From: Gemmatimonadaceae bacterium
Lineage (GTDB): Bacteria > Gemmatimonadota > Gemmatimonadetes > Gemmatimonadales > Gemmatimonadaceae
DNA: 56,708 nucleotides
Assembly: GCA_017881585.1 (NCBI GenBank)
Contig: JADGQS010000005.1
Coordinates: forward strand, 1 to 56,708
Direction of reading: 5' to 3'
The position numbers and the translations under genes are program-made. The stretch's first letter is position 1. Every line of letters begins with the position of its first letter. Of this stretch, positions 1-56,708 are shown one piece after another. The notes under the pieces were generated by a model. It was not told the DNA's origin. It did no database searches and worked only from the letters and a program-made list of their open reading frames with translations.

Positions 1-162
1 GCCGGGCTGGTCGGGACGCCGGAGCAGGTCGCGGAGCGTGTGAACGAATTTCAGGAAGCCGGCGTCGGGCTCCTGCTGCTGCAGTGCAGTCCGCAGTTCG
101 AAGAGATGGAGCGGTTCGCGGCCGAGGTCATGCCTCTGACAGGGTCTCTCGCAGTTGGATGA
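1..162 (+). CDS. LLM-class flavin-dependent oxidoreductase, C-terminal end (partial)
   Basis: Only the last 53 codons are present; the frame is open from base 1 to a TGA at 160-162. The peptide begins GLVGTPEQVAERVNEF and continues into a hydrophobic strand (GVGLLLLQCSP) and a helix (FEEMERFAAEVMP). This is the usual ending of luciferase-like TIM-barrel monooxygenases (FMNH2-dependent, alkanesulfonate or dimethylsulfone monooxygenase type), in which a GTPE/DxVA loop precedes the last strand and helix. The substrate cannot be told from this fragment. Its 3' end overlaps the convergent DinB-like gene by 35 bases. Confidence 0.75.
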   Translation, partial: AGLVGTPEQVAERVNEFQEAGVGLLLLQCSPQFEEMERFAAEVMPLTGSLAVG

Positions 163-661
163 GATGACGCTCTTCGTGCTTGCCGACGCTGAGAATCCAC
201 TGATATCCGTTGAACGCGCCGAAGATGGGATGCGGCGCGCTCACGACGGTGAGGTCGCGGCCGTCCACATGCTCGACGGCACGGAGCAGTCTCAGGCGAA
301 CGGCCTGCAATGACGACCACGACGTTCCGAGCTCGGCTGTTGGTTCGGGGGCGAGCCGCTCCGGCGCCTCGATTCGCACGCTGCGATCGAGGAACCGGAA
401 TTGGTCGAGCGAGCACAGCCGCGATTCCGTGCCCGTCTCGGCGGGCATGCCGTCGGCCATCGCCTTTGCAAACAGGCCTTCGAGCAGCTTCGATATCGAG
501 CCCTCGACCTTTCCCAGGTGCTGGATGATGCCGGTCCCGGTCCATCCGCCGTTTCGCGGCCGGTGGTCGAACTTCGCCGGCGGGGTCTGATCGACGAACT
601 CGGCCAGATCAGCCCGGACGTGCGCGAGATAGCCTGTGATCTCCTGGAGATGGGGATGCAT
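128..661 (-). CDS. DinB-family four-helix metalloprotein
   Basis: A 177-residue protein of DinB/YfiT size. His48 (IIQHLG) with His162 and His166 (KHEERHL) form the spaced three-histidine set that binds a divalent metal in this fold. WTGTGIIQHL is the family's helix-2 signature. Members include thiol-dependent S-transferases and many uncharacterised proteins, so no substrate can be assigned. The ATG at 659-661 has no clear Shine-Dalgarno. A TACATT box lies exactly 6 bases upstream, which suggests a leaderless mRNA. The 3' end overlaps the convergent monooxygenase gene. Confidence 0.8.
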   Translation of the reverse strand: MHPHLQEITGYLAHVRADLAEFVDQTPPAKFDHRPRNGGWTGTGIIQHLGKVEGSISKLLEGLFAKAMADGMPAETGTESRLCSLDQFRFLDRSVRIEAPERLAPEPTAELGTSWSSLQAVRLRLLRAVEHVDGRDLTVVSAPHPIFGAFNGYQWILSVGKHEERHLIQLRETLSEA

Positions 662-667
662 GTGGCG

Positions 668-697
668 AATGTAACCTCAGTGTGCCCCCGCCCGGAA
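668..697 (-). promoter_or_regulatory. Candidate leaderless promoter of the DinB-like gene
   Basis: On the minus strand a TACATT -10 box (668-673) sits 6 bases before the ATG. A weak TTCCGG -35 (692-697) lies 18 bases further upstream. The spacing puts the transcription start at or next to the A of the ATG. The -10 box and its distance match those at arsR, 19924 and 54044; the -35 is poor. Confidence 0.4.
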
Positions 698-752
698 AGG
701 GGGCTGAAACCGTGACGATGGCGGTTCCGTATTGAAGCCAAAGGGAGGGCCT

Positions 753-1061
753 ATGTGGGGAATAATCGTACTTGCCGTCTCGCTCGGAATTTCCTGGCTC
801 AGCTACGGCACGGCCCGGCGCTTTGTTCGTGAACGTTTGCGGTATGTGGAGGCGGCGCTGACCCCGGGCGCGGCGATCATCGCCGGTGTCGTCGCCGCGG
901 TGGTGGCTGCGCCGGTGGTCGGGCTGCTGCACATCATTCCGATTCTGGGGTCGCTGATTGGCGGCGGAACCGCGCTGGTGTTCGGACTCAGCGTAGGACT
1001 TGGCGTGAGGTCGGGGGCGCAGGATGTGAAGCGGGGCTACGTCATCACGTCCGGGAGCTAG
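753..1061 (+). CDS. Small glycine/valine-rich membrane protein
   Basis: A 102-residue protein of unknown function. I chose the ATG at 753 because a strong GGGAGGG Shine-Dalgarno lies just upstream (about 743-749); an in-frame TTG at 732 would put that motif inside the gene. Three hydrophobic stretches are visible: residues 1-18 (WGIIVLAVSLGISWL), about 38-60 (AAIIAGVVAAVVAAPVV) and about 64-88 (ILGSLIGGGTALVFGLSVG). A basic RRFVRERLR loop follows the first. It stands alone between the divergent DinB-like gene and a terminator. Confidence 0.6.
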   Translation: MWGIIVLAVSLGISWLSYGTARRFVRERLRYVEAALTPGAAIIAGVVAAVVAAPVVGLLHIIPILGSLIGGGTALVFGLSVGLGVRSGAQDVKRGYVITSGS

Positions 1062-1095
1062 CTGGTGAGCGAGGACGGTTCGAGGGCAGAATACA

Positions 1096-1150
1096 ACAGC
1101 TGTCGGCTGACAGCGGCGTGAGATCAAAGCTGTGAGCTGGTAGCCGCCAG
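1096..1150. repeat. Dispersed short palindromic repeat, copy A
   Basis: Bases 1096-1115 are the exact reverse complement of 6098-6117 (20 of 20). The core folds as a six-base stem, GCTGTC/GACAGC, around GGCT. A second piece, AGCTGTGAGCTGG (about 1128-1140), is also shared with copy B. The copy lies in the non-coding stretch after the small membrane protein gene. Confidence 0.6.
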
Positions 1151-1169
1151 CTATTGGCTGCGAGACAAA

Positions 1170-1227
1170 GGCGACGGGACCGATCAGCGCGCGAAGTGGT
1201 CAGCGCACCAATCGGTCCCGTCGTCCT
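1170..1227. terminator. Bidirectional terminator between convergent genes
   Basis: A perfect 13-base inverted repeat (1172-1184 with 1211-1223) encloses a smaller TGGT/ACCA hairpin and is followed by CCTTTT on the plus strand. It lies between the plus-strand gene ending at 1061 and the minus-strand run ending at 1238, so it could stop transcription from both sides. The remaining bases of 1062-1237 hold only repeat copy A. Confidence 0.7.
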
Positions 1228-1237
1228 TTTCTCGGAG

Positions 1238-1471
1238 CTAATGGCTCAGTACTAACCGCTCACCGCGATGTTTGACTGTGAATCCGCCGTCGCCATACAC
1301 GAGGAAGTAACCGTACGACACCTTGTCTCCGCTGAGATCGGATCCGCCCCAGATGATCCCGACCGCGTCGTGGAGCGGAGTCGAACGCACGCCCAGCGTC
1401 ACCGAAATGGTGTACGCGCCCGACGCGGTGTTCGCGGCATTCCAGTAGATCGCCGCCGGCCCGCTCTCCAC
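1238..1471 (-). pseudogene. Truncated remnant of a secreted carbohydrate-binding-like domain
   Basis: The reading frame gives 77 residues from a GTG, with a core AAIYWNAANTASGAYTIS, a GIIWGGSDLSGDKVSYGYF segment and FTVKHR near the end. This resembles a lectin-like domain found in longer secreted proteins that begin with a signal peptide. Here there is no signal sequence, and the frame upstream reads directly into the stop codon of the 53-residue gene at 1511. The C-terminus breaks off after FTVKHR. I read it as a 5'- and 3'-truncated relic; a short expressed protein cannot be excluded. Confidence 0.4.
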
Positions 1472-1510
1472 CCCAGCACCCCGAACAGCTTCTTCATAAC
1501 CTTCCGCAGT

Positions 1511-1672
1511 TCAGTTGTCCCGCCTGCCCTTTGCGAACCGCAACAGCAACGACAGCGCCAGCAGGCCGATGCCCGTCCAGCGCAGCAAGGAGATGTCGGC
1601 TCGCGCACCCAGCCCCCAAACTACGATCCCGGCGACCCCGAGCGCGAGCCGTGCAATCAACACGGGATTCAT
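1511..1672 (-). CDS. 53-residue single-pass or hairpin membrane protein
   Basis: A small gene whose ATG (1670-1672) overlaps the stop of the saccharopine-dehydrogenase-like gene as ATGA, so it is probably translationally coupled to it. The peptide starts MNPVLIARLALGVAGIVVWG, has a short polar turn (ARADISLLRW), then a second hydrophobic stretch (TGIGLLALSLLL) and a basic tail RFAKGRRDN. That is the pattern of a two-helix inner-membrane protein with both ends in the cytoplasm. Function unknown. It is the last intact gene of the acyl-CoA operon. Confidence 0.65.
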   Translation of the reverse strand: MNPVLIARLALGVAGIVVWGLGARADISLLRWTGIGLLALSLLLRFAKGRRDN

Positions 1673-2760
1673 CGCGACGCCTCCGCGGAAACGGTCACGT
1701 CCTCTCGCTCCGAACCAGCGATCTCGAGAATGAAATCGGCGCCGAAGGCCAGCGAGGGCGTCTGGAATCCCGGCTTCGCGCCTCCCGCGAGCACCTTTTC
1801 GGCGGCCGCGACGGACGTCAACGCCGTGAGCGTGTATCCATCGGCGGTGCGCAGCCGGGACTGCACCCTGCGGCCGTCGTCGTCCCAGGCCTCACCCCAA
1901 AGCTGCGCCGCCGCGCCCGCGCGCGTTGCATCGGACGGGCCGGGAGCCCCCGCCTGGATCCGCCCCTTGAGAAATGACTGCGCCGGCGGAGTCGCCAGCA
2001 GCCACCCGAGATAGCGCGACAGGATCATCCCGCGGACCGCCGATGCGGGCGCCGCCGTATACACGTCGATGTTCGGAATGCCCGTGCTGTGAAACGCGGT
2101 GGACACGTCGCCCCACGGGAGCGTGACGACATGCCGCACCCGGTCGCCGAAGTCGATGTCACGCTGCTTCCAGGCCGCAGGCACGCGCGTGATCTTGCCG
2201 GCTCGCCGCACGGCGCCGCCGCGCTGGATGTTCTCGACCATCGTCGTCGCCGTGCCGCGCGAGAGCCCGGTGCCGCCGGCGAACGCGAGCGTCAGCCAGG
2301 TCGCGCTCGGGAGCCGCCGGTGCAGGTGCGCGGCGAGGCAATCGCTCGGCACCACGTCGAAGCCGGATCCGGGGAGCAGCATCACCCCCGCATCTCGCGC
2401 CTGGCCGGCGCGTGCAGTGGAAGCGAGCGTCTCGAGCACGGCAATTTCGCCGGTAATGTCGAGGTAGTGCACCTGATTGCGAATGCAGGCATCGACCATC
2501 GGCGTGGACGTTCGCGAGAACGGCCCGGCCGCATGGATCACCACACCGCATCCTGCGAGGGCGGCGTCGAGCGCGCCCGCGTCGTCGAGCGACGCCGGCC
2601 GGGACTCGAGGCCGTGCTCGCGCGCGAGCGCCCCGACCTCGGCTGCATTGCGACCGGAGAGGATGGGGCGCAGTCCGCGCGCGACCGCCTGCCTGACGAT
2701 AAGACGGCCGGTGTAGCCGTTCGCCCCGTAAATGAGCAGCGCGGCTCCGGACACGCTCAC
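1669..2760 (-). CDS. Saccharopine-dehydrogenase-like NAD(P)-binding oxidoreductase
   Basis: A 363-residue protein with an N-terminal Rossmann motif (LLIYGANGYTGRLIVRQA, about residues 8-25), the GRN that binds the NADP phosphate (about 36-38), and a conserved HAAGPFSRTSTPMVDACI segment. This is the family of saccharopine dehydrogenase-like reductases that includes mycobacterial trans-acting enoyl reductases. A lysine-pathway role is unlikely given the neighbours (enoyl-CoA hydratase, AtuA, carboxyltransferase); reduction of an acyl or enoyl intermediate is more plausible but is inferred. The GTG start overlaps the hydratase stop by 4 bases. Confidence 0.75.
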   Translation of the reverse strand: MSVSGAALLIYGANGYTGRLIVRQAVARGLRPILSGRNAAEVGALAREHGLESRPASLDDAGALDAALAGCGVVIHAAGPFSRTSTPMVDACIRNQVHYLDITGEIAVLETLASTARAGQARDAGVMLLPGSGFDVVPSDCLAAHLHRRLPSATWLTLAFAGGTGLSRGTATTMVENIQRGGAVRRAGKITRVPAAWKQRDIDFGDRVRHVVTLPWGDVSTAFHSTGIPNIDVYTAAPASAVRGMILSRYLGWLLATPPAQSFLKGRIQAGAPGPSDATRAGAAAQLWGEAWDDDGRRVQSRLRTADGYTLTALTSVAAAEKVLAGGAKPGFQTPSLAFGADFILEIAGSEREDVTVSAEASR

Positions 2761-3530
2761 TGCGACGGCTCGGACTCTCGCGTGTGGCTGAGGATCCCCG
2801 TGCGGAACGCCTCGGTCTGCCGCGCCTCGACGTTCGACGCGATGCCCTCGGCGATGCCGTCGCGAAAGGAGAGCAGGTCGAGGCGATAGAACAGCCGCTT
2901 GGTCAGCCCCATCGACGACATCGGATGGCTCGCGAGCCCGAGCACGTACCGCTCGACCTCCGATTCAAAGTGCGCCGCCGGCAGCACGCGGCTGACGAGT
3001 CCGATGCGTTCGGCTTCCGTCGCGTTGATGATCCGTCCCGACGCGACCAGATCGAACGCGTGCTTCTCGCCGACGGAGCGGCGGAGCATGTTCATCACCA
3101 TCGCCGGAATGAAGCCGATGCGGACTTCCGGGTAGCCGAACTGCGCGTCGTCGCGGGCGAACAGCACGTCGCACGCGGTGGCCAGTCCGCAGCCTCCGGC
3201 AACCGCGCGTCCCTGCACCGCGGCAACGATCGGCTTCTGCATCCCGCGCATGGTGAGAAACACCCGGCCGAGATCGGCGGCATCGCGGCGGTGCGCTTCC
3301 GGCGACGCGTCGAGCAGTTCCGCCAGCGCATCGAGATCCACACCCGAGCAGAAATCGTCGCCGTCGGCCTTGAGAAGCACGGCGCGCACGGCGTCGTCAC
3401 CCTCGAACTCCATCAGCGCATCGACGAGCTCGTGTACGGTCTGTGAATCGAGCGCATTCTTCTTTTCGGGTCGCGCCAACGTCACGCGCCCGACCGCCCC
3501 GGCGATGTCAACGCGAATTCGTGCGGTCAT
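2757..3530 (-). CDS. Enoyl-CoA hydratase/isomerase (crotonase) family protein
   Basis: 257 residues from the ATG at 3530, which overlaps the upstream stop as ATGA; longer in-frame starts would run through the neighbouring gene. Crotonase hallmarks are visible: VTLARPEKKNALD at the N-terminus, the first oxyanion-hole segment DFCSGVDL (about 71-78), and the second, VQGRAVAGGCGLATACD (about 106-122). FGYPEVRIGFIP places the conserved Glu of the catalytic region near residue 135. In AtuA-containing acyclic terpene and leucine pathways the hydratase acts on the carboxylated 3-methylglutaconyl-type CoA. The context fits that, but the substrate is inferred. Confidence 0.85.
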   Translation of the reverse strand: MTARIRVDIAGAVGRVTLARPEKKNALDSQTVHELVDALMEFEGDDAVRAVLLKADGDDFCSGVDLDALAELLDASPEAHRRDAADLGRVFLTMRGMQKPIVAAVQGRAVAGGCGLATACDVLFARDDAQFGYPEVRIGFIPAMVMNMLRRSVGEKHAFDLVASGRIINATEAERIGLVSRVLPAAHFESEVERYVLGLASHPMSSMGLTKRLFYRLDLLSFRDGIAEGIASNVEARQTEAFRTGILSHTRESEPSQ

Positions 3531-3889
3531 GAAATGTCCGTCGCGCGCGGAAGCCCGAGCGCGACCGCCTCCTCGTCGGGGATCTCCACGACCATGCGAA
3601 GCAACGCTGTCGAAAAGACCTTTCCTTGCGCATCGGTCTTGAGGGAAAGTGTCCCGCCGCCGTCGAGGGCGCCATGCAGCAGAAAATTCAGCGCGCGCAG
3701 GTTCGGCAGCTCGTACCGCTCCACGCCACCGGTGATGACGCCCGTGAAGTGCGCGGCCACACGGTCGCGCGTCACGTATTTGGCGAGCGTCGCATACCAC
3801 TCGGGCCTGAGTGCAATGAGGCCGACATTGGCGGTGTCGCCCTTGTCGCCGGAGCGCGCGTGCGCGATGTCGAGGAGGCGGACTTTCAT
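3527..3889 (-). CDS. AtuA-like C-terminal domain as a separate 120-residue protein
   Basis: The 120-residue product starts [23 protein letters not shown], matching the short domain often fused behind AtuA proteins ([11 protein letters not shown] is its signature). Here it is its own gene, joined to the upstream AtuA gene by a 4-base ATGA overlap, so the two probably form one complex. The biochemical role of the domain is not established. The overlap with the downstream hydratase is also 4 bases. Confidence 0.8.
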
Positions 3890-5259
3890 TCGAGCACCGT
3901 CACGCGAGTCTCGACGACGGTCTTGTCGACGAGTGCGGGCCAGTACGCGACGATTTCCTCGGTCTTCGGCCGTCCGCCGGCGAATCCGGTGACGCTCGGC
4001 GGTCCGTTGAGGACCAGCGGAACGATCTCGCGCGTAAATCGTTCGACCTTCTTGCGATCGGCGTCGCGGACACCGATGCGGTACTGCACTTCGGGAGCGT
4101 GCCTGCCCGCCTCCGCTCCGGCGAGAGGTCCGTGCGTGGCGTTGGCTCCGACGAATTCCGAGAGCACGTGCTCGAAGTGCAGGCCGAGCCGGTCGAGGCG
4201 CTCGCGCAGCACACGATCGGCGAGCTGCGCCTTCTCGAGCGCGTCGGGCCACGCGTACACGAGCGAGCCGACGGCCTTGTAGCCCGACCGGTACGCGATG
4301 GACACCTTGAGCTTGTCGGTCGCCGGCTTTCCCTCGATGCCGAAGACGCGCACGCGATTGGTTCCGTCAGGCTCGAGATGAATCGATGTGAAGTCGGCGA
4401 CCACGTCGGGCGTGATGTACGCGTGCGGATCGCCCATCTCGTACACGAGCTGTTCCGTGACGGTCTGCACGGATACCCGCCCTCCGGTGTTCGGGTGCTT
4501 GGTCACCACAAAGGTGCCGTCGGCCTGCGCCTCGACGATCGGATATCCGACGTCGGCGAGATTCTCGATCGACCGCCACTCGTAGAGACAATTCCCGCCC
4601 GAACACTGCGCTCCGCACTCAATAATGTGGCCCGCAATAATTCCCGCCGCGAGCTTGTTCCAGTCCGTCGCTCCCCATCCGAACTCGTAGCGGAGCGGTG
4701 CCATGGTGAGCGCGGTGTCCGTCGACCGTCCCGTAATCACGACGTTCGCGCCCTTCGCGAGCGCCTCGACGATCGGTACGCTGCCGATGTACGCGTTCGC
4801 CGCGATCACGCGGTCGCGAACGATCGACAGGGGTTCGCCGGTTTCCATGTTCTTCAGCGCGTGGCCGGAGGCGAGCAGCTCGTCGATGCGCGGCAGGAGA
4901 TTGTCGCCCGTCACCACGCCGACGCGCAGCTTGCCAGCGGCGCCTCGCGCGCGTGCCATCTCGAGCACCGCGGCGGCGCATGCCTCGGGATTCACGCCGC
5001 CGGCGTTTGCGATGACCTTGATGCCGCGCTCGGCGACGCCGCCCAGCACCGATTCCATCGCGCCCACGAAATCCTTCGCGTACCCCGCCGCCGGATCACG
5101 TTCCTTCTGCTTCTGCAGAATGGACATCGTGACTTCGGCGAGGTAATCGAGCATGAGATAGTCCACCGGGCCGCCTTCGGCCTGGCGGCGCGGCGCCTCG
5201 AGCCAGTCGCCCCAGAAACCCTGGGCGCCGGCGACGCGCACGATCTTCTTCGCGGTCAT
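3886..5259 (-). CDS. atuA: AtuA-family acyl-CoA metabolism protein (DUF1446)
   Basis: 457 residues from the ATG at 5259. The protein opens [16 protein letters not shown] and has [31 protein letters not shown] and [14 protein letters not shown], all typical of the DUF1446/AtuA core. AtuA is required for acyclic terpene utilisation in Pseudomonas, with the geranyl-CoA carboxylase AtuC/AtuF beside it. Here a carboxyltransferase subunit lies directly upstream and an enoyl-CoA hydratase downstream, in the same coupled run. Its exact reaction is not known; citronellol, geraniol, leucine or another branched acyl route are all possible. Confidence 0.8.
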
Positions 5260-6890
5260 TCTGTTGCCGCCTCCATGCGCGCGGGAAGGACGAACGCGCC
5301 GAGGTGCGGTCCGGGATTCTGCAGCGCACTGCGCAGCACCATGCCGAGCGCGGTGCGCGTGTCTTCGGGATACACGATCGCGTCCACGAAACCGCGCGCG
5401 GCCGCGTAGCGCGCGTCGAGTTGTTCTTCGTAGTCGGCCCGCATCTCCGCGGCCGAATTGCTGACGGCGCGCGAGACCGTCGCGCCGGCCTTCTTCGCGG
5501 CGTCCATCGCCGGGCCGTGCACGGCCTGCACCGCGGCCTCTCCCTCCATGACGCCCATCCGGCCGGACGGCCATGAGAGGATGAAATCGGGATCGAATCC
5601 CTGGCCCGCCATCGCATAGTATCCCGCGCCCGATGCGTGATTCACGGTGAGGACGATCTTCGGCGACAGCGCCGTGGCCATCGCCTCGACGAACCGCGCG
5701 CCCGAACGAATGATCCCCGACTGCTCGGCTTCCGGCCCGACCATGAAGCCGGAGACATCCTGCACGAATAGGATCGGCGTGCCCGCGCGGCTGCAGCGAT
5801 CGATGAAGTACGCCGCCTTTTCGGCGCTCTCGGCATAGATGATCCCGCCGAACCGCGGCTTCTCGCCCGCGCGCCCCTTGATGAGCCCGCGCTGATTCGC
5901 GACGATCCCGACCTGAATCCCCTCGATCCGCGCATCCGCGCAGATCATCTCCTTCGCGAGATTCTGCTGGAATTCGTCGAGCGATTCGGCGTCCACGATG
6001 CACGAGAGGATCGCGTGCATGTCGTACGACATGCGATGATCCGACGGCAGCATGTCGTAGAGCGCGCTCGGGTCGGTCGCCGGGGCCGTTGTCTGAGCGC
6101 TGTCAGCCGACAGCTGTGAGCTGGCAGCGTGCGGTTTCGGCAGTCGCCCAACGAGATCCCGAATCTTCCGAAGGCATTCCGCGTCATTTTCCACGGCATA
6201 GTGCGCCACGCCGCTCACCTCGGTGTGCGTGATCGCCCCACCGAGCGTCTCCGCATCGATCGTCTCTCCCGTCGCCCCCTTCACCAGATTCGGTCCCGCG
6301 AGCCCCATGAACGAAGTGCCCTTCACCATGAGGATCACGTCCGAGAGCGCGGGCAGATACGCCCCACCGGCAACGCACTGGCCCATGACGGCTGCGATCT
6401 GCGGGATCCGCAGATACCGCCGCATGAGCGAGTTGTAATAGAAGATTCGCGACGCCCCATACTGTCCCGGAAACACCCCGCCCTGATATGGAAGATTCAC
6501 GCCGGCGGAATCGACCAGATAGATGATCGGGATGCGGCAACGCATCGCGAGTTCCTGTGCGCGCAGGATCTTGGTGATCGTCTCGGGCCACCACGACCCG
6601 GCCTTCACGGTCGCGTCGTTCGCGACCACCACGCACTCGCGGCCGGCGACCATCGCGATTCCCGTGATCACACCGGCGCCAGGCGCCTGCCCCTCGTACT
6701 GGTCGTAGGCGACGAGCAGCCCGATCTCGAGGAAATGCGCATCCGTGTCCGTGACCTGCGTGACGCGCTCGCGGGCGGTGAGTTTTCCCTGTTTGTGCTG
6801 TCTGGACGCCTTGTCCGGGCCTCCGCCCTCACGGAGCCGGGCCTCGAGCTCGCGCGTGGCTACGCTGAGCTCTCGCAGTCGCGAACTCAC
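5256..6890 (-). CDS. Acyl-CoA carboxylase carboxyltransferase subunit (MccB/PccB type)
   Basis: 544 residues, the normal size for the beta subunit of methylcrotonyl-, geranyl- or propionyl-CoA carboxylase. It has the two crotonase-fold halves: KLTARERV and an N-terminal carboxyltransferase domain with [13 protein letters not shown] and [13 protein letters not shown], then a C-terminal domain with [23 protein letters not shown] and [18 protein letters not shown]. The methylcrotonyl/geranyl type seems most likely beside atuA. No biotin carboxylase or biotin-carrier gene is in the window, so the partner must be encoded elsewhere. A short palindromic repeat (6098-6129) encodes part of the linker between the halves. 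The GTG start overlaps the upstream stop. Confidence 0.85.
6098..6129. repeat. Dispersed short palindromic repeat, copy B, inside a gene
   Basis: The first 20 bases are the exact reverse complement of copy A at 1096-1115, followed by GAGCTGGCAGC, which also matches the copy A region. It lies in frame within the carboxyltransferase gene and encodes part of the Ala/Ser/Thr-rich linker [15 protein letters not shown] between the two catalytic halves, where an insertion can be tolerated. Confidence 0.6.
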
Positions 6891-7309
6891 ACTTCCTGTG
6901 CGCGCCGCGCTTCGTGCTGAGCGAACCAGTCCCTGATGTATTGCACGAGGTCGGCGGTGGAAGTCCCTGGGCCAAAAAGCTTTCCGACGCCGAGAGTTTG
7001 CAACTTCTCCATGTCTTCCTTGGGGATGATGCCGCCGCCGGTCACGAGGATGTCGCCCCGGCCCTCGGCCTTGAGCAACTCGCGCACGCGTGGAAAGAGC
7101 GTCATGTGCGCGCCGGAAAGAATCGAGAGCCCGACGACGTCGACGTCTTCCTGCACCGCTGCGCTTGCGATCATCTCCGGCGTCTGGTGGAGGCCCGTGT
7201 AGATGACCTCCATGCCGGCGTCACGGAGCGCGGCCGCGACGACCTTCGCGCCGCGGTCGTGACCGTCGAGGCCGGGCTTGGCGACGAGCACTCGGATGGG
7301 GCGTGTCAT
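6887..7309 (-). CDS. Cobalamin-binding subunit of an acyl-CoA mutase
   Basis: 140 residues forming only the C-terminal B12 domain of methylmalonyl-CoA-type mutases. The base-off cobalamin motif DxHxxG is present as DGHDRG (about residues 15-20), followed by GLSILSGAH and VTGGGIIP, which line the corrin and nucleotide tail. The large subunit at 11032-12759 lacks this domain, so the two should assemble into a two-subunit mutase. The gene is joined to arsC upstream and to the carboxyltransferase downstream by 4-base overlaps, and is separated from its partner by the ars genes. Confidence 0.9.
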
Positions 7310-7821
7310 CCATTGAATTTGACTGTGCGTACGGATGCGGGCAACTGCAGGGCGATCTCGTCGAGTCGTTTCCCGAGCGTGACGCGCTGAAGTTTGTCGA
7401 TAGGAAGCGCGAGCATGAGGTCGATCCGCCTGGCGATCAGCGCGCGGGCCGCCCTGAACGCCTGAGACTTTACGGCGTCACTCCCTTCGACCTCCGCGGG
7501 ATCTTCCATGCCCCAGTGGGCGTGGATCGGATGTCCGGGCAGGATGGGGCACGCCTCCTTCGCGTTGTCGCAGACCGTTATCACGAAGTCGAATTTTTCT
7601 CCCATCAGTGCGTCGACACTGCGCGGCGTATGCCCGGTCCAGTCGATGCCAACGTCGTGCAGCGCCTGAATCGCGAACGAATTTACGCGCTGCGCGGGAC
7701 GCGATCCGGCGCTTTCGGCCGAGAACTTTCCGCGCGCTTTCACGTTCATCAGTGCCTCGGCCATCTGACTCCGCGCCGAGTTGCCGGTGCAGAGAAAAAG
7801 CACTCGCACGGGATCTTTCAC
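7306..7821 (-). CDS. arsC: Thioredoxin-coupled arsenate reductase ArsC
   Basis: 171 residues from a GTG at 7821, just after the acr3 stop, with an AGGGGT-like ribosome site. It has the low-molecular-weight phosphatase loop CTGNSARS (Cys-x5-Arg), a second and third cysteine in [10 protein letters not shown], and [12 protein letters not shown] with the catalytic Asp. The three cysteines in this arrangement are those of the Bacillus/Staphylococcus pI258-type enzyme, which reduces arsenate to arsenite through a Cys relay renewed by thioredoxin. The C-terminal extension [13 protein letters not shown] is usual for this type. The product arsenite is the substrate of the Acr3 pump encoded just upstream. 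Confidence 0.9.
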
Positions 7822-7823
7822 GT

Positions 7824-8903
7824 TTACCCCTGAGGTTCTGGTGTGAAGCCGAAGTAGCGCCGCCCCGCCCACAGCGAGACGTAGACGAGTCCCACGAGTG
7901 CCGGCACTTCCACCAGCGGTCCCACGACGGCCGCGAGCGCCTCGCCGGACGAGATGCCGAACGTCGCGACGGCGACGGCGATCGCCAGCTCGAAGTTGTT
8001 GCCGGCGGCGGTGAACGAGAGCGCGGCCGTCCGTTGATAGTCGAAGCCGAGCTTCTTCGAGAGTGTGAACGCGAGCCCGAACATCACGGCGAAGTACACG
8101 AGAAGTGGCAGCGCGATCCGGAGCACATCCACCGGCAACCGTATGATGCGGTCACCTTGCATCGCGAACATGAGCACGATGGTGTAGAGCAGTCCGATCA
8201 GCGCCAGCGGTCCGATTCGCGGAAGGAACGTCTGTGCATACCACGTTTCGCCTCGACGGGCGACAAGCGTGCGGCGTGTCAGATAGCCTGCGAGCAGCGG
8301 AATGCCGAGGAAGATCAGCACGCTCTTCGCGATCGCCCACATCGTCACATGCACGACCGCCGTCTCTGCTCCGAACCACGCGGGCACAACCGTGAGGAAA
8401 AGCCAGCCAAGCACGCTGTACGTCAGGATCTGGAATACGGAGTTGAGCGCGACGAGAACCGCGGCGAGCTCGCCCGAGCCGCAGGCGAGCGAATTCCAGA
8501 TGAGCACCATCGCGATGCAGCGGGCCAGCCCGATCAGGACGAGCCCGTTGCGATACGCCGGGAGATCGGGCAGGAACAGCCAAGCCAGCGCGAGCATGAC
8601 GACGGGCCCGATCACCCAGTTGAGCAGCAGCGAGGTGCCGATGAGCTTCCTGTCGGCCATGTGCTGTCCGATGGTCTCGTATTTCACCTTGGCGAGCACG
8701 GGATACATCATCGCGAGCAGGCCGATCGCGATCGGCACCGAGACGCCGGTAATCCGAACGCTGTCCAGAACTGCGCCGAGGCCGGGAAGCGCCCGGCCGA
8801 GAATCAAGCCGAGCGCCATCGCCGCGAAAATCCAGATCGGAAGGAACCGATCGAGCGTCGAAAGCTGCTTGACGACCGGCGCCCCGGTCACCCGAGCGGT
8901 CAC
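7824..8903 (-). CDS. acr3: Arsenite efflux pump Acr3 (ArsB/BASS superfamily)
   Basis: 359 residues from a GTG at 8903 that overlaps the arsM stop (GTGA). Ten hydrophobic segments can be traced. The Acr3 signature GLARCIAMVLIWNSLACG carries the essential cysteine of transmembrane helix 4, and AAGNNFELAIAVA carries the conserved glutamate of helix 9. Acr3 pumps As(OH)3/arsenite out of the cell by proton exchange. Gene order arsR-arsM-acr3-arsC puts sensing, methylation, efflux and reduction in one transcript. Confidence 0.92.
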   Translation of the reverse strand: MTARVTGAPVVKQLSTLDRFLPIWIFAAMALGLILGRALPGLGAVLDSVRITGVSVPIAIGLLAMMYPVLAKVKYETIGQHMADRKLIGTSLLLNWVIGPVVMLALAWLFLPDLPAYRNGLVLIGLARCIAMVLIWNSLACGSGELAAVLVALNSVFQILTYSVLGWLFLTVVPAWFGAETAVVHVTMWAIAKSVLIFLGIPLLAGYLTRRTLVARRGETWYAQTFLPRIGPLALIGLLYTIVLMFAMQGDRIIRLPVDVLRIALPLLVYFAVMFGLAFTLSKKLGFDYQRTAALSFTAAGNNFELAIAVAVATFGISSGEALAAVVGPLVEVPALVGLVYVSLWAGRRYFGFTPEPQG

Positions 8904-9817
8904 GTTTTGGAGCAGCCGCAGTCGGGACCGCAGCAGGATTCCTTCGCGGTCGGCAACGCGCGTGACGACGTGGCGGCACCGGGCTTGGTCCCGCGCACGA
9001 ACGCGCTGATGAACTTGCCCTCGATTTGGGGTGCGATTGTGGCGACGTCGAGTCCGGTGCCGGCGAGAAACGCGGCCGCGTCTTTCGCTTCGTACACACG
9101 CGTCGGCTCGATCGAGGGATTCTCGAATCCCGCCTCCGACAGCAGCGAGATGAACTCCTTCTCCTCGAGCGCGCCGGCCACGCAGCCGATCCACAGCTCC
9201 ATGTTCTTGCGCACGTTATCGGGTACTGCGCCGCGCACGACCACGTCGGAGATCGCGAATCGACCGCCCGGCTTCAGCACGCGGAACGATTCCTGAATCA
9301 CGCGGCGTTTGTCGCCCGAGAGGTTCACGACGCAGTTCGAGATGATCACGTCGACGGAGTTGTCGGGGAGTGGGATATGCTCGATCTCTCCCTTCAGGAA
9401 CTCGACGTTCGTTGCGCCCGCCCTGCGCTTGTTCTCGTTCGCGAGCGCGAGCATCTCGTCGGTCATGTCGAGTCCGTAGGCCTTGCCCGTGGGGCCGACG
9501 CGCTTGGCAGAGAGCAGGACGTCGATCCCGCCGCCGGACCCAAGGTCGAGAACGACCTCTCCCTCTTTGAGCGCCGCGAGCATGGTTGGATTGCCGCACC
9601 CGAGCGACGCGAGCAGCGCTTCGGCGGGAATGCCATTCGTCTGGCCCGCTTCATAGAGATCCGACGTGATCGGATCCCACGCCGCGGTCGTCGAACCGCA
9701 GCACCCGCTCGATCCGCACGCGGAGACTGCCGTCTGGCCGTCCGCGACCCGTGTCGCCGCGGCGCCGTATTTCTCGCGGACTACTTCCCGAAGGGCCTCA
9801 CCCTGATTCGTCGTCAT
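8900..9817 (-). CDS. arsM: Arsenite S-adenosylmethionine methyltransferase ArsM
   Basis: 305 residues. The SAM site is LDLGSGGGID (about 90-99). The three conserved arsenite-binding cysteines are in SLGCGNP, SNCVVNLS and WIGCVAG. An N-terminal CGSSGCCG and a C-terminal CCGPDCGC add further thiols that could hand arsenic to the active site. ArsM methylates arsenite to methylated and partly volatile forms in the cytoplasm. A GAGAGGAAT ribosome site precedes the ATG. The 54-base gap to arsR contains a run of eight T on the minus strand right after the arsR stop, which might cause partial attenuation. Confidence 0.92.
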   Translation of the reverse strand: MTTNQGEALREVVREKYGAAATRVADGQTAVSACGSSGCCGSTTAAWDPITSDLYEAGQTNGIPAEALLASLGCGNPTMLAALKEGEVVLDLGSGGGIDVLLSAKRVGPTGKAYGLDMTDEMLALANENKRRAGATNVEFLKGEIEHIPLPDNSVDVIISNCVVNLSGDKRRVIQESFRVLKPGGRFAISDVVVRGAVPDNVRKNMELWIGCVAGALEEKEFISLLSEAGFENPSIEPTRVYEAKDAAAFLAGTGLDVATIAPQIEGKFISAFVRGTKPGAATSSRALPTAKESCCGPDCGCSKT

Positions 9818-9871
9818 TGGATTCCTCTCGAAGTGAACAATAAAAGTTGATGTATTCGGGCAAAAAAAACT

Positions 9872-10198
9872 TCAGCCGCAGCATGTGATGGAGCGCGCCG
9901 CGGTGCGCTCGGTACGCTTGAGTGAACCGAGCAGCGTCTCGATCTCATCGAGCGTCGCGCGATTCAGCGTGTAGTAGACCCAGCGGCCTTCGCGACGATC
10001 CGTCACGATGTCGGCGTCCTTGAGGGTCTTGAGGTGGAATGAAAGCCGGCTCTGCGCGGCGTCCATGAGGTCGGTCAACTCGCAGACGCAGCGCTCCCCG
10101 CCGAGCAGCCGCTCGATGATTTCCAGGCGCGTCTCGTCGGAGAGCGCGTGGAACCAGCGGGCGGCTTGGGTGGTGTCGAGCGATGTCGAGGCGGGCAT
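9872..10198 (-). CDS. arsR: Arsenite-responsive ArsR repressor
   Basis: 108-residue winged-helix regulator. The As(III) site CVC (Cys37, Cys39) in ERCVCEL precedes the recognition helix QSRLSFHLKTL, followed by the wing DRREGRWVYYTL. The protein also ends in a Cys pair (Cys106, Cys107), which is unusual together with CVC. It heads the ars operon and probably represses it by binding the palindrome at 10206-10229. The -10 box lies 6 bases before the ATG, so the mRNA is likely leaderless. Confidence 0.92.
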   Translation of the reverse strand: MPASTSLDTTQAARWFHALSDETRLEIIERLLGGERCVCELTDLMDAAQSRLSFHLKTLKDADIVTDRREGRWVYYTLNRATLDEIETLLGSLKRTERTAARSITCCG

Positions 10199-10204
10199 GA
10201 ATTG

Positions 10205-10232
10205 AACGTATCGAGAATTCTTGATACGTCAA
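10205..10232 (-). promoter_or_regulatory. arsR promoter with embedded ArsR operator
   Basis: On the minus strand: -35 TTGACG (10227-10232), 16-base spacer, -10 TACGTT (10205-10210), then 6 bases to the ATG. A 24-base palindrome centred between 10217 and 10218 (10206-10229) fills the spacer and overlaps both boxes. Only one of its twelve base pairs is mismatched. Its centre resembles known ArsR sites (ATCAAG...CTTGAT-like), so repressor binding would block RNA polymerase directly. Confidence 0.75.
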
Positions 10233-10252
10233 GGGTCGAATGATGAGGGCTA

Positions 10253-10278
10253 AGTAAAACGGCCGACGTCGGCCGTTT
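10253..10278 (-). terminator. Rho-independent terminator after the methyltransferase gene
   Basis: A perfect 22-base palindrome (10257-10278, left arm AAACGGCCGAC) is followed on the minus strand by TTTTACTT. It lies between the stop of the methyltransferase gene (10289) and the arsR promoter, so it separates the ptsN-to-methyltransferase operon from the ars operon. Confidence 0.75.
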
Positions 10279-10288
10279 CGCTCGCCCC

Positions 10289-11031
10289 TCAATCCTCTTT
10301 TCTCGCCAGCAACAGCATCTCGCTCGACTTCCGCCCCAGCGGTCGGTCGCGCCATCCGTCCCACGCCTGCTCCACGATCAGCCCGGCGTCGGCGCAGAGC
10401 TCGGCAATGCGCGTGGCGGTGTACAATCGAATCTTGTGCTCGCGCTCCACTGCCTTCCGCTGCCCTTTCACCGTCGTGTGCACCGTGAGCACCCCCGAGA
10501 GCGGATCGAAGCTGCGCTCGTGGCCGATCATGGTGCCGTCCTTCGAGGTCCACCAATCGCGCGTGATGAAAGCCCGCACCACGCCGTCGCGGCTGCCGCC
10601 GTGCCAGAGCAGCACGCCGCCGGGTTTGAGCACGCGCGCGAATTCCCGGATGACCTTCGCGTCGTCGCTCGGATGCGTGAAGAATCCGAAGCTCGTGAAG
10701 AGATTGAGCACGGCATCAAAACGACCGCTCCATTTCTTCGGCAGCGTGCGCATCTCGCCACGCTCGTAGCGGAGATGCGTGCCGGTGCCGCGGGCCTTCG
10801 CGCGCTTCAGGAGCTCGGTGGAGTAATCGAGACCGGTGACGTCGAATCCGGCCTCCGCGAGCAGGTGCGCGTGTCGCCCCTGGCCGCACGGCACGTCGAG
10901 GATCCGCGAGTCCGACGGAAGCCCGAGCACGTCCATGATCCGCGCCACGTCGCGCCGGTCGAGCTCGGGCGCGAAGATCGGCTCGTACTCGAGCAGGTAC
11001 TGCGCGTCGAAATAGTCGCGCCACCATTCCA

Positions 11032-11032
<1 letters not shown>
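10289..11032 (-). CDS. Class I SAM-dependent methyltransferase
   Basis: 247 residues with the class I motif ILDVPCGQGRHAHLLAEAG (motif I, about residues 44-62), FDVTGLDYS (motif II) and the FARVLKPGGVLLWHGG post-motif. It ends with a beta-strand SSEMLLLARKED. The substrate cannot be predicted. The start codon overlaps the mutase stop by one base (TGATG). It is the last gene of the operon and is followed by a strong terminator. Confidence 0.8.
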
Positions 11033-12755
<1,723 letters not shown>

Positions 12756-12759
<4 letters not shown>

Positions 12760-13856
12760 CGTGTGTTCGCTCCAGCCAGGAGTTCGCCGCTGCGCGCGAG
12801 CAGCGCATCAGCCACGGCATACGGCGTGGTCACCCCGGATTCCAGCTCCGGAATCCGTTCGTTGATCCACGCGGCGGTGGCAGCGTCGGTCCAGAGCCGG
12901 CGACGCACCCGCTGTTCCGCCACATCCACCACGCGCTCGCGAAGCCGCGCGCGCCGCCTCGAGACGAGCGCGCCGCTCCGTTCAAGATAGCCAAAATGAC
13001 GGTCGAGGGCGCCCAGCAGTTCCGGCACGCCCTCGCCGGTCGTGCCGACGCAGCGCAGCACCGACGGGGTCCACCTCGCGTCGTCGTCGCCCTTCGCGAA
13101 TGCCCGGGCCGCCTTCGCGGGGTTCATTGCCGCCTTGAAGTCGACGCCGTGATGACCGGACGCGTCACCGGTCACGGCGCCGCTGCGAAGGCCGAGCATG
13201 AGCTCGAGATCGTTGCGCAGGCGGTCCGCCCCGGGGCGATCGGCCTTGTTCACGACGAACAGGTCGGCGATCTCCATGAGGCCCGCCTTCAGCGTCTGGA
13301 TCGAGTCGCCGGATTCCGGCGTGAGCACCACGACGCTGGTGTCGACGGTGCGCGCGATGTCGAGTTCGCTCTGGCCGACGCCGACCGTCTCAACCAGGAT
13401 GCGATCGATGCCGAACGCGTCGAGCACGTCGCACACCTCGCGCGTCGCGGCGGCGAGTCCGCCGAGCGACCCCCGCGTCGCCATCGAGCGAATGAACACG
13501 CCCGGATCGAGGGCGACGGAGTCCATTCGCACGCGATCGCCGAGCAGCGCGCCGCCGGTGAACGGCGAGGTCGGATCCACCGCGATGATGCCGACGGTGA
13601 GTCCCGCCTTGCGCAGCTCGGCGGCGAGCCACGTGGTGAGCGTGCTCTTGCCCGCCCCCGGCGGGCCGGTCATCCCGATGCGATGCGCGCGGCCGATGTG
13701 CCGGTGCATCGCCGCGAGCAGCACGTCACTGCCCGCCCGCTGGTTCTCGACGATGCTCACGGCCCGTGCCAGCGCGGCCTTGGAGCCGGCGCCGAAATCG
13801 GCGCTCAGCGCGCGGAGGCCGGACGACGCCGATTCGGGAAGGGCGAGTGCGCTCAC
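12756..13856 (-). CDS. meaB: MeaB/ArgK-type G-protein chaperone of the mutase
   Basis: 366-residue SIMIBI GTPase. Walker [10 protein letters not shown] (about 63-71), [18 protein letters not shown] (switch region), [10 protein letters not shown] and NKAD are all present. MeaB gates cofactor loading into methylmalonyl-CoA mutase and removes damaged cobalamin. The 4-base overlap with the mutase gene downstream fits that role. About 35 residues of loosely conserved sequence precede the usual core, and the C-terminal dimerisation arm is intact. Confidence 0.93.
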
Positions 13857-14809
13857 GGAGTCACCGTCTGGGGTTCATCGTGTTCATCGCTGATGTCGCC
13901 GACCAGTTCCTCGACCAGGTCCTCGAGCGTCACGAGTCCGAGCGTCTCACCAAGGACACCCTGAATGATCGCCAGATGGACGTGCTCGCGAAGCATGCGG
14001 CGCATCAGCTCGTGGCAGGGCGTGGCGGCGCGCACCAGCGCCACCCGACGCAGCGACTCCACCGGGCGTTCGGGATGCGCGAGCACGTCGAACGAGTGCA
14101 CAAGTCCGACGACGTGATCGAGGTCGCGATCGTACACCGGGATGCGGCTGTACTTCGATTGCGAAATGACCCGCGCGATCTCGGAGGCCGGCACGGTGCG
14201 CTCGACGGCGATGATGTCATCGCGAAGCGTCATGGCCTCGAGCGCGAGCTTCTCGCCGAACTCGACCACGCCGCTGATGATCGCGCTCTCCGACGCCTCG
14301 CCGACTCCTTCGAGCTCGCCCTCGCGCAGCAGGTCCTCGAGTGACTCCCGCCCATCGTGCTCCGCTTCCACATGGGCGGGCACCGATCGCGCGAAGATCC
14401 CGGCGAAGGCGAACAGCGGCGCGAAAGCCCAAGCGAGGAGGCGCAGCACCGGCATCAGCAGCGGCACGAGCGGTGTGGCCCAGCGCCGTGCAATCGCGCG
14501 CGGAACGAGCTGACCGACGACCGTCAGCAGCAACAGCGCGACGATGATCTGCTCGACCGCTCCGGGCACGGGCTCGCGCAAGCCGATCACCGCTCCCATG
14601 GCGAAGACGGTCGCCGCGATCCCGGTTCCCGCGGCGAATAGCCAGCGCTGGGGCCGGTCGAGATAGATCTCGGCGGCGTCGGCTCCGGCCAGCTTCTGTT
14701 CCACCCAGTGGCGAAGCCAGATGCGGCTCACCGAGCGCACGGCCGTCGCCGCAGCCGTGAGCCAGCCGACCAGTAGTGCGAGCAGGAAGATCAGCGCGAA
14801 GGTCGTCAC
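13853..14809 (-). CDS. CNNM/CorC-like CBS-domain membrane protein (short form)
   Basis: 318 residues. The N-terminal half has three or four hydrophobic helices of the DUF21/CNNM type (TFALIFLLALLVGWLTAA; IAATVFAMGAVIGL; IIVALLLLTVVGQLVPRAIARRW). A CBS pair follows (MTLRDDIIAVERTV... YSRIPVYDRDLDHVVGLVHSFD and LGLVTLEDLVEELVGDI). It ends right after the second CBS domain and lacks the CorC_HlyC domain that its neighbour keeps. Members of the family transport or regulate Mg2+ or Co2+. The tandem, coupled arrangement suggests a heterodimer. Confidence 0.8.
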   Translation of the reverse strand: MTTFALIFLLALLVGWLTAAATAVRSVSRIWLRHWVEQKLAGADAAEIYLDRPQRWLFAAGTGIAATVFAMGAVIGLREPVPGAVEQIIVALLLLTVVGQLVPRAIARRWATPLVPLLMPVLRLLAWAFAPLFAFAGIFARSVPAHVEAEHDGRESLEDLLREGELEGVGEASESAIISGVVEFGEKLALEAMTLRDDIIAVERTVPASEIARVISQSKYSRIPVYDRDLDHVVGLVHSFDVLAHPERPVESLRRVALVRAATPCHELMRRMLREHVHLAIIQGVLGETLGLVTLEDLVEELVGDISDEHDEPQTVTP

Positions 14810-16047
14810 GCAACGTCCTCCGTGACCGGCTGCAGCCGTTTGAGGTACACGCGCTCGACGCGGCGCCGCACGACACGCTCCACGACCAGCTTGAAGTTCC
14901 CGACGATGAGCGACTCGCCGGCCCGCGGCACGCTGCCGACGAGCTCGTACACCAATCCGCCCACCGTCTGGACATCCTCGCGCGTGAAATCCTGTCCGGT
15001 GATCTCGCTCAGGTCCTCGAGGGTCACGCGCGCCGAGACCCAGAACTTGTCGTCGTCCTCGCGCTTGACATCCGGCGCCTCGACGTCGTTCTCGTCACGG
15101 ATCTCCCCGACGATCAGCTCGAGTGCGTCTTCGAGCGTCACGAGTCCCGCGGTGCCGCCGTACTCGTCCACGACGATCGCGATGTGCTGATGGCTCACCT
15201 TGAATTCGCGCAGCTGCGCGTCGACGTTCTTGGCCGAGGGAATGAACGTCGCCGGGCGCACCAGCGAGAGCCAGCCGGCCTCGGGCTCGGCGTCGGCGAT
15301 GACGGCGGACAGCAGGTCCTTGGCGTAGAGAATCCCGACGATCTCGTCGAGCGTGCCGTCGAAGACGACCAGGCGCGCATGGCGCGCGCTGCGCACGCGG
15401 TCGACGACTTCGGACCACCTCGTCTCGCGATCGATCCCGACGATGTCCACGCGAGGAACCATGATCTCCTGCACCTCCGTGTGCCCGAGCGAGAAGACGC
15501 CGCGCAGGAGCACGGCTTCGTCGCGCGTGACGTCGGCTTCCGCCTCGACCACCTCGCGGAACTGCTCGAGCGTGGCCTCGCGATCCTCGTCGTCCGGCGG
15601 GGTGGACGGAATGAGATGGTTGAGCAACGCGTCGCACCACGTGCCGAACGCGACCACCGGCCGCATGGTCCATTCGATGCCGCCGATGAACGGCGCCAGC
15701 GATACGACCGCGCTCGCACCCCGTGAATCCCCCGCCGTTCGTGCGACGCTCTCGGCGATGACCACGACGACGACGCCGGCCAGCAGCACGAGCGGCGCGA
15801 CGTCCGCCGCCGGCAGACCGCTCGAGACGAGCGCGCCCGCGCTCAGGACGCCCGCCAGCAGCTGGGCGACGATCCGGCCGAACGCGAGCGCGCGGTGAGC
15901 GGATTCCCGGCGGCCGATGAGCCCGCCGACCGCGGGCGATACCGGCGGCGCGTCCTCGTCGATCGAGAGCAGCGCCCCGTCGGCGAGGGCGCACAGCGCG
16001 GCCGTCAGGGCAGCCAGCGTGGCGAGCAGCGCGGCGACGAGCGTCAC
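14806..16047 (-). CDS. CNNM/CorC-like CBS-domain membrane protein with CorC_HlyC domain
   Basis: 413 residues from a GTG at 16047 that overlaps the ybeY stop as GTGA. I prefer it because the protein then opens directly with a membrane helix (MTLVAALLATLAALTAALCALA), while a longer start would add translated repeat sequence. DUF21-type helices reach to about residue 150. Then come EIMVPRVDIVGIDRE, the CBS pair (HARLVVFDGTLDEIVGILYAKDL; HIAIVVDEYGGTAGLVTLEDALELIVGEI), and a C-terminal FAD-binding-like CorC_HlyC domain (about 335-413). It has the domain that its downstream neighbour lacks. Confidence 0.85.
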   Translation of the reverse strand: MTLVAALLATLAALTAALCALADGALLSIDEDAPPVSPAVGGLIGRRESAHRALAFGRIVAQLLAGVLSAGALVSSGLPAADVAPLVLLAGVVVVVIAESVARTAGDSRGASAVVSLAPFIGGIEWTMRPVVAFGTWCDALLNHLIPSTPPDDEDREATLEQFREVVEAEADVTRDEAVLLRGVFSLGHTEVQEIMVPRVDIVGIDRETRWSEVVDRVRSARHARLVVFDGTLDEIVGILYAKDLLSAVIADAEPEAGWLSLVRPATFIPSAKNVDAQLREFKVSHQHIAIVVDEYGGTAGLVTLEDALELIVGEIRDENDVEAPDVKREDDDKFWVSARVTLEDLSEITGQDFTREDVQTVGGLVYELVGSVPRAGESLIVGNFKLVVERVVRRRVERVYLKRLQPVTEDVA

Positions 16048-16526
16048 GCCGCGCGTCGCATGGCGCGTCGCATGGCGCGTCGCATGGCGCGCTTGACCAG
16101 CGCTTCCTGCCGGAGCCACATCGGAGAGCGAAATCGCGCCGCGCCTTCCGGGTGATCGTGACCGAGCGCGTGCAGCACGCCGTGCACCACGAGGCGCACC
16201 AGCTCCTCGCGGATCCCCACGCCGAGCCGCCGTGCGTTCGCGCGCGCGACCGCCGGAGCGATATAGATGTCCGCCACGAGCGGCCCGCCCCGCTCACGCG
16301 AGAAGCCGAACGAGATGACATCGGTGGGGCCGCGATGATTGAGGTGCTTCCCATTGAGCGCGGCGATCCGCGGCGACGTGACCAGCGTGATGGAGATCAG
16401 CGCGTGACGCACTTTTTCTGCGCGCAAGGCGACTCGTGCAGCCTCCGCAAGCCGGCTCTCCGAGATCGCCGGCCTGACGCCCTGCCGGGATACCGCGACG
16501 ACGAGTGCATTCACCGGTGCGCTCAC
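16044..16526 (-). CDS. ybeY: Endoribonuclease YbeY (16S rRNA maturation factor)
   Basis: 160 residues from a GTG. The zinc site HGVLHALGHDH matches the HGxLHLxGYDH family motif, with Tyr replaced by His, and NHRGPTDVISFGF is the other conserved block. YbeY acts in 16S rRNA 3'-end processing and ribosome quality control. The normal partner gene phoH (ybeZ) lies directly upstream and overlaps by 4 bases. The last 15 residues are an Arg/Ala-rich tail (RRAM repeated) written by a 12-base tandem repeat and absent from typical YbeY. Confidence 0.9.
   Translation of the reverse strand: MSAPVNALVVAVSRQGVRPAISESRLAEAARVALRAEKVRHALISITLVTSPRIAALNGKHLNHRGPTDVISFGFSRERGGPLVADIYIAPAVARANARRLGVGIREELVRLVVHGVLHALGHDHPEGAARFRSPMWLRQEALVKRAMRRAMRRAMRRAA
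16052..16087. repeat. Three perfect 12-base tandem repeats in the ybeY 3' end
   Basis: CGCGTCGCATGG occurs three times without change (16052-16063, 16064-16075, 16076-16087). On the minus strand each unit adds four codons of the MRRA type to the tail of YbeY. The length keeps the frame, so copy number could change without disrupting the gene or the overlap with the next start. Confidence 0.9.
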
Positions 16527-17497
16527 GTGTCGGCCGCGGCCGAGTAGGCCCTGATGATGTCGCGCACCAGTCGATGCCGGATCACGTCGGCGTCCGTCAG
16601 ATAGTGGAATGCGATCCCCTCGATTCCCGGCAGGATGCGCTCGATCTGCACGAGGCCGCTCTCCTCCCGCTTCGGGAGATCGACCTGCGTCTTGTCGCCC
16701 GTGATGACCGCGCGCGAGTTCACCCCGAGGCGCGTGAGGAACATCTTCATCTGCAGGGCCGTGGCGTTCTGCGCCTCGTCGAGAATCACGAACGCATCCG
16801 CGAGGGTGCGGCCGCGCATGTACGCGAGCGGAGCGATCTCGATCACCCGGGTCTCGAGCGACTTCGCCACGCGCTCGGCGGGCATCATGTCCTCCAGGGC
16901 GTCGTACAGGGGACGCAGGTACGGATCGACCTTGGCCTGCATGTCGCCGGGAAGGAATCCGAGCGACTCGCCTGCCTCGACCGCCGGCCGCGCGAGCACG
17001 ATGCGCTTCACCCGCTTGCGCGACAGCGCATCGACCGCCGCCGCGACGGCGAGATAGGTCTTCCCCGTTCCCGCCGGCCCGATGCCGACGACGATGTCGT
17101 TGTCGGCGATCGCCTGCAGGTACGCCGCCTGCCCCGACGTCTTCGGCTGGATGATCTTGCGGACCCCCGGCAGGACGATCCGCTCGCCGCTGCCCGTGTC
17201 TCGTCCGTTCTCCAGCGACATGCGCAGCACGTCATCGGGCTCGAGTGGTGCGCGCTGCTTCGCCGCGTCGATCATTCGCTGCGCAACCGGAAGCGCCCGC
17301 TGCACGACGTCGGCGGCGCCGGCGATCGCCATCGCGTCGGCGCGCAGCGTGACGCGCACCGGGAACAGCTTCTGCAGCTCGAGCAGGTTCGCGTCCGACA
17401 CGCCCGCGAGCGTCAGCAGGTCGGCGCCTTCGGTCGAGAGACGCATCGTGACGGATTCACCGAGGCTGGCGCCGGACATCGTGCCGTCGGCCGTCAT
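16523..17497 (-). CDS. phoH: PhoH-family ATPase (YbeZ)
   Basis: 324 residues from an ATG that overlaps the aspS stop. An N-terminal KH-like region (about 15-85) precedes the ATPase core with Walker A GIGPAGTGKT, LARPAVEAGESLGFLPGD, and Walker B ADAFVILDEAQNAT, then MKMFLTRLG and VITGDKTQVDLP. YbeZ/PhoH works with YbeY in RNA processing; the adjacency to ybeY is widely conserved. A longer in-frame reading frame upstream runs into aspS and is not supported. Confidence 0.92.
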   Translation of the reverse strand: MTADGTMSGASLGESVTMRLSTEGADLLTLAGVSDANLLELQKLFPVRVTLRADAMAIAGAADVVQRALPVAQRMIDAAKQRAPLEPDDVLRMSLENGRDTGSGERIVLPGVRKIIQPKTSGQAAYLQAIADNDIVVGIGPAGTGKTYLAVAAAVDALSRKRVKRIVLARPAVEAGESLGFLPGDMQAKVDPYLRPLYDALEDMMPAERVAKSLETRVIEIAPLAYMRGRTLADAFVILDEAQNATALQMKMFLTRLGVNSRAVITGDKTQVDLPKREESGLVQIERILPGIEGIAFHYLTDADVIRHRLVRDIIRAYSAAADT

Positions 17498-19290
17498 GCG
17501 CCCTCCGGCCTGAGGTGCAGGGCGCTCATCTCTTCCGGTGAGACTTGCGTCGGCGCTCCCTCGAACAGGGCGCGCGCCGTCGTCGTCTTCGGGAACGCGA
17601 TGACGTCGCGAAGCGAAGTGGCGCCCGACAGCAACATCGCGATGCGATCGACGCCGAACGCGATGCCCCCGTGCGGCGGCGCGCCCGCGCGAAGTCCCTC
17701 GAGCAGGAATCCGAACCGGCGCTCCTGTTCCGCGGGATCGCCGATGCCGAGCAGCGCGAACATGCGCGACTGCATGCCGGAGTCGTGCGTGCGAATGCTG
17801 CCGCCGCCGAGCTCCAGGCCATTGAGCACCACGTCGTATGCGAGCGCGCGCCAGCGATGCGGTTCGCCCGGATGCGCCGCCATGTCCTCGGGATTCGGCG
17901 CGGTGAACGGATGATGCACCGCCCCGAGCGCGCCCGTCTCGGGATCGCGATCGAACATCGGGAAGTCGGTCACGATCAGGAAGCGCCGAACCTTCTCGTC
18001 CACGAGCCCCAGCCGAACGGCGCATTCCTGCCGGACGCGATCGAGTGCAGGGCTCGTGATGCGATCGGCGCCCGCGACAAACAGCGCCAGCGCCCCTTCC
18101 TCGAGCGCGAGCGCGTTCTGCGCCTCGGCCGAAAGGAACTTCGCGACCGGCCCCTCATATTTCCCGTCCGCCTTCTTCACGCGGAGCAACCCGAGCGCGC
18201 CGGCGCCCTTCGCGATCGCTTCGAGTTCGTCCACCTGCTTGCGGCTCCACGAGCCCGCGCCCGGCACGGCGATGCCGCGCACACGGCCGCCGGCGGCGAT
18301 TGCGGCGCGCGTGATGCCGAAGTCCGCCCCGTCGAACAGCGTGCTGAAATCGAGGATTTCGAGGCCGTAACGCAGGTCGGGTCGATCGCAGCCGTACTTC
18401 TCCATCGCGGTCTCGTACGTCATGCGCTCGAAGTGCGCGGGGATCTCGTGACCGGCCTCGCGCCAGAGCGCGCCGATGAGTCCCTCCGCGAGCGCGAGGA
18501 TGTCATCGCGCTGCACGAACGACGCCTCGATGTCGATCTGCGTGAACTCGGGCTGGCGGTCGGCGCGCAGGTCCTCGTCGCGGAAACAGCGCGCGATCTG
18601 AAAGTAGCGGTCGAATCCGCTGATCATGAACAGCTGCTTGTAGATCTGCGGCGACTGCGGCAGCGCGTAGAACTCGCCCGCGTGCACCCGGCTCGGAACG
18701 AGGTAGTCGCGCGCGCCCTCCGGCGTCGGCTTCGTGAGGATCGGCGTCTCGAGTTCGAGGTACCCGCGCTCGCTCAGGTAACGGCGCGTCACCTGCAGGA
18801 GCCGATGCCGAAGCATGAGGCTCTGCTGCAGTTCTGCACGCCGCAGGTCGAGATAGCGATGCCGCAGGCGGAGTTCCTCGGAGGGCAGCTTCTCGCCCTT
18901 GCCGCGCGCGACGGGAATGGCCGGCGTCGCGGCCGGACCGACGACCTCGATCACCGTCGCACGCACTTCGATGTCGCCGCTTCCCATCTCCGCGTTGCGG
19001 GTGGCAGCCGTGCGAGCCACCACCGTGCCCTCGATCATCACCACGCTCTCCACGCCGACCGCCGCGGCGAGCGCGATGCACTCGGCGCTCGACCAGTCCG
19101 TGCCGAACGACACCTGCACGATGCCCTCGCGGTCGCGCAAGTCCAGAAAGACGATTCCGCCGAGATTCCGCGAGCGATGCACCCATCCGCCGAGGCGAAC
19201 GTGCGTGAGCGCGTCCGCGGCGCGGAGCGATCCGGCCAAGTGCGTGCGCAGCGAAGTGGCGAACGGGGAGCTGTTTGAAGGAGCGGTCAC
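17494..19290 (-). CDS. aspS: Aspartyl-tRNA synthetase, bacterial type
   Basis: 598 residues, full bacterial length with the GAD insertion (about 300-400). N-terminal OB-fold: GWVHRSRNLGGIVFLDLRD. Class II motif 2 is FQIARCFRDEDLRADRQPEFTQID and motif 3 is GIAFGVDRIAMLL. At the position that separates discriminating (Leu) from non-discriminating (His) enzymes in the RR-D/N-x-GG loop, this protein has Leu, suggesting an Asn-excluding enzyme; that reading is by eye. The GTG start lies 70 bases downstream of ptsN. Confidence 0.95.
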   Translation of the reverse strand: MTAPSNSSPFATSLRTHLAGSLRAADALTHVRLGGWVHRSRNLGGIVFLDLRDREGIVQVSFGTDWSSAECIALAAAVGVESVVMIEGTVVARTAATRNAEMGSGDIEVRATVIEVVGPAATPAIPVARGKGEKLPSEELRLRHRYLDLRRAELQQSLMLRHRLLQVTRRYLSERGYLELETPILTKPTPEGARDYLVPSRVHAGEFYALPQSPQIYKQLFMISGFDRYFQIARCFRDEDLRADRQPEFTQIDIEASFVQRDDILALAEGLIGALWREAGHEIPAHFERMTYETAMEKYGCDRPDLRYGLEILDFSTLFDGADFGITRAAIAAGGRVRGIAVPGAGSWSRKQVDELEAIAKGAGALGLLRVKKADGKYEGPVAKFLSAEAQNALALEEGALALFVAGADRITSPALDRVRQECAVRLGLVDEKVRRFLIVTDFPMFDRDPETGALGAVHHPFTAPNPEDMAAHPGEPHRWRALAYDVVLNGLELGGGSIRTHDSGMQSRMFALLGIGDPAEQERRFGFLLEGLRAGAPPHGGIAFGVDRIAMLLSGATSLRDVIAFPKTTTARALFEGAPTQVSPEEMSALHLRPEGA

Positions 19291-19360
19291 GTCGGAGACT
19301 CGCGGCGCGGCGCGCCGGCAGTGGGAAAGGCGAAGGGACTACGGCGAATGCAGGGGGAGT

Positions 19361-19831
19361 TCACGCCGCTTCGGCACCGTGGATCACGCGCATGAACTCG
19401 TCGGCGGACGCCGAGGCCAGCAGCGCGTCGCGCGACTCGGGATTGTGCATGAGCCGCGCGATGCGCGAGAGCAGCTTCACATGCAGGCCGCTCGCCGCCG
19501 CAGGGGTGAGCACGAGGAACGCGACCCGCACGGACGAACCGTCGAGGGCGACGTAATCCGGGACTTCACCCACGATTCCGGCGGCGATGCGCAGCTCCGG
19601 CACGAGATCGGTCCGGCCGTGCGGCACGGCCAGCCCTCCGCCCAATGCCGTGCTCACCTGGCTCTCGCGTGCCTCGACGACGTCAAGAATGCCGCCGACG
19701 GTAGTCTCGTCGGCATCGCCGACGGCCAGACGGACGAGTTCGCGCAGAAGTTCGGCTTTGGAGTGGCTGCCGAGCGGAACGCGTACGCGCTCCGTTGAAA
19801 GCAGCTCGCTGAGCAGCAGGGAAAGCTCCAA
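19361..19831 (-). CDS. ptsN: PTS IIA-like nitrogen-regulatory protein (PtsN family)
   Basis: 156 residues with the EIIA-Ntr fold. The phosphorylated histidine is in GGGLAVPHGRTD (about residue 70), after ILDVVEARESQVSTALG. The domain ends with HVKLLSRIARLMHNPESRDALLASASADEF. No other PTS gene is nearby, so it is probably regulatory and not a sugar transporter. The only upstream start available is a TTG at 19831 with a weak ribosome site, so the exact N-terminus is uncertain. It heads the operon that runs down to the methyltransferase. Confidence 0.85.
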   Translation of the reverse strand: MELSLLLSELLSTERVRVPLGSHSKAELLRELVRLAVGDADETTVGGILDVVEARESQVSTALGGGLAVPHGRTDLVPELRIAAGIVGEVPDYVALDGSSVRVAFLVLTPAAASGLHVKLLSRIARLMHNPESRDALLASASADEFMRVIHGAEAA

Positions 19832-19887
19832 GGGCGTGAAAGAGCGTTAAATATAAGCAGCACAGACACTTGGTGGTAGTCGAAGGG

Positions 19888-19917
19888 TTGCCCAAACTAC
19901 TATAGCCCAACTAACTT
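19888..19917 (+). promoter_or_regulatory. Candidate leaderless promoter of the outer-membrane protein gene
   Basis: TTGCCC (19888-19893), an 18-base spacer and TAACTT (19912-19917) lie 6 bases before the ATG at 19924. No Shine-Dalgarno is visible, so transcription would start at the initiation codon. The 92-base divergent region also has to hold the ptsN promoter, for which the A/T-rich stretch 19847-19856 is a weak candidate. Confidence 0.5.
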
Positions 19918-19923
19918 AACTCA

Positions 19924-20820
19924 ATGCGGCGTATAGTGTTCACTGTCCTCACCCTCAGCCCCTTGGCCGCATGGGGGCAGTCCGGTGAAATCCCGGGACG
20001 GGACCTCTTGACCTTCCCGGTCGGACTGACGGCGGAGGCGCCGGCGCTCGGCACCACGGCGGGAACCGGCCTGTGGAATCCCGCCACCGCCCTGCTGCCC
20101 GACGGGTTCCATTGGCGCCTATCGGCTGCGGCGATGAACGCACCCTCGGACATCGCCGTGGCGGCGCAACTGTTCTCCGTAGCCGCGGAGTGGCGACGCA
20201 CGACGTTCGGGTTGAGCGTCACGCGTGCGTCGGTCTCGAACATCCTTCGAACCGATACCGACCCGCAGAGCATCGGCAATCCGGTCCCGTACGGCACGAC
20301 GGTGATCTCCCTCGCGGCCGCTCGCCGTCTCACGCCGAACCTGAGTGTGGGCGTCGCGGTCCGTGAGCGGAACGGGTCGCTCGATGACGTGAGCCGCAGC
20401 GCGGTATCGGTGGACGCCGGCGTGATCGCGGAGCATCTCACGCGCTTCGACGTGCGGATTGGCGCGTCGAGCTTTCTCCTGAGTCCGGGGGCGGCCGCCA
20501 GCGAGCGGGCGAGCTGGTTGTTCGGCGCGGACGCCCGCGTGGCCGGCCCGGACAGCGTGCACGGCGTCCGTGTCGGCTACTCGCTGCAGGTGGCGCAGAG
20601 CCTCTTCACCGAACACTACCTGTTCGCAAGCGCCCGCTGGGACGACTGGGAGGTGCGCGGCGGACCGGTGCAGACGGACATTTACGGCGGCGCGAACTTC
20701 CGCGTGCGGCTCGGCATCGTGCTGCACTATGCCGGATACAACATCGGCGTGGCACGCGAAGACGGCGTGAACGGACTCGCGCCCACGTATCAATTCTCGC
20801 TCAGTTCGCTTCTCAAATGA
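19924..20820 (+). CDS. Secreted outer-membrane beta-barrel-like protein
   Basis: 298 residues with a signal peptide (MRRIVFTVLTLSPLAAWGQS, cut near residue 19). The mature part has alternating strand-like segments, aromatic-rich turns, and LTAEAPALGTTAGTGLWNPATALLPDG near the N-terminus, which resembles the start of PorV/FadL-type barrels. It ends YQFSLSSLLK; barrel proteins often end in a strand, although the last residue is not Phe. Function unknown. Its stop overlaps the rlmN start (ATGA). Confidence 0.55.
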   Translation: MRRIVFTVLTLSPLAAWGQSGEIPGRDLLTFPVGLTAEAPALGTTAGTGLWNPATALLPDGFHWRLSAAAMNAPSDIAVAAQLFSVAAEWRRTTFGLSVTRASVSNILRTDTDPQSIGNPVPYGTTVISLAAARRLTPNLSVGVAVRERNGSLDDVSRSAVSVDAGVIAEHLTRFDVRIGASSFLLSPGAAASERASWLFGADARVAGPDSVHGVRVGYSLQVAQSLFTEHYLFASARWDDWEVRGGPVQTDIYGGANFRVRLGIVLHYAGYNIGVAREDGVNGLAPTYQFSLSSLLK

Positions 20821-21884
20821 CGGCCGCCGCGCGTACCAACCTGCTCGACCTGACGCCCGCGGAGGCGGAGTCGGCGCTTCGCGCGTTCGCGGAATCGCAC
20901 GGCGTGCCCGCGTACCGGGGGAGCCAGGCTGCACGCCGACTGTGGGGGAGTGTTCCCGCCGCGACGTTCGAAGACATGACGGACCTCCCGAAGGGCTTCC
21001 GCGTGCTCCTCGCGGAGCACTTCGACATGCCGCGCCTCGCGCTCGCCACCGAGCAGCAATCCTCCGACGGCACGCGAAAATTTCTCTTCACGATGCACGA
21101 CGGACAGGCGATCGAGACCGTCGCAATCCCCGACGGCGACCGCATGACCTTCTGCGTGTCGTCGCAGGCGGGCTGCGCGCTCCAGTGCTCCTTTTGCGCG
21201 ACCGGCGCGATGGGTTTCGCACGGAACCTCGCGCCGCATGAGATCGCGGGTCAGGTGCGGGAGCTGGCGATGCTCAGTCCGCCGCTCTTCGCGACGAACG
21301 TCGTGTTCATGGGAATGGGCGAGCCGCTCATGAATTGGAAATCCGTGGACACGACGCTCACGATCCTGAACGATCCCAGGGGATTCGGCATCGGCGCGCG
21401 CCACATCACCGTGTCGACGGTCGGATGGCTCCCCGGGATCGAGGCGCTGGCCGCGCGGAAGGAACAGTTCCGGCTGGCGATCTCGGTGCATGCGCCGACC
21501 GACGCGCTGCGCGCGACGCTCATGCCGGTGAACACGAAGTTCCCCCTCGGCGACGTGATTGACGCGGCCGCGGCATTCGACCGTCGCGTGACGTTCGAGT
21601 ACGTGATGCTCGGCGGCGTGAACGACACGCCGGCGATCGCGACCGAACTCGCCGCGCTCGCGCGCCGCTGCAGGGCGTTCGTGAACCTGATTCCGCTGCA
21701 TCCGGGCGGTGCCATGGGGTTCGTCCCGACTTCGCGGGAGGCGATCGGGGCGTTCGCGCGGCAGCTGCGCTCGCACGGCGTGGAAGTGGCGATCCGGAAG
21801 AGCCGCGGTGTGGATATCGCGGCGGCGTGCGGCCAGCTACGGGTAGAGCGGCTCCAGCGGCGGCGTCCAGTTCCGGCCGACTAG
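20817..21884 (+). CDS. rlmN: Dual-specificity 23S rRNA/tRNA methyltransferase RlmN
   Basis: 355-residue radical SAM enzyme. The iron-sulphur motif CALQCSFC (CxxxCxxC) is preceded by FCVSSQAGC, and NVVFMGMGEPLMNW is the GGE-type SAM motif. The two RlmN mechanistic cysteines are consistent with the Cys in SSQAGCALQ and the one in RGVDIAAACGQL near residue 342. It makes C2-methyladenosine at 23S rRNA A2503 and tRNA A37. The 3' end overlaps the convergent LytR_C gene by 48 bases. Confidence 0.93.
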   Translation: MTAAARTNLLDLTPAEAESALRAFAESHGVPAYRGSQAARRLWGSVPAATFEDMTDLPKGFRVLLAEHFDMPRLALATEQQSSDGTRKFLFTMHDGQAIETVAIPDGDRMTFCVSSQAGCALQCSFCATGAMGFARNLAPHEIAGQVRELAMLSPPLFATNVVFMGMGEPLMNWKSVDTTLTILNDPRGFGIGARHITVSTVGWLPGIEALAARKEQFRLAISVHAPTDALRATLMPVNTKFPLGDVIDAAAAFDRRVTFEYVMLGGVNDTPAIATELAALARRCRAFVNLIPLHPGGAMGFVPTSREAIGAFARQLRSHGVEVAIRKSRGVDIAAACGQLRVERLQRRRPVPAD

Positions 21885-22289
21885 GACGGTCAGGTCGAGG
21901 AAGCGCGAGCTGTCGGGCTGCTGCTCGATGTGCGCGCGACCCATCGCCTGGGCGGCGAGGGCGGCCCAGGCGGCGTGACCCGCGCGATCGAGGATGCGCG
22001 TGGTGTCGGCGCGCTCGCTCGAGTTGCCGAAGAAGACCACGTCGAATCCCGCGTCGCGCAGCACGAGCATCGCGCGCCGCGCGAGACCCTTCGTGTCCGT
22101 CGCGTTGAGCACCTCCACCCTGATGTGCGCTCCGGCGGGAACGACGTGCTCGACGGCGCGCTTCGACGCGCGCAGCCGCGGCCCCGAGCGCAGGTAGAGT
22201 CTCGCGATCGCCCCGCACGCGATGAGGAGCGCCGCGATGAGCACGATCCAGCGCCCGATCTTCTTGCGTCCCCGCACGCGGCCGTTCAC
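21837..22289 (-). CDS. Membrane-anchored LytR C-terminal-domain protein
   Basis: 150 residues from a GTG that overlaps the upstream stop. A basic start (RGRKKIGR) leads into one transmembrane helix (WIVLIAALLIACGAIARLYL, about 12-31). A LytR_C domain follows: HIRVEVLNATDTKGLARRAMLVLRDAGFDVVFFGNS. This domain is usually found behind LytR-CpsA-Psr phosphotransferases but here stands alone, outside the membrane. Next to yqeK-like genes in other bacteria it is of unknown role, probably in the envelope. Confidence 0.75.
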   Translation of the reverse strand: MNGRVRGRKKIGRWIVLIAALLIACGAIARLYLRSGPRLRASKRAVEHVVPAGAHIRVEVLNATDTKGLARRAMLVLRDAGFDVVFFGNSSERADTTRILDRAGHAAWAALAAQAMGRAHIEQQPDSSRFLDLTVLVGRNWTPPLEPLYP

Positions 22290-22843
22290 GCTCCGCTGAC
22301 CGAGTTCCAGAGCACGATGCTCTCGGGAAAGAGCGGCTTCCCTTCCCTCAGCGTCCACTCGAGGCGCATGCGCACGACCTGGCGGAACACGCCATCGAAG
22401 TCGCGCGGCAGGAGCGAGGAGAGAAAGCCGCGGTCGTGCCGCAGGAATCCGCGGCCGGGCTCGAGAAAATCCGCCATGAAGAGCGCCCGCCCCGTCTGAT
22501 CCCACGCGGCGTTGCCGACGGTATGCCAGCGCACCGCGAGCAGGACTCCGGTACGCGTCTCACCCTCTCGCTCGAGACGCGCGGCGGCGGCGGGTCCGTG
22601 CAGCACGCCGGCGGGGGAATCGGCGAACGCGGTACCGCGAACCATCTGGCGCAACTCCGCCTCGGGCGCGTCGCGCAGCGCGTCGTGCAGGCGGCCGGCG
22701 TCGTGCCAGGCCTGTGCTTCGCCGGACGTCAGCGACATCTCCGCGGCCCACCGGTCGAGCAGCGCCGTGACGCGGGCGATGTGCGCGCGGCGCTTCTCGC
22801 TGACTTGCGCCCACGAGGGGAGCTGCAGCGCGGCGGGTTCCAT
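22286..22843 (-). CDS. YqeK-like HD-domain hydrolase
   Basis: 185 residues. The HD motif appears as AGRLHDALRDAP (about 50-61), followed by VLHGPAAAARL, VRWHTVGNAAWD and LFMADFLEPGRGF. This order (HD, LHGP, HTxG, ADxxEPGR) is that of YqeK, the symmetrical diadenosine tetraphosphatase family. The sequence is divergent and the protein could act on another nucleotide. The start overlaps the chemoreceptor-like gene by one base (TGATG). Confidence 0.7.
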   Translation of the reverse strand: MEPAALQLPSWAQVSEKRRAHIARVTALLDRWAAEMSLTSGEAQAWHDAGRLHDALRDAPEAELRQMVRGTAFADSPAGVLHGPAAAARLEREGETRTGVLLAVRWHTVGNAAWDQTGRALFMADFLEPGRGFLRHDRGFLSSLLPRDFDGVFRQVVRMRLEWTLREGKPLFPESIVLWNSVSGA

Positions 22844-24942
22844 CAGGCGACGTTGGTGATGCGGTGCGCGAGGTCGTTGAGGCTCGTCACGATCTCGCGC
22901 AATCCGTTGATCGCGCCCTCGAGGCCGCGCAGCGCTTCCGCCTGGTCGACGGCGCTCGAGGTCACGTCCTCGGCTCCGATGCGGTTGCGGCCCGCGATCT
23001 CCGACACGCGCGCGACGCGGTCGAGCAGCACCGTAAACTCGTTCTGCTGTTCGCTCGACGTGACCGCGATGCGCTGCGCGCTCTGGGCGCTCTGCGCCGT
23101 GGACTGCACGATCTGCTCGAGGGCGCCCCGGGAGGATTCGGAGAGCTGCTCCACGTCGGACACCAGCGCCTGTCCGCTCGACATCTGCTGTGCGACGCTG
23201 CGCATCTGTGCCTCGAAGCGGAACAGGATCTCACCGGCCTCGTCGCTCGCGCGCCGGCTCTCTTCCGCGAGCGCGCGCACTTCCTCGGCGACGACGGCGA
23301 ACCCGCGCCCTTCCACGCCCGCTCGCGCCGCCTCGATCGCCGCGTTCAGCGCGAGCAGGTTGGTCTGGTCGGCGATCTGCGAGATGATCGCGATGAAGTC
23401 GGTGATGCGGCGCGTGCTCTTGGCGAGCGCGTCGATCTGCCCGGCGCTCTCGCCCACGAACTTCTTCGCCGCGACCAGCCGCTCGATCGCCGTTCCGATC
23501 TTCTCGCGGTTCGTCACGGCGATGTCCGTCGCGCTTCGGCTCGCGCCCGCGGCGTCGCGCGCGTCGCTCACGACCCGTCCTGTCGCCTCGAGCAGCGCCT
23601 GCGTCATCTCGAGGCTCGACTGGACCTGCTCCGCCTCCTCCGAAATTCCGCGTGTGATTCCCGCGACGGTGCGCGCGACCGCCTCGCCGCCGCCCCGCAG
23701 CGTGCGCGCCGACTCGGTCAGCGTCTCGAGCTCGCGCGTGATGCGCGAGACGGTGTCGAGCAGCGGATTCCGGAGGTAGTGGATGTGCAGCGTCGTCGCC
23801 AGCTGGTTGGCGAAGCGGCGCACGAGCATTGCTTCCTTCGGGCCGTAGGCGTTCGGCTTGTGATGCTCCAGCTCGAGCACGCCCATGACGCGATCGCCGA
23901 AGCGCAGGCGAATCGTGACGGCCGAGCGCACGTCGGGTTTGGGGCGGTCCACGCGTGCGTCTCGTGCGGCGTCGAGCACGATGACGGGTTCGGCGTCATC
24001 GATCGCGAGCGCGCGCAGAGTGGCGCCGTAGGGATCCGCTGTCGCGGGAAGCGGCAGGAGTCCCTCGCCCCCGCGGTAGATCACGAGTTCGCGGTCGCCT
24101 TCCGTGCGCGTGATGCGCAGTGTGCGCCAGTCCACGAGGCGGTGCGCAAGCGATTCGATGCGCCAGATCGCATCGGCGAGACCGCGATCGCTCGAGACGA
24201 TCTGCTCCATCGCCAGGATCGTGTTGAGTTCCTCGGCGGCGATCGACTCCTCGATGATGAGCTTGAAGAGCAAGCCGCCGAAGCCGAGCACCAGCGCGAC
24301 GACCGCGCTGCTCGCGACGCCGACCAGCTGCAGCGCGCCGACGAGCACGGAGACGCCGGCCGCGCCCGCGCCGTACGAGAGCACTTCGTAGCGCAGGAGG
24401 AGTGAGCGCTCGTCGGGCAGCAGCTTCCCGCGCACGAGGAGCGAGAAATAGAGCAGCCCGCGGCTCAGCACGAAATGCATGACGAAGAACAGCGTCATCG
24501 CCGGGATGAACTCCGGCCCCGTCGCGGCGGGATTGGCCGGGTCGATGGTGACCGCCGCCCACGCATAGAATCCGTACGCGGCGAACAGCGCGAGCGACTC
24601 GCGCCCCGCGTTGATCCACGCGACGTTCACGCTCTTGCCGAGCAGCAGCGTGTCGCACGTCATCAGGCCGACGAAGAGCGCGACGGCCGCGGTGGACGGC
24701 CCCGCCATGAGCGCGCCGCCCGTCGCGACGATCCCCAGCAGGTTGACCGCGGCGTACTTCGTGATGGGGAGCTGGAACCTCCGGAACCCGATCGTGGCGC
24801 CGGCCAGGGCAACGAACATCGCCGCGTGGAACGCCCAGCCGTGTCCCCGCCAGCTCGCGTCGTAATACGATCCCACGAACAGCAGCACCGTTCCGGCCAG
24901 CGGCATGAGCCGCGCGTACAGTGCCACGAGGCGCGAGATCAC
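22843..24942 (-). CDS. Chemoreceptor-like protein with membrane domain, GAF domain and MCP signalling domain
   Basis: 699 residues. Residues about 10-235 hold a series of six or so hydrophobic helices (for example [48 protein letters not shown]) with no large periplasmic loop, so sensing is in the membrane or cytoplasm. A GAF domain (about 245-390) includes [16 protein letters not shown]. The MCP module (about 400-690) has the conserved tip [20 protein letters not shown] and [18 protein letters not shown]. No cheA or cheW is nearby. It sits directly after trpA in a coupled run. Confidence 0.85.
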
Positions 24943-25709
24943 CGTGCCTCGTCGAGCGCCGCGCGCAGGGTACGGGTGAGCGCGGCCGCCTCGCTCACGC
25001 TTCGGCCGGCGGCCTGCACGATCGCGCTGCCGACGACGATGCCGTCCGCGAGCGCCCCCACCGTGCGCGCATGCTCGGGTGTCGAGATGCCGAAGCCCAC
25101 GCAGATCGGGAGTGAGCAGACCGATCGCAGCGTCGCGATGGACGCCGGCAGCGTCGATGCGAGTTCGGCGTGCATTCCGGTCACGCCGAGCCGGCTGATG
25201 AGGTATACGAACCCCCGTCCGTGTCGCGCGATCTCCGCCATCCGGTCGCGGGGCGTGGTGGGTGCGACGAGGCGAACGAAGTCGAGCGGGCCCGCGCCGA
25301 ACCAGGCCTCGCGTTCCGCGTCGGCGCCGACCGGCAGGTCGGTCACGAGCACTCCGCTCACGCCGGCGTCATGCGCCCGCTCGAGGACCCGCGGGCCAGC
25401 GGCGATGATCGGATTCAGGTACGAGAAGAGCACTACGGGGATATCGAGCTTCGCCTCGGCCACGAGCCCGAGCGCGCCGTCGAGCGTCATTCCCTGCTCG
25501 AGCGCCTGCTGCGAACTGGCCTGGATGACGGGACCGTCGGCCACGGGATCCGAGAACGGCACGCCGATTTCGAGTACGTCTGCGCCCGCGTCCGCGAGAC
25601 CGCGCATCAGGTCGAGGCACCGCGCGCGATCCGGGTGGCCCGCGGTCACGTAACAGACCAGCGCCCGGCGGCCCGCCGCGCGCAACGAGGCGAATCGTTT
25701 GCTCAGCAC
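24939..25709 (-). CDS. trpA: Tryptophan synthase alpha chain
   Basis: 256 residues from a GTG at 25709, one base after the HD-GYP stop; an earlier in-frame start would extend into that gene. The catalytic Glu and Asp lie in [18 protein letters not shown]. Later landmarks are [21 protein letters not shown] and [10 protein letters not shown]. TrpA splits indole-3-glycerol phosphate and passes indole to TrpB. Two signalling genes separate it from trpB, although all are translationally coupled. Confidence 0.95.
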
Positions 25710-25710
25710 G

Positions 25711-27198
25711 TCAGAGGAAATAGTCGCCGATGCGAATGCCGTAGCGATCCGGGTCCGCGGTCTTGATGATCGTGCGCCTGAAGCTTCCGGCCTCATCCTG
25801 TTCGGCGAGGTCCACGAGTGCTCCGGGATGACGCACGTTGCCGAGCTCGTCGCTCACGATCAGCGCGTTCGGGCGCGAGACCATTTCAGGGTTCGCGTTC
25901 GCGGAATGGACGATCGCGAGCTCGAACGTGTCGAGTACCACGAACGTCCCCACGGGATAGATGCCGAGGAGGTTGACGAACGCCTTCACGATCACGGGGT
26001 CCATGCCGCGGCGCGCGTTGTCGCGCATCTCGCCGAGCACGGCGGCCGGATCCATCGGCTCGTTCTGGTAGGCGCGGCGCGACGTGGCGGCGTCGAAGCC
26101 GTCGGCAACCGCGACGATCTTGCTGTAGAAGCCGATCGCCTTCGTGCGGAGCGAGCGCGGATAGCCGGTGACGTCGCGCTTCATGTGATGTTCGTACGCC
26201 ACGACCATCGCGCGATACGGGAACTCCTGCTGCTCCTTCACCTGGAACAGCGCGAGGAGCCCGAGCCACGGATGCGCGGCGATGGCGCGCCACTCCTCGT
26301 CGCTGAGCAGGTCGGGCTTGTTCAGGACGTCGACGGGAACGCGCGACTTGCCGATGTCGTGGAAGAGCGCGGCGAACCCGATGTCGTACAGCTGGAGCCG
26401 CGTGAGCCCGAGCCGCCGCCCGAGCGCGACGGAGAAGATGCAGACGTTCACCGAATGCGTGAACGTGTAGTCGTCGTAATCGCGAATGGTCGTGAGACCG
26501 ACCAGCGAGGTCTCGTCGGCGAGGATCTGGTCGACGATGCCCTGCACCACGCGCTTGACCTTCTTGATGTTCGGGCTCTGGCCCATGCGCACGGAGTTCA
26601 TCACGTTCTTCGTGGCGGACACCGATTGCGCGAACGTGCGCTTGGCGGCCTCCTTCGACTGCACGCGAACCTTCTGGTCGTCCTCCGACTCGACGGGCGG
26701 CGACACCTCGAACGCGAGCACGCCCGTGTTGTCGAGACGCTTCTGCAGCAGGGCGAACCGCATCTCGGGCCCGTCCCCCTGCGGCGCGAGGAGGAACGAG
26801 AGGAAGACCGTCCAGTCGCGCGACGACGGCTTCGCCTTCACGCGCAGTACGCCGACGCCGCACGCGCGGCACAGCGCGAGCAGATAGCTGAAGGTCGTGT
26901 AGTTGTCGAGGTCGAGCCGCAGGCGCGTGGAGTTCACGAAGATGAACTCGCCCGATACGCGGAACTCGAGGTCGCCCTCGGCGTCGCGCAGCTCCTCGGT
27001 GACGGCCGTGAGCTCATCGAGGCCCTTCTGCACGACCGGGTTCTCGATCGGGTACATCCGGATGCTGCGCAGCGAGCCGTAGAGCGCCATGATGAAGTTG
27101 CGCCCGACCGAACGCGTGTAGCCCTCACCGCCCTTCTCGCCGACCACCGGCTGCTGCGAGCTGATGCGTGGACGAATGACCTGCGACGGGCGGTTCAT
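25711..27198 (-). CDS. HD-GYP domain protein
   Basis: 495 residues from the ATG at 27198, which overlaps the HEAT-protein stop as ATGA. The C-terminal region (about 235-420) is an HD-GYP domain: FTHSVNVC, ALFHDIGKSRVP, AHPWLGL, EHHMKRDVTGYP and IVAVADGFDAATSRRAY. HD-GYP proteins usually hydrolyse cyclic di-GMP; the metal-binding HD and the GYP are intact, so it is probably active. The N-terminal 230 residues are not recognised (RNFIMALYGSLRSIRMYPIENP near residue 33). It is coupled to the HEAT-repeat gene, so the two products may act together. Confidence 0.85.
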   Translation of the reverse strand: MNRPSQVIRPRISSQQPVVGEKGGEGYTRSVGRNFIMALYGSLRSIRMYPIENPVVQKGLDELTAVTEELRDAEGDLEFRVSGEFIFVNSTRLRLDLDNYTTFSYLLALCRACGVGVLRVKAKPSSRDWTVFLSFLLAPQGDGPEMRFALLQKRLDNTGVLAFEVSPPVESEDDQKVRVQSKEAAKRTFAQSVSATKNVMNSVRMGQSPNIKKVKRVVQGIVDQILADETSLVGLTTIRDYDDYTFTHSVNVCIFSVALGRRLGLTRLQLYDIGFAALFHDIGKSRVPVDVLNKPDLLSDEEWRAIAAHPWLGLLALFQVKEQQEFPYRAMVVAYEHHMKRDVTGYPRSLRTKAIGFYSKIVAVADGFDAATSRRAYQNEPMDPAAVLGEMRDNARRGMDPVIVKAFVNLLGIYPVGTFVVLDTFELAIVHSANANPEMVSRPNALIVSDELGNVRHPGALVDLAEQDEAGSFRRTIIKTADPDRYGIRIGDYFL

Positions 27199-28964
27199 CC
27201 GGCGCCTCCTTTCAGGGCGCGGTTCACCGCGTTGCGCACCACGACGTCCTTCTCGGACATGGCTTTCTGCAGCGCCTGCTGCGCACGCGCGGTGCCGATG
27301 CGGCCGAGCGCGATGGCGGCACAGGCGCGGAACTCGGGATCTTCCTTCTTCGAGAAGAGGCCGCTCTTCGGGTTGAGCAGCTCGTCGAGCCACGGCACGC
27401 CGCCGTCGCCGCAGAGCGAGCCGTACAGTTCGAACATCGAGAGCCGTTCCGTGCGGTCCGCCTCGCGGATCTGGTTCGCCTTGACGAGCGCGGTGACTTT
27501 CGAGAGCGCCGGCTTGTACGCCTTCTGGCCGAGCGCCTTGATCGCCGCGACGCGCACGTCGCGGTCAACGTCCTCGAGTGCCTTCTCGAGCGCCTGCATG
27601 GCGCCCGGCGTTCCGATTTCCACGAGCGCACTCACCGCGGCGAGGCGCAGGTCGCGATTCGGCTCGCTCAGCATCTTGCCGAGCGCCGGAACCGCGGCGG
27701 CGGTCTTCAGTCCTCCCGCGCGCTTCACCGCTTCCATCGCGACGGCGCCTTCCGCTGACGAGATGAGCTTCACGAGCTCACCCGTGTTCGATACGGCGAG
27801 CCGTTCCGCCGCGCCCTCGAGGAGGGGGCGCAGTTTCGCGTTCTGCGTGGAGGCGAGCCAGCCGAACACCGTGCCGAGCGCCGAGGCGCGCAGCTGCGAG
27901 AACAGTTCCTCGAGGTCCGTACGCGGCGGAAGCGATTCCGATTCGTCCATCGCCTGCAGCAGTTGCGAGAGCACGGCCGGGTCGCTCAGCCGGTCGGGCA
28001 GCCCTGCCATCCGATCGCGAAGCTCCGGCGAGAGATCCTTCGCCCGTTCGAGCACGGTCCCGATCTCGCGCAGGAGAAACGCGACGGTCGAGAACTGGCG
28101 GCCGGCGAGCAGGTGCAGCGTCAGCGCGTCGAGGTTCTGCGTGACTTCCTGCCGGATCGACGGGTCGGTCTGCAGCTCGAACACGTCGAGCAGGCCCGTG
28201 AGCACGGTGCGCCGCAGGTCGGTCGCGTACTCGCGCTCCGTCTCGCGCCGCAGATAGGAGACTTCTTCCGCGTCGAGGAAGTAGAGCGTGGAGTCGAAGT
28301 CTTCCATCTTCACGATCCCGCCCGGCGACTGCTTGATTTCCTCGTCGGCGCCGCCGGCGTCGGCTGCCGCGTCGGCTGCCCGGCGGGCCTCTTCGATCGC
28401 GAGGCGCGGGTCCTCGACGACCGCGCCCTGCTCGACGGGCCACCGTCCCGCCTCCGCGGACGGATCGATCGGAATGCCCGCTTCGCTCGCGACTTCGACG
28501 TAGCGATACGTGAGGTGCGCGAACTCCTGTTCCCAGAGGAGGGTGATGAGGTCGTCCTCGTGCGAGGCGGCCTTGCGCACGCGCGGGATGATGTCGAGCA
28601 ACAGCTCGAGTTCCGGTCCCTCGAACCCCGGGCTCAGCGTGACCTCGCGCAGACCGTCCTTGTAGAACGTCCACGGGAGCGAGTCGGACGCCCGCTCACG
28701 CTGTTCGTGCACGGGGAGGTCGAACCAGATGAATTTCAGGTCGGTGACGGAGAGCGAGAGTGAATCCGTCTCCGCCCAGATCGGTACGAACGACGCGCGC
28801 AGCGTGTCCACCGCCTTCAGGTACGTGGGGTTGTTGTGCAGGTACAGCTGATGCGCGCGAACCGTCTTGTCGAGCTGGCGCAAGAGTTCTTCCACGAGCG
28901 CCGGACTGAAGGGCGGTTCGCGGCGCTCCGGCTCTTCCGTGGGGACGGGAACGGCGTTCGACAT
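27195..28964 (-). CDS. HEAT-repeat scaffold protein
   Basis: 589 residues from the ATG at 28964, which overlaps the trpB stop (TGATG); a GTG one codon upstream is also possible. The C-terminal third (about 390-589) is a run of helical HEAT/PBS-lyase-type repeats (for example AVPALGKMLSEPNRDLRLAA and ALEDVDRDVRVAAIKALG). The first 350 residues are mainly helical and acidic, including RAADAAADAGGADEEIKQ, with no recognised domain. No signal or membrane segment. HEAT repeats bind proteins; the coupled HD-GYP gene is the obvious candidate partner. Confidence 0.75.
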   Translation of the reverse strand: MSNAVPVPTEEPERREPPFSPALVEELLRQLDKTVRAHQLYLHNNPTYLKAVDTLRASFVPIWAETDSLSLSVTDLKFIWFDLPVHEQRERASDSLPWTFYKDGLREVTLSPGFEGPELELLLDIIPRVRKAASHEDDLITLLWEQEFAHLTYRYVEVASEAGIPIDPSAEAGRWPVEQGAVVEDPRLAIEEARRAADAAADAGGADEEIKQSPGGIVKMEDFDSTLYFLDAEEVSYLRRETEREYATDLRRTVLTGLLDVFELQTDPSIRQEVTQNLDALTLHLLAGRQFSTVAFLLREIGTVLERAKDLSPELRDRMAGLPDRLSDPAVLSQLLQAMDESESLPPRTDLEELFSQLRASALGTVFGWLASTQNAKLRPLLEGAAERLAVSNTGELVKLISSAEGAVAMEAVKRAGGLKTAAAVPALGKMLSEPNRDLRLAAVSALVEIGTPGAMQALEKALEDVDRDVRVAAIKALGQKAYKPALSKVTALVKANQIREADRTERLSMFELYGSLCGDGGVPWLDELLNPKSGLFSKKEDPEFRACAAIALGRIGTARAQQALQKAMSEKDVVVRNAVNRALKGGAG

Positions 28965-30154
28965 CACTCTGTCAAGATACGAGTTTCCGCGACCTGCGCT
29001 ACGTCCTTATCGCCGCGGCCGCTGACGCACAAGAGCACGGGCTCGTCGTTCTTCCAGCGGCCGGCGTTCGCGTCGATCCAGGCCACGGCGTGGGCGGTCT
29101 CGAGCGCGGGGATCACGCCCTCCAGCCGTGCGAGCAGGTGAAAGGCCCGGAGCGCCTGGTCGTCGGTGATGGAGACGTAGGTCGCGCGCCCGGTATCGCG
29201 CAGATGCGAGTGCTCGGGACCCACGCCGGGATAGTCGAGACCCGCGGATATCGAGTGCGCCGGGTGCACCTGCCCGTGTTCGTCCTGCAAGAGGTAACTC
29301 AACGCGCCGTGCAGCACGCCGGGCGTGCCCTTCGAGAGCGACGCCGCATGTTGCGAGCTGTCCAATCCCTTGCCCGCCGCTTCGACACCCACGAGCTCGA
29401 CGTCCCGGTCACCGATGAACGCGTGAAAGATCCCGATCGCGTTCGAGCCGCCGCCGACACACGCCACGACCGTGCGCGGCAACGCGCCCGCCCGCTCGAG
29501 CATCTGCGCTCGAGCTTCGCGGCCGATGACGGCCTGGAAGTCGCGCACCATCCGTGGATAGGGCGCGGGACCGACCACGGATCCGATGATGTAGTAGCTG
29601 TCGTCACAGGTGGCGACCCAGTCGCGAATCGCCTCGCTCGTGGCGTCCTTCAGTGTGCGCGTGCCGGAAGTCACGGCAACGACGGTCGCGCCCATCATGC
29701 GCATGCGGAACACGTTGAGCGTCTGGCGGCGCATGTCCTCCTCGCCCATGTACACCACGCACTCGAGTCCGAGACGCGCACAGACCGTCGCGCACGCGAC
29801 GCCGTGCTGGCCGGCTCCCGTCTCGGCGATGATGCGGCGCTTCCCCATGCGCTGCGCCAGCAATCCCTGTGCGAGCGCGTTGTTGATCTTGTGCGCGCCC
29901 GTGTGATTGAGGTCTTCGCGCTTCAGCCAGACGGGCGCGCCGATCCGCTCCGACCAGCGCGGCGCGTCGCTCAGCGGCGACGGGCGGCCCGCGTAGTTGC
30001 GCAAGGCGTCATCGAGCGACCTGGTGAACTCCGGGTCGCGCATCGCGTCGGCGTACGCCGCGGTGAGCGCGTCGAGCGCCGGGATCAGCGTTTCCGGCAC
30101 GTAGCGTCCGCCGAACGCGCCGAAGCGATCCGAGATTTCCAGTGGTGCCGTCAC
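28964..30154 (-). CDS. trpB: Tryptophan synthase beta chain
   Basis: 396 residues, full length. The PLP lysine is in [12 protein letters not shown] (about residue 88), the phosphate-binding loop is [10 protein letters not shown], and [11 protein letters not shown] is the conserved substrate loop. [13 protein letters not shown] is the COMM-domain region that contacts TrpA. The GTG start is preceded by a GGGGGGA ribosome site created by a duplicated stretch of the trpF end (30171-30230). It is followed directly by the HEAT and HD-GYP genes and then trpA. Confidence 0.96.
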
Positions 30155-30170
30155 CGTGTGTTCCCCCCGG

Positions 30171-30230
30171 CGGCGTCGAAGAACGCGCGCATTCTAGTTC
30201 CCTCGTGCGGCGTCGAAAAACGCGCGCATT
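30171..30230. repeat. Short tandem duplication of the trpF 3' end
   Basis: Bases 30171-30193 and 30208-30230 are identical over 23 bases except one (G versus A). The 37-base period covers the last codons of trpF (encoding [11 protein letters not shown]) and the intergenic stretch before trpB, whose copy would read [11 protein letters not shown]. The second copy carries the trpB ribosome site. Confidence 0.8.
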
Positions 30231-30832
30231 TTTGCGTGATCCTTGATCCCCGGCGACGACTCCACGCCGGACGAAACATCCACCACATCGGGCGCGAGCA
30301 GGCGCACGGCCTCCGCCACATTCTCCGGCTTCAGTCCGCCGGCGAGCACGACCGGCGTGCGGCCCCGAAGCGCAGCGACGGAATCCGCGAGGGCACCCCA
30401 TTCGAGCGCGATACCCATGCCGCCGAGCCTGCCCTGCACGCGTGCGTCGAGCAGCACCGCATCGGCCTCGTGAAAGAGTTCTTCGGTCCACTCCGGAAGC
30501 ACCGAGCCGTCGGCCCGAGCCACAGCCCAAATGCGACCGCCGAATCGCTTGCGCATCGCCCGCACGTCGGCGGCCCGCGGGTCGCCGTGTAATTGAATCA
30601 CTTCCACGCCGGCCGTGATGGCGTTGGCCGCGATCGCATCCACGTCATCCGCGCCGAACACGCCGACGGCGGCCGGCCCGCCGGTGGCGGCATCGAACAG
30701 CTCGCGCGCCCGTTCGGGCGTGACGTTCCTCGGCCCGCCCGCGAATATCGCGCCGACGTACGCGGCTCCAAGCCGCATCGCCTCGCGGGCATCCTCGAAA
30801 CGTGTGAGCCCGCAGAACTTGACGCTAGCCAC
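30194..30832 (-). CDS. trpF: Phosphoribosylanthranilate isomerase
   Basis: 212 residues from a GTG at 30832 that overlaps the trpC stop by 8 bases. The general-base Cys is in VKFCGLTRFEDA, the general-acid Asp in VLLDARVQG, and the phosphate loops in VVLAGGLKPENV and DVSSGVESSPGIKD. It converts PRA to CdRP, the substrate of the TrpC enzyme encoded just upstream. The protein ends FFDAARGN at a TAG; the same sequence is repeated just beyond the stop. Confidence 0.94.
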   Translation of the reverse strand: MASVKFCGLTRFEDAREAMRLGAAYVGAIFAGGPRNVTPERARELFDAATGGPAAVGVFGADDVDAIAANAITAGVEVIQLHGDPRAADVRAMRKRFGGRIWAVARADGSVLPEWTEELFHEADAVLLDARVQGRLGGMGIALEWGALADSVAALRGRTPVVLAGGLKPENVAEAVRLLAPDVVDVSSGVESSPGIKDHAKMRAFFDAARGN

Positions 30833-31664
30833 GCGTCCGCCTCGGGACGCCGACCAGCGCCGCCGTCGCCGCGCCACCGTCCTCCGACGACGAGAGCGAC
30901 GATCCGACGAGCACCGCGTCCGCGCCGATGGCCGCCGCACGCTCGACGTCGGCGCGGCTGTTCACCCCGCTCTCGTACACCGCGGTGCGATTGCCGGGCA
31001 CGAGCGGCATCAGGCGCGCGCTGACCGCATCGTCGATCGCGAGCGTCTCGAGGTTCCGGTTGTTGATGCCGATCACCGCGTGCTCGACCCGCAGCGCGTG
31101 CTCCAGCTCGCCTTCGTCGCGCACCTCGAGCAGCACGTCGAGGCCGAGTGCACGCGCCTCGTCCGCCAGCGCCGTGCGGCGTTCGGGCGGCAGCGCACGA
31201 GCGATCAGGAGCACCGCGGACGCGCCGGCGGCCCGGGCCTCGAGGAGCTGAAGCCGGCTCACGATGAAGTCCTTCCTGAGCAGCGGCACGCGCGCGACGG
31301 AACGGGCCGCCCGCAGATCATCCAGCGAACCGCCGAACCGCGCAGGTTCGGTGAGAACGGAAAGCGCCGCCGCGCCCGCCGCTTCGTATTCCACCGCGCG
31401 CGCCGGGACGTCGAGCGCCTCGTTGATCGCGCCCTTGCTCGGACTGCGCCGTTTTAGCTCGGCGATGACGGCCACGGTGCAGCCCCGGAGTGCGGCGGCA
31501 AACGACGGCACCGGGCCCGCGGCTCGAGCCGCCCGCTCGAGGTCGCCCGCGCCTGTTGCCAGCGCTCGCGCGCGCAGCTCCGCGGCCGCGATGAGTTCCC
31601 CCAGCGGTCCCCGCGGAAATGTCCACGTGCTTGCGGTCGATGTCGTGTCTTGCGCTTCGGACAA
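30825..31664 (-). CDS. trpC: Indole-3-glycerol phosphate synthase
   Basis: 279 residues. Active-site blocks are AVIAELKRRSPSKGAI, LLRKDFIVSRLQLLEARAAGASAVLLI, VIGINNRNLETL and AVYESGVNSRADV. It closes CdRP to indole-3-glycerol phosphate. The only workable start is a TTG at 31664 without a good ribosome site, lying inside one of the paired TTCGG repeats of the lexA-trpC divergent region, so the N-terminus and its regulation are uncertain. It heads the trpCFB-HEAT-HDGYP-trpA run. Confidence 0.93.
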   Translation of the reverse strand: MSEAQDTTSTASTWTFPRGPLGELIAAAELRARALATGAGDLERAARAAGPVPSFAAALRGCTVAVIAELKRRSPSKGAINEALDVPARAVEYEAAGAAALSVLTEPARFGGSLDDLRAARSVARVPLLRKDFIVSRLQLLEARAAGASAVLLIARALPPERRTALADEARALGLDVLLEVRDEGELEHALRVEHAVIGINNRNLETLAIDDAVSARLMPLVPGNRTAVYESGVNSRADVERAAAIGADAVLVGSSLSSSEDGGAATAALVGVPRRTRG

Positions 31665-31698
31665 TGTTCGGGTACCGTTACTTCGGGTGTTGTTCGGG
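31655..31698. promoter_or_regulatory. Paired direct repeats in the lexA-trpC divergent region, LexA-operator candidate
   Basis: Two related 18-base units, 31655-31672 and 31681-31698, each have CTTC and GTTC exactly 11 bases apart (CTTC-N7-GTTC). The geometry matches the direct-repeat LexA box GTTC-N7-GTTC known from Alphaproteobacteria. They lie 78-121 bases upstream of lexA and overlap the trpC start. Binding by LexA is inferred. Confidence 0.4.
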
Positions 31699-31775
31699 CG
31701 TCATCTGACGCAAACAAGCTCTCGCACCGGACGGAGTCACTGCCGTTCGTTCACTCCCATTTCAGGGACGACGTC

Positions 31776-32384
31776 ATGCCGCTCACGAAGCGCCAGCGCC
31801 AGATCCTCGACTACCTCACGAGCTACGGTTCGGTCCATGGCTACGCCCCGAGCTTCGAGGAGATCGCCGAACAGTTCAACTATAACTCTCTGGCGACGGT
31901 CCACGAACATCTGAGCAACCTGGAGCGAAAGGGTTACATCAAGCGCAGCTACAACGAGAGCCGCGCGATCGAGATTCTCGTTTCGGATGTGACGCCGCAG
32001 GCCGTCGAGCTCCCCTTGCTCGGTGCGGTCGCTGCCGGTGTGCCGATCGAAGAAGTAGCGGTGGGTGAAACGGTCGCCGTGCCGCAGGATTTCGTTCGCC
32101 GGGCGGGAAATCACTACGTGCTCAAGGTCCGCGGCAACTCGATGATCGAGGACCACATCAGCGACGGCGATTTCGTCGTGGTGCACGATCGTCAGGCGGC
32201 CGACAACGGCGACATGGTCATCGCGATGCTCGACGGCGATTCGGCGACGGTCAAGCGCTTCTACCGTGAGCGAGATGGTCGCATCCGGCTTCAGCCGTCG
32301 AACGACCAGCTTCAGCCGATCTACGTGCAGGAAAACCAGATGCGCGTACAGGGCATCGTGGTGGGAGTGCTGCGGCGATACTAG
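31776..32384 (+). CDS. lexA: LexA repressor of the SOS response
   Basis: 202 residues from the ATG at 31776, with CAGGGAC as a weak ribosome site. The N-terminal winged helix is LTKRQRQILDYLTSYGSVHGYAPSFEEIAEQF. The self-cleavage Ala-Gly is in LLGAVAAGVP (about residues 86-88), the catalytic Ser in KVRGNSMIEDHI and the Lys in ATVKRFYRE. The recognition helix (NSLATVHEHLSNLERKG) differs from the Escherichia coli one, so the operator is expected to differ too. Transcribed divergently from trpC. Confidence 0.96.
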   Translation: MPLTKRQRQILDYLTSYGSVHGYAPSFEEIAEQFNYNSLATVHEHLSNLERKGYIKRSYNESRAIEILVSDVTPQAVELPLLGAVAAGVPIEEVAVGETVAVPQDFVRRAGNHYVLKVRGNSMIEDHISDGDFVVVHDRQAADNGDMVIAMLDGDSATVKRFYRERDGRIRLQPSNDQLQPIYVQENQMRVQGIVVGVLRRY

Positions 32385-32405
32385 CAGTCATGTCGGAAGA
32401 ACAGC

Positions 32406-32557
32406 GACGAGTGACGGGTGAGGGGCGATCTGGCGAAGAGGGACGAGCGACGGGTGAGGGGCGATCTGGCGAAGCGCGACGTGTGAGGAGTGAGGTGGCC
32501 GTCTCCTCGCTCCTCGCACGTAGCTCCTCACCAAGTCGCCCCTCACCCGTCGCTCGT
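32406..32557. repeat. Compound direct and inverted repeat between lexA and trpD
   Basis: Two 33-base direct repeats (32406-32438 and 32442-32474) differ at one base. Bases 32443-32464 are the perfect reverse complement of 32536-32557 (22 bases). Between them, 32480-32495 and 32505-32520 form a second, GC-rich stem with two G-T pairs. The whole folds into one long hairpin between the convergent lexA and trpD stops. It may act as a terminator for both. It contains no credible gene. Confidence 0.8.
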
Positions 32558-32566
32558 ACCCCTCTC

Positions 32567-33607
32567 TCAGCCGTGTGGTGCGGCGGCACGAAGTGCAGCG
32601 AGCGCTGAGGTCCCTGCACCGCCCTTGAGCGCGGTGCGGGCAAGGGCCAGCGCCTCGGCGTACGTCGGCGCCAGCCCGCTCACGTAGATCGCGCCCGCCG
32701 CGTTCAATAGAACGGCTGCCTCGGCGGCGGCGGGCCCGGTGTTCCCGAGAACGCGCTCGATCAGCGCTGCATTCTCGGACGGCTCCCCACCGGCCAGTTC
32801 TTCCGCGTTCATCCCCGAGAATCCGTACTGCGCCGGGTCGAGCGTCCAGCGCGAGAGTTCCTTCCCGCGCAGCTCGATGACCGTCGTGAGGCCGATCGGC
32901 GAGATTTCGTCCATCCCGGGTGCACCATGCACGACGAGCGAATGCGTGGTCCCGAGCCGCTGAAGCGCGCCCGCGATCAACTCGAGCCGGCCGGGCGACG
33001 CGACGCCGATCACCTGGCGGCCGGCGCCCGCCGGGTTCGCGAGCGGGCCGACGAGGTTCATCAGCGTCTCGATCGCCATCTCGCGTCGCGCCGGCCCGAC
33101 ATGTCGCATCGCGGGGTGCATCGTGGGTGCGAACATGAAAATGATGCCGGCGCGATCCAGCACCTCGCTCATCCGGTCGACGGGCACGTCGATCGCGACG
33201 CCGAGCGCCTCGAGCACGTCGGCGCTTCCCGACTTCGTCGTGTACGACCGATTGCCGTGCTTCGCCACGCGCACACCGGCGCCGGCGGCCAGCAGCGCGG
33301 CAGCGGTCGAGATGTTGAACGTTGTGATCGCGCCGCCGCCGGTGCCGCACGTGTCGACGAGTTCGCTCGGGCGGGCCGTGCCGAGCACCGTCATGGCACC
33401 GCGCAGGGCGCGCGCGGCGCCGGCGAGTTCGTCCGGCGTCTCACCCTTCACGCGAAGGCCCATGAGCAGGGCGCCCAGCTGCGCGGCAGTGCCCTCGCCG
33501 GCCATCACCGCGTTGAACGCCGATGCCGCCTGCTCGTCGGACAGCGACTCACCGGCCGCGATCCGCCGCAGCGCCGCCTGAAGCGGCGTCGAGGGCCTGG
33601 CGCTCAC
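32567..33607 (-). CDS. trpD: Anthranilate phosphoribosyltransferase
   Basis: 346 residues from a GTG that overlaps the upstream stop. PRPP-binding blocks DTCGTGGGAITTFNIST and KHGNRSYTTKSGSADVLEALG are present; the second is normally NRSVSSKSGSADVLE, so YTT here is a mild variant. MHPAMRHVGPARREM and NLVGPLANPAG are also typical. It joins anthranilate to PRPP. It is cut off from trpC by lexA on the other strand and is cotranscribed with a GAF-domain gene; no trpE or trpG is in the window. Confidence 0.94.
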   Translation of the reverse strand: MSARPSTPLQAALRRIAAGESLSDEQAASAFNAVMAGEGTAAQLGALLMGLRVKGETPDELAGAARALRGAMTVLGTARPSELVDTCGTGGGAITTFNISTAAALLAAGAGVRVAKHGNRSYTTKSGSADVLEALGVAIDVPVDRMSEVLDRAGIIFMFAPTMHPAMRHVGPARREMAIETLMNLVGPLANPAGAGRQVIGVASPGRLELIAGALQRLGTTHSLVVHGAPGMDEISPIGLTTVIELRGKELSRWTLDPAQYGFSGMNAEELAGGEPSENAALIERVLGNTGPAAAEAAVLLNAAGAIYVSGLAPTYAEALALARTALKGGAGTSALAALRAAAPHG

Positions 33608-34920
33608 GGGTGTTCTATTCTCGAGACGTGCAGCCGCTCGGGCAGCTGTGCCTCGCGCGCGATCAGCGAGATCACGAGGCCGAGCAGGCGCACGCGCTCG
33701 ACGTCATCCTCGACGAACAGGCCATGCTGCGCGCGGTTCGTGACGTTCACCACGCCGACCAGCTCGTCGTGCAGCACGAGCGGGAAACTGATGAACGAGC
33801 CGGTCGTGAGATACTCGTCGCCGAGCAGCGGATGCGGCATGGCATCCTCTCCGGCGTCCATCACCAGCAGCGGTTCACGGGACTCGGCGACTTTCCCCGC
33901 GACGCCGATGCCGATCGTGACGATCGTGCCCTCCTTGACGTGCGGGGCGAGCCCGCGGCCGGCGGCGAGGTAGAGAATGCTGGGATCTCCGGGCACGCGA
34001 AGGAAAAGCGAGCACCGGTGTGCCTGCATGTCGTCGCCGACGAGCGCGAGCAATCCGTCCGCGAGGCGCTGCGGCTCTTCGCGCGCCGCGGCGAGGGTGA
34101 GCGCACGATCGACGAGGTAGAGCGTGCGCGTGCGCTGCCGCAGCGCTTCGCTCCGGCGGTGAAGTTCGACGTGCGCCTGCTCGAGCGCTCCGATCGAGGC
34201 GGTGAGCTGCTCCTCGAGCACGACGAGCTTTCGCGTCGATCGGCGGGTGTCCTCGGCGACGCGTGCATCGTCGCGCTCGCGCGAGAGCAGCGCGGCCGCC
34301 TGGGAGGCATCGGGTTTCGCGACGCTTCGCGCCTCGCGAAGCTGTTCCTCCGTCGCCGCCAGCCGCGCGAGATAGTCGCCGTGCACCTTTTGCGTGACGT
34401 CCTCGAGCGTCTGCACGGCCTCGCGACGCGCTTCGCGCTCCGCGAAACGCAGGAACGCCATCTCGAACAGCGCCACCATCGGCGAAAACCGTTCGGAGAC
34501 CCGCGTGCCGAACACGCGCTTGGGTTCGAGCAGCGCGATGAGGCCGGCGAGCTGCCCGTCCACGCGAAGTCCGATCACGGAGAGCCAGCCGCCGTCGCTC
34601 TCACGCGGCATCGCGAGCATGCGCGCGAATCCCGGAGACTCCTCCGCGAGATCCGCGAACAGGCTGCCCTCCGCGATGATACGGCCGACGTTCTTCGGGA
34701 ACTGCTCGAGCGAGGCCTCGAGCGCCACGCGCTGGAGGGCGCCGTCCACGACGAGCGCCCGCTCGCGCAGCATGGCGCGCTTCGCGTCGAGCCGAAAGAG
34801 CGCGACGTAGGACCCGCGATCGGTCTCGGCGAGACCCTCGGAGAGCGCGACGAAGGCCGCATCGAGATCGGTCGCGGCACTCAGGGCGTGCGCGAGCGAA
34901 GCGAGCGTGTGTGGAGGCAT
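33604..34920 (-). CDS. Double-GAF coiled-coil protein
   Basis: 438 residues from the ATG at 34920; a GTG 12 codons upstream is possible. A first GAF-like domain (about 10-165; GGWLSVIGLRVDGQLAGLIALLEPKRVFG) is followed by a long charged coiled coil (about 165-275; LAATEEQLREARS, VVLEEQLTASIGALEQAHVELHRRSEALRQR). A second GAF domain (about 280-425) includes SLFLRVPGDPSILYLAAGRGL and FPLVLHDELVGVVNVTN. There is no output domain or membrane segment, so it is probably a sensor acting through a partner. It is upstream of and coupled to trpD. A TTGACT (34992-34997, minus strand) could be part of its promoter. Confidence 0.7.
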   Translation of the reverse strand: MPPHTLASLAHALSAATDLDAAFVALSEGLAETDRGSYVALFRLDAKRAMLRERALVVDGALQRVALEASLEQFPKNVGRIIAEGSLFADLAEESPGFARMLAMPRESDGGWLSVIGLRVDGQLAGLIALLEPKRVFGTRVSERFSPMVALFEMAFLRFAEREARREAVQTLEDVTQKVHGDYLARLAATEEQLREARSVAKPDASQAAALLSRERDDARVAEDTRRSTRKLVVLEEQLTASIGALEQAHVELHRRSEALRQRTRTLYLVDRALTLAAAREEPQRLADGLLALVGDDMQAHRCSLFLRVPGDPSILYLAAGRGLAPHVKEGTIVTIGIGVAGKVAESREPLLVMDAGEDAMPHPLLGDEYLTTGSFISFPLVLHDELVGVVNVTNRAQHGLFVEDDVERVRLLGLVISLIAREAQLPERLHVSRIEHP

Positions 34921-35004
34921 TTTTCCGGGTGAACGCGCGGCCCCGGACGGGCGCACGGCGCGAGAGGAAGGTTGTGACGCGAAACGACCAAAGTCAACAA
35001 AACA

Positions 35005-35299
35005 GCGATGAGATCTGAGTACGAGTCGGAGGGATGAGTTGGAGAAAGTAGATGCGAGTTTGAGAGCGAGGGTGAGAGGGAGTTCAGTGGGAGTGGGAAC
35101 TCAGTGGGAGTGGGAGCTCAGCGGGAATCCAGTGCGCGAGCAAGTCTCTACGGTCGACGCCCACTTCGCGCCCATTCCCACTGTGTTCCCACTCCCACTT
35201 TGCTCCCACTTGGACTCATGCTCCCCGCTCGAACGCCCACTCAAACTCAGATCTACTTTCTCCAACTCATCCCTCCGACTCGTACTCAGATCTCATCGC
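35005..35299. repeat. Long inverted-repeat element 1 (hairpin) upstream of truA
   Basis: Bases 35005-35053 and 35251-35299 are perfect 49-base inverted repeats. Inside, a purine-rich GTGGGAGTGGGA side (about 35085-35120) faces a pyrimidine-rich TTCCCACTCCCAC side (about 35173-35210), which extends pairing imperfectly. A 33-base core (35256-35288, inverted at 35016-35048) recurs unchanged at 47478-47510. The element fills most of the 415-base gap between the GAF gene and truA, and I see no gene in it. It might be a structured RNA, a MITE-like relic or a protein-binding site. Confidence 0.85.
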
Positions 35300-35328
35300 T
35301 TGAAGTAGTGCGTGCGCGCGGCTACTTT
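35300..35328 (+). promoter_or_regulatory. Promoter of the truA-purF operon
   Basis: TTGAAG (35300-35305), a 17-base spacer and TACTTT (35323-35328) lie 7 bases before the second of two adjacent ATG codons (35336). There is no Shine-Dalgarno, so a leaderless mRNA is likely. The -35 begins immediately after the right arm of the inverted-repeat element. Confidence 0.6.
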
Positions 35329-35335
35329 TCCCATG

Positions 35336-36124
35336 ATGGCGGGACGTACCCTGCAGCTCGTTTTGCACTACGATGGCAGCGACTTCGCCGGCTGGCAGGT
35401 CCAACCGGCGCAGCGAACGGTGCAAGGCGTGCTCGAGGCGGCACTTTCCCGATTGTGTGACGAACCGGTGCGCGTGACGGGCGCCGGACGGACGGATGCC
35501 GGGGTGCATGCGCGCGGCCAGGTGGCCGGCGTCGAGGTGCCCGGGCATTGGACGGCGGAGCGGCTGCGCAACGCGGTCAACAGCCAGCTCCCCGGCGACG
35601 TCTGGGTGGCGCGGGCGTTGGAGATGAAGCCCGGCTTTCACGCCCGTTACAGCGCGACCGGACGTCGCTACAGCTACGCGGTGGGGCTCGATGAGGCAAC
35701 GCACTCTCCTTTTCGCCGGCGGTGGGAATACGCCTGGACGAAGGCGGACCGGGCCCTCAGCCGCGAAGCGCTCGACTGGTGTGCAGAGCGGACGATGGGT
35801 CAGCATCGGTTCTTCGGATTCGCGGTGCGCGGAACGGCGCCCGCGACGGACGATCACCGGTGCGATGTGCGGTGCTGCCATTGGCGCGATTCGCCGGAAC
35901 ACGGCGGGCTCGTGCTCGACATCGAAGCGAACCGGTTCCTGCATCACATGGTGCGCTTTCTCGTCGGCACGATGCTCGACGTGGCGAGTGGCCGACGGCC
36001 GCGCGAGGAGTATGAAGCGCTCCTCGTCGCGGCGGCGAACGACGAAGTCTCGCCGCCGGCACCGCCCCAGGGACTGTGTCTCGAGCAAGTCACCTACCCC
36101 GACGACCTCTACTTCACCGCCTGA
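35336..36124 (+). CDS. truA: tRNA pseudouridine(38-40) synthase TruA
   Basis: 262 residues. The catalytic Asp is in VTGAGRTDAGVHARGQ (about residue 53). Other landmarks are LHYDGSDFAGWQ at the N-terminus, YSYAVG, and ANRFLHHMVRFLVGTMLDV. Tandem ATG codons occur at 35333 and 35336; I use the second because of its 7-base distance from the -10 box. TruA modifies tRNA anticodon stems. It heads the long operon that includes the purine genes. Confidence 0.93.
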   Translation: MAGRTLQLVLHYDGSDFAGWQVQPAQRTVQGVLEAALSRLCDEPVRVTGAGRTDAGVHARGQVAGVEVPGHWTAERLRNAVNSQLPGDVWVARALEMKPGFHARYSATGRRYSYAVGLDEATHSPFRRRWEYAWTKADRALSREALDWCAERTMGQHRFFGFAVRGTAPATDDHRCDVRCCHWRDSPEHGGLVLDIEANRFLHHMVRFLVGTMLDVASGRRPREEYEALLVAAANDEVSPPAPPQGLCLEQVTYPDDLYFTA

Positions 36125-36146
36125 GAACCGAGCGACCCACCACACG

Positions 36147-36812
36147 ATGCGCATCTTCCTCGCCACCACGTCGCTCGACGAAATTCGTTGGGCCACCGCT
36201 GCCTCGCTGATCGACGGCGTGGTCGCGACGCCCACGATCATCGCGACGGAACTTCCCACCGCGGACGCCCGCGACGTGGTCACGGAGATTGCGCGCGCAA
36301 CGAAACTTCCGGTCTGCGCGAGCGTTCCGGCGATCGGCGCGAACGACATCTACAAGGGCGCGCGCGACCTGGCGAAGTCGGTGGACCACCTGATCGTCGC
36401 CGTGCCCTTCATCGAGGACGCGGTTCCCGCCATCAGGAAACTCGCCAACGACGGCGTGCGGGTCGCGGCCACCCTCATCTACTCGAGCGCGCAGGGCATC
36501 CTCGCGGCAAAGGCCGGCGCGTCGATGATCACCATCGCGATCGACACGCTGGAATCCGTCGGACAGAGCGGACCGGACCTGATCTACGAGCTTCGCGCGG
36601 CCTTCGACCACGCGGCCACGGAATGCGACATCGCGGCGGCCGGACCCTCGACCGCGTCGAGTTTCGCGGCGTGTGCCGCGGCTGGTGCGGACGTGGCGAT
36701 CGTCACGCCCGGCGTGCTGCGCGCGCTCCTCCAGCATCCGCTCACCGATCGCGGCCTCGATCGTTTCCTCGGCGACATCAGCCGCCGCCCCAAGCCGCGC
36801 CGCGCGAAATGA
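36147..36812 (+). CDS. Transaldolase/fructose-6-phosphate aldolase-fold protein lacking the catalytic lysine
   Basis: 221 residues, the size of TalC/FSA, and alignable by eye with Escherichia coli FSA along its whole length. FSA residues Asp6, Asn28 and Lys85 (the Schiff-base lysine in VVKVP) are replaced here by Ala6, Thr28 and Ala85 (LIVAVP). The barrel core is well kept: IDGVVATPTIIA, VRVAATLIYSSAQGILAAKAGA, ESVGQSG, GADVAIVTPGVLRALLQHPLTDRGLDRF. It cannot use the known aldolase mechanism, so it is a pseudoenzyme or has another activity. It lies 22 bases after truA and overlaps the htrA start. Confidence 0.75.
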   Translation: MRIFLATTSLDEIRWATAASLIDGVVATPTIIATELPTADARDVVTEIARATKLPVCASVPAIGANDIYKGARDLAKSVDHLIVAVPFIEDAVPAIRKLANDGVRVAATLIYSSAQGILAAKAGASMITIAIDTLESVGQSGPDLIYELRAAFDHAATECDIAAAGPSTASSFAACAAAGADVAIVTPGVLRALLQHPLTDRGLDRFLGDISRRPKPRRAK

Positions 36813-38215
36813 GATTCCGGCCCCTGATCCTCGCCGTCGCTCTCCCCGCGCTCGTTGCGTGCGAGGGAGCCGTGCCCTCTTCGTCGAGCGCGCAGACGCT
36901 GCGCGCGCCGGCCACCCAATCCGCGGCCATCAGCAGCCAGCGCCGGAACGCCATCACCGACGCCGTGCAAAAGGTCGCGCCGTCGGTCGTGACGGTGCAG
37001 ACCGAGGTGATCCAGCGGGTCGCCGCTTCGCCGGCGGACTTCTTCTTCGGCACGCAGAGCGGCCAGCAGGTGCAGGCCGGCATCGGATCGGGCTTCATCG
37101 TCCGGGAAGACGGCGTGATCGTCACCAACGCGCACGTCGTCAGCGGCGCGACGAAGATCAGCGTTGCGCTGCGCGACGGCACGTCGTACCCCGCGAAGCT
37201 GGTCGGCATCGACGAGCAGAACGATCTCGCCGTCCTCAAGATCGACGCGAAGAAGCTGCCGGTCGCCGCGCTGGGCACCTCGCGCGACCTGCTCATCGGC
37301 GAGTGGGCCATCGCCATCGGAAATCCGTTCGGCTTCATCCTGGGGAACACGGAGCCGAGCGTCACCGCAGGCGTGATCAGTGCGACCGGACGAAACCTCA
37401 CGGCGCGCGGCGAGGGTCAGGGCGTCTATGTGGACATGATCCAGACCGACGCCGCGATCAATCCCGGCAACTCCGGCGGCCCGCTCGTGAACTCACTCGG
37501 CGAAGTCGTCGGCGTCAACAGTTCGATCTATTCGCCGAGCGGCGGCAGCGTCGGCCTGGGGTTCGCCATTCCCATCGACCGGGCGCGGCGCGTGACGGAC
37601 GACCTGCTGCTGCACGGCAAGGTTCGCAAGCCGTGGATCGGCGTGAAGATGGAGTACCCGCAGCAGACGGCGCTCACGCGCGATGCGCTGAACTCCGGCG
37701 CGCCGATCCATGAAGTGGTGCCGGGATCACCAGCGGCCGAGGCCGGCCTGCTCGCGGGCGACGTGCTCGTGCGCGCGAGCAACCGGGTGGTCAAGAACGC
37801 CTACGACTGGGACGCCGCGCTGCTCGAGTTGCACGTCGATGACGGCGTCCCGCTGGTGGTGCGCCGCTCCGGCCGGGAGATCCAGTCGCGGGTGAAGGTG
37901 GCCGACTTCCCCGAGGTCAATGCGCAGCGCGTGGCCGTCCTCAAGGAACTCGAGCTGATCTCGCTGACGCCCGCGATTCGCGCGGAGCGCAACATCAAGA
38001 ACGCCCAGGGCGCCCTCATCGCGACGGTCTCACAGACCGTCTCAAACAGCCTCGGGATCCAGGCGGGCGACGTGATCGTGCAGATCAACAACACCCCCGT
38101 CTCCGACGCACAGCAGGTGAAGCGCGTGCTCGAATCGCTCTCGGGAAAGGGTCAGTCCCGGATGATCTTCGAGCGCGGCGGCCGGATGCTCTACACCGAC
38201 TTCTCGATCAGATGA
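36809..38215 (+). CDS. HtrA/Deg-type serine protease lipoprotein
   Basis: 468 residues from the ATG at 36809 (ATGA overlap). A lipoprotein signal ends LPALVAC (Cys18), so the protease is probably tethered to the periplasmic face of a membrane. The catalytic triad is His in VIVTNAHVV, Asp in [10 protein letters not shown] and Ser in [10 protein letters not shown]. Two PDZ domains follow (about 285-370, with [17 protein letters not shown]; and about 375-465, with [17 protein letters not shown]). It degrades or refolds misfolded envelope proteins. It is coupled to purB, which is not a functional link I can explain. Confidence 0.9.
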
Positions 38216-39645
38216 CACACGACCGGTACAACTCGCCGCTCGCAGAGCGTTACGCCTCGGCGGCGATGCTGTCGCTCTGGTCGTCGCAGACGCGCCACGG
38301 TCTCTGGCGGCGCCTCTGGGTGGCGCTCGCCGAAGCCGAACGCGACCTCGGCGCGGACATTCCCGCGGCCGCGATCGCCGAGATGAAGCAGCATCTCGAC
38401 GACATCGACTTTGTGAAGGTCGCCGAGTACGAGAAGCGCTTCCGCCACGACGTGATGGCGCACGTGCACGCGTTCGGCGAGGCCGCCCCGGCCGCGCGCG
38501 GCGTGATTCATCTGGGCGCCACGAGCGCGTACGTCACGGACAACTCCGACCTGATCCAGATGCATCGCGGGCTCGGGCTGCTGCGCTCACGCGTGATCTC
38601 GGTGCTGCGGACACTGGCCGCGTTCGCGTCGAAGTGGAAGGCGGAGCCGACGCTCGGATACACGCATTTGCAGCCGGCGCAGCTCACCACGGTCGGCAAG
38701 CGCGCGACGCTCTGGATGCAGGATCTCGTCCTCGACCTCGCGGACCTCGACGTCCGCCTTGCGACCCTCCCGCTGCGCGGCGTGAAGGGGACGACCGGCA
38801 CGCAGGCGAGCTTCCTCGAGCTGTTCAAGGGCGATCACGAGAAGGTGCGCGAACTCGACCGCCGGGTCACGCAGGCGATGGGCTTCCAGAGTTCCCTTCC
38901 CGTCACCGGCCAGACGTATTCGCGAAAGATCGACGCGCAGGTGCTCGGCGTGGTCGCGGGCATCGCGGCGAGCGCGGCGAAGTTCGCGAGCGACATGCGC
39001 ATGCTGCAGGCATTCGGCGAGATCGAAGAGCCGTTCGAGAAGGAACAGATCGGATCGAGCGCGATGGCGTACAAGCGAAACCCCATGCGTTCCGAGCGCA
39101 TCAACTCGCTTTCGCGATTCGTGCTGTCGCTCGAGCCGAACGCCAACCAGACGCACAGCGTGCAGTTCTTCGAGCGCACGCTCGACGACAGCGCAAACCG
39201 GCGTCTCGCGATCCCGGAAGCGTTCCTGGCGACGGACGCCGTGCTGATCCTCATGGAGAACATCGCCGCGGGTCTCGAGGTGCATCCGGCGCGCATTCGC
39301 GCCCGGATCGCCGACGAGCTTCCGTTCATGGCCACCGAGGCGCTCATCCTGCGCGCCGTGGAGGCTGGCGGCGACCGCCAGCAGGCGCACGAAGTGATCC
39401 GCACGCACAGCATCGCGGCGGCGCGCGCCATGAAGGACGACGGTGCGAAGAACGACATGCTCGATCGCCTCGCGAAGGACGAGGCCTTCGGGGTTCCGGT
39501 GCACGACCTGCACGCGGTCGCCGATCCGTCGCGATTCATCGGGCGCGCGGCGCGACAGGTCGACGATTTCCTCGCCGAAGTGATCCATCCAATCCTGCAC
39601 CGCGCCGGGAGCGATCCCCATGCGCGCGAAGAGGTTCGTGTATGA
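38212..39645 (+). CDS. purB: Adenylosuccinate lyase
   Basis: 477 residues. The fumarase/aspartase signature is [16 protein letters not shown] (SSxMPxKxNxxxxE type; Pro is replaced by Ala). [16 protein letters not shown] and [14 protein letters not shown] hold the substrate-binding and catalytic residues. It acts twice in purine synthesis, on SAICAR and adenylosuccinate. Overlaps htrA and purC by 4 bases each. Confidence 0.95.
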
Positions 39646-40568
39646 CGGTTGTCGTCGGCCTGACGGAGTTGCCGCTCGAGCGGGTGCGCCGCGGCAAGGT
39701 GCGCGATGTGTACGCCGTCGATGACGGCCGCCTGCTGCTCGTCGCGAGCGATCGCGTGAGCGCGTTCGACGTGGTGATGAACGAGCTGGTGCCCCACAAG
39801 GGCGCGGTGCTGACGCAGATCACCGCGTGGTGGCTGCGGCAGTTCGAGGGTGACCTCGCGCATCACATGCTCAGCGCGGACGCCGGCGAGATCGTGAACG
39901 AGGTCCCCGCGCTCGCGCCGCATCGCGCGATGCTGGAGGGACGCGCGATGCTATGCCGCCGCACGGAAGTCTTCCCGGTGGAATGCGTTGTGCGCGGCTA
40001 CATCTCGGGATCGGCCTGGAAGGAGTACAAGGCTTCCGGCACGCTCGCCGGAGAGAAGCTGCCGCCGGGCATGGTGGAGAGCGACCGCTTTGCCACGCCG
40101 GTGTTCAGTCCCGCGACGAAAGCCGAGACCGGGCACGACGAGAACATCACCATCGCGCAGATGCGAAAGGAACTTGGGCCGGCGACCGCCGCGGAGCTCG
40201 AGCGCCTGAGCCGTCACGTGTACTCGCGCGGCCGCGACATCGCGGCAACGCGCGGCATCATCATCGCGGACACGAAGTTCGAATTCGGTCACGTCGGCGG
40301 GAAGATCATTCTGATCGACGAAGTGCTCACCCCCGACAGCTCGCGATTCTGGCCGGCGGACCAGTACGAGCCGGGGAAGACGCAGCCGAGCTTCGACAAG
40401 CAGCCGCTGCGCGACTGGCTCGAGGCGGAGAAGAAGGCCGGGCGCTGGGACGGCAACGCGCCGCCACCCGTCCTGCCGGACGAGGTGGTCACGGAGACGA
40501 GCCGCCGCTATCTCAACGCGTTCGAGCGGATCACCGGTGCGCCGCTCGCGATCGCAGGAGCCGAATGA
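39642..40568 (+). CDS. purC: Phosphoribosylaminoimidazole-succinocarboxamide synthase
   Basis: 308 residues from the ATG at 39642, which overlaps the purB stop. It has [27 protein letters not shown] at the N-terminus, [17 protein letters not shown], and IADTKFEFG with [14 protein letters not shown], all SAICAR synthetase signatures. It is the longer, single-domain form of about 300 residues. Its product is the substrate of PurB, encoded just upstream. Confidence 0.95.
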
Positions 40569-41212
40569 ACGTCGCCCGCGAAGGCATTCCGTTCATCCTG
40601 ATCGCCACGGCGCTCGCCGTGGGAACGTTCGGGCTGGCGCTCATGCGGCGGTCATGGCCGCTCTGGCTGCTCGCCTTCCTGCTGACGATCATCGCGCTCT
40701 GGGTCGCCTGGTTCTTCCGGGATCCCGAGCGCATGGGAGAGCGCGGTGAGAGACTCGTGATCGCGCCGGCCGACGGCCGGATCGTGATGATCGCCGATGT
40801 GGACGAGCCATCGTTCGTGCACGGCAAGGCGACGCGCATCTCGATCTTCATGAACATTTTCAACGTGCACGTGAATCGCTATCCGGTGAACGGGACCGTT
40901 CGCTACGTGCACTACAACCCCGGCAAGTTCATCAACGCCGCGGCCGACAAGGCGAGCCTCGACAACGAACAGATGTCCGTTGGCCTCGACTCCGGCGGAA
41001 GGCTCGTGCTCGTGCGGCAGATCGCTGGTGCGATCGCCAGGCGAATCGTGACCTACAGCAAGGAGGGCGACACGGCCCGGCAGGGTGAACGCTTCGGCCT
41101 CATCCGGTTCGGATCGCGCGTGGACGTGTTCGTCCCCACCAACAGCAAAGTGCGCGTGAAGGTCGGCGAGAAACCGGTGGCGGGAACCACGGTGTTGGCG
41201 GAGCTGCCCTGA
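40565..41212 (+). CDS. psd: Phosphatidylserine decarboxylase (short, archaetidylserine-like type)
   Basis: 215 residues. Two hydrophobic helices near the N-terminus ([40 protein letters not shown]) anchor it. The core has [24 protein letters not shown] and the self-cleavage site [14 protein letters not shown], where Ser becomes the pyruvoyl group. It makes phosphatidylethanolamine from the product of PssA, encoded directly downstream. Overlaps purC by 4 bases. Confidence 0.93.
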
Positions 41213-42108
41213 TGCGGCGCCCGCGCCTCCCGCGCCCCTCGATGGTGATGCTGCCCAACGGCTTCACCCTCATGAGCCTGTTCTTCGGGGTGTACGCCAT
41301 CGTCTTGGCGTCGCGCGGCGATCATGCGCGCGCGGTGTGGTACATCATCGCCGCCTCCGTGTGCGACGCGATCGATGGGCGCGTGGCCCGCGCGACCCAC
41401 ACGGGAAGCAAGTTCGGCGAGGAACTCGATTCGCTGGTGGACGCCATCTCGTTCGGGTTCGCGCCGGCGATGATGATGTACTTCGCCGTCCTCAGGAAGG
41501 ACGGGCTCGACTGGATCTTCGTATTCCTCTTCGCTGCGTGCGCGGTGATGCGGCTCGCGCGCTTCAACGTCGAGCAGGCCGGCCGCGCGAAGACGCACTT
41601 CCACGGCCTTCCGAGCCCCGTCGCCGGCGGCGTGCTCGCGACCTACTTCTGGTTCAGCCAGACGCCGCTCTACAACGAGACCGTCATCGGCGACCTGCCA
41701 TGGCACACCATGGTGCTGTTCCTCATGGCGGGCCTCTCGTTCCTGATGATCAGCAACGTTCCGTATCCGGCGATGCCGACGTTCAGCATCAAGACGCTGC
41801 GCGGCGTGCTGGGGCTGACGGTGTTCATCGGGCTGATCTTCGGGCTGGTCTTCCTGCCGAAGGATTTCTTCTTCCCCGTCGGCATGCTCTACGTGACCTG
41901 GGGAGTCGTCGCGTCGGTGGTGAAGGGCCTTCTCGACCGGCCGCAGTACGCCGAGGGCCAAACAGCCGCCGATGACGAAAGCCTCTTCGACCAAGAGAAC
42001 GACGATTCCCTGCCGGGCGACGACGCGCTGAGGCGCAAGCGTCGTCGCCGATTCCGCGGTCCGCGGCACAAGCCTGAGCGCACACCCCCAGAGGAACCCA
42101 CCGCATGA
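41212..42108 (+). CDS. pssA: CDP-diacylglycerol-serine O-phosphatidyltransferase
   Basis: 298 residues. The CDP-alcohol phosphotransferase motif DGx2ARx8Gx3Dx3D is fully present as DGRVARATHTGSKFGEELDS plus LVD (about residues 54-76). Six to eight hydrophobic segments follow. The last 45 residues are an acidic then strongly basic tail (DDALRRKRRRRFRGPRHKPE), beyond the usual enzyme, and may bind acidic lipids. With psd it forms the PE pathway inside the purine operon. Confidence 0.93.
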   Translation: MRRPRLPRPSMVMLPNGFTLMSLFFGVYAIVLASRGDHARAVWYIIAASVCDAIDGRVARATHTGSKFGEELDSLVDAISFGFAPAMMMYFAVLRKDGLDWIFVFLFAACAVMRLARFNVEQAGRAKTHFHGLPSPVAGGVLATYFWFSQTPLYNETVIGDLPWHTMVLFLMAGLSFLMISNVPYPAMPTFSIKTLRGVLGLTVFIGLIFGLVFLPKDFFFPVGMLYVTWGVVASVVKGLLDRPQYAEGQTAADDESLFDQENDDSLPGDDALRRKRRRRFRGPRHKPERTPPEEPTA

Positions 42109-42362
42109 CGCGGTTTCGAGTCTCCGTTCATATCATCCCGCGCCGCGGCCTGCTCGACCCTCAGGGGAAGGCGGTCACGGACGCACTCCACACGCTCGGA
42201 TTTGCCGGCGTCGGCGAAGTGCACGTCGGCCGCCATCTGGTGATCGAAACTGGCGCGAAAGATATCGCCGCGGCCGAGGCGAGCGTGCGCACGATGTGCG
42301 AGCGGTTGCTCGCGAATCCCGTCACCGAAGATTTCGAGATCGCCGGAGTCGTGAAAGAATGA
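42105..42362 (+). CDS. purS: Phosphoribosylformylglycinamidine synthase subunit PurS
   Basis: 85 residues, typical length. VSVHIIPRRGLLDPQGKAVTDALHTLGF is the PurS opening, and MCERLLANPVTEDFEI its end. It bridges PurL and PurQ in the three-part FGAM synthase and helps ammonia pass between them. Overlaps pssA and purQ by 4 bases. Confidence 0.95.
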   Translation: MTRFRVSVHIIPRRGLLDPQGKAVTDALHTLGFAGVGEVHVGRHLVIETGAKDIAAAEASVRTMCERLLANPVTEDFEIAGVVKE

Positions 42363-43048
42363 AGGTCGGCATCGTCCGGTTTCCCGGCTCCAACTGCGAA
42401 GACGACGCGTTCCACGCCGTCGTCGACCAGCTCGGCGAAGAGGCCGTCATGCTCTGGCACAAGGACCACGACCTGCAGGGCAGCGACGTCGTGATCCTTC
42501 CCGGGGGCTTCTCCTACGGCGACTACCTGCGCGCCGGTGCGATCGCGCGTTTCAGTCCCATCATGCGTGAGGTCGCCCTCCACGCCGCGAAGGGCGGCAT
42601 CGTGCTCGGTATCTGTAATGGATTCCAGATCGCGTGCGAAGCCGGCCTGTTGCCGGGCGCGCTGCTTCGCAACGACGCCGGCTATCGCTCGATGCCCGTG
42701 ACCATCCGGGTCGAGCACACCGACACCGCCTTCACGTCGGCGGCAACAGTTGGACAGTGTCTCACGATGCCCATCGCGCACGGCGAGGGACGATTTGCCG
42801 CCGGCGAGGATGTGCTGGATCAGCTCGAGAACGACGCCCAGGTGCTTTTCCGGTACGTCGATGCCGCCGGAGAGGCCACTGTGGACGCGAACCCGAATGG
42901 CGCCATGCGCAACATCGCGGGCGTGTGCAATGCCGCCCGCAACGTGATTGGCCTCATGCCCCATCCTGAACGTGCCGTCGATCCGCTGCTCGGTTCCGAG
43001 GACGGGCTCGTCCTGTTCGAATCGCTGCTCGTTGCCGCTCACGCCTGA
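42359..43048 (+). CDS. purQ: Phosphoribosylformylglycinamidine synthase subunit PurQ (glutaminase)
   Basis: 229 residues from the ATG at 42359. Class I amidotransferase triad: nucleophile Cys in VLGICNGFQIACE (about residue 87), with His and Glu in GLMPHPERAVDP. VRFPGSNCEDDAF and LPGGFSYGDYLRAGAIA are conserved PurQ blocks. It supplies ammonia to PurL. The stop is followed by a 13-base gap, the largest in the central pur run, and then the BamE-like gene. Confidence 0.95.
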   Translation: MKVGIVRFPGSNCEDDAFHAVVDQLGEEAVMLWHKDHDLQGSDVVILPGGFSYGDYLRAGAIARFSPIMREVALHAAKGGIVLGICNGFQIACEAGLLPGALLRNDAGYRSMPVTIRVEHTDTAFTSAATVGQCLTMPIAHGEGRFAAGEDVLDQLENDAQVLFRYVDAAGEATVDANPNGAMRNIAGVCNAARNVIGLMPHPERAVDPLLGSEDGLVLFESLLVAAHA

Positions 43049-43061
43049 CCGGAGATCGTTC

Positions 43062-43589
43062 ATGCGCAACTTCACACGCCTTGCACTTCTAATGGTTGCT
43101 GTCGCAGGCAGCGCGAGCGCGCAAGCTTCAATCGATCGCGGGATGACCAGGGATCAAGTGGTCGCCAGGCTCGGGAAGCCCACATCGGAACACTCGAGTG
43201 GCTCGGCGACCTTCCTCTACTACAAGAATGGTCAAGAGAAGAAGATGGGGATGAGCGACATGGTCGCGCTCGACAGCGGGAAGGTCGTCGACGCCGTGTT
43301 CCGCTCGAGCGCGCGGAGGTACACCGGGAGGAGTTCATCGCCTGCGCCTGTGTCGGCCGAGGCGGCGATCGCAAAGGGGAATGGCGGCAGGGTGCCGGTA
43401 AGGAAGGCTGCGCCTCCGGTGAAGAAGCCCGCGGCGCCGGCGAAACCCGCGGCTCCCGTCAAGGCCGCGCCCCCCGCCAAGAAGCTCTCAGAACCCAAGA
43501 AGAGCATCGATACGAAGAAGATCCAGGCGCCAACGAAGGTCCCCGATACCACCAAGAAGGCCGCACCCGCACCCGCCAAGAAACCTTGA
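43062..43589 (+). CDS. Secreted BamE/SmpA-like protein with Lys/Pro/Ala-rich tail
   Basis: 175 residues from the ATG at 43062, with a clear GGAGAT ribosome site. A signal peptide ([21 protein letters not shown]) is followed by a SmpA/BamE-like domain: [18 protein letters not shown] and [13 protein letters not shown] (about 22-85). The remaining half is low-complexity Lys, Pro and Ala ([18 protein letters not shown]), suited to binding anionic polymers or spanning the periplasm. It has no lipobox, unlike BamE. It is inserted between purQ and purL and overlaps purL by 4 bases. Confidence 0.7.
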
Positions 43590-45892
43590 CCCCTACTCCC
43601 CGCCCCGGCGATCCCACGATCACGCCGGCACTCGTTGCCGAGCATGGGCTCACGCGGGACGAGTACGATCGCTTGGTGAACATGCTGGGCCGCACGCCGA
43701 CCTTCACGGAACTCGGCATCGTGAGCGCGCTGTGGAGCGAGCACTGCTCGTACAAACATTCGCGGCCCCTGCTCAGGAAACTCCCGACCTCGGCGCCGTA
43801 CGTGCTGCAGGGTCCCGGTGAGAACGCCGGCGTGATCTCGATCGGTGACGGACTCGCCGTGGCGTTCAAGATCGAGTCGCACAACCATCCGTCCGCCGTC
43901 GAGCCGTATCAGGGCGCGGCCACCGGCGTCGGCGGCATTCTCCGTGACGTCTTCACCATGGGCGCGCGACCGATCGCGATGCTCAACTCGCTGCGCTTCG
44001 GTTCGCTCGACTCGCCGCGCGTTCGATACCTGGTGGCCGGCGTCGTTCGCGGCATCGGCGACTACGGCAACTGCATGGGCGTCCCTACCGTGGCCGGCGA
44101 CGTGATGTTCGACGCGGCCTACGAGGGAAATCCGCTCGTGAACGCGATGTGCGTGGGAATCCTCCGCGAGGACGAACTCATCCGCGCGAAGGCCCAGGGC
44201 ATCGGCAACGCGATCATGGCGGTCGGTGCGCGCACGGGCCGCGACGGCATTCACGGCGCGTCGTTCGCGTCGGAAGATCTCTCGCACAACAGCGACGCCA
44301 AGCGGCCGCGGGTGCAGGTCGGCGACCCGTTCACGGAGAAGCTGCTGCTCGAGGCGACACTCGAGCTGATCGCGTCGGGACACGTTGTGGCCGTGCAGGA
44401 CATGGGCGCCGCCGGACTCACGTCGTCGAGCGCCGAGATGGCCGAGCGCGGCGACGTCGGCGTCACGATCGACACGCTGAAGGTGCCCGTGCGCGAATCC
44501 GGCATGACGCCGTACGAGATCCTCCTCAGCGAGTCGCAGGAGCGCATGCTCGTCGTCGCGATCAAGGGCCGCGAGGACAAGGTCCGCGAGATCCTGGCGA
44601 AATGGGATCTCACCGCGGCGGTGATCGGCGAAGTGATCGCCGAGCCGGTGTACCGCGTGACGGAAGGTGATCGCGTGGTCGCGGAGTTCCCCGGCACGCG
44701 GCTCGTCACCGACTGCCCGCAATACCATCCCGACGCCCGCGAAAGCGACGCGATCATCGCACTGCGCGCCCGTGACGTCCACGCCGTGCCGCCGCTGCCG
44801 CAGGAACGGAACTCCGCGTGGACGCTGCGGCGCCTCCTCGAGTCGCCCACGATCGCGAGCAAGCGCTGGCTCTACCGCCAGTACGATTCCACGGTTCGCA
44901 CCAACACCGTCATCGGACCCGGCAGCGGTGATGCGGCGGTGCTGCGCATCCGCGGCACGAAGAAGGGACTCGCAATGAAGACCGACTGCAACGGGCGCTA
45001 CGTCTATCTCGACCCGCGCGTCGGCGGCCGCATCGCGGTGGCGGAAGCCGCCCGCAACGTCGCGTGCGTCGGTGCGAGGCCGATGGCGATCACGAACTGC
45101 CTGAACTTCGGCAACCCGACCCGTCCCGACATCTTCTTCCAGTTCCGCGAGGCGCTCGCCGGAATGGCCGAAGCGTGCGTGGCGCTCCGGACGCCCGTCA
45201 CGGGCGGCAACGTCTCGCTCTACAATGAAAGCCCGGCGGGCGCCGTGTATCCGACGCCGACCATCGGCATGGTCGGGCTCCTCGAGGACGTCTCGCGCGC
45301 GACGGCGATGGAGTTCCGTGAGCCCGAAGACGCGATCATCCTGCTCGGAGATCCGACGGACGAACTCGGCGCGAGCGAATACCTCGCCTGGATCCACGGG
45401 GTCGTCGCCGGCGCGCCGCCGGCCTGCGATCTCACCCGCGAGCGCGCGCTCGTCGAGACGCTCCTCGAGAGCATCAACGCCAGGCTCGTGCATTCCGCGC
45501 ATGACTGCAGCGAGGGCGGCTTTGCGGTCGCGATCGCGGAATGCTGCATCGGCAATCCGCTCGCGCTGCACGGTGCGATGGTCGATCTCTCGGCCTGGAA
45601 GGCGATTCCCTCGCGTGCGCTGCTGTTCGGCGAAGCGCAGGGCCGCGCGATCGTCTCGACCAGCGATGCCGCCGCCGTCCTCGCGATCGCCAGGAGGCGG
45701 GGCGTGCCCGCCCGCAACATCGGCACGGTCAAGCCGCCGAACGAAGGACTCGTGATCGTCGTCGCCGGACACAGCATGCGGTCTCCACTGATGGACCTGG
45801 TCGCCGCATACCACGACGCGATTCCGCGGGCGATGCAGCGCGCGCCCGCCGAGCAGGTGTCGGTCGACCTCGCAACCGGAGCACCGGCCTGA
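43586..45892 (+). CDS. purL: Phosphoribosylformylglycinamidine synthase subunit PurL (small type)
   Basis: 768 residues from a TTG that overlaps the upstream stop (TTGA); no better start is seen. It is the PurS/PurQ-dependent form. Conserved blocks include [74 protein letters not shown] and [11 protein letters not shown]. It uses ATP and ammonia from PurQ to make FGAM. Confidence 0.95.
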
Positions 45893-47262
45893 TGTGCGGC
45901 GTATTTGGAGTCAGCGGCAACGCATCGGCGGCGGAACTCGTCCACCTCGGACTGTATTCGCTGCAGCATCGCGGGCAGGAATCGGCCGGCATCGTCGCCG
46001 TGCGCGACGGCGAAGCACACGGCCTGCGCGCGATGGGACTCGTCGGCGAGAAGTTCGGTCCCGATGCCATTAAGGGACTGCAGGGCTCGACCGCCATCGG
46101 GCACACGCGATATTCGACCGCCGGCTCGTCCACGCTCGAGAACGCGCAACCTGCCCTGGTGAACTTCAAGGGCGGCCACATCGCCCTCGCGCACAACGGC
46201 AATCTCGTCAACGCCCCCGAAGTCCGCGTGCAGCTCGAGGCCGCCGGCTCGATCTTCAGTTCGACGATGGATTCCGAGGTGATCGTCCATCGCCTCGCGC
46301 GTTCCGGCGCGACGAAGCCGGAGGAACAGCTGGCCGAGGCGCTGCAGGGACTCGAGGGCGCGTACTCCCTGCTGGTGCTGATCAACGACACGCTGCTCGC
46401 CGCCCGCGACCCCAACGGCTGGCGCCCGCTCGTCATGGGAAAGCTCGGCGACGCGACTGTATTCGCGTCGGAGACGTGCGCGCTCGACATCGTCGGCGCC
46501 ACACTCGTGCGCGAAGTGCTTCCGGGCGAGATCATCGCCGTGGACAAGAACGGAATGCGCACGCTGGAGCTGGGCGCGGCACCCGTGCTGCACCGCTGCG
46601 TGTTCGAGCACGTGTACTTCGCGCGCCCCGACAGCAGTGTGTTCGGCGGCTCGGTGGATCGCGCGCGCCGCGCACTCGGCCGGCGTCTCGCCGTCGAGCA
46701 TCCTGCGCCCAACGCCGATCTGGTCTTCGCTGTTCCCGATTCGGCGAACGCCGCGGCGCTTGGCTTTTCGGAGGAGAGCGGCCTCCCGCTCGAGCACGCG
46801 CTGATTCGCAACCACTATGTGGGGCGCACCTTCATCCAGCCGACGCAGGCCGGGCGCGATGCGAAGGTGAAAGTGAAGTACAACCCGGTGCGCGAGATTC
46901 TTCGCGGCAAGAGCGTCGTGATGGTCGATGACTCGATCGTCCGGGGCACCACGACGCGCGGCATCGTCGCGCTCGTGCGCGCCGCCGGCGCCCGCGAGGT
47001 GCACATGCGTGTCTCGAGCCCGCCGATCACGGGCCCGTGCTGGTACGGCATCGACACGCCCGACAAGTCGCAGCTCATTGCGGCGAACCTGACTCTCGCG
47101 CAAATCGCCGAGAAGATCGGAGTCGATTCTCTCGGATACATCTCGCTCGACGGCATGCTCGGCGCCGTTCCGGGCGGCCCGACGGGGTTCTGCCATGCAT
47201 GCTTCTCGGGCGACTATCCGACGCGCGCGCCGAGCGTGATTGCCAAGAACCGCATGGGCTGA
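45892..47262 (+). CDS. purF: Amidophosphoribosyltransferase
   Basis: 456 residues. It begins MCGVFG, so the catalytic Cys2 is exposed after Met removal and there is no propeptide of the Bacillus kind. Cysteines in HRCVFEHVYFARPDS, GPCWYGID and GFCHACFSG match the four [4Fe-4S] ligands of the Bacillus-type enzyme. The PRPP loop is VMVDDSIVRGTTT. It commits PRPP to purine synthesis. Last gene of the operon; overlaps purL by one base. Confidence 0.96.
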   Translation: MCGVFGVSGNASAAELVHLGLYSLQHRGQESAGIVAVRDGEAHGLRAMGLVGEKFGPDAIKGLQGSTAIGHTRYSTAGSSTLENAQPALVNFKGGHIALAHNGNLVNAPEVRVQLEAAGSIFSSTMDSEVIVHRLARSGATKPEEQLAEALQGLEGAYSLLVLINDTLLAARDPNGWRPLVMGKLGDATVFASETCALDIVGATLVREVLPGEIIAVDKNGMRTLELGAAPVLHRCVFEHVYFARPDSSVFGGSVDRARRALGRRLAVEHPAPNADLVFAVPDSANAAALGFSEESGLPLEHALIRNHYVGRTFIQPTQAGRDAKVKVKYNPVREILRGKSVVMVDDSIVRGTTTRGIVALVRAAGAREVHMRVSSPPITGPCWYGIDTPDKSQLIAANLTLAQIAEKIGVDSLGYISLDGMLGAVPGGPTGFCHACFSGDYPTRAPSVIAKNRMG

Positions 47263-47280
47263 GTTGTTGAACGGCGGAGT

Positions 47281-47515
47281 CGGCACTGAGAGTGGGAGAA
47301 CGAGTCAGTGGGATGAGCGTGAGCGAACTCGAGTGGTGGGAGTGGGAGTTCGAGGATGCTCATGCGCAGGTTGAATCGCCGAGGAGGCCGCGACCGCCAC
47401 ACACTTCCTCCTCAACTCCCACCCGACTCCCACTCCCACTCGACTCCCACTCACCCTCGCTCTCAGACTCCGCTCTTCTTTCTCCAACTCATCCCTCCGA
47501 CTCGTACTCAACCCT
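47281..47515. repeat. Inverted-repeat element 2, degenerate relative of element 1
   Basis: Contains the 33-base core of element 1 unchanged (47478-47510). Upstream of it, about 25 more bases (TCACCCTCGCTCTCA and flank) match the reverse complement of 35054-35076. Purine-rich GAGTGGTGGGAGTGGGAG (about 47331-47348) faces pyrimidine-rich CCCACTCCCACTCGACTCCCAC (about 47429-47450), so it can still fold, but the long perfect arms are lost. It fills most of the 294-base gap between purF and the sortilin-like gene; no other gene is visible there. Confidence 0.75.
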
Positions 47516-47556
47516 CGTCGTTCTCTGCAGTCCCCCGCAGAAAGGAGATCGTCCTC

Positions 47557-50500
47557 GTGCGCAGCGCCATCCGCTTCGCCGTTCTCGCCGCAATCGTCGC
47601 GATAACGCCCCCGTGCGCGCAGTCACAGGCCGCGCCTTCGCCGTTCGACTCCCTGCACTTTCGTTCGATCGGCCCCGCCGCAACCGGCGGCCGCATCCAC
47701 GACCTGCAGATCGATCCGAGAAATCCCGCGATCCTCTATGTCGGCGCGGCGAGCGGGGGCATCTGGAAGAGCACGAACAACGGCGTCACGTGGAAGGACA
47801 TCTTCGGTGACCAGCCCGACAACACGTTCGGTTCGCTCGCGATCTTCGCGGGAAACCCGAAGATCATCTGGGCCGGCACCGGCGAGAACAACAACAGGCA
47901 GAGTTCCTCGTGGGGCGGCGGTGTCTATCGCTCGACCGACGCCGGCGACCACTGGACCTACCTCGGCCTGCACGACACGCGCTCGATCGGCCGCGTGGTG
48001 CTCCATCCGACCGACCCGAACGTCGCGTACGTCGCGGCTGTGGGAAATCTTTGGCGCGGCAACCCGGAGCGCGGGGTCTTCAAGACCACCGATGCGGGCA
48101 AGTCATGGTCGAAGGTCCTCTACGCCGACACGCTCACCGGCGCCACCGACCTCGTGATGGATCCGCGCGATCCGAACGTGCTGTACGCCGCGATGTACCA
48201 GCGCCTCAGGAAGGCGTGGGGATTCGACGGCGGCGGTCCGGGCAGCGCGATCTACAAGACCACCGACGGCGGCGCGACGTGGAAGAAGCTCGAGAACGGG
48301 ATCCCGGTGGGCGACAAGGGCCGCATCGGCCTCGCGCTCGCCCTCTCGAAGCCGGATGTGCTCATCGCGACGATCGAGCATGCCGGCGCGGGCGGCACGT
48401 ATCGCACGGAAGACGCGGGCGCGACGTGGAAGCGGATGAGCGCGACGAACCCGCGCCCGATGTACTACAGCAAGCCCACGATCGACCCGAACAACGACAA
48501 GCGCATCTGGCTCCCCGGCACCTACATCGTGAAGAGCGAGGACGGCGGCGCCACGTTCGAGGAGGAGCCGACGTCCCCCACCTACGACGTGGGCCTCAAG
48601 ACCGACCATCACGTGATTCGCGTCGATCCCACGAACTCCGCGCACATCTACGTCGTCGGTGACGGCGGACTGCACGAGAGTTTCGACATGGGAAAGACGT
48701 ACATCCGCGTCAACAACATTCCGGTCGGCCAGATCTATCGCATCGCGGTCGACAATCGCGATCCCTACTGGGTCTATGCCGGGTTCCAGGACAATCACTC
48801 GTGGGGCGGGCCGAGCGCGACGCGCCACTGGCTCGGCATCCTGAACCAGGACTGGGTCGAGATCGGGTTCAGCGACGGCACGGGCAAGGCCGTCGACATC
48901 GCGAACTGGCGGAAGGTGTACTCGTCGTCGAGCGGCGGGAACCTCTCGCTCGTCGATCCGGTCACCGGCGACGTGCAGGCGCTCAATCCGCGCCCGCCGG
49001 CCGGCGAGCCCGCGTATCGCTACGCGTGGGACGCGCCGGTAGCCGCATCGCAGCACACGTCCGGCACCGTGTACCTCGGCGCGAATCGCCTGTTCATCTC
49101 GCACGACTTCGGTTCGACGTGGACACGCACGAAGGATCTGACGCGGTCGATCAATCGCGACACGCTCATGATGATGGGCATCCTGAATCGCGACATCCGC
49201 CTCTCGCGCAATGACGGCGATGGCGTGAGCCAGATCTCGAACTTCGCGGAGTCGCCGGTCGACCCGAAGGTTCTCTGGGTCGGCACGGATGACGGCAACG
49301 TGCAGGTCACGACCGACGGCGGGCTCACCTGGACGGAGCTGAGCAGGAATATCCACGGCGTGCGCGATGGCGCGTTCGTGGGGAAGATCGTCGCGTCGGC
49401 CGCATCGCGCGGCACCGCGTACGTCACGTTCGACGAGCACCGCAACGGCGATTTCGCGCCGTACATCCTGCGCACGACCGACTTCGGCAAGAGCTGGAAG
49501 CCCGTCGTCGATGGACTCCCGGGTGACGATGCCTCCGTGAGGAGCATCGCCGAGTATCCCGGGCACGCGAACGTGCTGTTCGCAGGCACCGAGCGGTCGA
49601 TGTTCGTGACGCTCGACAGCGGTGCGCACTGGAGCCGGCTGAAGGCGAACCTGCCGACGACCCGCTACGACGACATCGTGATCCAGCCGCGCACGAAGGA
49701 CCTCGTCCTCGGGACGCACGGCCGGAGCATCTGGATTCTCGACGACGCGTCGCCGATCGCGAACTGGACTCCCACGGTTGCCGCCGCGAAGGCGCATCTG
49801 TTTGAGGTGCCCCGCGCGACCATCATGCTGTACTGGGAAGACGTGTCGAACATGAACCACTACTTCTTCACGGCGGAGAATCCGGCAGAGGGAGCGGCCT
49901 TCACGTATTCGCTCGGGCAGCCCGCGTCGAAGGTGCGACTCATCGTGAGCAACAATGGCCCGGCGGGCAAGGTGATCCGTGAGGTGAGCGGTCCGACCTC
50001 AGCGGGCGTGATCCACCGCGTGAACTGGGACCTCCGCTTCCCGCTGCCGCCCGGAATGGGTGGACGCGGCGGCGGTGGCGGCGAGGAGGGCGGCGGTGGC
50101 GGCGGCCCCGGCAGCCAGAAGGCCGGAGTGATTCAGCTGCCGATTCCGTCGCACGACATCGCCCAGCGCGGAATTTTGGTTGCACCGGGAACGTTCAAGG
50201 TGGCGCTCGAAGTGGACGGCACCGTGGTCGAGTCGCGCCGGTTCGAAGTGCGCGCCGATCCGGCCTCTGCCGTGACGCTCGAACAGCACAAGGCGCGCGA
50301 GGCGTTCGCCGCGGAAGTCACGGATCTCCTCACAAGGATCGAGAAGTTGGCAGCCGATCTCACCGCGAAGAAGGCCGCGGCCACCGGTGACGCCGCCACG
50401 AAACTGCAGGCGCTGGAGACGCGGCTCGTGGGCGGCGCGGGCGGCGGACGTGGCCGCGGTGGTGGCGGTCGTGGCGGCGGACCTCAGCCGGTTCGGCAGC

Positions 50501-50646
50501 AGCTCAGCGGCCTGGTGAGCGCCATGACCATTTCGGGATCGCAGACCGGCACCGTGAATCCGCCGACCGGCACCTCGAAAGCCGTGCTTGCCCGCGCGAA
50601 GGCCGAGCTCGCCGCGATCGAGAAGGAGATGAAAGCGCTAAAATAG
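47557..50646 (+). CDS. Secreted sortilin/VPS10-like BNR-repeat protein
   Basis: 1029 residues from a GTG at 47557, chosen for its AAAGGAG ribosome site 9 bases upstream and the signal peptide it gives (RSAIRFAVLAAIVAITPPCAQSQA). A longer frame from 47356 would translate repeat element 2. About ten Asp-box (BNR) turns are seen, such as IWKSTNNGVTW, VFKTTDAGKSW, IYKTTDGGATW, LFISHDFGSTW and VQVTTDGGLTW, forming one or two beta-propellers. Two glycine-rich linkers (GGRGGGGGEEGGGGGGPG and GGGRGRGGGGRGGG) lie near the C-terminus. The ligand or substrate is unknown. Confidence 0.85.
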   Translation: MRSAIRFAVLAAIVAITPPCAQSQAAPSPFDSLHFRSIGPAATGGRIHDLQIDPRNPAILYVGAASGGIWKSTNNGVTWKDIFGDQPDNTFGSLAIFAGNPKIIWAGTGENNNRQSSSWGGGVYRSTDAGDHWTYLGLHDTRSIGRVVLHPTDPNVAYVAAVGNLWRGNPERGVFKTTDAGKSWSKVLYADTLTGATDLVMDPRDPNVLYAAMYQRLRKAWGFDGGGPGSAIYKTTDGGATWKKLENGIPVGDKGRIGLALALSKPDVLIATIEHAGAGGTYRTEDAGATWKRMSATNPRPMYYSKPTIDPNNDKRIWLPGTYIVKSEDGGATFEEEPTSPTYDVGLKTDHHVIRVDPTNSAHIYVVGDGGLHESFDMGKTYIRVNNIPVGQIYRIAVDNRDPYWVYAGFQDNHSWGGPSATRHWLGILNQDWVEIGFSDGTGKAVDIANWRKVYSSSSGGNLSLVDPVTGDVQALNPRPPAGEPAYRYAWDAPVAASQHTSGTVYLGANRLFISHDFGSTWTRTKDLTRSINRDTLMMMGILNRDIRLSRNDGDGVSQISNFAESPVDPKVLWVGTDDGNVQVTTDGGLTWTELSRNIHGVRDGAFVGKIVASAASRGTAYVTFDEHRNGDFAPYILRTTDFGKSWKPVVDGLPGDDASVRSIAEYPGHANVLFAGTERSMFVTLDSGAHWSRLKANLPTTRYDDIVIQPRTKDLVLGTHGRSIWILDDASPIANWTPTVAAAKAHLFEVPRATIMLYWEDVSNMNHYFFTAENPAEGAAFTYSLGQPASKVRLIVSNNGPAGKVIREVSGPTSAGVIHRVNWDLRFPLPPGMGGRGGGGGEEGGGGGGPGSQKAGVIQLPIPSHDIAQRGILVAPGTFKVALEVDGTVVESRRFEVRADPASAVTLEQHKAREAFAAEVTDLLTRIEKLAADLTAKKAAATGDAATKLQALETRLVGGAGGGRGRGGGGRGGGPQPVRQQLSGLVSAMTISGSQTGTVNPPTGTSKAVLARAKAELAAIEKEMKALK

Positions 50647-50648
50647 CC

Positions 50649-50700
50649 CGGACGGGCCCAGGGATCGCGCGTCCCGCGATTCCCTGGGCTTGTCCGTCCG
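50649..50700. terminator. Bidirectional terminator between convergent genes
   Basis: An outer stem CGGACGG/CCGTCCG (50649-50655 with 50694-50700) encloses an inner stem GCCCAGGGA-TCGCG (50656-50669) pairing with 50675-50689 with one bulge. It sits between the sortilin-like stop (50646) and the stop of the minus-strand lipoprotein (50703). Confidence 0.75.
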
Positions 50701-50702
50701 AG

Positions 50703-51419
50703 CTACCTGACCGTGATCGACTGCGGCAGTGCGAACGAGATGTGCGTCCCCGCCGCGACGATGATGTCGCGCTGCGCTCCGGCAACCGCCACCGCACCGC
50801 CTCCCACCGCTCCGACCGCTCCCCCGATGACCGTGCTCTTGGTGTTCTTGCCGATCAACTGTCCCGCGAGCGCACCGACTGCGGCGCCGACGGCGAGATC
50901 CGTGCCCTGACCCTTGGTGACGCCGCGCCCCTTCATGGTGTGCGGGATGTCGTTGATGCCCAGGATCGCGCGGGCGGCGTGCGACGCTCCATTCACGCTG
51001 ATGGATGTCACGGTCAGCTCGAGCGTGCCTTCGCCGCGCGTGTCACCGGCGTTCGACGGCGAGATCTTCGTGATCTCGAGCGCGACCGGAGAGCCGGCCG
51101 GGATCACGACGCGACCCTTCGCATCGAGCACATCGCTACTCACCGAGCCCTCGACGGCGTGCCCTGCCGAGTACTGGCGCGAGGAGATCTCGTCACGAAT
51201 CGTGACCTCGACCGTCGTGCCGCTCGCTGCGGTGCGGCTGGACGACTCGCGTTCGGGCCGCGAGGCCTCCGCTGCCGACCCCGTGCCGCCGGCGGAAGGC
51301 TGCGCCGAGCCAGCGGAAGGCAGCGCCGTTCCGGCGGGCGTGGCGTCATTTGCTGCTCCCTTGCTGCAACCAGCGAGGCTGAGCGCGAGCAGTCCAATCG
51401 AAATGCATTTAGTGATCAT
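50703..51419 (-). CDS. Glycine-zipper lipoprotein
   Basis: 238 residues from the ATG at 51419; a TTG two codons earlier is possible. The lipoprotein signal ends LALSLAGC (Cys18). A Ser/Ala/Gly-rich linker leads to a beta-rich domain (TTVEVTIRDEISSRQYSAGHAVEGSV... VVIPAGSPVALEITKI), then a glycine zipper (AVGAAVGALAGQLIGKN, TVIGGAVGAVGGGAVAVAG) that may insert into a membrane, and IVAAGTHISFALPQSITV. The layout resembles lipoproteins that harden the envelope. TACAGT lies 5 bases before the ATG, so the transcript may be leaderless. Confidence 0.7.
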   Translation of the reverse strand: MITKCISIGLLALSLAGCSKGAANDATPAGTALPSAGSAQPSAGGTGSAAEASRPERESSSRTAASGTTVEVTIRDEISSRQYSAGHAVEGSVSSDVLDAKGRVVIPAGSPVALEITKISPSNAGDTRGEGTLELTVTSISVNGASHAARAILGINDIPHTMKGRGVTKGQGTDLAVGAAVGALAGQLIGKNTKSTVIGGAVGAVGGGAVAVAGAQRDIIVAAGTHISFALPQSITVR

Positions 51420-51495
51420 GCTCAACTGTAGGGCTCGACGGTCCGTCGCGACATTGGCCGATCGGACTAGTCCGATCGATGTACCGTGCTCGCTG

Positions 51496-53409
51496 CTACC
51501 GCGTGGCGTTCGCCAAGTCCCGCGTCGCCACAGCCATCGCCCGCACGCGTGCCGCGTCCGCGGCGCCGCTTGCGTCGCGGTCCAGTTCCCCCGCGAGCTT
51601 GTCGAGCGCGCTCTTCCGTCCGCCGCCGCTCATCCTCTCCGCGGCGTCCAGCGCGGCGGCGATCGCATCCGTCCGCGAGCTCGAGAGTCCGCGTCCGCGC
51701 ACGAGCTGGTCGAGATACGAACGCACCACGGGGAATGCGGCCGGCCACACGAACTTCGGCTGCATCTGCGGATTGAACTGGTCGAAGTGCACCAGCTTCG
51801 CGGCGTCGATTTCGTTCTGGGAGAGGTACTCGCTCGGTTTCAGCTCGAGAATGTCGATGCCGCGCGCGATCTCGGATGCAATGATGTGTCCGTTGTACCA
51901 GTAGGCGCACCAGAAACCGGCGGTCACCAGCTTCGTCGCATCCACCGGCCCGCGATCGAAGTACGCGATTTCGTACGGGTGCGTCGCGTCGGTGAAATCA
52001 ATGACGTCCAATCCGCCCTGGTACCACCCCTGCGCCATCAGGTCGCGGCCCGGAACAGGAACGAGCGACCCGTTGTGCGCGACGCAGTTCTCCGTGTTGG
52101 TCTGCGCGGCCGGCATCTTGAAGTACGCACCCTGTATCATCTTGCCGTTCGCGATCGAGAAGATCGCGTCGCCGCCCCAGTCGATCGGATCGTCGAACCG
52201 GCACTTGGGCGACGTGCCGCCGCCCCACTCATCCGTGAACAGAATCTTCGTTCCGTCGTTGTTGAAGGTGGCCGAATGCCAGAATGCGAAGTTGGAATCT
52301 CCAGCGGCCTGCAGGCGCTTGGGATTGAGCGGATCGTGGATGTCGATCAACAGTCCGTAGCCGCCGCACGCGCCGCCCGCGAGCCCGATCGCCGGATACA
52401 CCGTGATGTCGTGACACTGGTTGGGGCCGACGGGCGTCGCATCGGGATCCGCGCGGTCTCCGCGACCCACGCCGGCACCAGCCGCCGCGCCTCGTCCGCC
52501 ACGCCCGCCAGCCGGCGCGTCTCCCGGCGCGGCGCCGTGCGTCGCGGCCGCCGTCAGGTCATTGAAGATGCGACCGAACGAAACGACCTTCGCCTGCTCG
52601 GGATGATCGAGCGGCACGCGAATGATTTCGATGCGGAAACGCGCCGAACCCACCGAGTCCCTCGGGAGGTCGTAGCATCCCGGCAGTTCGGAGGCCGCCC
52701 GCACCCCCGCCGAGCCGGAGACGTACACGTAGACGATGTTCTTGTCGGTTGGATCGGGAACGAGTGTGTGCGTGTGCGAGCCGCGGCACGTCTGCACGTC
52801 GATGACCTTTTTCGGATGGGTCATGTCCGAGACGTCGTAGATTCGCACGCCGACCGCCCGGTCCTGACTCACAGCCGCCTGAATGCCCTGTGTGCCGCAA
52901 TCCGTGCGGTCGCCGGTGCTCTCGGAGGAAACGAAGAGCAGGTTCCCGTAGATCGAAGGATCGCCCTGCCCCGTAGCGCATACGGTCGCGTTCTTGAGGA
53001 CTGGACTCGCGGGGTTTGAAATATCCCACACCTGGAAGCCGCTGAAGTTGCCCTGGAAGACGTAGTTGCCGCGGAAGGCCAAGTCGGAGTTCGCGAACGT
53101 CAGGCCGCGCGACCCGCCTTCACCGGAGAGCACGTCCGGCTTCGCGTGGTGCGAGACGAGCGTGATGTTGTGCGCGACCTCCGCCGCGTCCGTGAGACCG
53201 GCGCGGAGTCCGACGCGCGGGTCCGTGGTGGACGCCTTCGTGGCCATCGGCGGCAGTATGACCGGTGCCACGGCGGACATCGGCGACGGCGTCGAACCGG
53301 CTGACGACGACCCCGCGCACGACGCGGCGAACAGCGAGACGACGGCGAGCACGAGCGAGCCCATTACTCCACGCGTGAAGCTTCGACCAGCGATCTGTGC
53401 ACTCCTCAT
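51496..53409 (-). CDS. LVIVD-repeat secreted lipoprotein-like protein
   Basis: 637 residues from an ATG whose ribosome site (AAAGGAGATCG) is inside the end of the DUF305 gene. The signal sequence ends SLFAASC. The body has beta-propeller LVIVD-type repeats: FQVWDISNPASPVL, VRIYDVSDMTHPKKV, LLIDIHDPLNPKRLQ, LDVIDFTDATHPYEI. A Gly/Arg/Ala-rich loop (APAGGRGGRGAAAGAGVGRG, about 350-370) splits the propeller. Several Cys pairs (GNCG-like DCG, CRG, GCYD, CHD) suggest disulphides. Function unknown; it is coupled to DUF305. Confidence 0.75.
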   Translation of the reverse strand: MRSAQIAGRSFTRGVMGSLVLAVVSLFAASCAGSSSAGSTPSPMSAVAPVILPPMATKASTTDPRVGLRAGLTDAAEVAHNITLVSHHAKPDVLSGEGGSRGLTFANSDLAFRGNYVFQGNFSGFQVWDISNPASPVLKNATVCATGQGDPSIYGNLLFVSSESTGDRTDCGTQGIQAAVSQDRAVGVRIYDVSDMTHPKKVIDVQTCRGSHTHTLVPDPTDKNIVYVYVSGSAGVRAASELPGCYDLPRDSVGSARFRIEIIRVPLDHPEQAKVVSFGRIFNDLTAAATHGAAPGDAPAGGRGGRGAAAGAGVGRGDRADPDATPVGPNQCHDITVYPAIGLAGGACGGYGLLIDIHDPLNPKRLQAAGDSNFAFWHSATFNNDGTKILFTDEWGGGTSPKCRFDDPIDWGGDAIFSIANGKMIQGAYFKMPAAQTNTENCVAHNGSLVPVPGRDLMAQGWYQGGLDVIDFTDATHPYEIAYFDRGPVDATKLVTAGFWCAYWYNGHIIASEIARGIDILELKPSEYLSQNEIDAAKLVHFDQFNPQMQPKFVWPAAFPVVRSYLDQLVRGRGLSSSRTDAIAAALDAAERMSGGGRKSALDKLAGELDRDASGAADAARVRAMAVATRDLANATR

Positions 53410-54044
53410 TGCGGCGATCTCCTTTGATACGATGAAAGCATCCCCTGCATCCTCTCGATTTCGGCGCGCTGATCGGCGTCGATTCCCGTGGCGAAGCCGA
53501 ACACTTCCGGCGTCTGGCCGGCGCCCGGCGCGGCGAACAGCGCCGCCACCATGCTCAAGGCGCCTCCGTGATGCTGGATCATTCCGGTGAGAAACGTGCT
53601 GTCCCATGCGGCCCCGTGCGCCGCGTCGAGCTGCTTCATCTGCGCGGCGGTGAGCATTCCCGGCATCAGCATGGCGTCCGCATCCATCTTCATGCCCGGC
53701 ATGTCGTGCGCCATCTTGTCGTTCGGGTCGGGGACTTTCTCGCCGCGGTCCCGGAGCCACGTCTGCATCAGCTGGATTTCATCCCGCTGCGAAATGATGA
53801 CCTTCTTGCAGAACAGGCTCACCTTCTCGCCTGAGCCGTGCGTGGGCGCCATCGCGCACATGTCCAGTGCCTGCGAGTGGTGGGCGATCATCCCCTGCAT
53901 GAACTGCACGTCGGCCGCGGTATAGGGCGGAGCGCCCTTGCCCTTCGGCTGCGTCGCCTGCGCTCGGGCGTTCGGACTGACGACTCCGAGGCATGCGAAC
54001 GCGAGCAGCGCTATGGTGGTGCGAAACGTGGGCTTGTAGGACAT
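53406..54044 (-). CDS. Secreted DUF305 protein, two-repeat form
   Basis: 212 residues with a signal peptide (cut after NARAQA, near residue 29). Two DUF305 halves follow: VQFMQGMIAHHSQALDMCAM and LTGMIQHHGGALSMVAALF, each with the GMIxHHxxA metal-type motif. HDMPGMKMDADAMLMPGM between them is rich in Met and His, a common copper-binding composition. Some DUF305 proteins are linked to copper or other metals; a role here is inferred. The stop overlaps the LVIVD start (ATGA). Confidence 0.85.
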   Translation of the reverse strand: MSYKPTFRTTIALLAFACLGVVSPNARAQATQPKGKGAPPYTAADVQFMQGMIAHHSQALDMCAMAPTHGSGEKVSLFCKKVIISQRDEIQLMQTWLRDRGEKVPDPNDKMAHDMPGMKMDADAMLMPGMLTAAQMKQLDAAHGAAWDSTFLTGMIQHHGGALSMVAALFAAPGAGQTPEVFGFATGIDADQRAEIERMQGMLSSYQRRSPQ

Positions 54045-54050
54045 TCACCT

Positions 54051-54079
54051 ACATTACGGTCAGCCCTTCCGATGAGCAA
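54051..54079 (-). promoter_or_regulatory. Promoter of the DUF305-LVIVD operon
   Basis: On the minus strand, TTGCTC (54074-54079), a 17-base spacer and TAATGT (54051-54056) stand 6 bases before the ATG at 54044, so the mRNA probably starts at the ATG. The remaining bases to 54233 hold a possible plus-strand promoter for the Ig-repeat gene (TTCGCG 54172-54177, TAGACT 54195-54200, 17 apart) and nothing else that I recognise. Confidence 0.6.
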
Positions 54080-54233
54080 GCGACGTGCGCCGCGCGAGGA
54101 GCGGCGCAGCATTGCCCGAGTTGTCTACTCTCTTCGAGCCAGTGCCGTCGAAATTCACCCCATTGAGTTATTTCGCGGGCCGCATGAACTGAGCTAGACT
54201 GCTGAACGGTCCTTCTTGCGGGCGGTTCGGTAG

Positions 54234-56708
54234 ATGGTGGGGACGTTCGGTACCAAAGTGCACACGATTCTGGGGCGGGCTCGGCTGATTCTCGCGGTCG
54301 CGCTCGGCGTCGGGATTGTATCCACATGCGACGTGCACGGGATTACGGCTCCCGGCACATTGGTGACGATCATCGTGACGCCGAACACGACGCTCACCAC
54401 GGGTTCCGCGCAGCAGATGGTCGCCGCGGGCTACGACGCCGACGGACGCGTCGTCTCCATCCGTCCCACGTGGTCCGTGGTGGCCGGTGGGGGCACGATC
54501 AACGCAACCGGAATGTTTTCGGCGGGCAACGTGACCGGCATGTTCGCCAACACGGTAGTCGCCAGTGTCGGGAGCATCTCGGGTCAGGCATCGATCACGG
54601 TGATCCCGGGGCCCTTGGCGTCCATCACCGTCGTGCCGAGCCCGGTCACCCTGGCGGTCGGCAGAACTCAGCAGTTCATCGCCGAAGGCAAGGACGCCAC
54701 GGGGAACATCGTTCAGTTCACGCCGAGCTGGTCTGTAGTGGCCGGTGGCGGCACCATCTCCGCGTCCGGAATGTTCACAGCCGCTGGAGCGGCTGGAACC
54801 TTCACCAATACCGTGGAGGCCAGCAATCAGGGAATCACGGCATTCGCGACCGTCATCGTGACCGTCGGTTCGCCGGTGGCCATCACCGTTACGCCGAACC
54901 CAGACACAGTGATCGTCGGCGGCAAGCAGCAGTTCGTCGCAACCGGCAAGGATGCCGGCGGCAACACCGTGCCACTCGTGCCAACGTGGTCGGTCACGGC
55001 TGGCGGCGGCGCGATCGACGGCAGCGGGAACTTCACTGCGGGCCCGGCGCCGGGAACATTCAGCAATACCATCAATGCGACGAGCGGCACGCTCTCTGCT
55101 ACGGCAACGGTCGTCGTAACGGCCGGGCCGTTGGCCGCCATCAAGGTCACGCCCAACCCGGCGACGATTCCGATCAACGGCGTCCAGCAGTTCACCGCAG
55201 TCGGCAGCGATATCGCTGGAAACCCGGTCGCGATTGCGCCCACGTGGAGCGTCGTCGCGAATGGTGGAACCATCAACGGCACGGGCCTGTTCACCGCGGG
55301 TTCGGTGGCAGGCACGTTCACCAATACGATCAAGGCCACGAGTGGCTCGCTTTCCGGTACTGCGACGGTAGTCGTGGCCGTCAACCCGCTGGCGTCGATT
55401 ACGGTGAGCCCGAACCCGAGCAATCTCGGCATCGGCGGCACGCAGCAGTTCACGGCGATCGGCAAGGACGCGAGCGGTAACGTGGTTGCGATCACGCCCA
55501 CGTGGGCAGTCGTCGCGAGTGGCGGCACGATCAGCGGCGCCGGGTTGTTCACCGCTGGCACGGTGCCGGGAACCTATACGAACACCGTGCAAGCGACGAG
55601 CGGCGCGATCTCCGGCGCTGCCACCGTCAACGTCGCTGCCGGCGTCGCCACGCAACTCGCGATCAACGCCGGCAACACGCAGACGGCGATCGCGGGCACG
55701 GCGGTTACGATCGCGCCGAGTGTGCTGGTGCGGGACATCAACAACAATCCCGTGAGCGGCGTGAGCGTGACGTTCGCGGTCGTCTCCGGCGGCGGTTCGG
55801 CGACCGGCGTGAGCGCGACCACGAACGCGAGCGGCATCGCGACCGTAGGAAGTTGGACGTTAGGACCGGCCGTGGGCGCCAACACCCTGACGGCAACGAG
55901 CGCCGGGCTAATCGGCAGTCCACTCACGTTCACCGCCACGGCGATCGCCGGCGCCGCCACGCAGCTCGCGATCAACGCGGGCAACAGTCAGACGGCGACC
56001 GCGGGCACGGCGGTGGCGATCGCGCCGAGCGTGCTGGTGCGGGACATCAACAACAACCCCGTGAGCGGCGTGAGCGTGACCTTCGCGGTCGCCAGTGGTG
56101 GTGGATTGGTTACGGGAGGTACCGCTACATCGAACGCGAGCGGCATTGCCACGGTCGGGAGTTGGACGCTGGGACCGGCCGTGGGCACCAACACGTTGAC
56201 CGCGACGAGCGCCGGGCTCGCCGGTAGCCCGCTCACGTTCACTGCGACGGCGATCGCCGGCGCTGCCACGCAGCTCGCGATCAACGCGGGCAACAGTCAG
56301 ACGGCGACCGCGGGCACGGCAGTGGCGATCGCGCCGAGCGTCCTCATCAAGGACGTGAATAACAACCCCGTGAGCGGCGTCAGCGTGACCTTTGCGGTCG
56401 CCTCCGGTGGCGGCTCGGCGACGGCCTTGAGCGCGACCTCGAACGCGAGCGGCATTGCCACGGTCGGGAGTTGGACGCTGGGACCGGCCGTGGGCGCCAA
56501 CACCTTGATTGCGACGAACGTCGGGCTCGCCGGTAGCCCGGTGACGTTCACGGCGACCGGGGTCGTGGGCGTGGGCAACATGACAGTGAACGCCGGCAAC
56601 AATCAGACAGCGACCGCGGGCACGGCGGTCGCGACGGCGCCGAGCGTCCTCATCAAGGACGTGAACAACAATCCCGTGAGCGGCGTGAGCGTGACCTTTG
56701 CGGTCGCC
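54234..56708 (+). CDS. Large Ig-like-repeat surface protein (3' end outside window)
   Basis: The frame is open for 825 codons from the ATG at 54234 to the window end, with no stop. An N-terminal hydrophobic segment (ARLILAVALGVGIVSTC, about 16-32) is a signal peptide, perhaps with a lipid-attachment Cys32. Residues about 42-471 are five 86-residue Big_2-like domains (PNPxTLxxGxxQQFxAxGxD, PTWSVVAGGGTI, GTFTNT). Residues 472-825 are 103-residue Big_1-like domains, three whole and one cut (AGTAVAIAPSVLVRD, NNNPVSGVSVTFAV, NASGIATVGSWTLG). Such arrays form adhesins or cell-surface stalks. The function of the missing C-terminus is unknown. Confidence 0.85.
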   Translation, partial: MVGTFGTKVHTILGRARLILAVALGVGIVSTCDVHGITAPGTLVTIIVTPNTTLTTGSAQQMVAAGYDADGRVVSIRPTWSVVAGGGTINATGMFSAGNVTGMFANTVVASVGSISGQASITVIPGPLASITVVPSPVTLAVGRTQQFIAEGKDATGNIVQFTPSWSVVAGGGTISASGMFTAAGAAGTFTNTVEASNQGITAFATVIVTVGSPVAITVTPNPDTVIVGGKQQFVATGKDAGGNTVPLVPTWSVTAGGGAIDGSGNFTAGPAPGTFSNTINATSGTLSATATVVVTAGPLAAIKVTPNPATIPINGVQQFTAVGSDIAGNPVAIAPTWSVVANGGTINGTGLFTAGSVAGTFTNTIKATSGSLSGTATVVVAVNPLASITVSPNPSNLGIGGTQQFTAIGKDASGNVVAITPTWAVVASGGTISGAGLFTAGTVPGTYTNTVQATSGAISGAATVNVAAGVATQLAINAGNTQTAIAGTAVTIAPSVLVRDINNNPVSGVSVTFAVVSGGGSATGVSATTNASGIATVGSWTLGPAVGANTLTATSAGLIGSPLTFTATAIAGAATQLAINAGNSQTATAGTAVAIAPSVLVRDINNNPVSGVSVTFAVASGGGLVTGGTATSNASGIATVGSWTLGPAVGTNTLTATSAGLAGSPLTFTATAIAGAATQLAINAGNSQTATAGTAVAIAPSVLIKDVNNNPVSGVSVTFAVASGGGSATALSATSNASGIATVGSWTLGPAVGANTLIATNVGLAGSPVTFTATGVVGVGNMTVNAGNNQTATAGTAVATAPSVLIKDVNNNPVSGVSVTFAVA
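54357..55646 (+). repeat. Five tandem 258-base units (Big_2-like domains)
   Basis: The codons for the QQ pair fall at 54411, 54669, 54927, 55185 and 55443, exactly 258 bases apart, so no unit has gained or lost a codon. DNA identity between units is moderate, the protein pattern clearer. Confidence 0.85.
55647..56708 (+). repeat. Tandem 309-base units (Big_1-like domains), last one cut by the window
   Basis: Unit starts at 55647, 55956, 56265 and 56574 are exactly 309 bases apart. DNA identity between units is high, for example the stretches coding for NNNPVSGVSVTF and ASGIATVGSWTLGPAVG. This points to recent duplication or gene conversion. The array continues beyond the window. Confidence 0.9.

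Follow-up and report, generated by a model that had tools for sequence, protein, structure and literature searches.

REPINs are paired, inverted short sequences that sit between genes, are non-autonomous, have a genome-specific sequence, and are matched by a RAYT gene; REP hairpins are flanked by a GTAG motif. MITEs are short non-coding sequences with inverted repeats that derive from a gene-bearing element, a DDE transposon. The hairpins described here are like REPIN/RAYT systems in forming intergenic inverted pairs with genome-specific sequence and an associated gene, and they follow the same derivative logic as MITEs. They differ in that the gene found is an IVP/S23 gene (PF05635, 23S_rRNA_IVP), not a transposase, which lies inside the hairpin and has no known catalytic domain, in that no Y1 transposase was found in the genus genomes searched, and in the lack of a consistent target-site duplication. 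The 23S rRNA intervening sequence (IVS) of Coxiella burnetii is described as a selfish stem-loop with an S23p ORF and tandem heptamers upstream of this ORF (PMC4990558). Set against the published passages on that IVS, our hairpin family shares the inverted-repeat stem and, in its ORF-bearing members only, an S23p/IVP ORF in the loop, but it lies between protein genes, includes families of solo (ORF-less) hairpins, has arms that are arrays of 6–7-nt repeats, and carries an ORF under purifying selection.

IVP genes are also mentioned in other settings. According to the relevant passages of these papers, IVP ORFs occur at several insertion sites in CPR 16S and 23S rRNA genes (PMC11270868), cas loci include 18 IVP genes (PMC3936711), IVP is named among CRISPR adaptation associations (PMC10910872), and Avd of diversity-generating retroelements is likely homologous to PF05635 (PMC10053308). 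Avd retroelements need a reverse transcriptase (RT); none was found in seven of the eight hairpin-bearing genus genomes (G000, G002, G007, G011, G012, G014, and G016; G017 has one), and an RT acting in trans was therefore rejected. Intergenic heptamer repeats form a separate literature. The passages of PMC4692102 on GGGAATC heptamers in Xanthomonas (70 and 75 convergent inverted pairs in two genomes) and GGGGA(C/T)T heptamers in Nostoc treat them as G-quadruplex formers that are generally not associated with mobile elements; these repeats resemble our family in being G-rich arrays, and the same passages make no mention of S23/IVP genes. Heptamer repeats are described as well in parts of papers on Geobacter (PMC2700814) and Beggiatoaceae (PMC4679880), and a term search of the latter returned no mention of S23 or intervening sequences. 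Among the open-access papers listed by our searches, none linked IVP/S23 genes with scattered repeat hairpins, which does not prove that such a link is absent from print.

The stretch of DNA analyzed here (the window, 56,708 nt) contains two related hairpins at the ends of the truA-purF operon (Table 1), and on the best reading these are small, gene-less forms of a hairpin element associated with IVP, akin to the 23S rRNA IVS and analogous to REPIN/RAYT. Element 1 is a 297-bp quasi-palindrome (35004–35300) whose 77-nt arms are 88% complementary; it has 50 perfect terminal pairs, or 49 when counted from 35005/35299 as in an earlier, sequence-only reading. Its predicted RNA fold is very stable (MFE −206.8 kcal/mol, z −20.6 vs. 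shuffles), and element 2 (47281–47519) forms a weaker hairpin (z −3.7). The 33-base core identical in both elements, the reverse complement of which is found in the element 1 left arm, and the layout of a G-rich 5′ half and a C-rich 3′ half agree with that reading in both elements. Its placement of the repeats directly before the first promoter and directly after the last gene also held: element 1 lies between a GAF-domain gene (− strand) and truA, which are divergent, and adjoins a promoter-like sequence identified by eye, similar boxes being present at relatives' sites that lack the element; element 2 starts ∼20 nt past the purF stop codon and is followed by a sortilin/BNR-repeat gene. As the same reading had stated, neither contains a credible gene, the loops being ∼30–60 nt with no ORF trace. 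Like the 23S rRNA IVS, which RNase III excises from the transcript, the window elements have terminal inverted repeats forming a stem; unlike it, they stand between protein genes rather than inside a 23S rRNA gene and have no S23p/IVP ORF in the loop. A period scan of the window returned no array, but its threshold also fails to pick up elements 1 and 2, so this result is uninformative on further copies.

Table 1. Parts of the two hairpin elements and the adjoining promoter-like sequence (window coordinates).
Feature	Position	Strand	Remarks
Element 1 left outer arm	35004..35053	.	50 nt, perfect complement of 35251-35300
Element 1 left inner arm	35054..35129	.	GAGNNN period-6, GTGGGAG-rich strand
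Element 1 asymmetric loop	35130..35160	.	From fold and comparison with G011
Element 1 right inner arm	35161..35250	.	TCCCAC-rich strand
Element 1 right outer arm	35251..35300	.	Includes 33-base core 35256-35288
truA promoter-like TTGAAG-N17-TACTTT	35300..35328	+	Adjoins element 1; promoter read by eye
Element 2 left G-rich arm	47281..47349	.	Outer ~30 nt of family arm missing (by-eye comparison with right arm)
Element 2 loop	47350..47412	.	IVP ORF remnant not detectable (p 0.2)
Element 2 right C-rich arm	47413..47519	.	33-base core 47478-47510, identical to 35256-35288; G011 retains ~22-nt stub of outer end

Further copies were present both in the genome itself and in its relatives, so the outcome that would have refuted the sequence-only reading, a lack of other copies and of conservation, did not occur. 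The genome that contains the window (G000; 3.09 Mb, 240 contigs, 90% complete) has eight ORF-less copies, namely the two of the window and C194, C126, C156, C134, C171, and C38, plus one copy with an ORF between its arms (C151). A BLAST search with element 1 found related sequences in 6 of 61 genomes, every one in the genus, and a search with the GAGTGGGAGTGGGAG pattern, allowing one mismatch, added G007 and G012, bringing the total to 8 of 18 genus genomes (G000, G002, G007, G011, G012, G014, G016, and G017). These eight had 5–76 pattern matches each, compared to 0–3 for a control read backwards, and the ten other genus genomes had 0–1 (control 0–4). Arm variants differ from genome to genome, and the G-rich-left polarity has exceptions, the left halves of C134 and C171 not being clearly G-rich. 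Within copies, an arm matched its own partner only slightly better than the arms of other copies in the same genome (0.67 vs. 0.61; best partner in 8 of 16 copies), a signal weak enough that we set arm homogenization aside.

In some copies the arms are separated by a gene, and in G000, G014, G002, and G007 this gene belongs to one and the same family. Four ORFs between GTGGGAG-type arms match PF05635 (49.9–57.4 bits, cut-off 33.8), their sole Pfam match, and the best PDB match of one of the proteins was 2GSC (E 2.5e-8), which is XCC0516, an IVP of solved structure in X. campestris. A profile built from the four ORF sequences and searched against 31 genomes at a threshold of ≥90 bits recovered IVPs of this subfamily in G000 (4), G002 (3), G007 (3), G011 (4), G012 (2), G014 (4), G016 (2), and G017 (1), which are exactly the eight carriers of the hairpin; in the remaining ten genomes of the genus the top score was 36 bits. 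This co-occurrence is not independent of phylogeny, and outside the genus G022, G023, and G033 pass 90 bits yet lack GTGGGAG hairpins. Both IVP copies detected in G012 (83% complete) have other arms, with no GTGGGAG-type ORF-bearing copy seen in that genome, and most other subfamily copies likewise have other arms (by eye). Six genomes carry an IVP element next to accD. Its gene faces accD in G000 and G002; in G014, G007, G016, and G017 it has the opposite orientation, from either inversion or separate insertion. The ORF is under purifying selection, with dN/dS of 0.04–0.17 between pairs (YN00), several of which have saturated dS.

Comparison of orthologous sites revealed gain, loss, and inversion of the hairpins. 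The element 1 site was read in seven relatives, and the hairpin was present in G011 alone; in G002, G014, G016, G006, G008, and G007 it was missing, with the neighboring genes aligned. In G011, which is ∼95% identical to G000, the orientation of the asymmetric loop indicates that the element is inverted (96.6% identity inverted vs. 76% direct) between flanks that are 99 and 97% identical. A second inversion relative to flanks was seen between G007 C255 and G012 C40, where the interior matches at 86% when inverted and the flanks align directly at 81%; as most genomes are MAGs, inversion between short inverted repeats could partly be assembly error. At the element 2 site, with genes aligned on both sides, there was no element in G002 and a stub in G011. 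The corresponding site in G014 holds ∼2 kb of other sequence. Of five further solo copies of G000 that were compared, C194 and C134 were present in altered form in G011, C126 and C171 were reduced to stubs, and C156 was cleanly absent, such that across a 95%-identical pair copies are kept, inverted, cut to stubs, or absent from one side. The C171 site holds a solo in G000, an ORF-bearing copy in G002, and a stub in G011, and is empty in G014.

This turnover bears on two proposals of the sequence-only reading. The suggestion that the repeats are relics of a non-autonomous mobile element is supported by the multiple copies, their presence or absence at orthologous sites, the inversion, and the existence of an ORF-bearing form. 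Target-site duplications did not appear consistently among the sites of element 1, C156, C126, and C194: a possible 8–9-nt repeat was seen at C156 only, and by eye none at element 1, C126, or C194. The idea that they are operon-boundary or chromosome-organizing elements draws on their standing at both ends of one operon. In the relatives that were read, the flanking genes persist where the hairpins are missing, which leaves a boundary role unsupported; we rejected it and consider this explanation extremely improbable. The hairpins around the operon look like passengers, and the bracketing incidental.

The same data weigh on the view that the hairpins are functional RNAs or terminator and processing elements kept by the host (RNase III targets or mRNA ends), which IVP binds. 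The stability of the element 1 fold, the position of some elements directly after stop codons (by eye), and sites that look common to different alphaproteobacteria (L344, L357) speak for it. Element 1, however, stands between divergent genes, copies are gained and lost among 95%-identical relatives, and the window has no match to any Rfam family at gathering thresholds, on which ground a known Rfam RNA was rejected. It is possible that the window hairpins are structured RNA at the transcript level, but host-kept function as the explanation of the family is unlikely. Movement by a classical transposase elsewhere in the genome (Y1/RAYT or DDE), as for REPINs or MITEs, would suit hairpins that are palindromic, multicopy, non-coding, and intergenic where read. 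Against it, none of the 12 genus genomes searched, which include four hairpin carriers, the 90%-complete G000 being one, had a Y1_Tnp (PF01797) match, and this led us to reject a RAYT/Y1 transposase; where matching arms enclose a gene, that gene is IVP; and no consistent target-site duplication was seen. We regard this route as very unlikely.

We compared the arms of ORF-bearing copies with solo hairpins of the same and of other genomes. Seven ORF-bearing copies have GTGGGAG-type arms, and six could be scored (mean local score of ORF-bearing arms vs. solo hairpins, per genome), G011 having no solos in the test. Own-genome solos were the best match in five of the six, each with the highest score of its row: G014 (199, other genomes ≤85), G007 (143), G016 (130), G002 (107), and G017 (86). 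The exception is C151 of G000, the arms of which matched the solos of its own genome weakly (58) and scored below those of G007 (70); the ORF-bearing copy of G002 fits the G000 solos better (95) than C151 does. Nine IVP elements with other arms scored 17–44. We also compared 12 solo loops with six ORF-bearing interiors, using 100 shuffles each, and found no clear IVP remnant: L106 scored above all shuffles, L105 tied the best, L104 had p 0.01, and the nine others had p 0.2–0.89. The letters matched in L105 and L106 are arm repeats, and IVP remnants in solo loops were rejected on these results.

The architecture extends well beyond the genus. PF05635 was present in 49 of 61 relatives, and 22 of 26 IVP loci in these genomes (30 fetched, 4 dropped for short flanks) were flanked by inverted arms scoring above 31, a cut-off set at the 95th percentile of the mispaired controls because some of these controls exceed 200 and inflate the 99th. 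The arms at these loci consist of locus-specific short repeats. For a broader sample we took the best 80 of 563 named loci from a genome-contig scan, the patterns of which favor one IVP clade; three were dropped for short flanks, and at least three of the 77 testable loci (L226, L234, L244) are the same places as loci in the 26-locus test. In this sample from the best 80 of 563, the median inverted-arm score was 41, vs. 19 for mispaired (p 4e-38) and 20 for displaced controls (p 3e-27), and 51 of 77 loci scored ≥36, vs. 8/616 mispaired and 1/142 displaced, leaving 26 of 77 below that score. Period 7 was best in both flanks at 62 of these 77 top-ranked loci (15/77 otherwise), compared to 15 of 147 (10%) single control windows; upstream arrays were G-rich in 53 of 58 cases, and 45 of 48 downstream arrays were not, in the same top-ranked sample. 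With its period of 6, the window subfamily varies from the usual arm period of 7. Loci in this best-80 set came from Acidobacteriota, Gemmatimonadota, Proteobacteria, Planctomycetes, Cyanobacteria, Chloroflexi, Bacteroidetes, Verrucomicrobia, and others.

Solo and ORF-bearing forms were also seen together in one genome outside the genus. In Rhodopseudomonas rhenobacensis (G062), GCGAATA heptamers form one IVP-bearing pair, six short solo pairs, and four unpaired arrays, and one heptamer pair of G061 contains IVP; nine heptamer stretches of G063 gave no IVP match. Among plasmids, 28 of 72,556 matched, at least 22 of them cyanobacterial, and a phage vehicle was rejected, none of 50,697 phage records having matched.

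These results also bear on the proposal that solos spread through general errors of replication and recombination (palindrome copying, template switching, short-repeat slippage), with IVP as cargo or a host gene without a role in mobility. Short-period repeats do slip, and the stubs and inversions that we saw are the usual outcomes of long palindromes; the ORF, moreover, matches no Pfam family but PF05635, which brings no known catalytic domain. Yet across many phyla most IVP genes are flanked by arms alike in polarity and period, within the genus the subfamily and its hairpins occur together, and the ORF is under purifying selection. We consider this proposal somewhat unlikely.

We favor, with a probability of roughly 0.75, the reading that both window repeats are solo copies of a genus-specific subfamily of a widespread IVP hairpin element, presumably spread with the help of IVP. 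The full element is best explained as a long quasi-palindrome with short-period arms, a G-rich 5′ arm, and an IVP/S23 gene in the loop. The common arms, ORF-bearing forms, copy number, turnover, purifying selection, and recurrence of the architecture in many phyla are observed; that IVP drives the spread of the hairpins is inferred, no transposition event having been seen directly. IVP would recognize the repeat stem, as DNA or RNA, and would assist in copying the element into further sites between genes via host enzymes. Solo hairpins would arise by loss of the ORF and then spread in trans, later shrinking to stubs or flipping, long palindromes being unstable; these last steps would require nothing beyond that instability.

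S23/IVP is a common protein family, and in the loci tested, from many phyla, most of its genes lie within hairpins whose arms are repeats, with gene-less hairpins of matching arms scattered in the same genomes where we looked. A wider proposal, which we put forward tentatively and which may well not hold, is that bacteria-wide elements that need neither transposase nor RT owe their mobility to IVP/S23 proteins: the four-helix bundle would read a short-period stem and drive the copying of hairpins, whether or not they contain its gene, including into 23S rRNA genes as IVS, and many unexplained intergenic heptamer repeats would be its solos. The finding joins three puzzles, namely intervening sequences in rRNA, heptamer repeats between genes, and what S23/IVP/Avd-like bundles do, and makes directly testable the question of whether such hairpins are mobilized by IVP.

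Matches to the IVP protein (23S_rRNA_IVP/S23, PF05635), whose gene occupies the loop of full hairpin elements, were rare on plasmids when one alphaproteobacterial IVP was used as the query (28 of 72,556 records), with at least 22 of them cyanobacterial, and the same query matched none of 50,697 phage records. Across the eight hairpin-bearing genomes of the genus, a single reverse-transcriptase match was found, in the relative G017. By eye, a GGTGATG-like motif lies between arm and ORF, ∼40–60 nt upstream of the IVP start, at loci L109, L116, L212, and L217.

The ORF-less (solo) hairpin on contig C156 of the source genome (L106) was compared with loci in two genus relatives, G011 (L308) and G014 (L115). 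A candidate 8–9 nt duplication, GCCC-TGAC / GCCCGTGAC, is present on both flanks of the C156 hairpin, and G011 has a single copy of this sequence at the site. At the site of element 2, the solo hairpin following purF, the G014 copy of purF is separated from the gene after it by ∼2 kb of other sequence.

Positions of features in genus relatives
Feature	Genome	Contig	Positions
Reverse-transcriptase match	G017	C66	712-1053
Element 2 site (L141)	G014	C18	84000-86700

Solo heptamer hairpins also lie right after the stop codon at the accB-accC junction in Rhodopseudomonas rhenobacensis (L344, G062 C2) and a Xanthobacteraceae MAG (L357, G063 C263). Because the two alphaproteobacteria appear, by eye, to share this junction, some solo hairpin sites may be long-lived.
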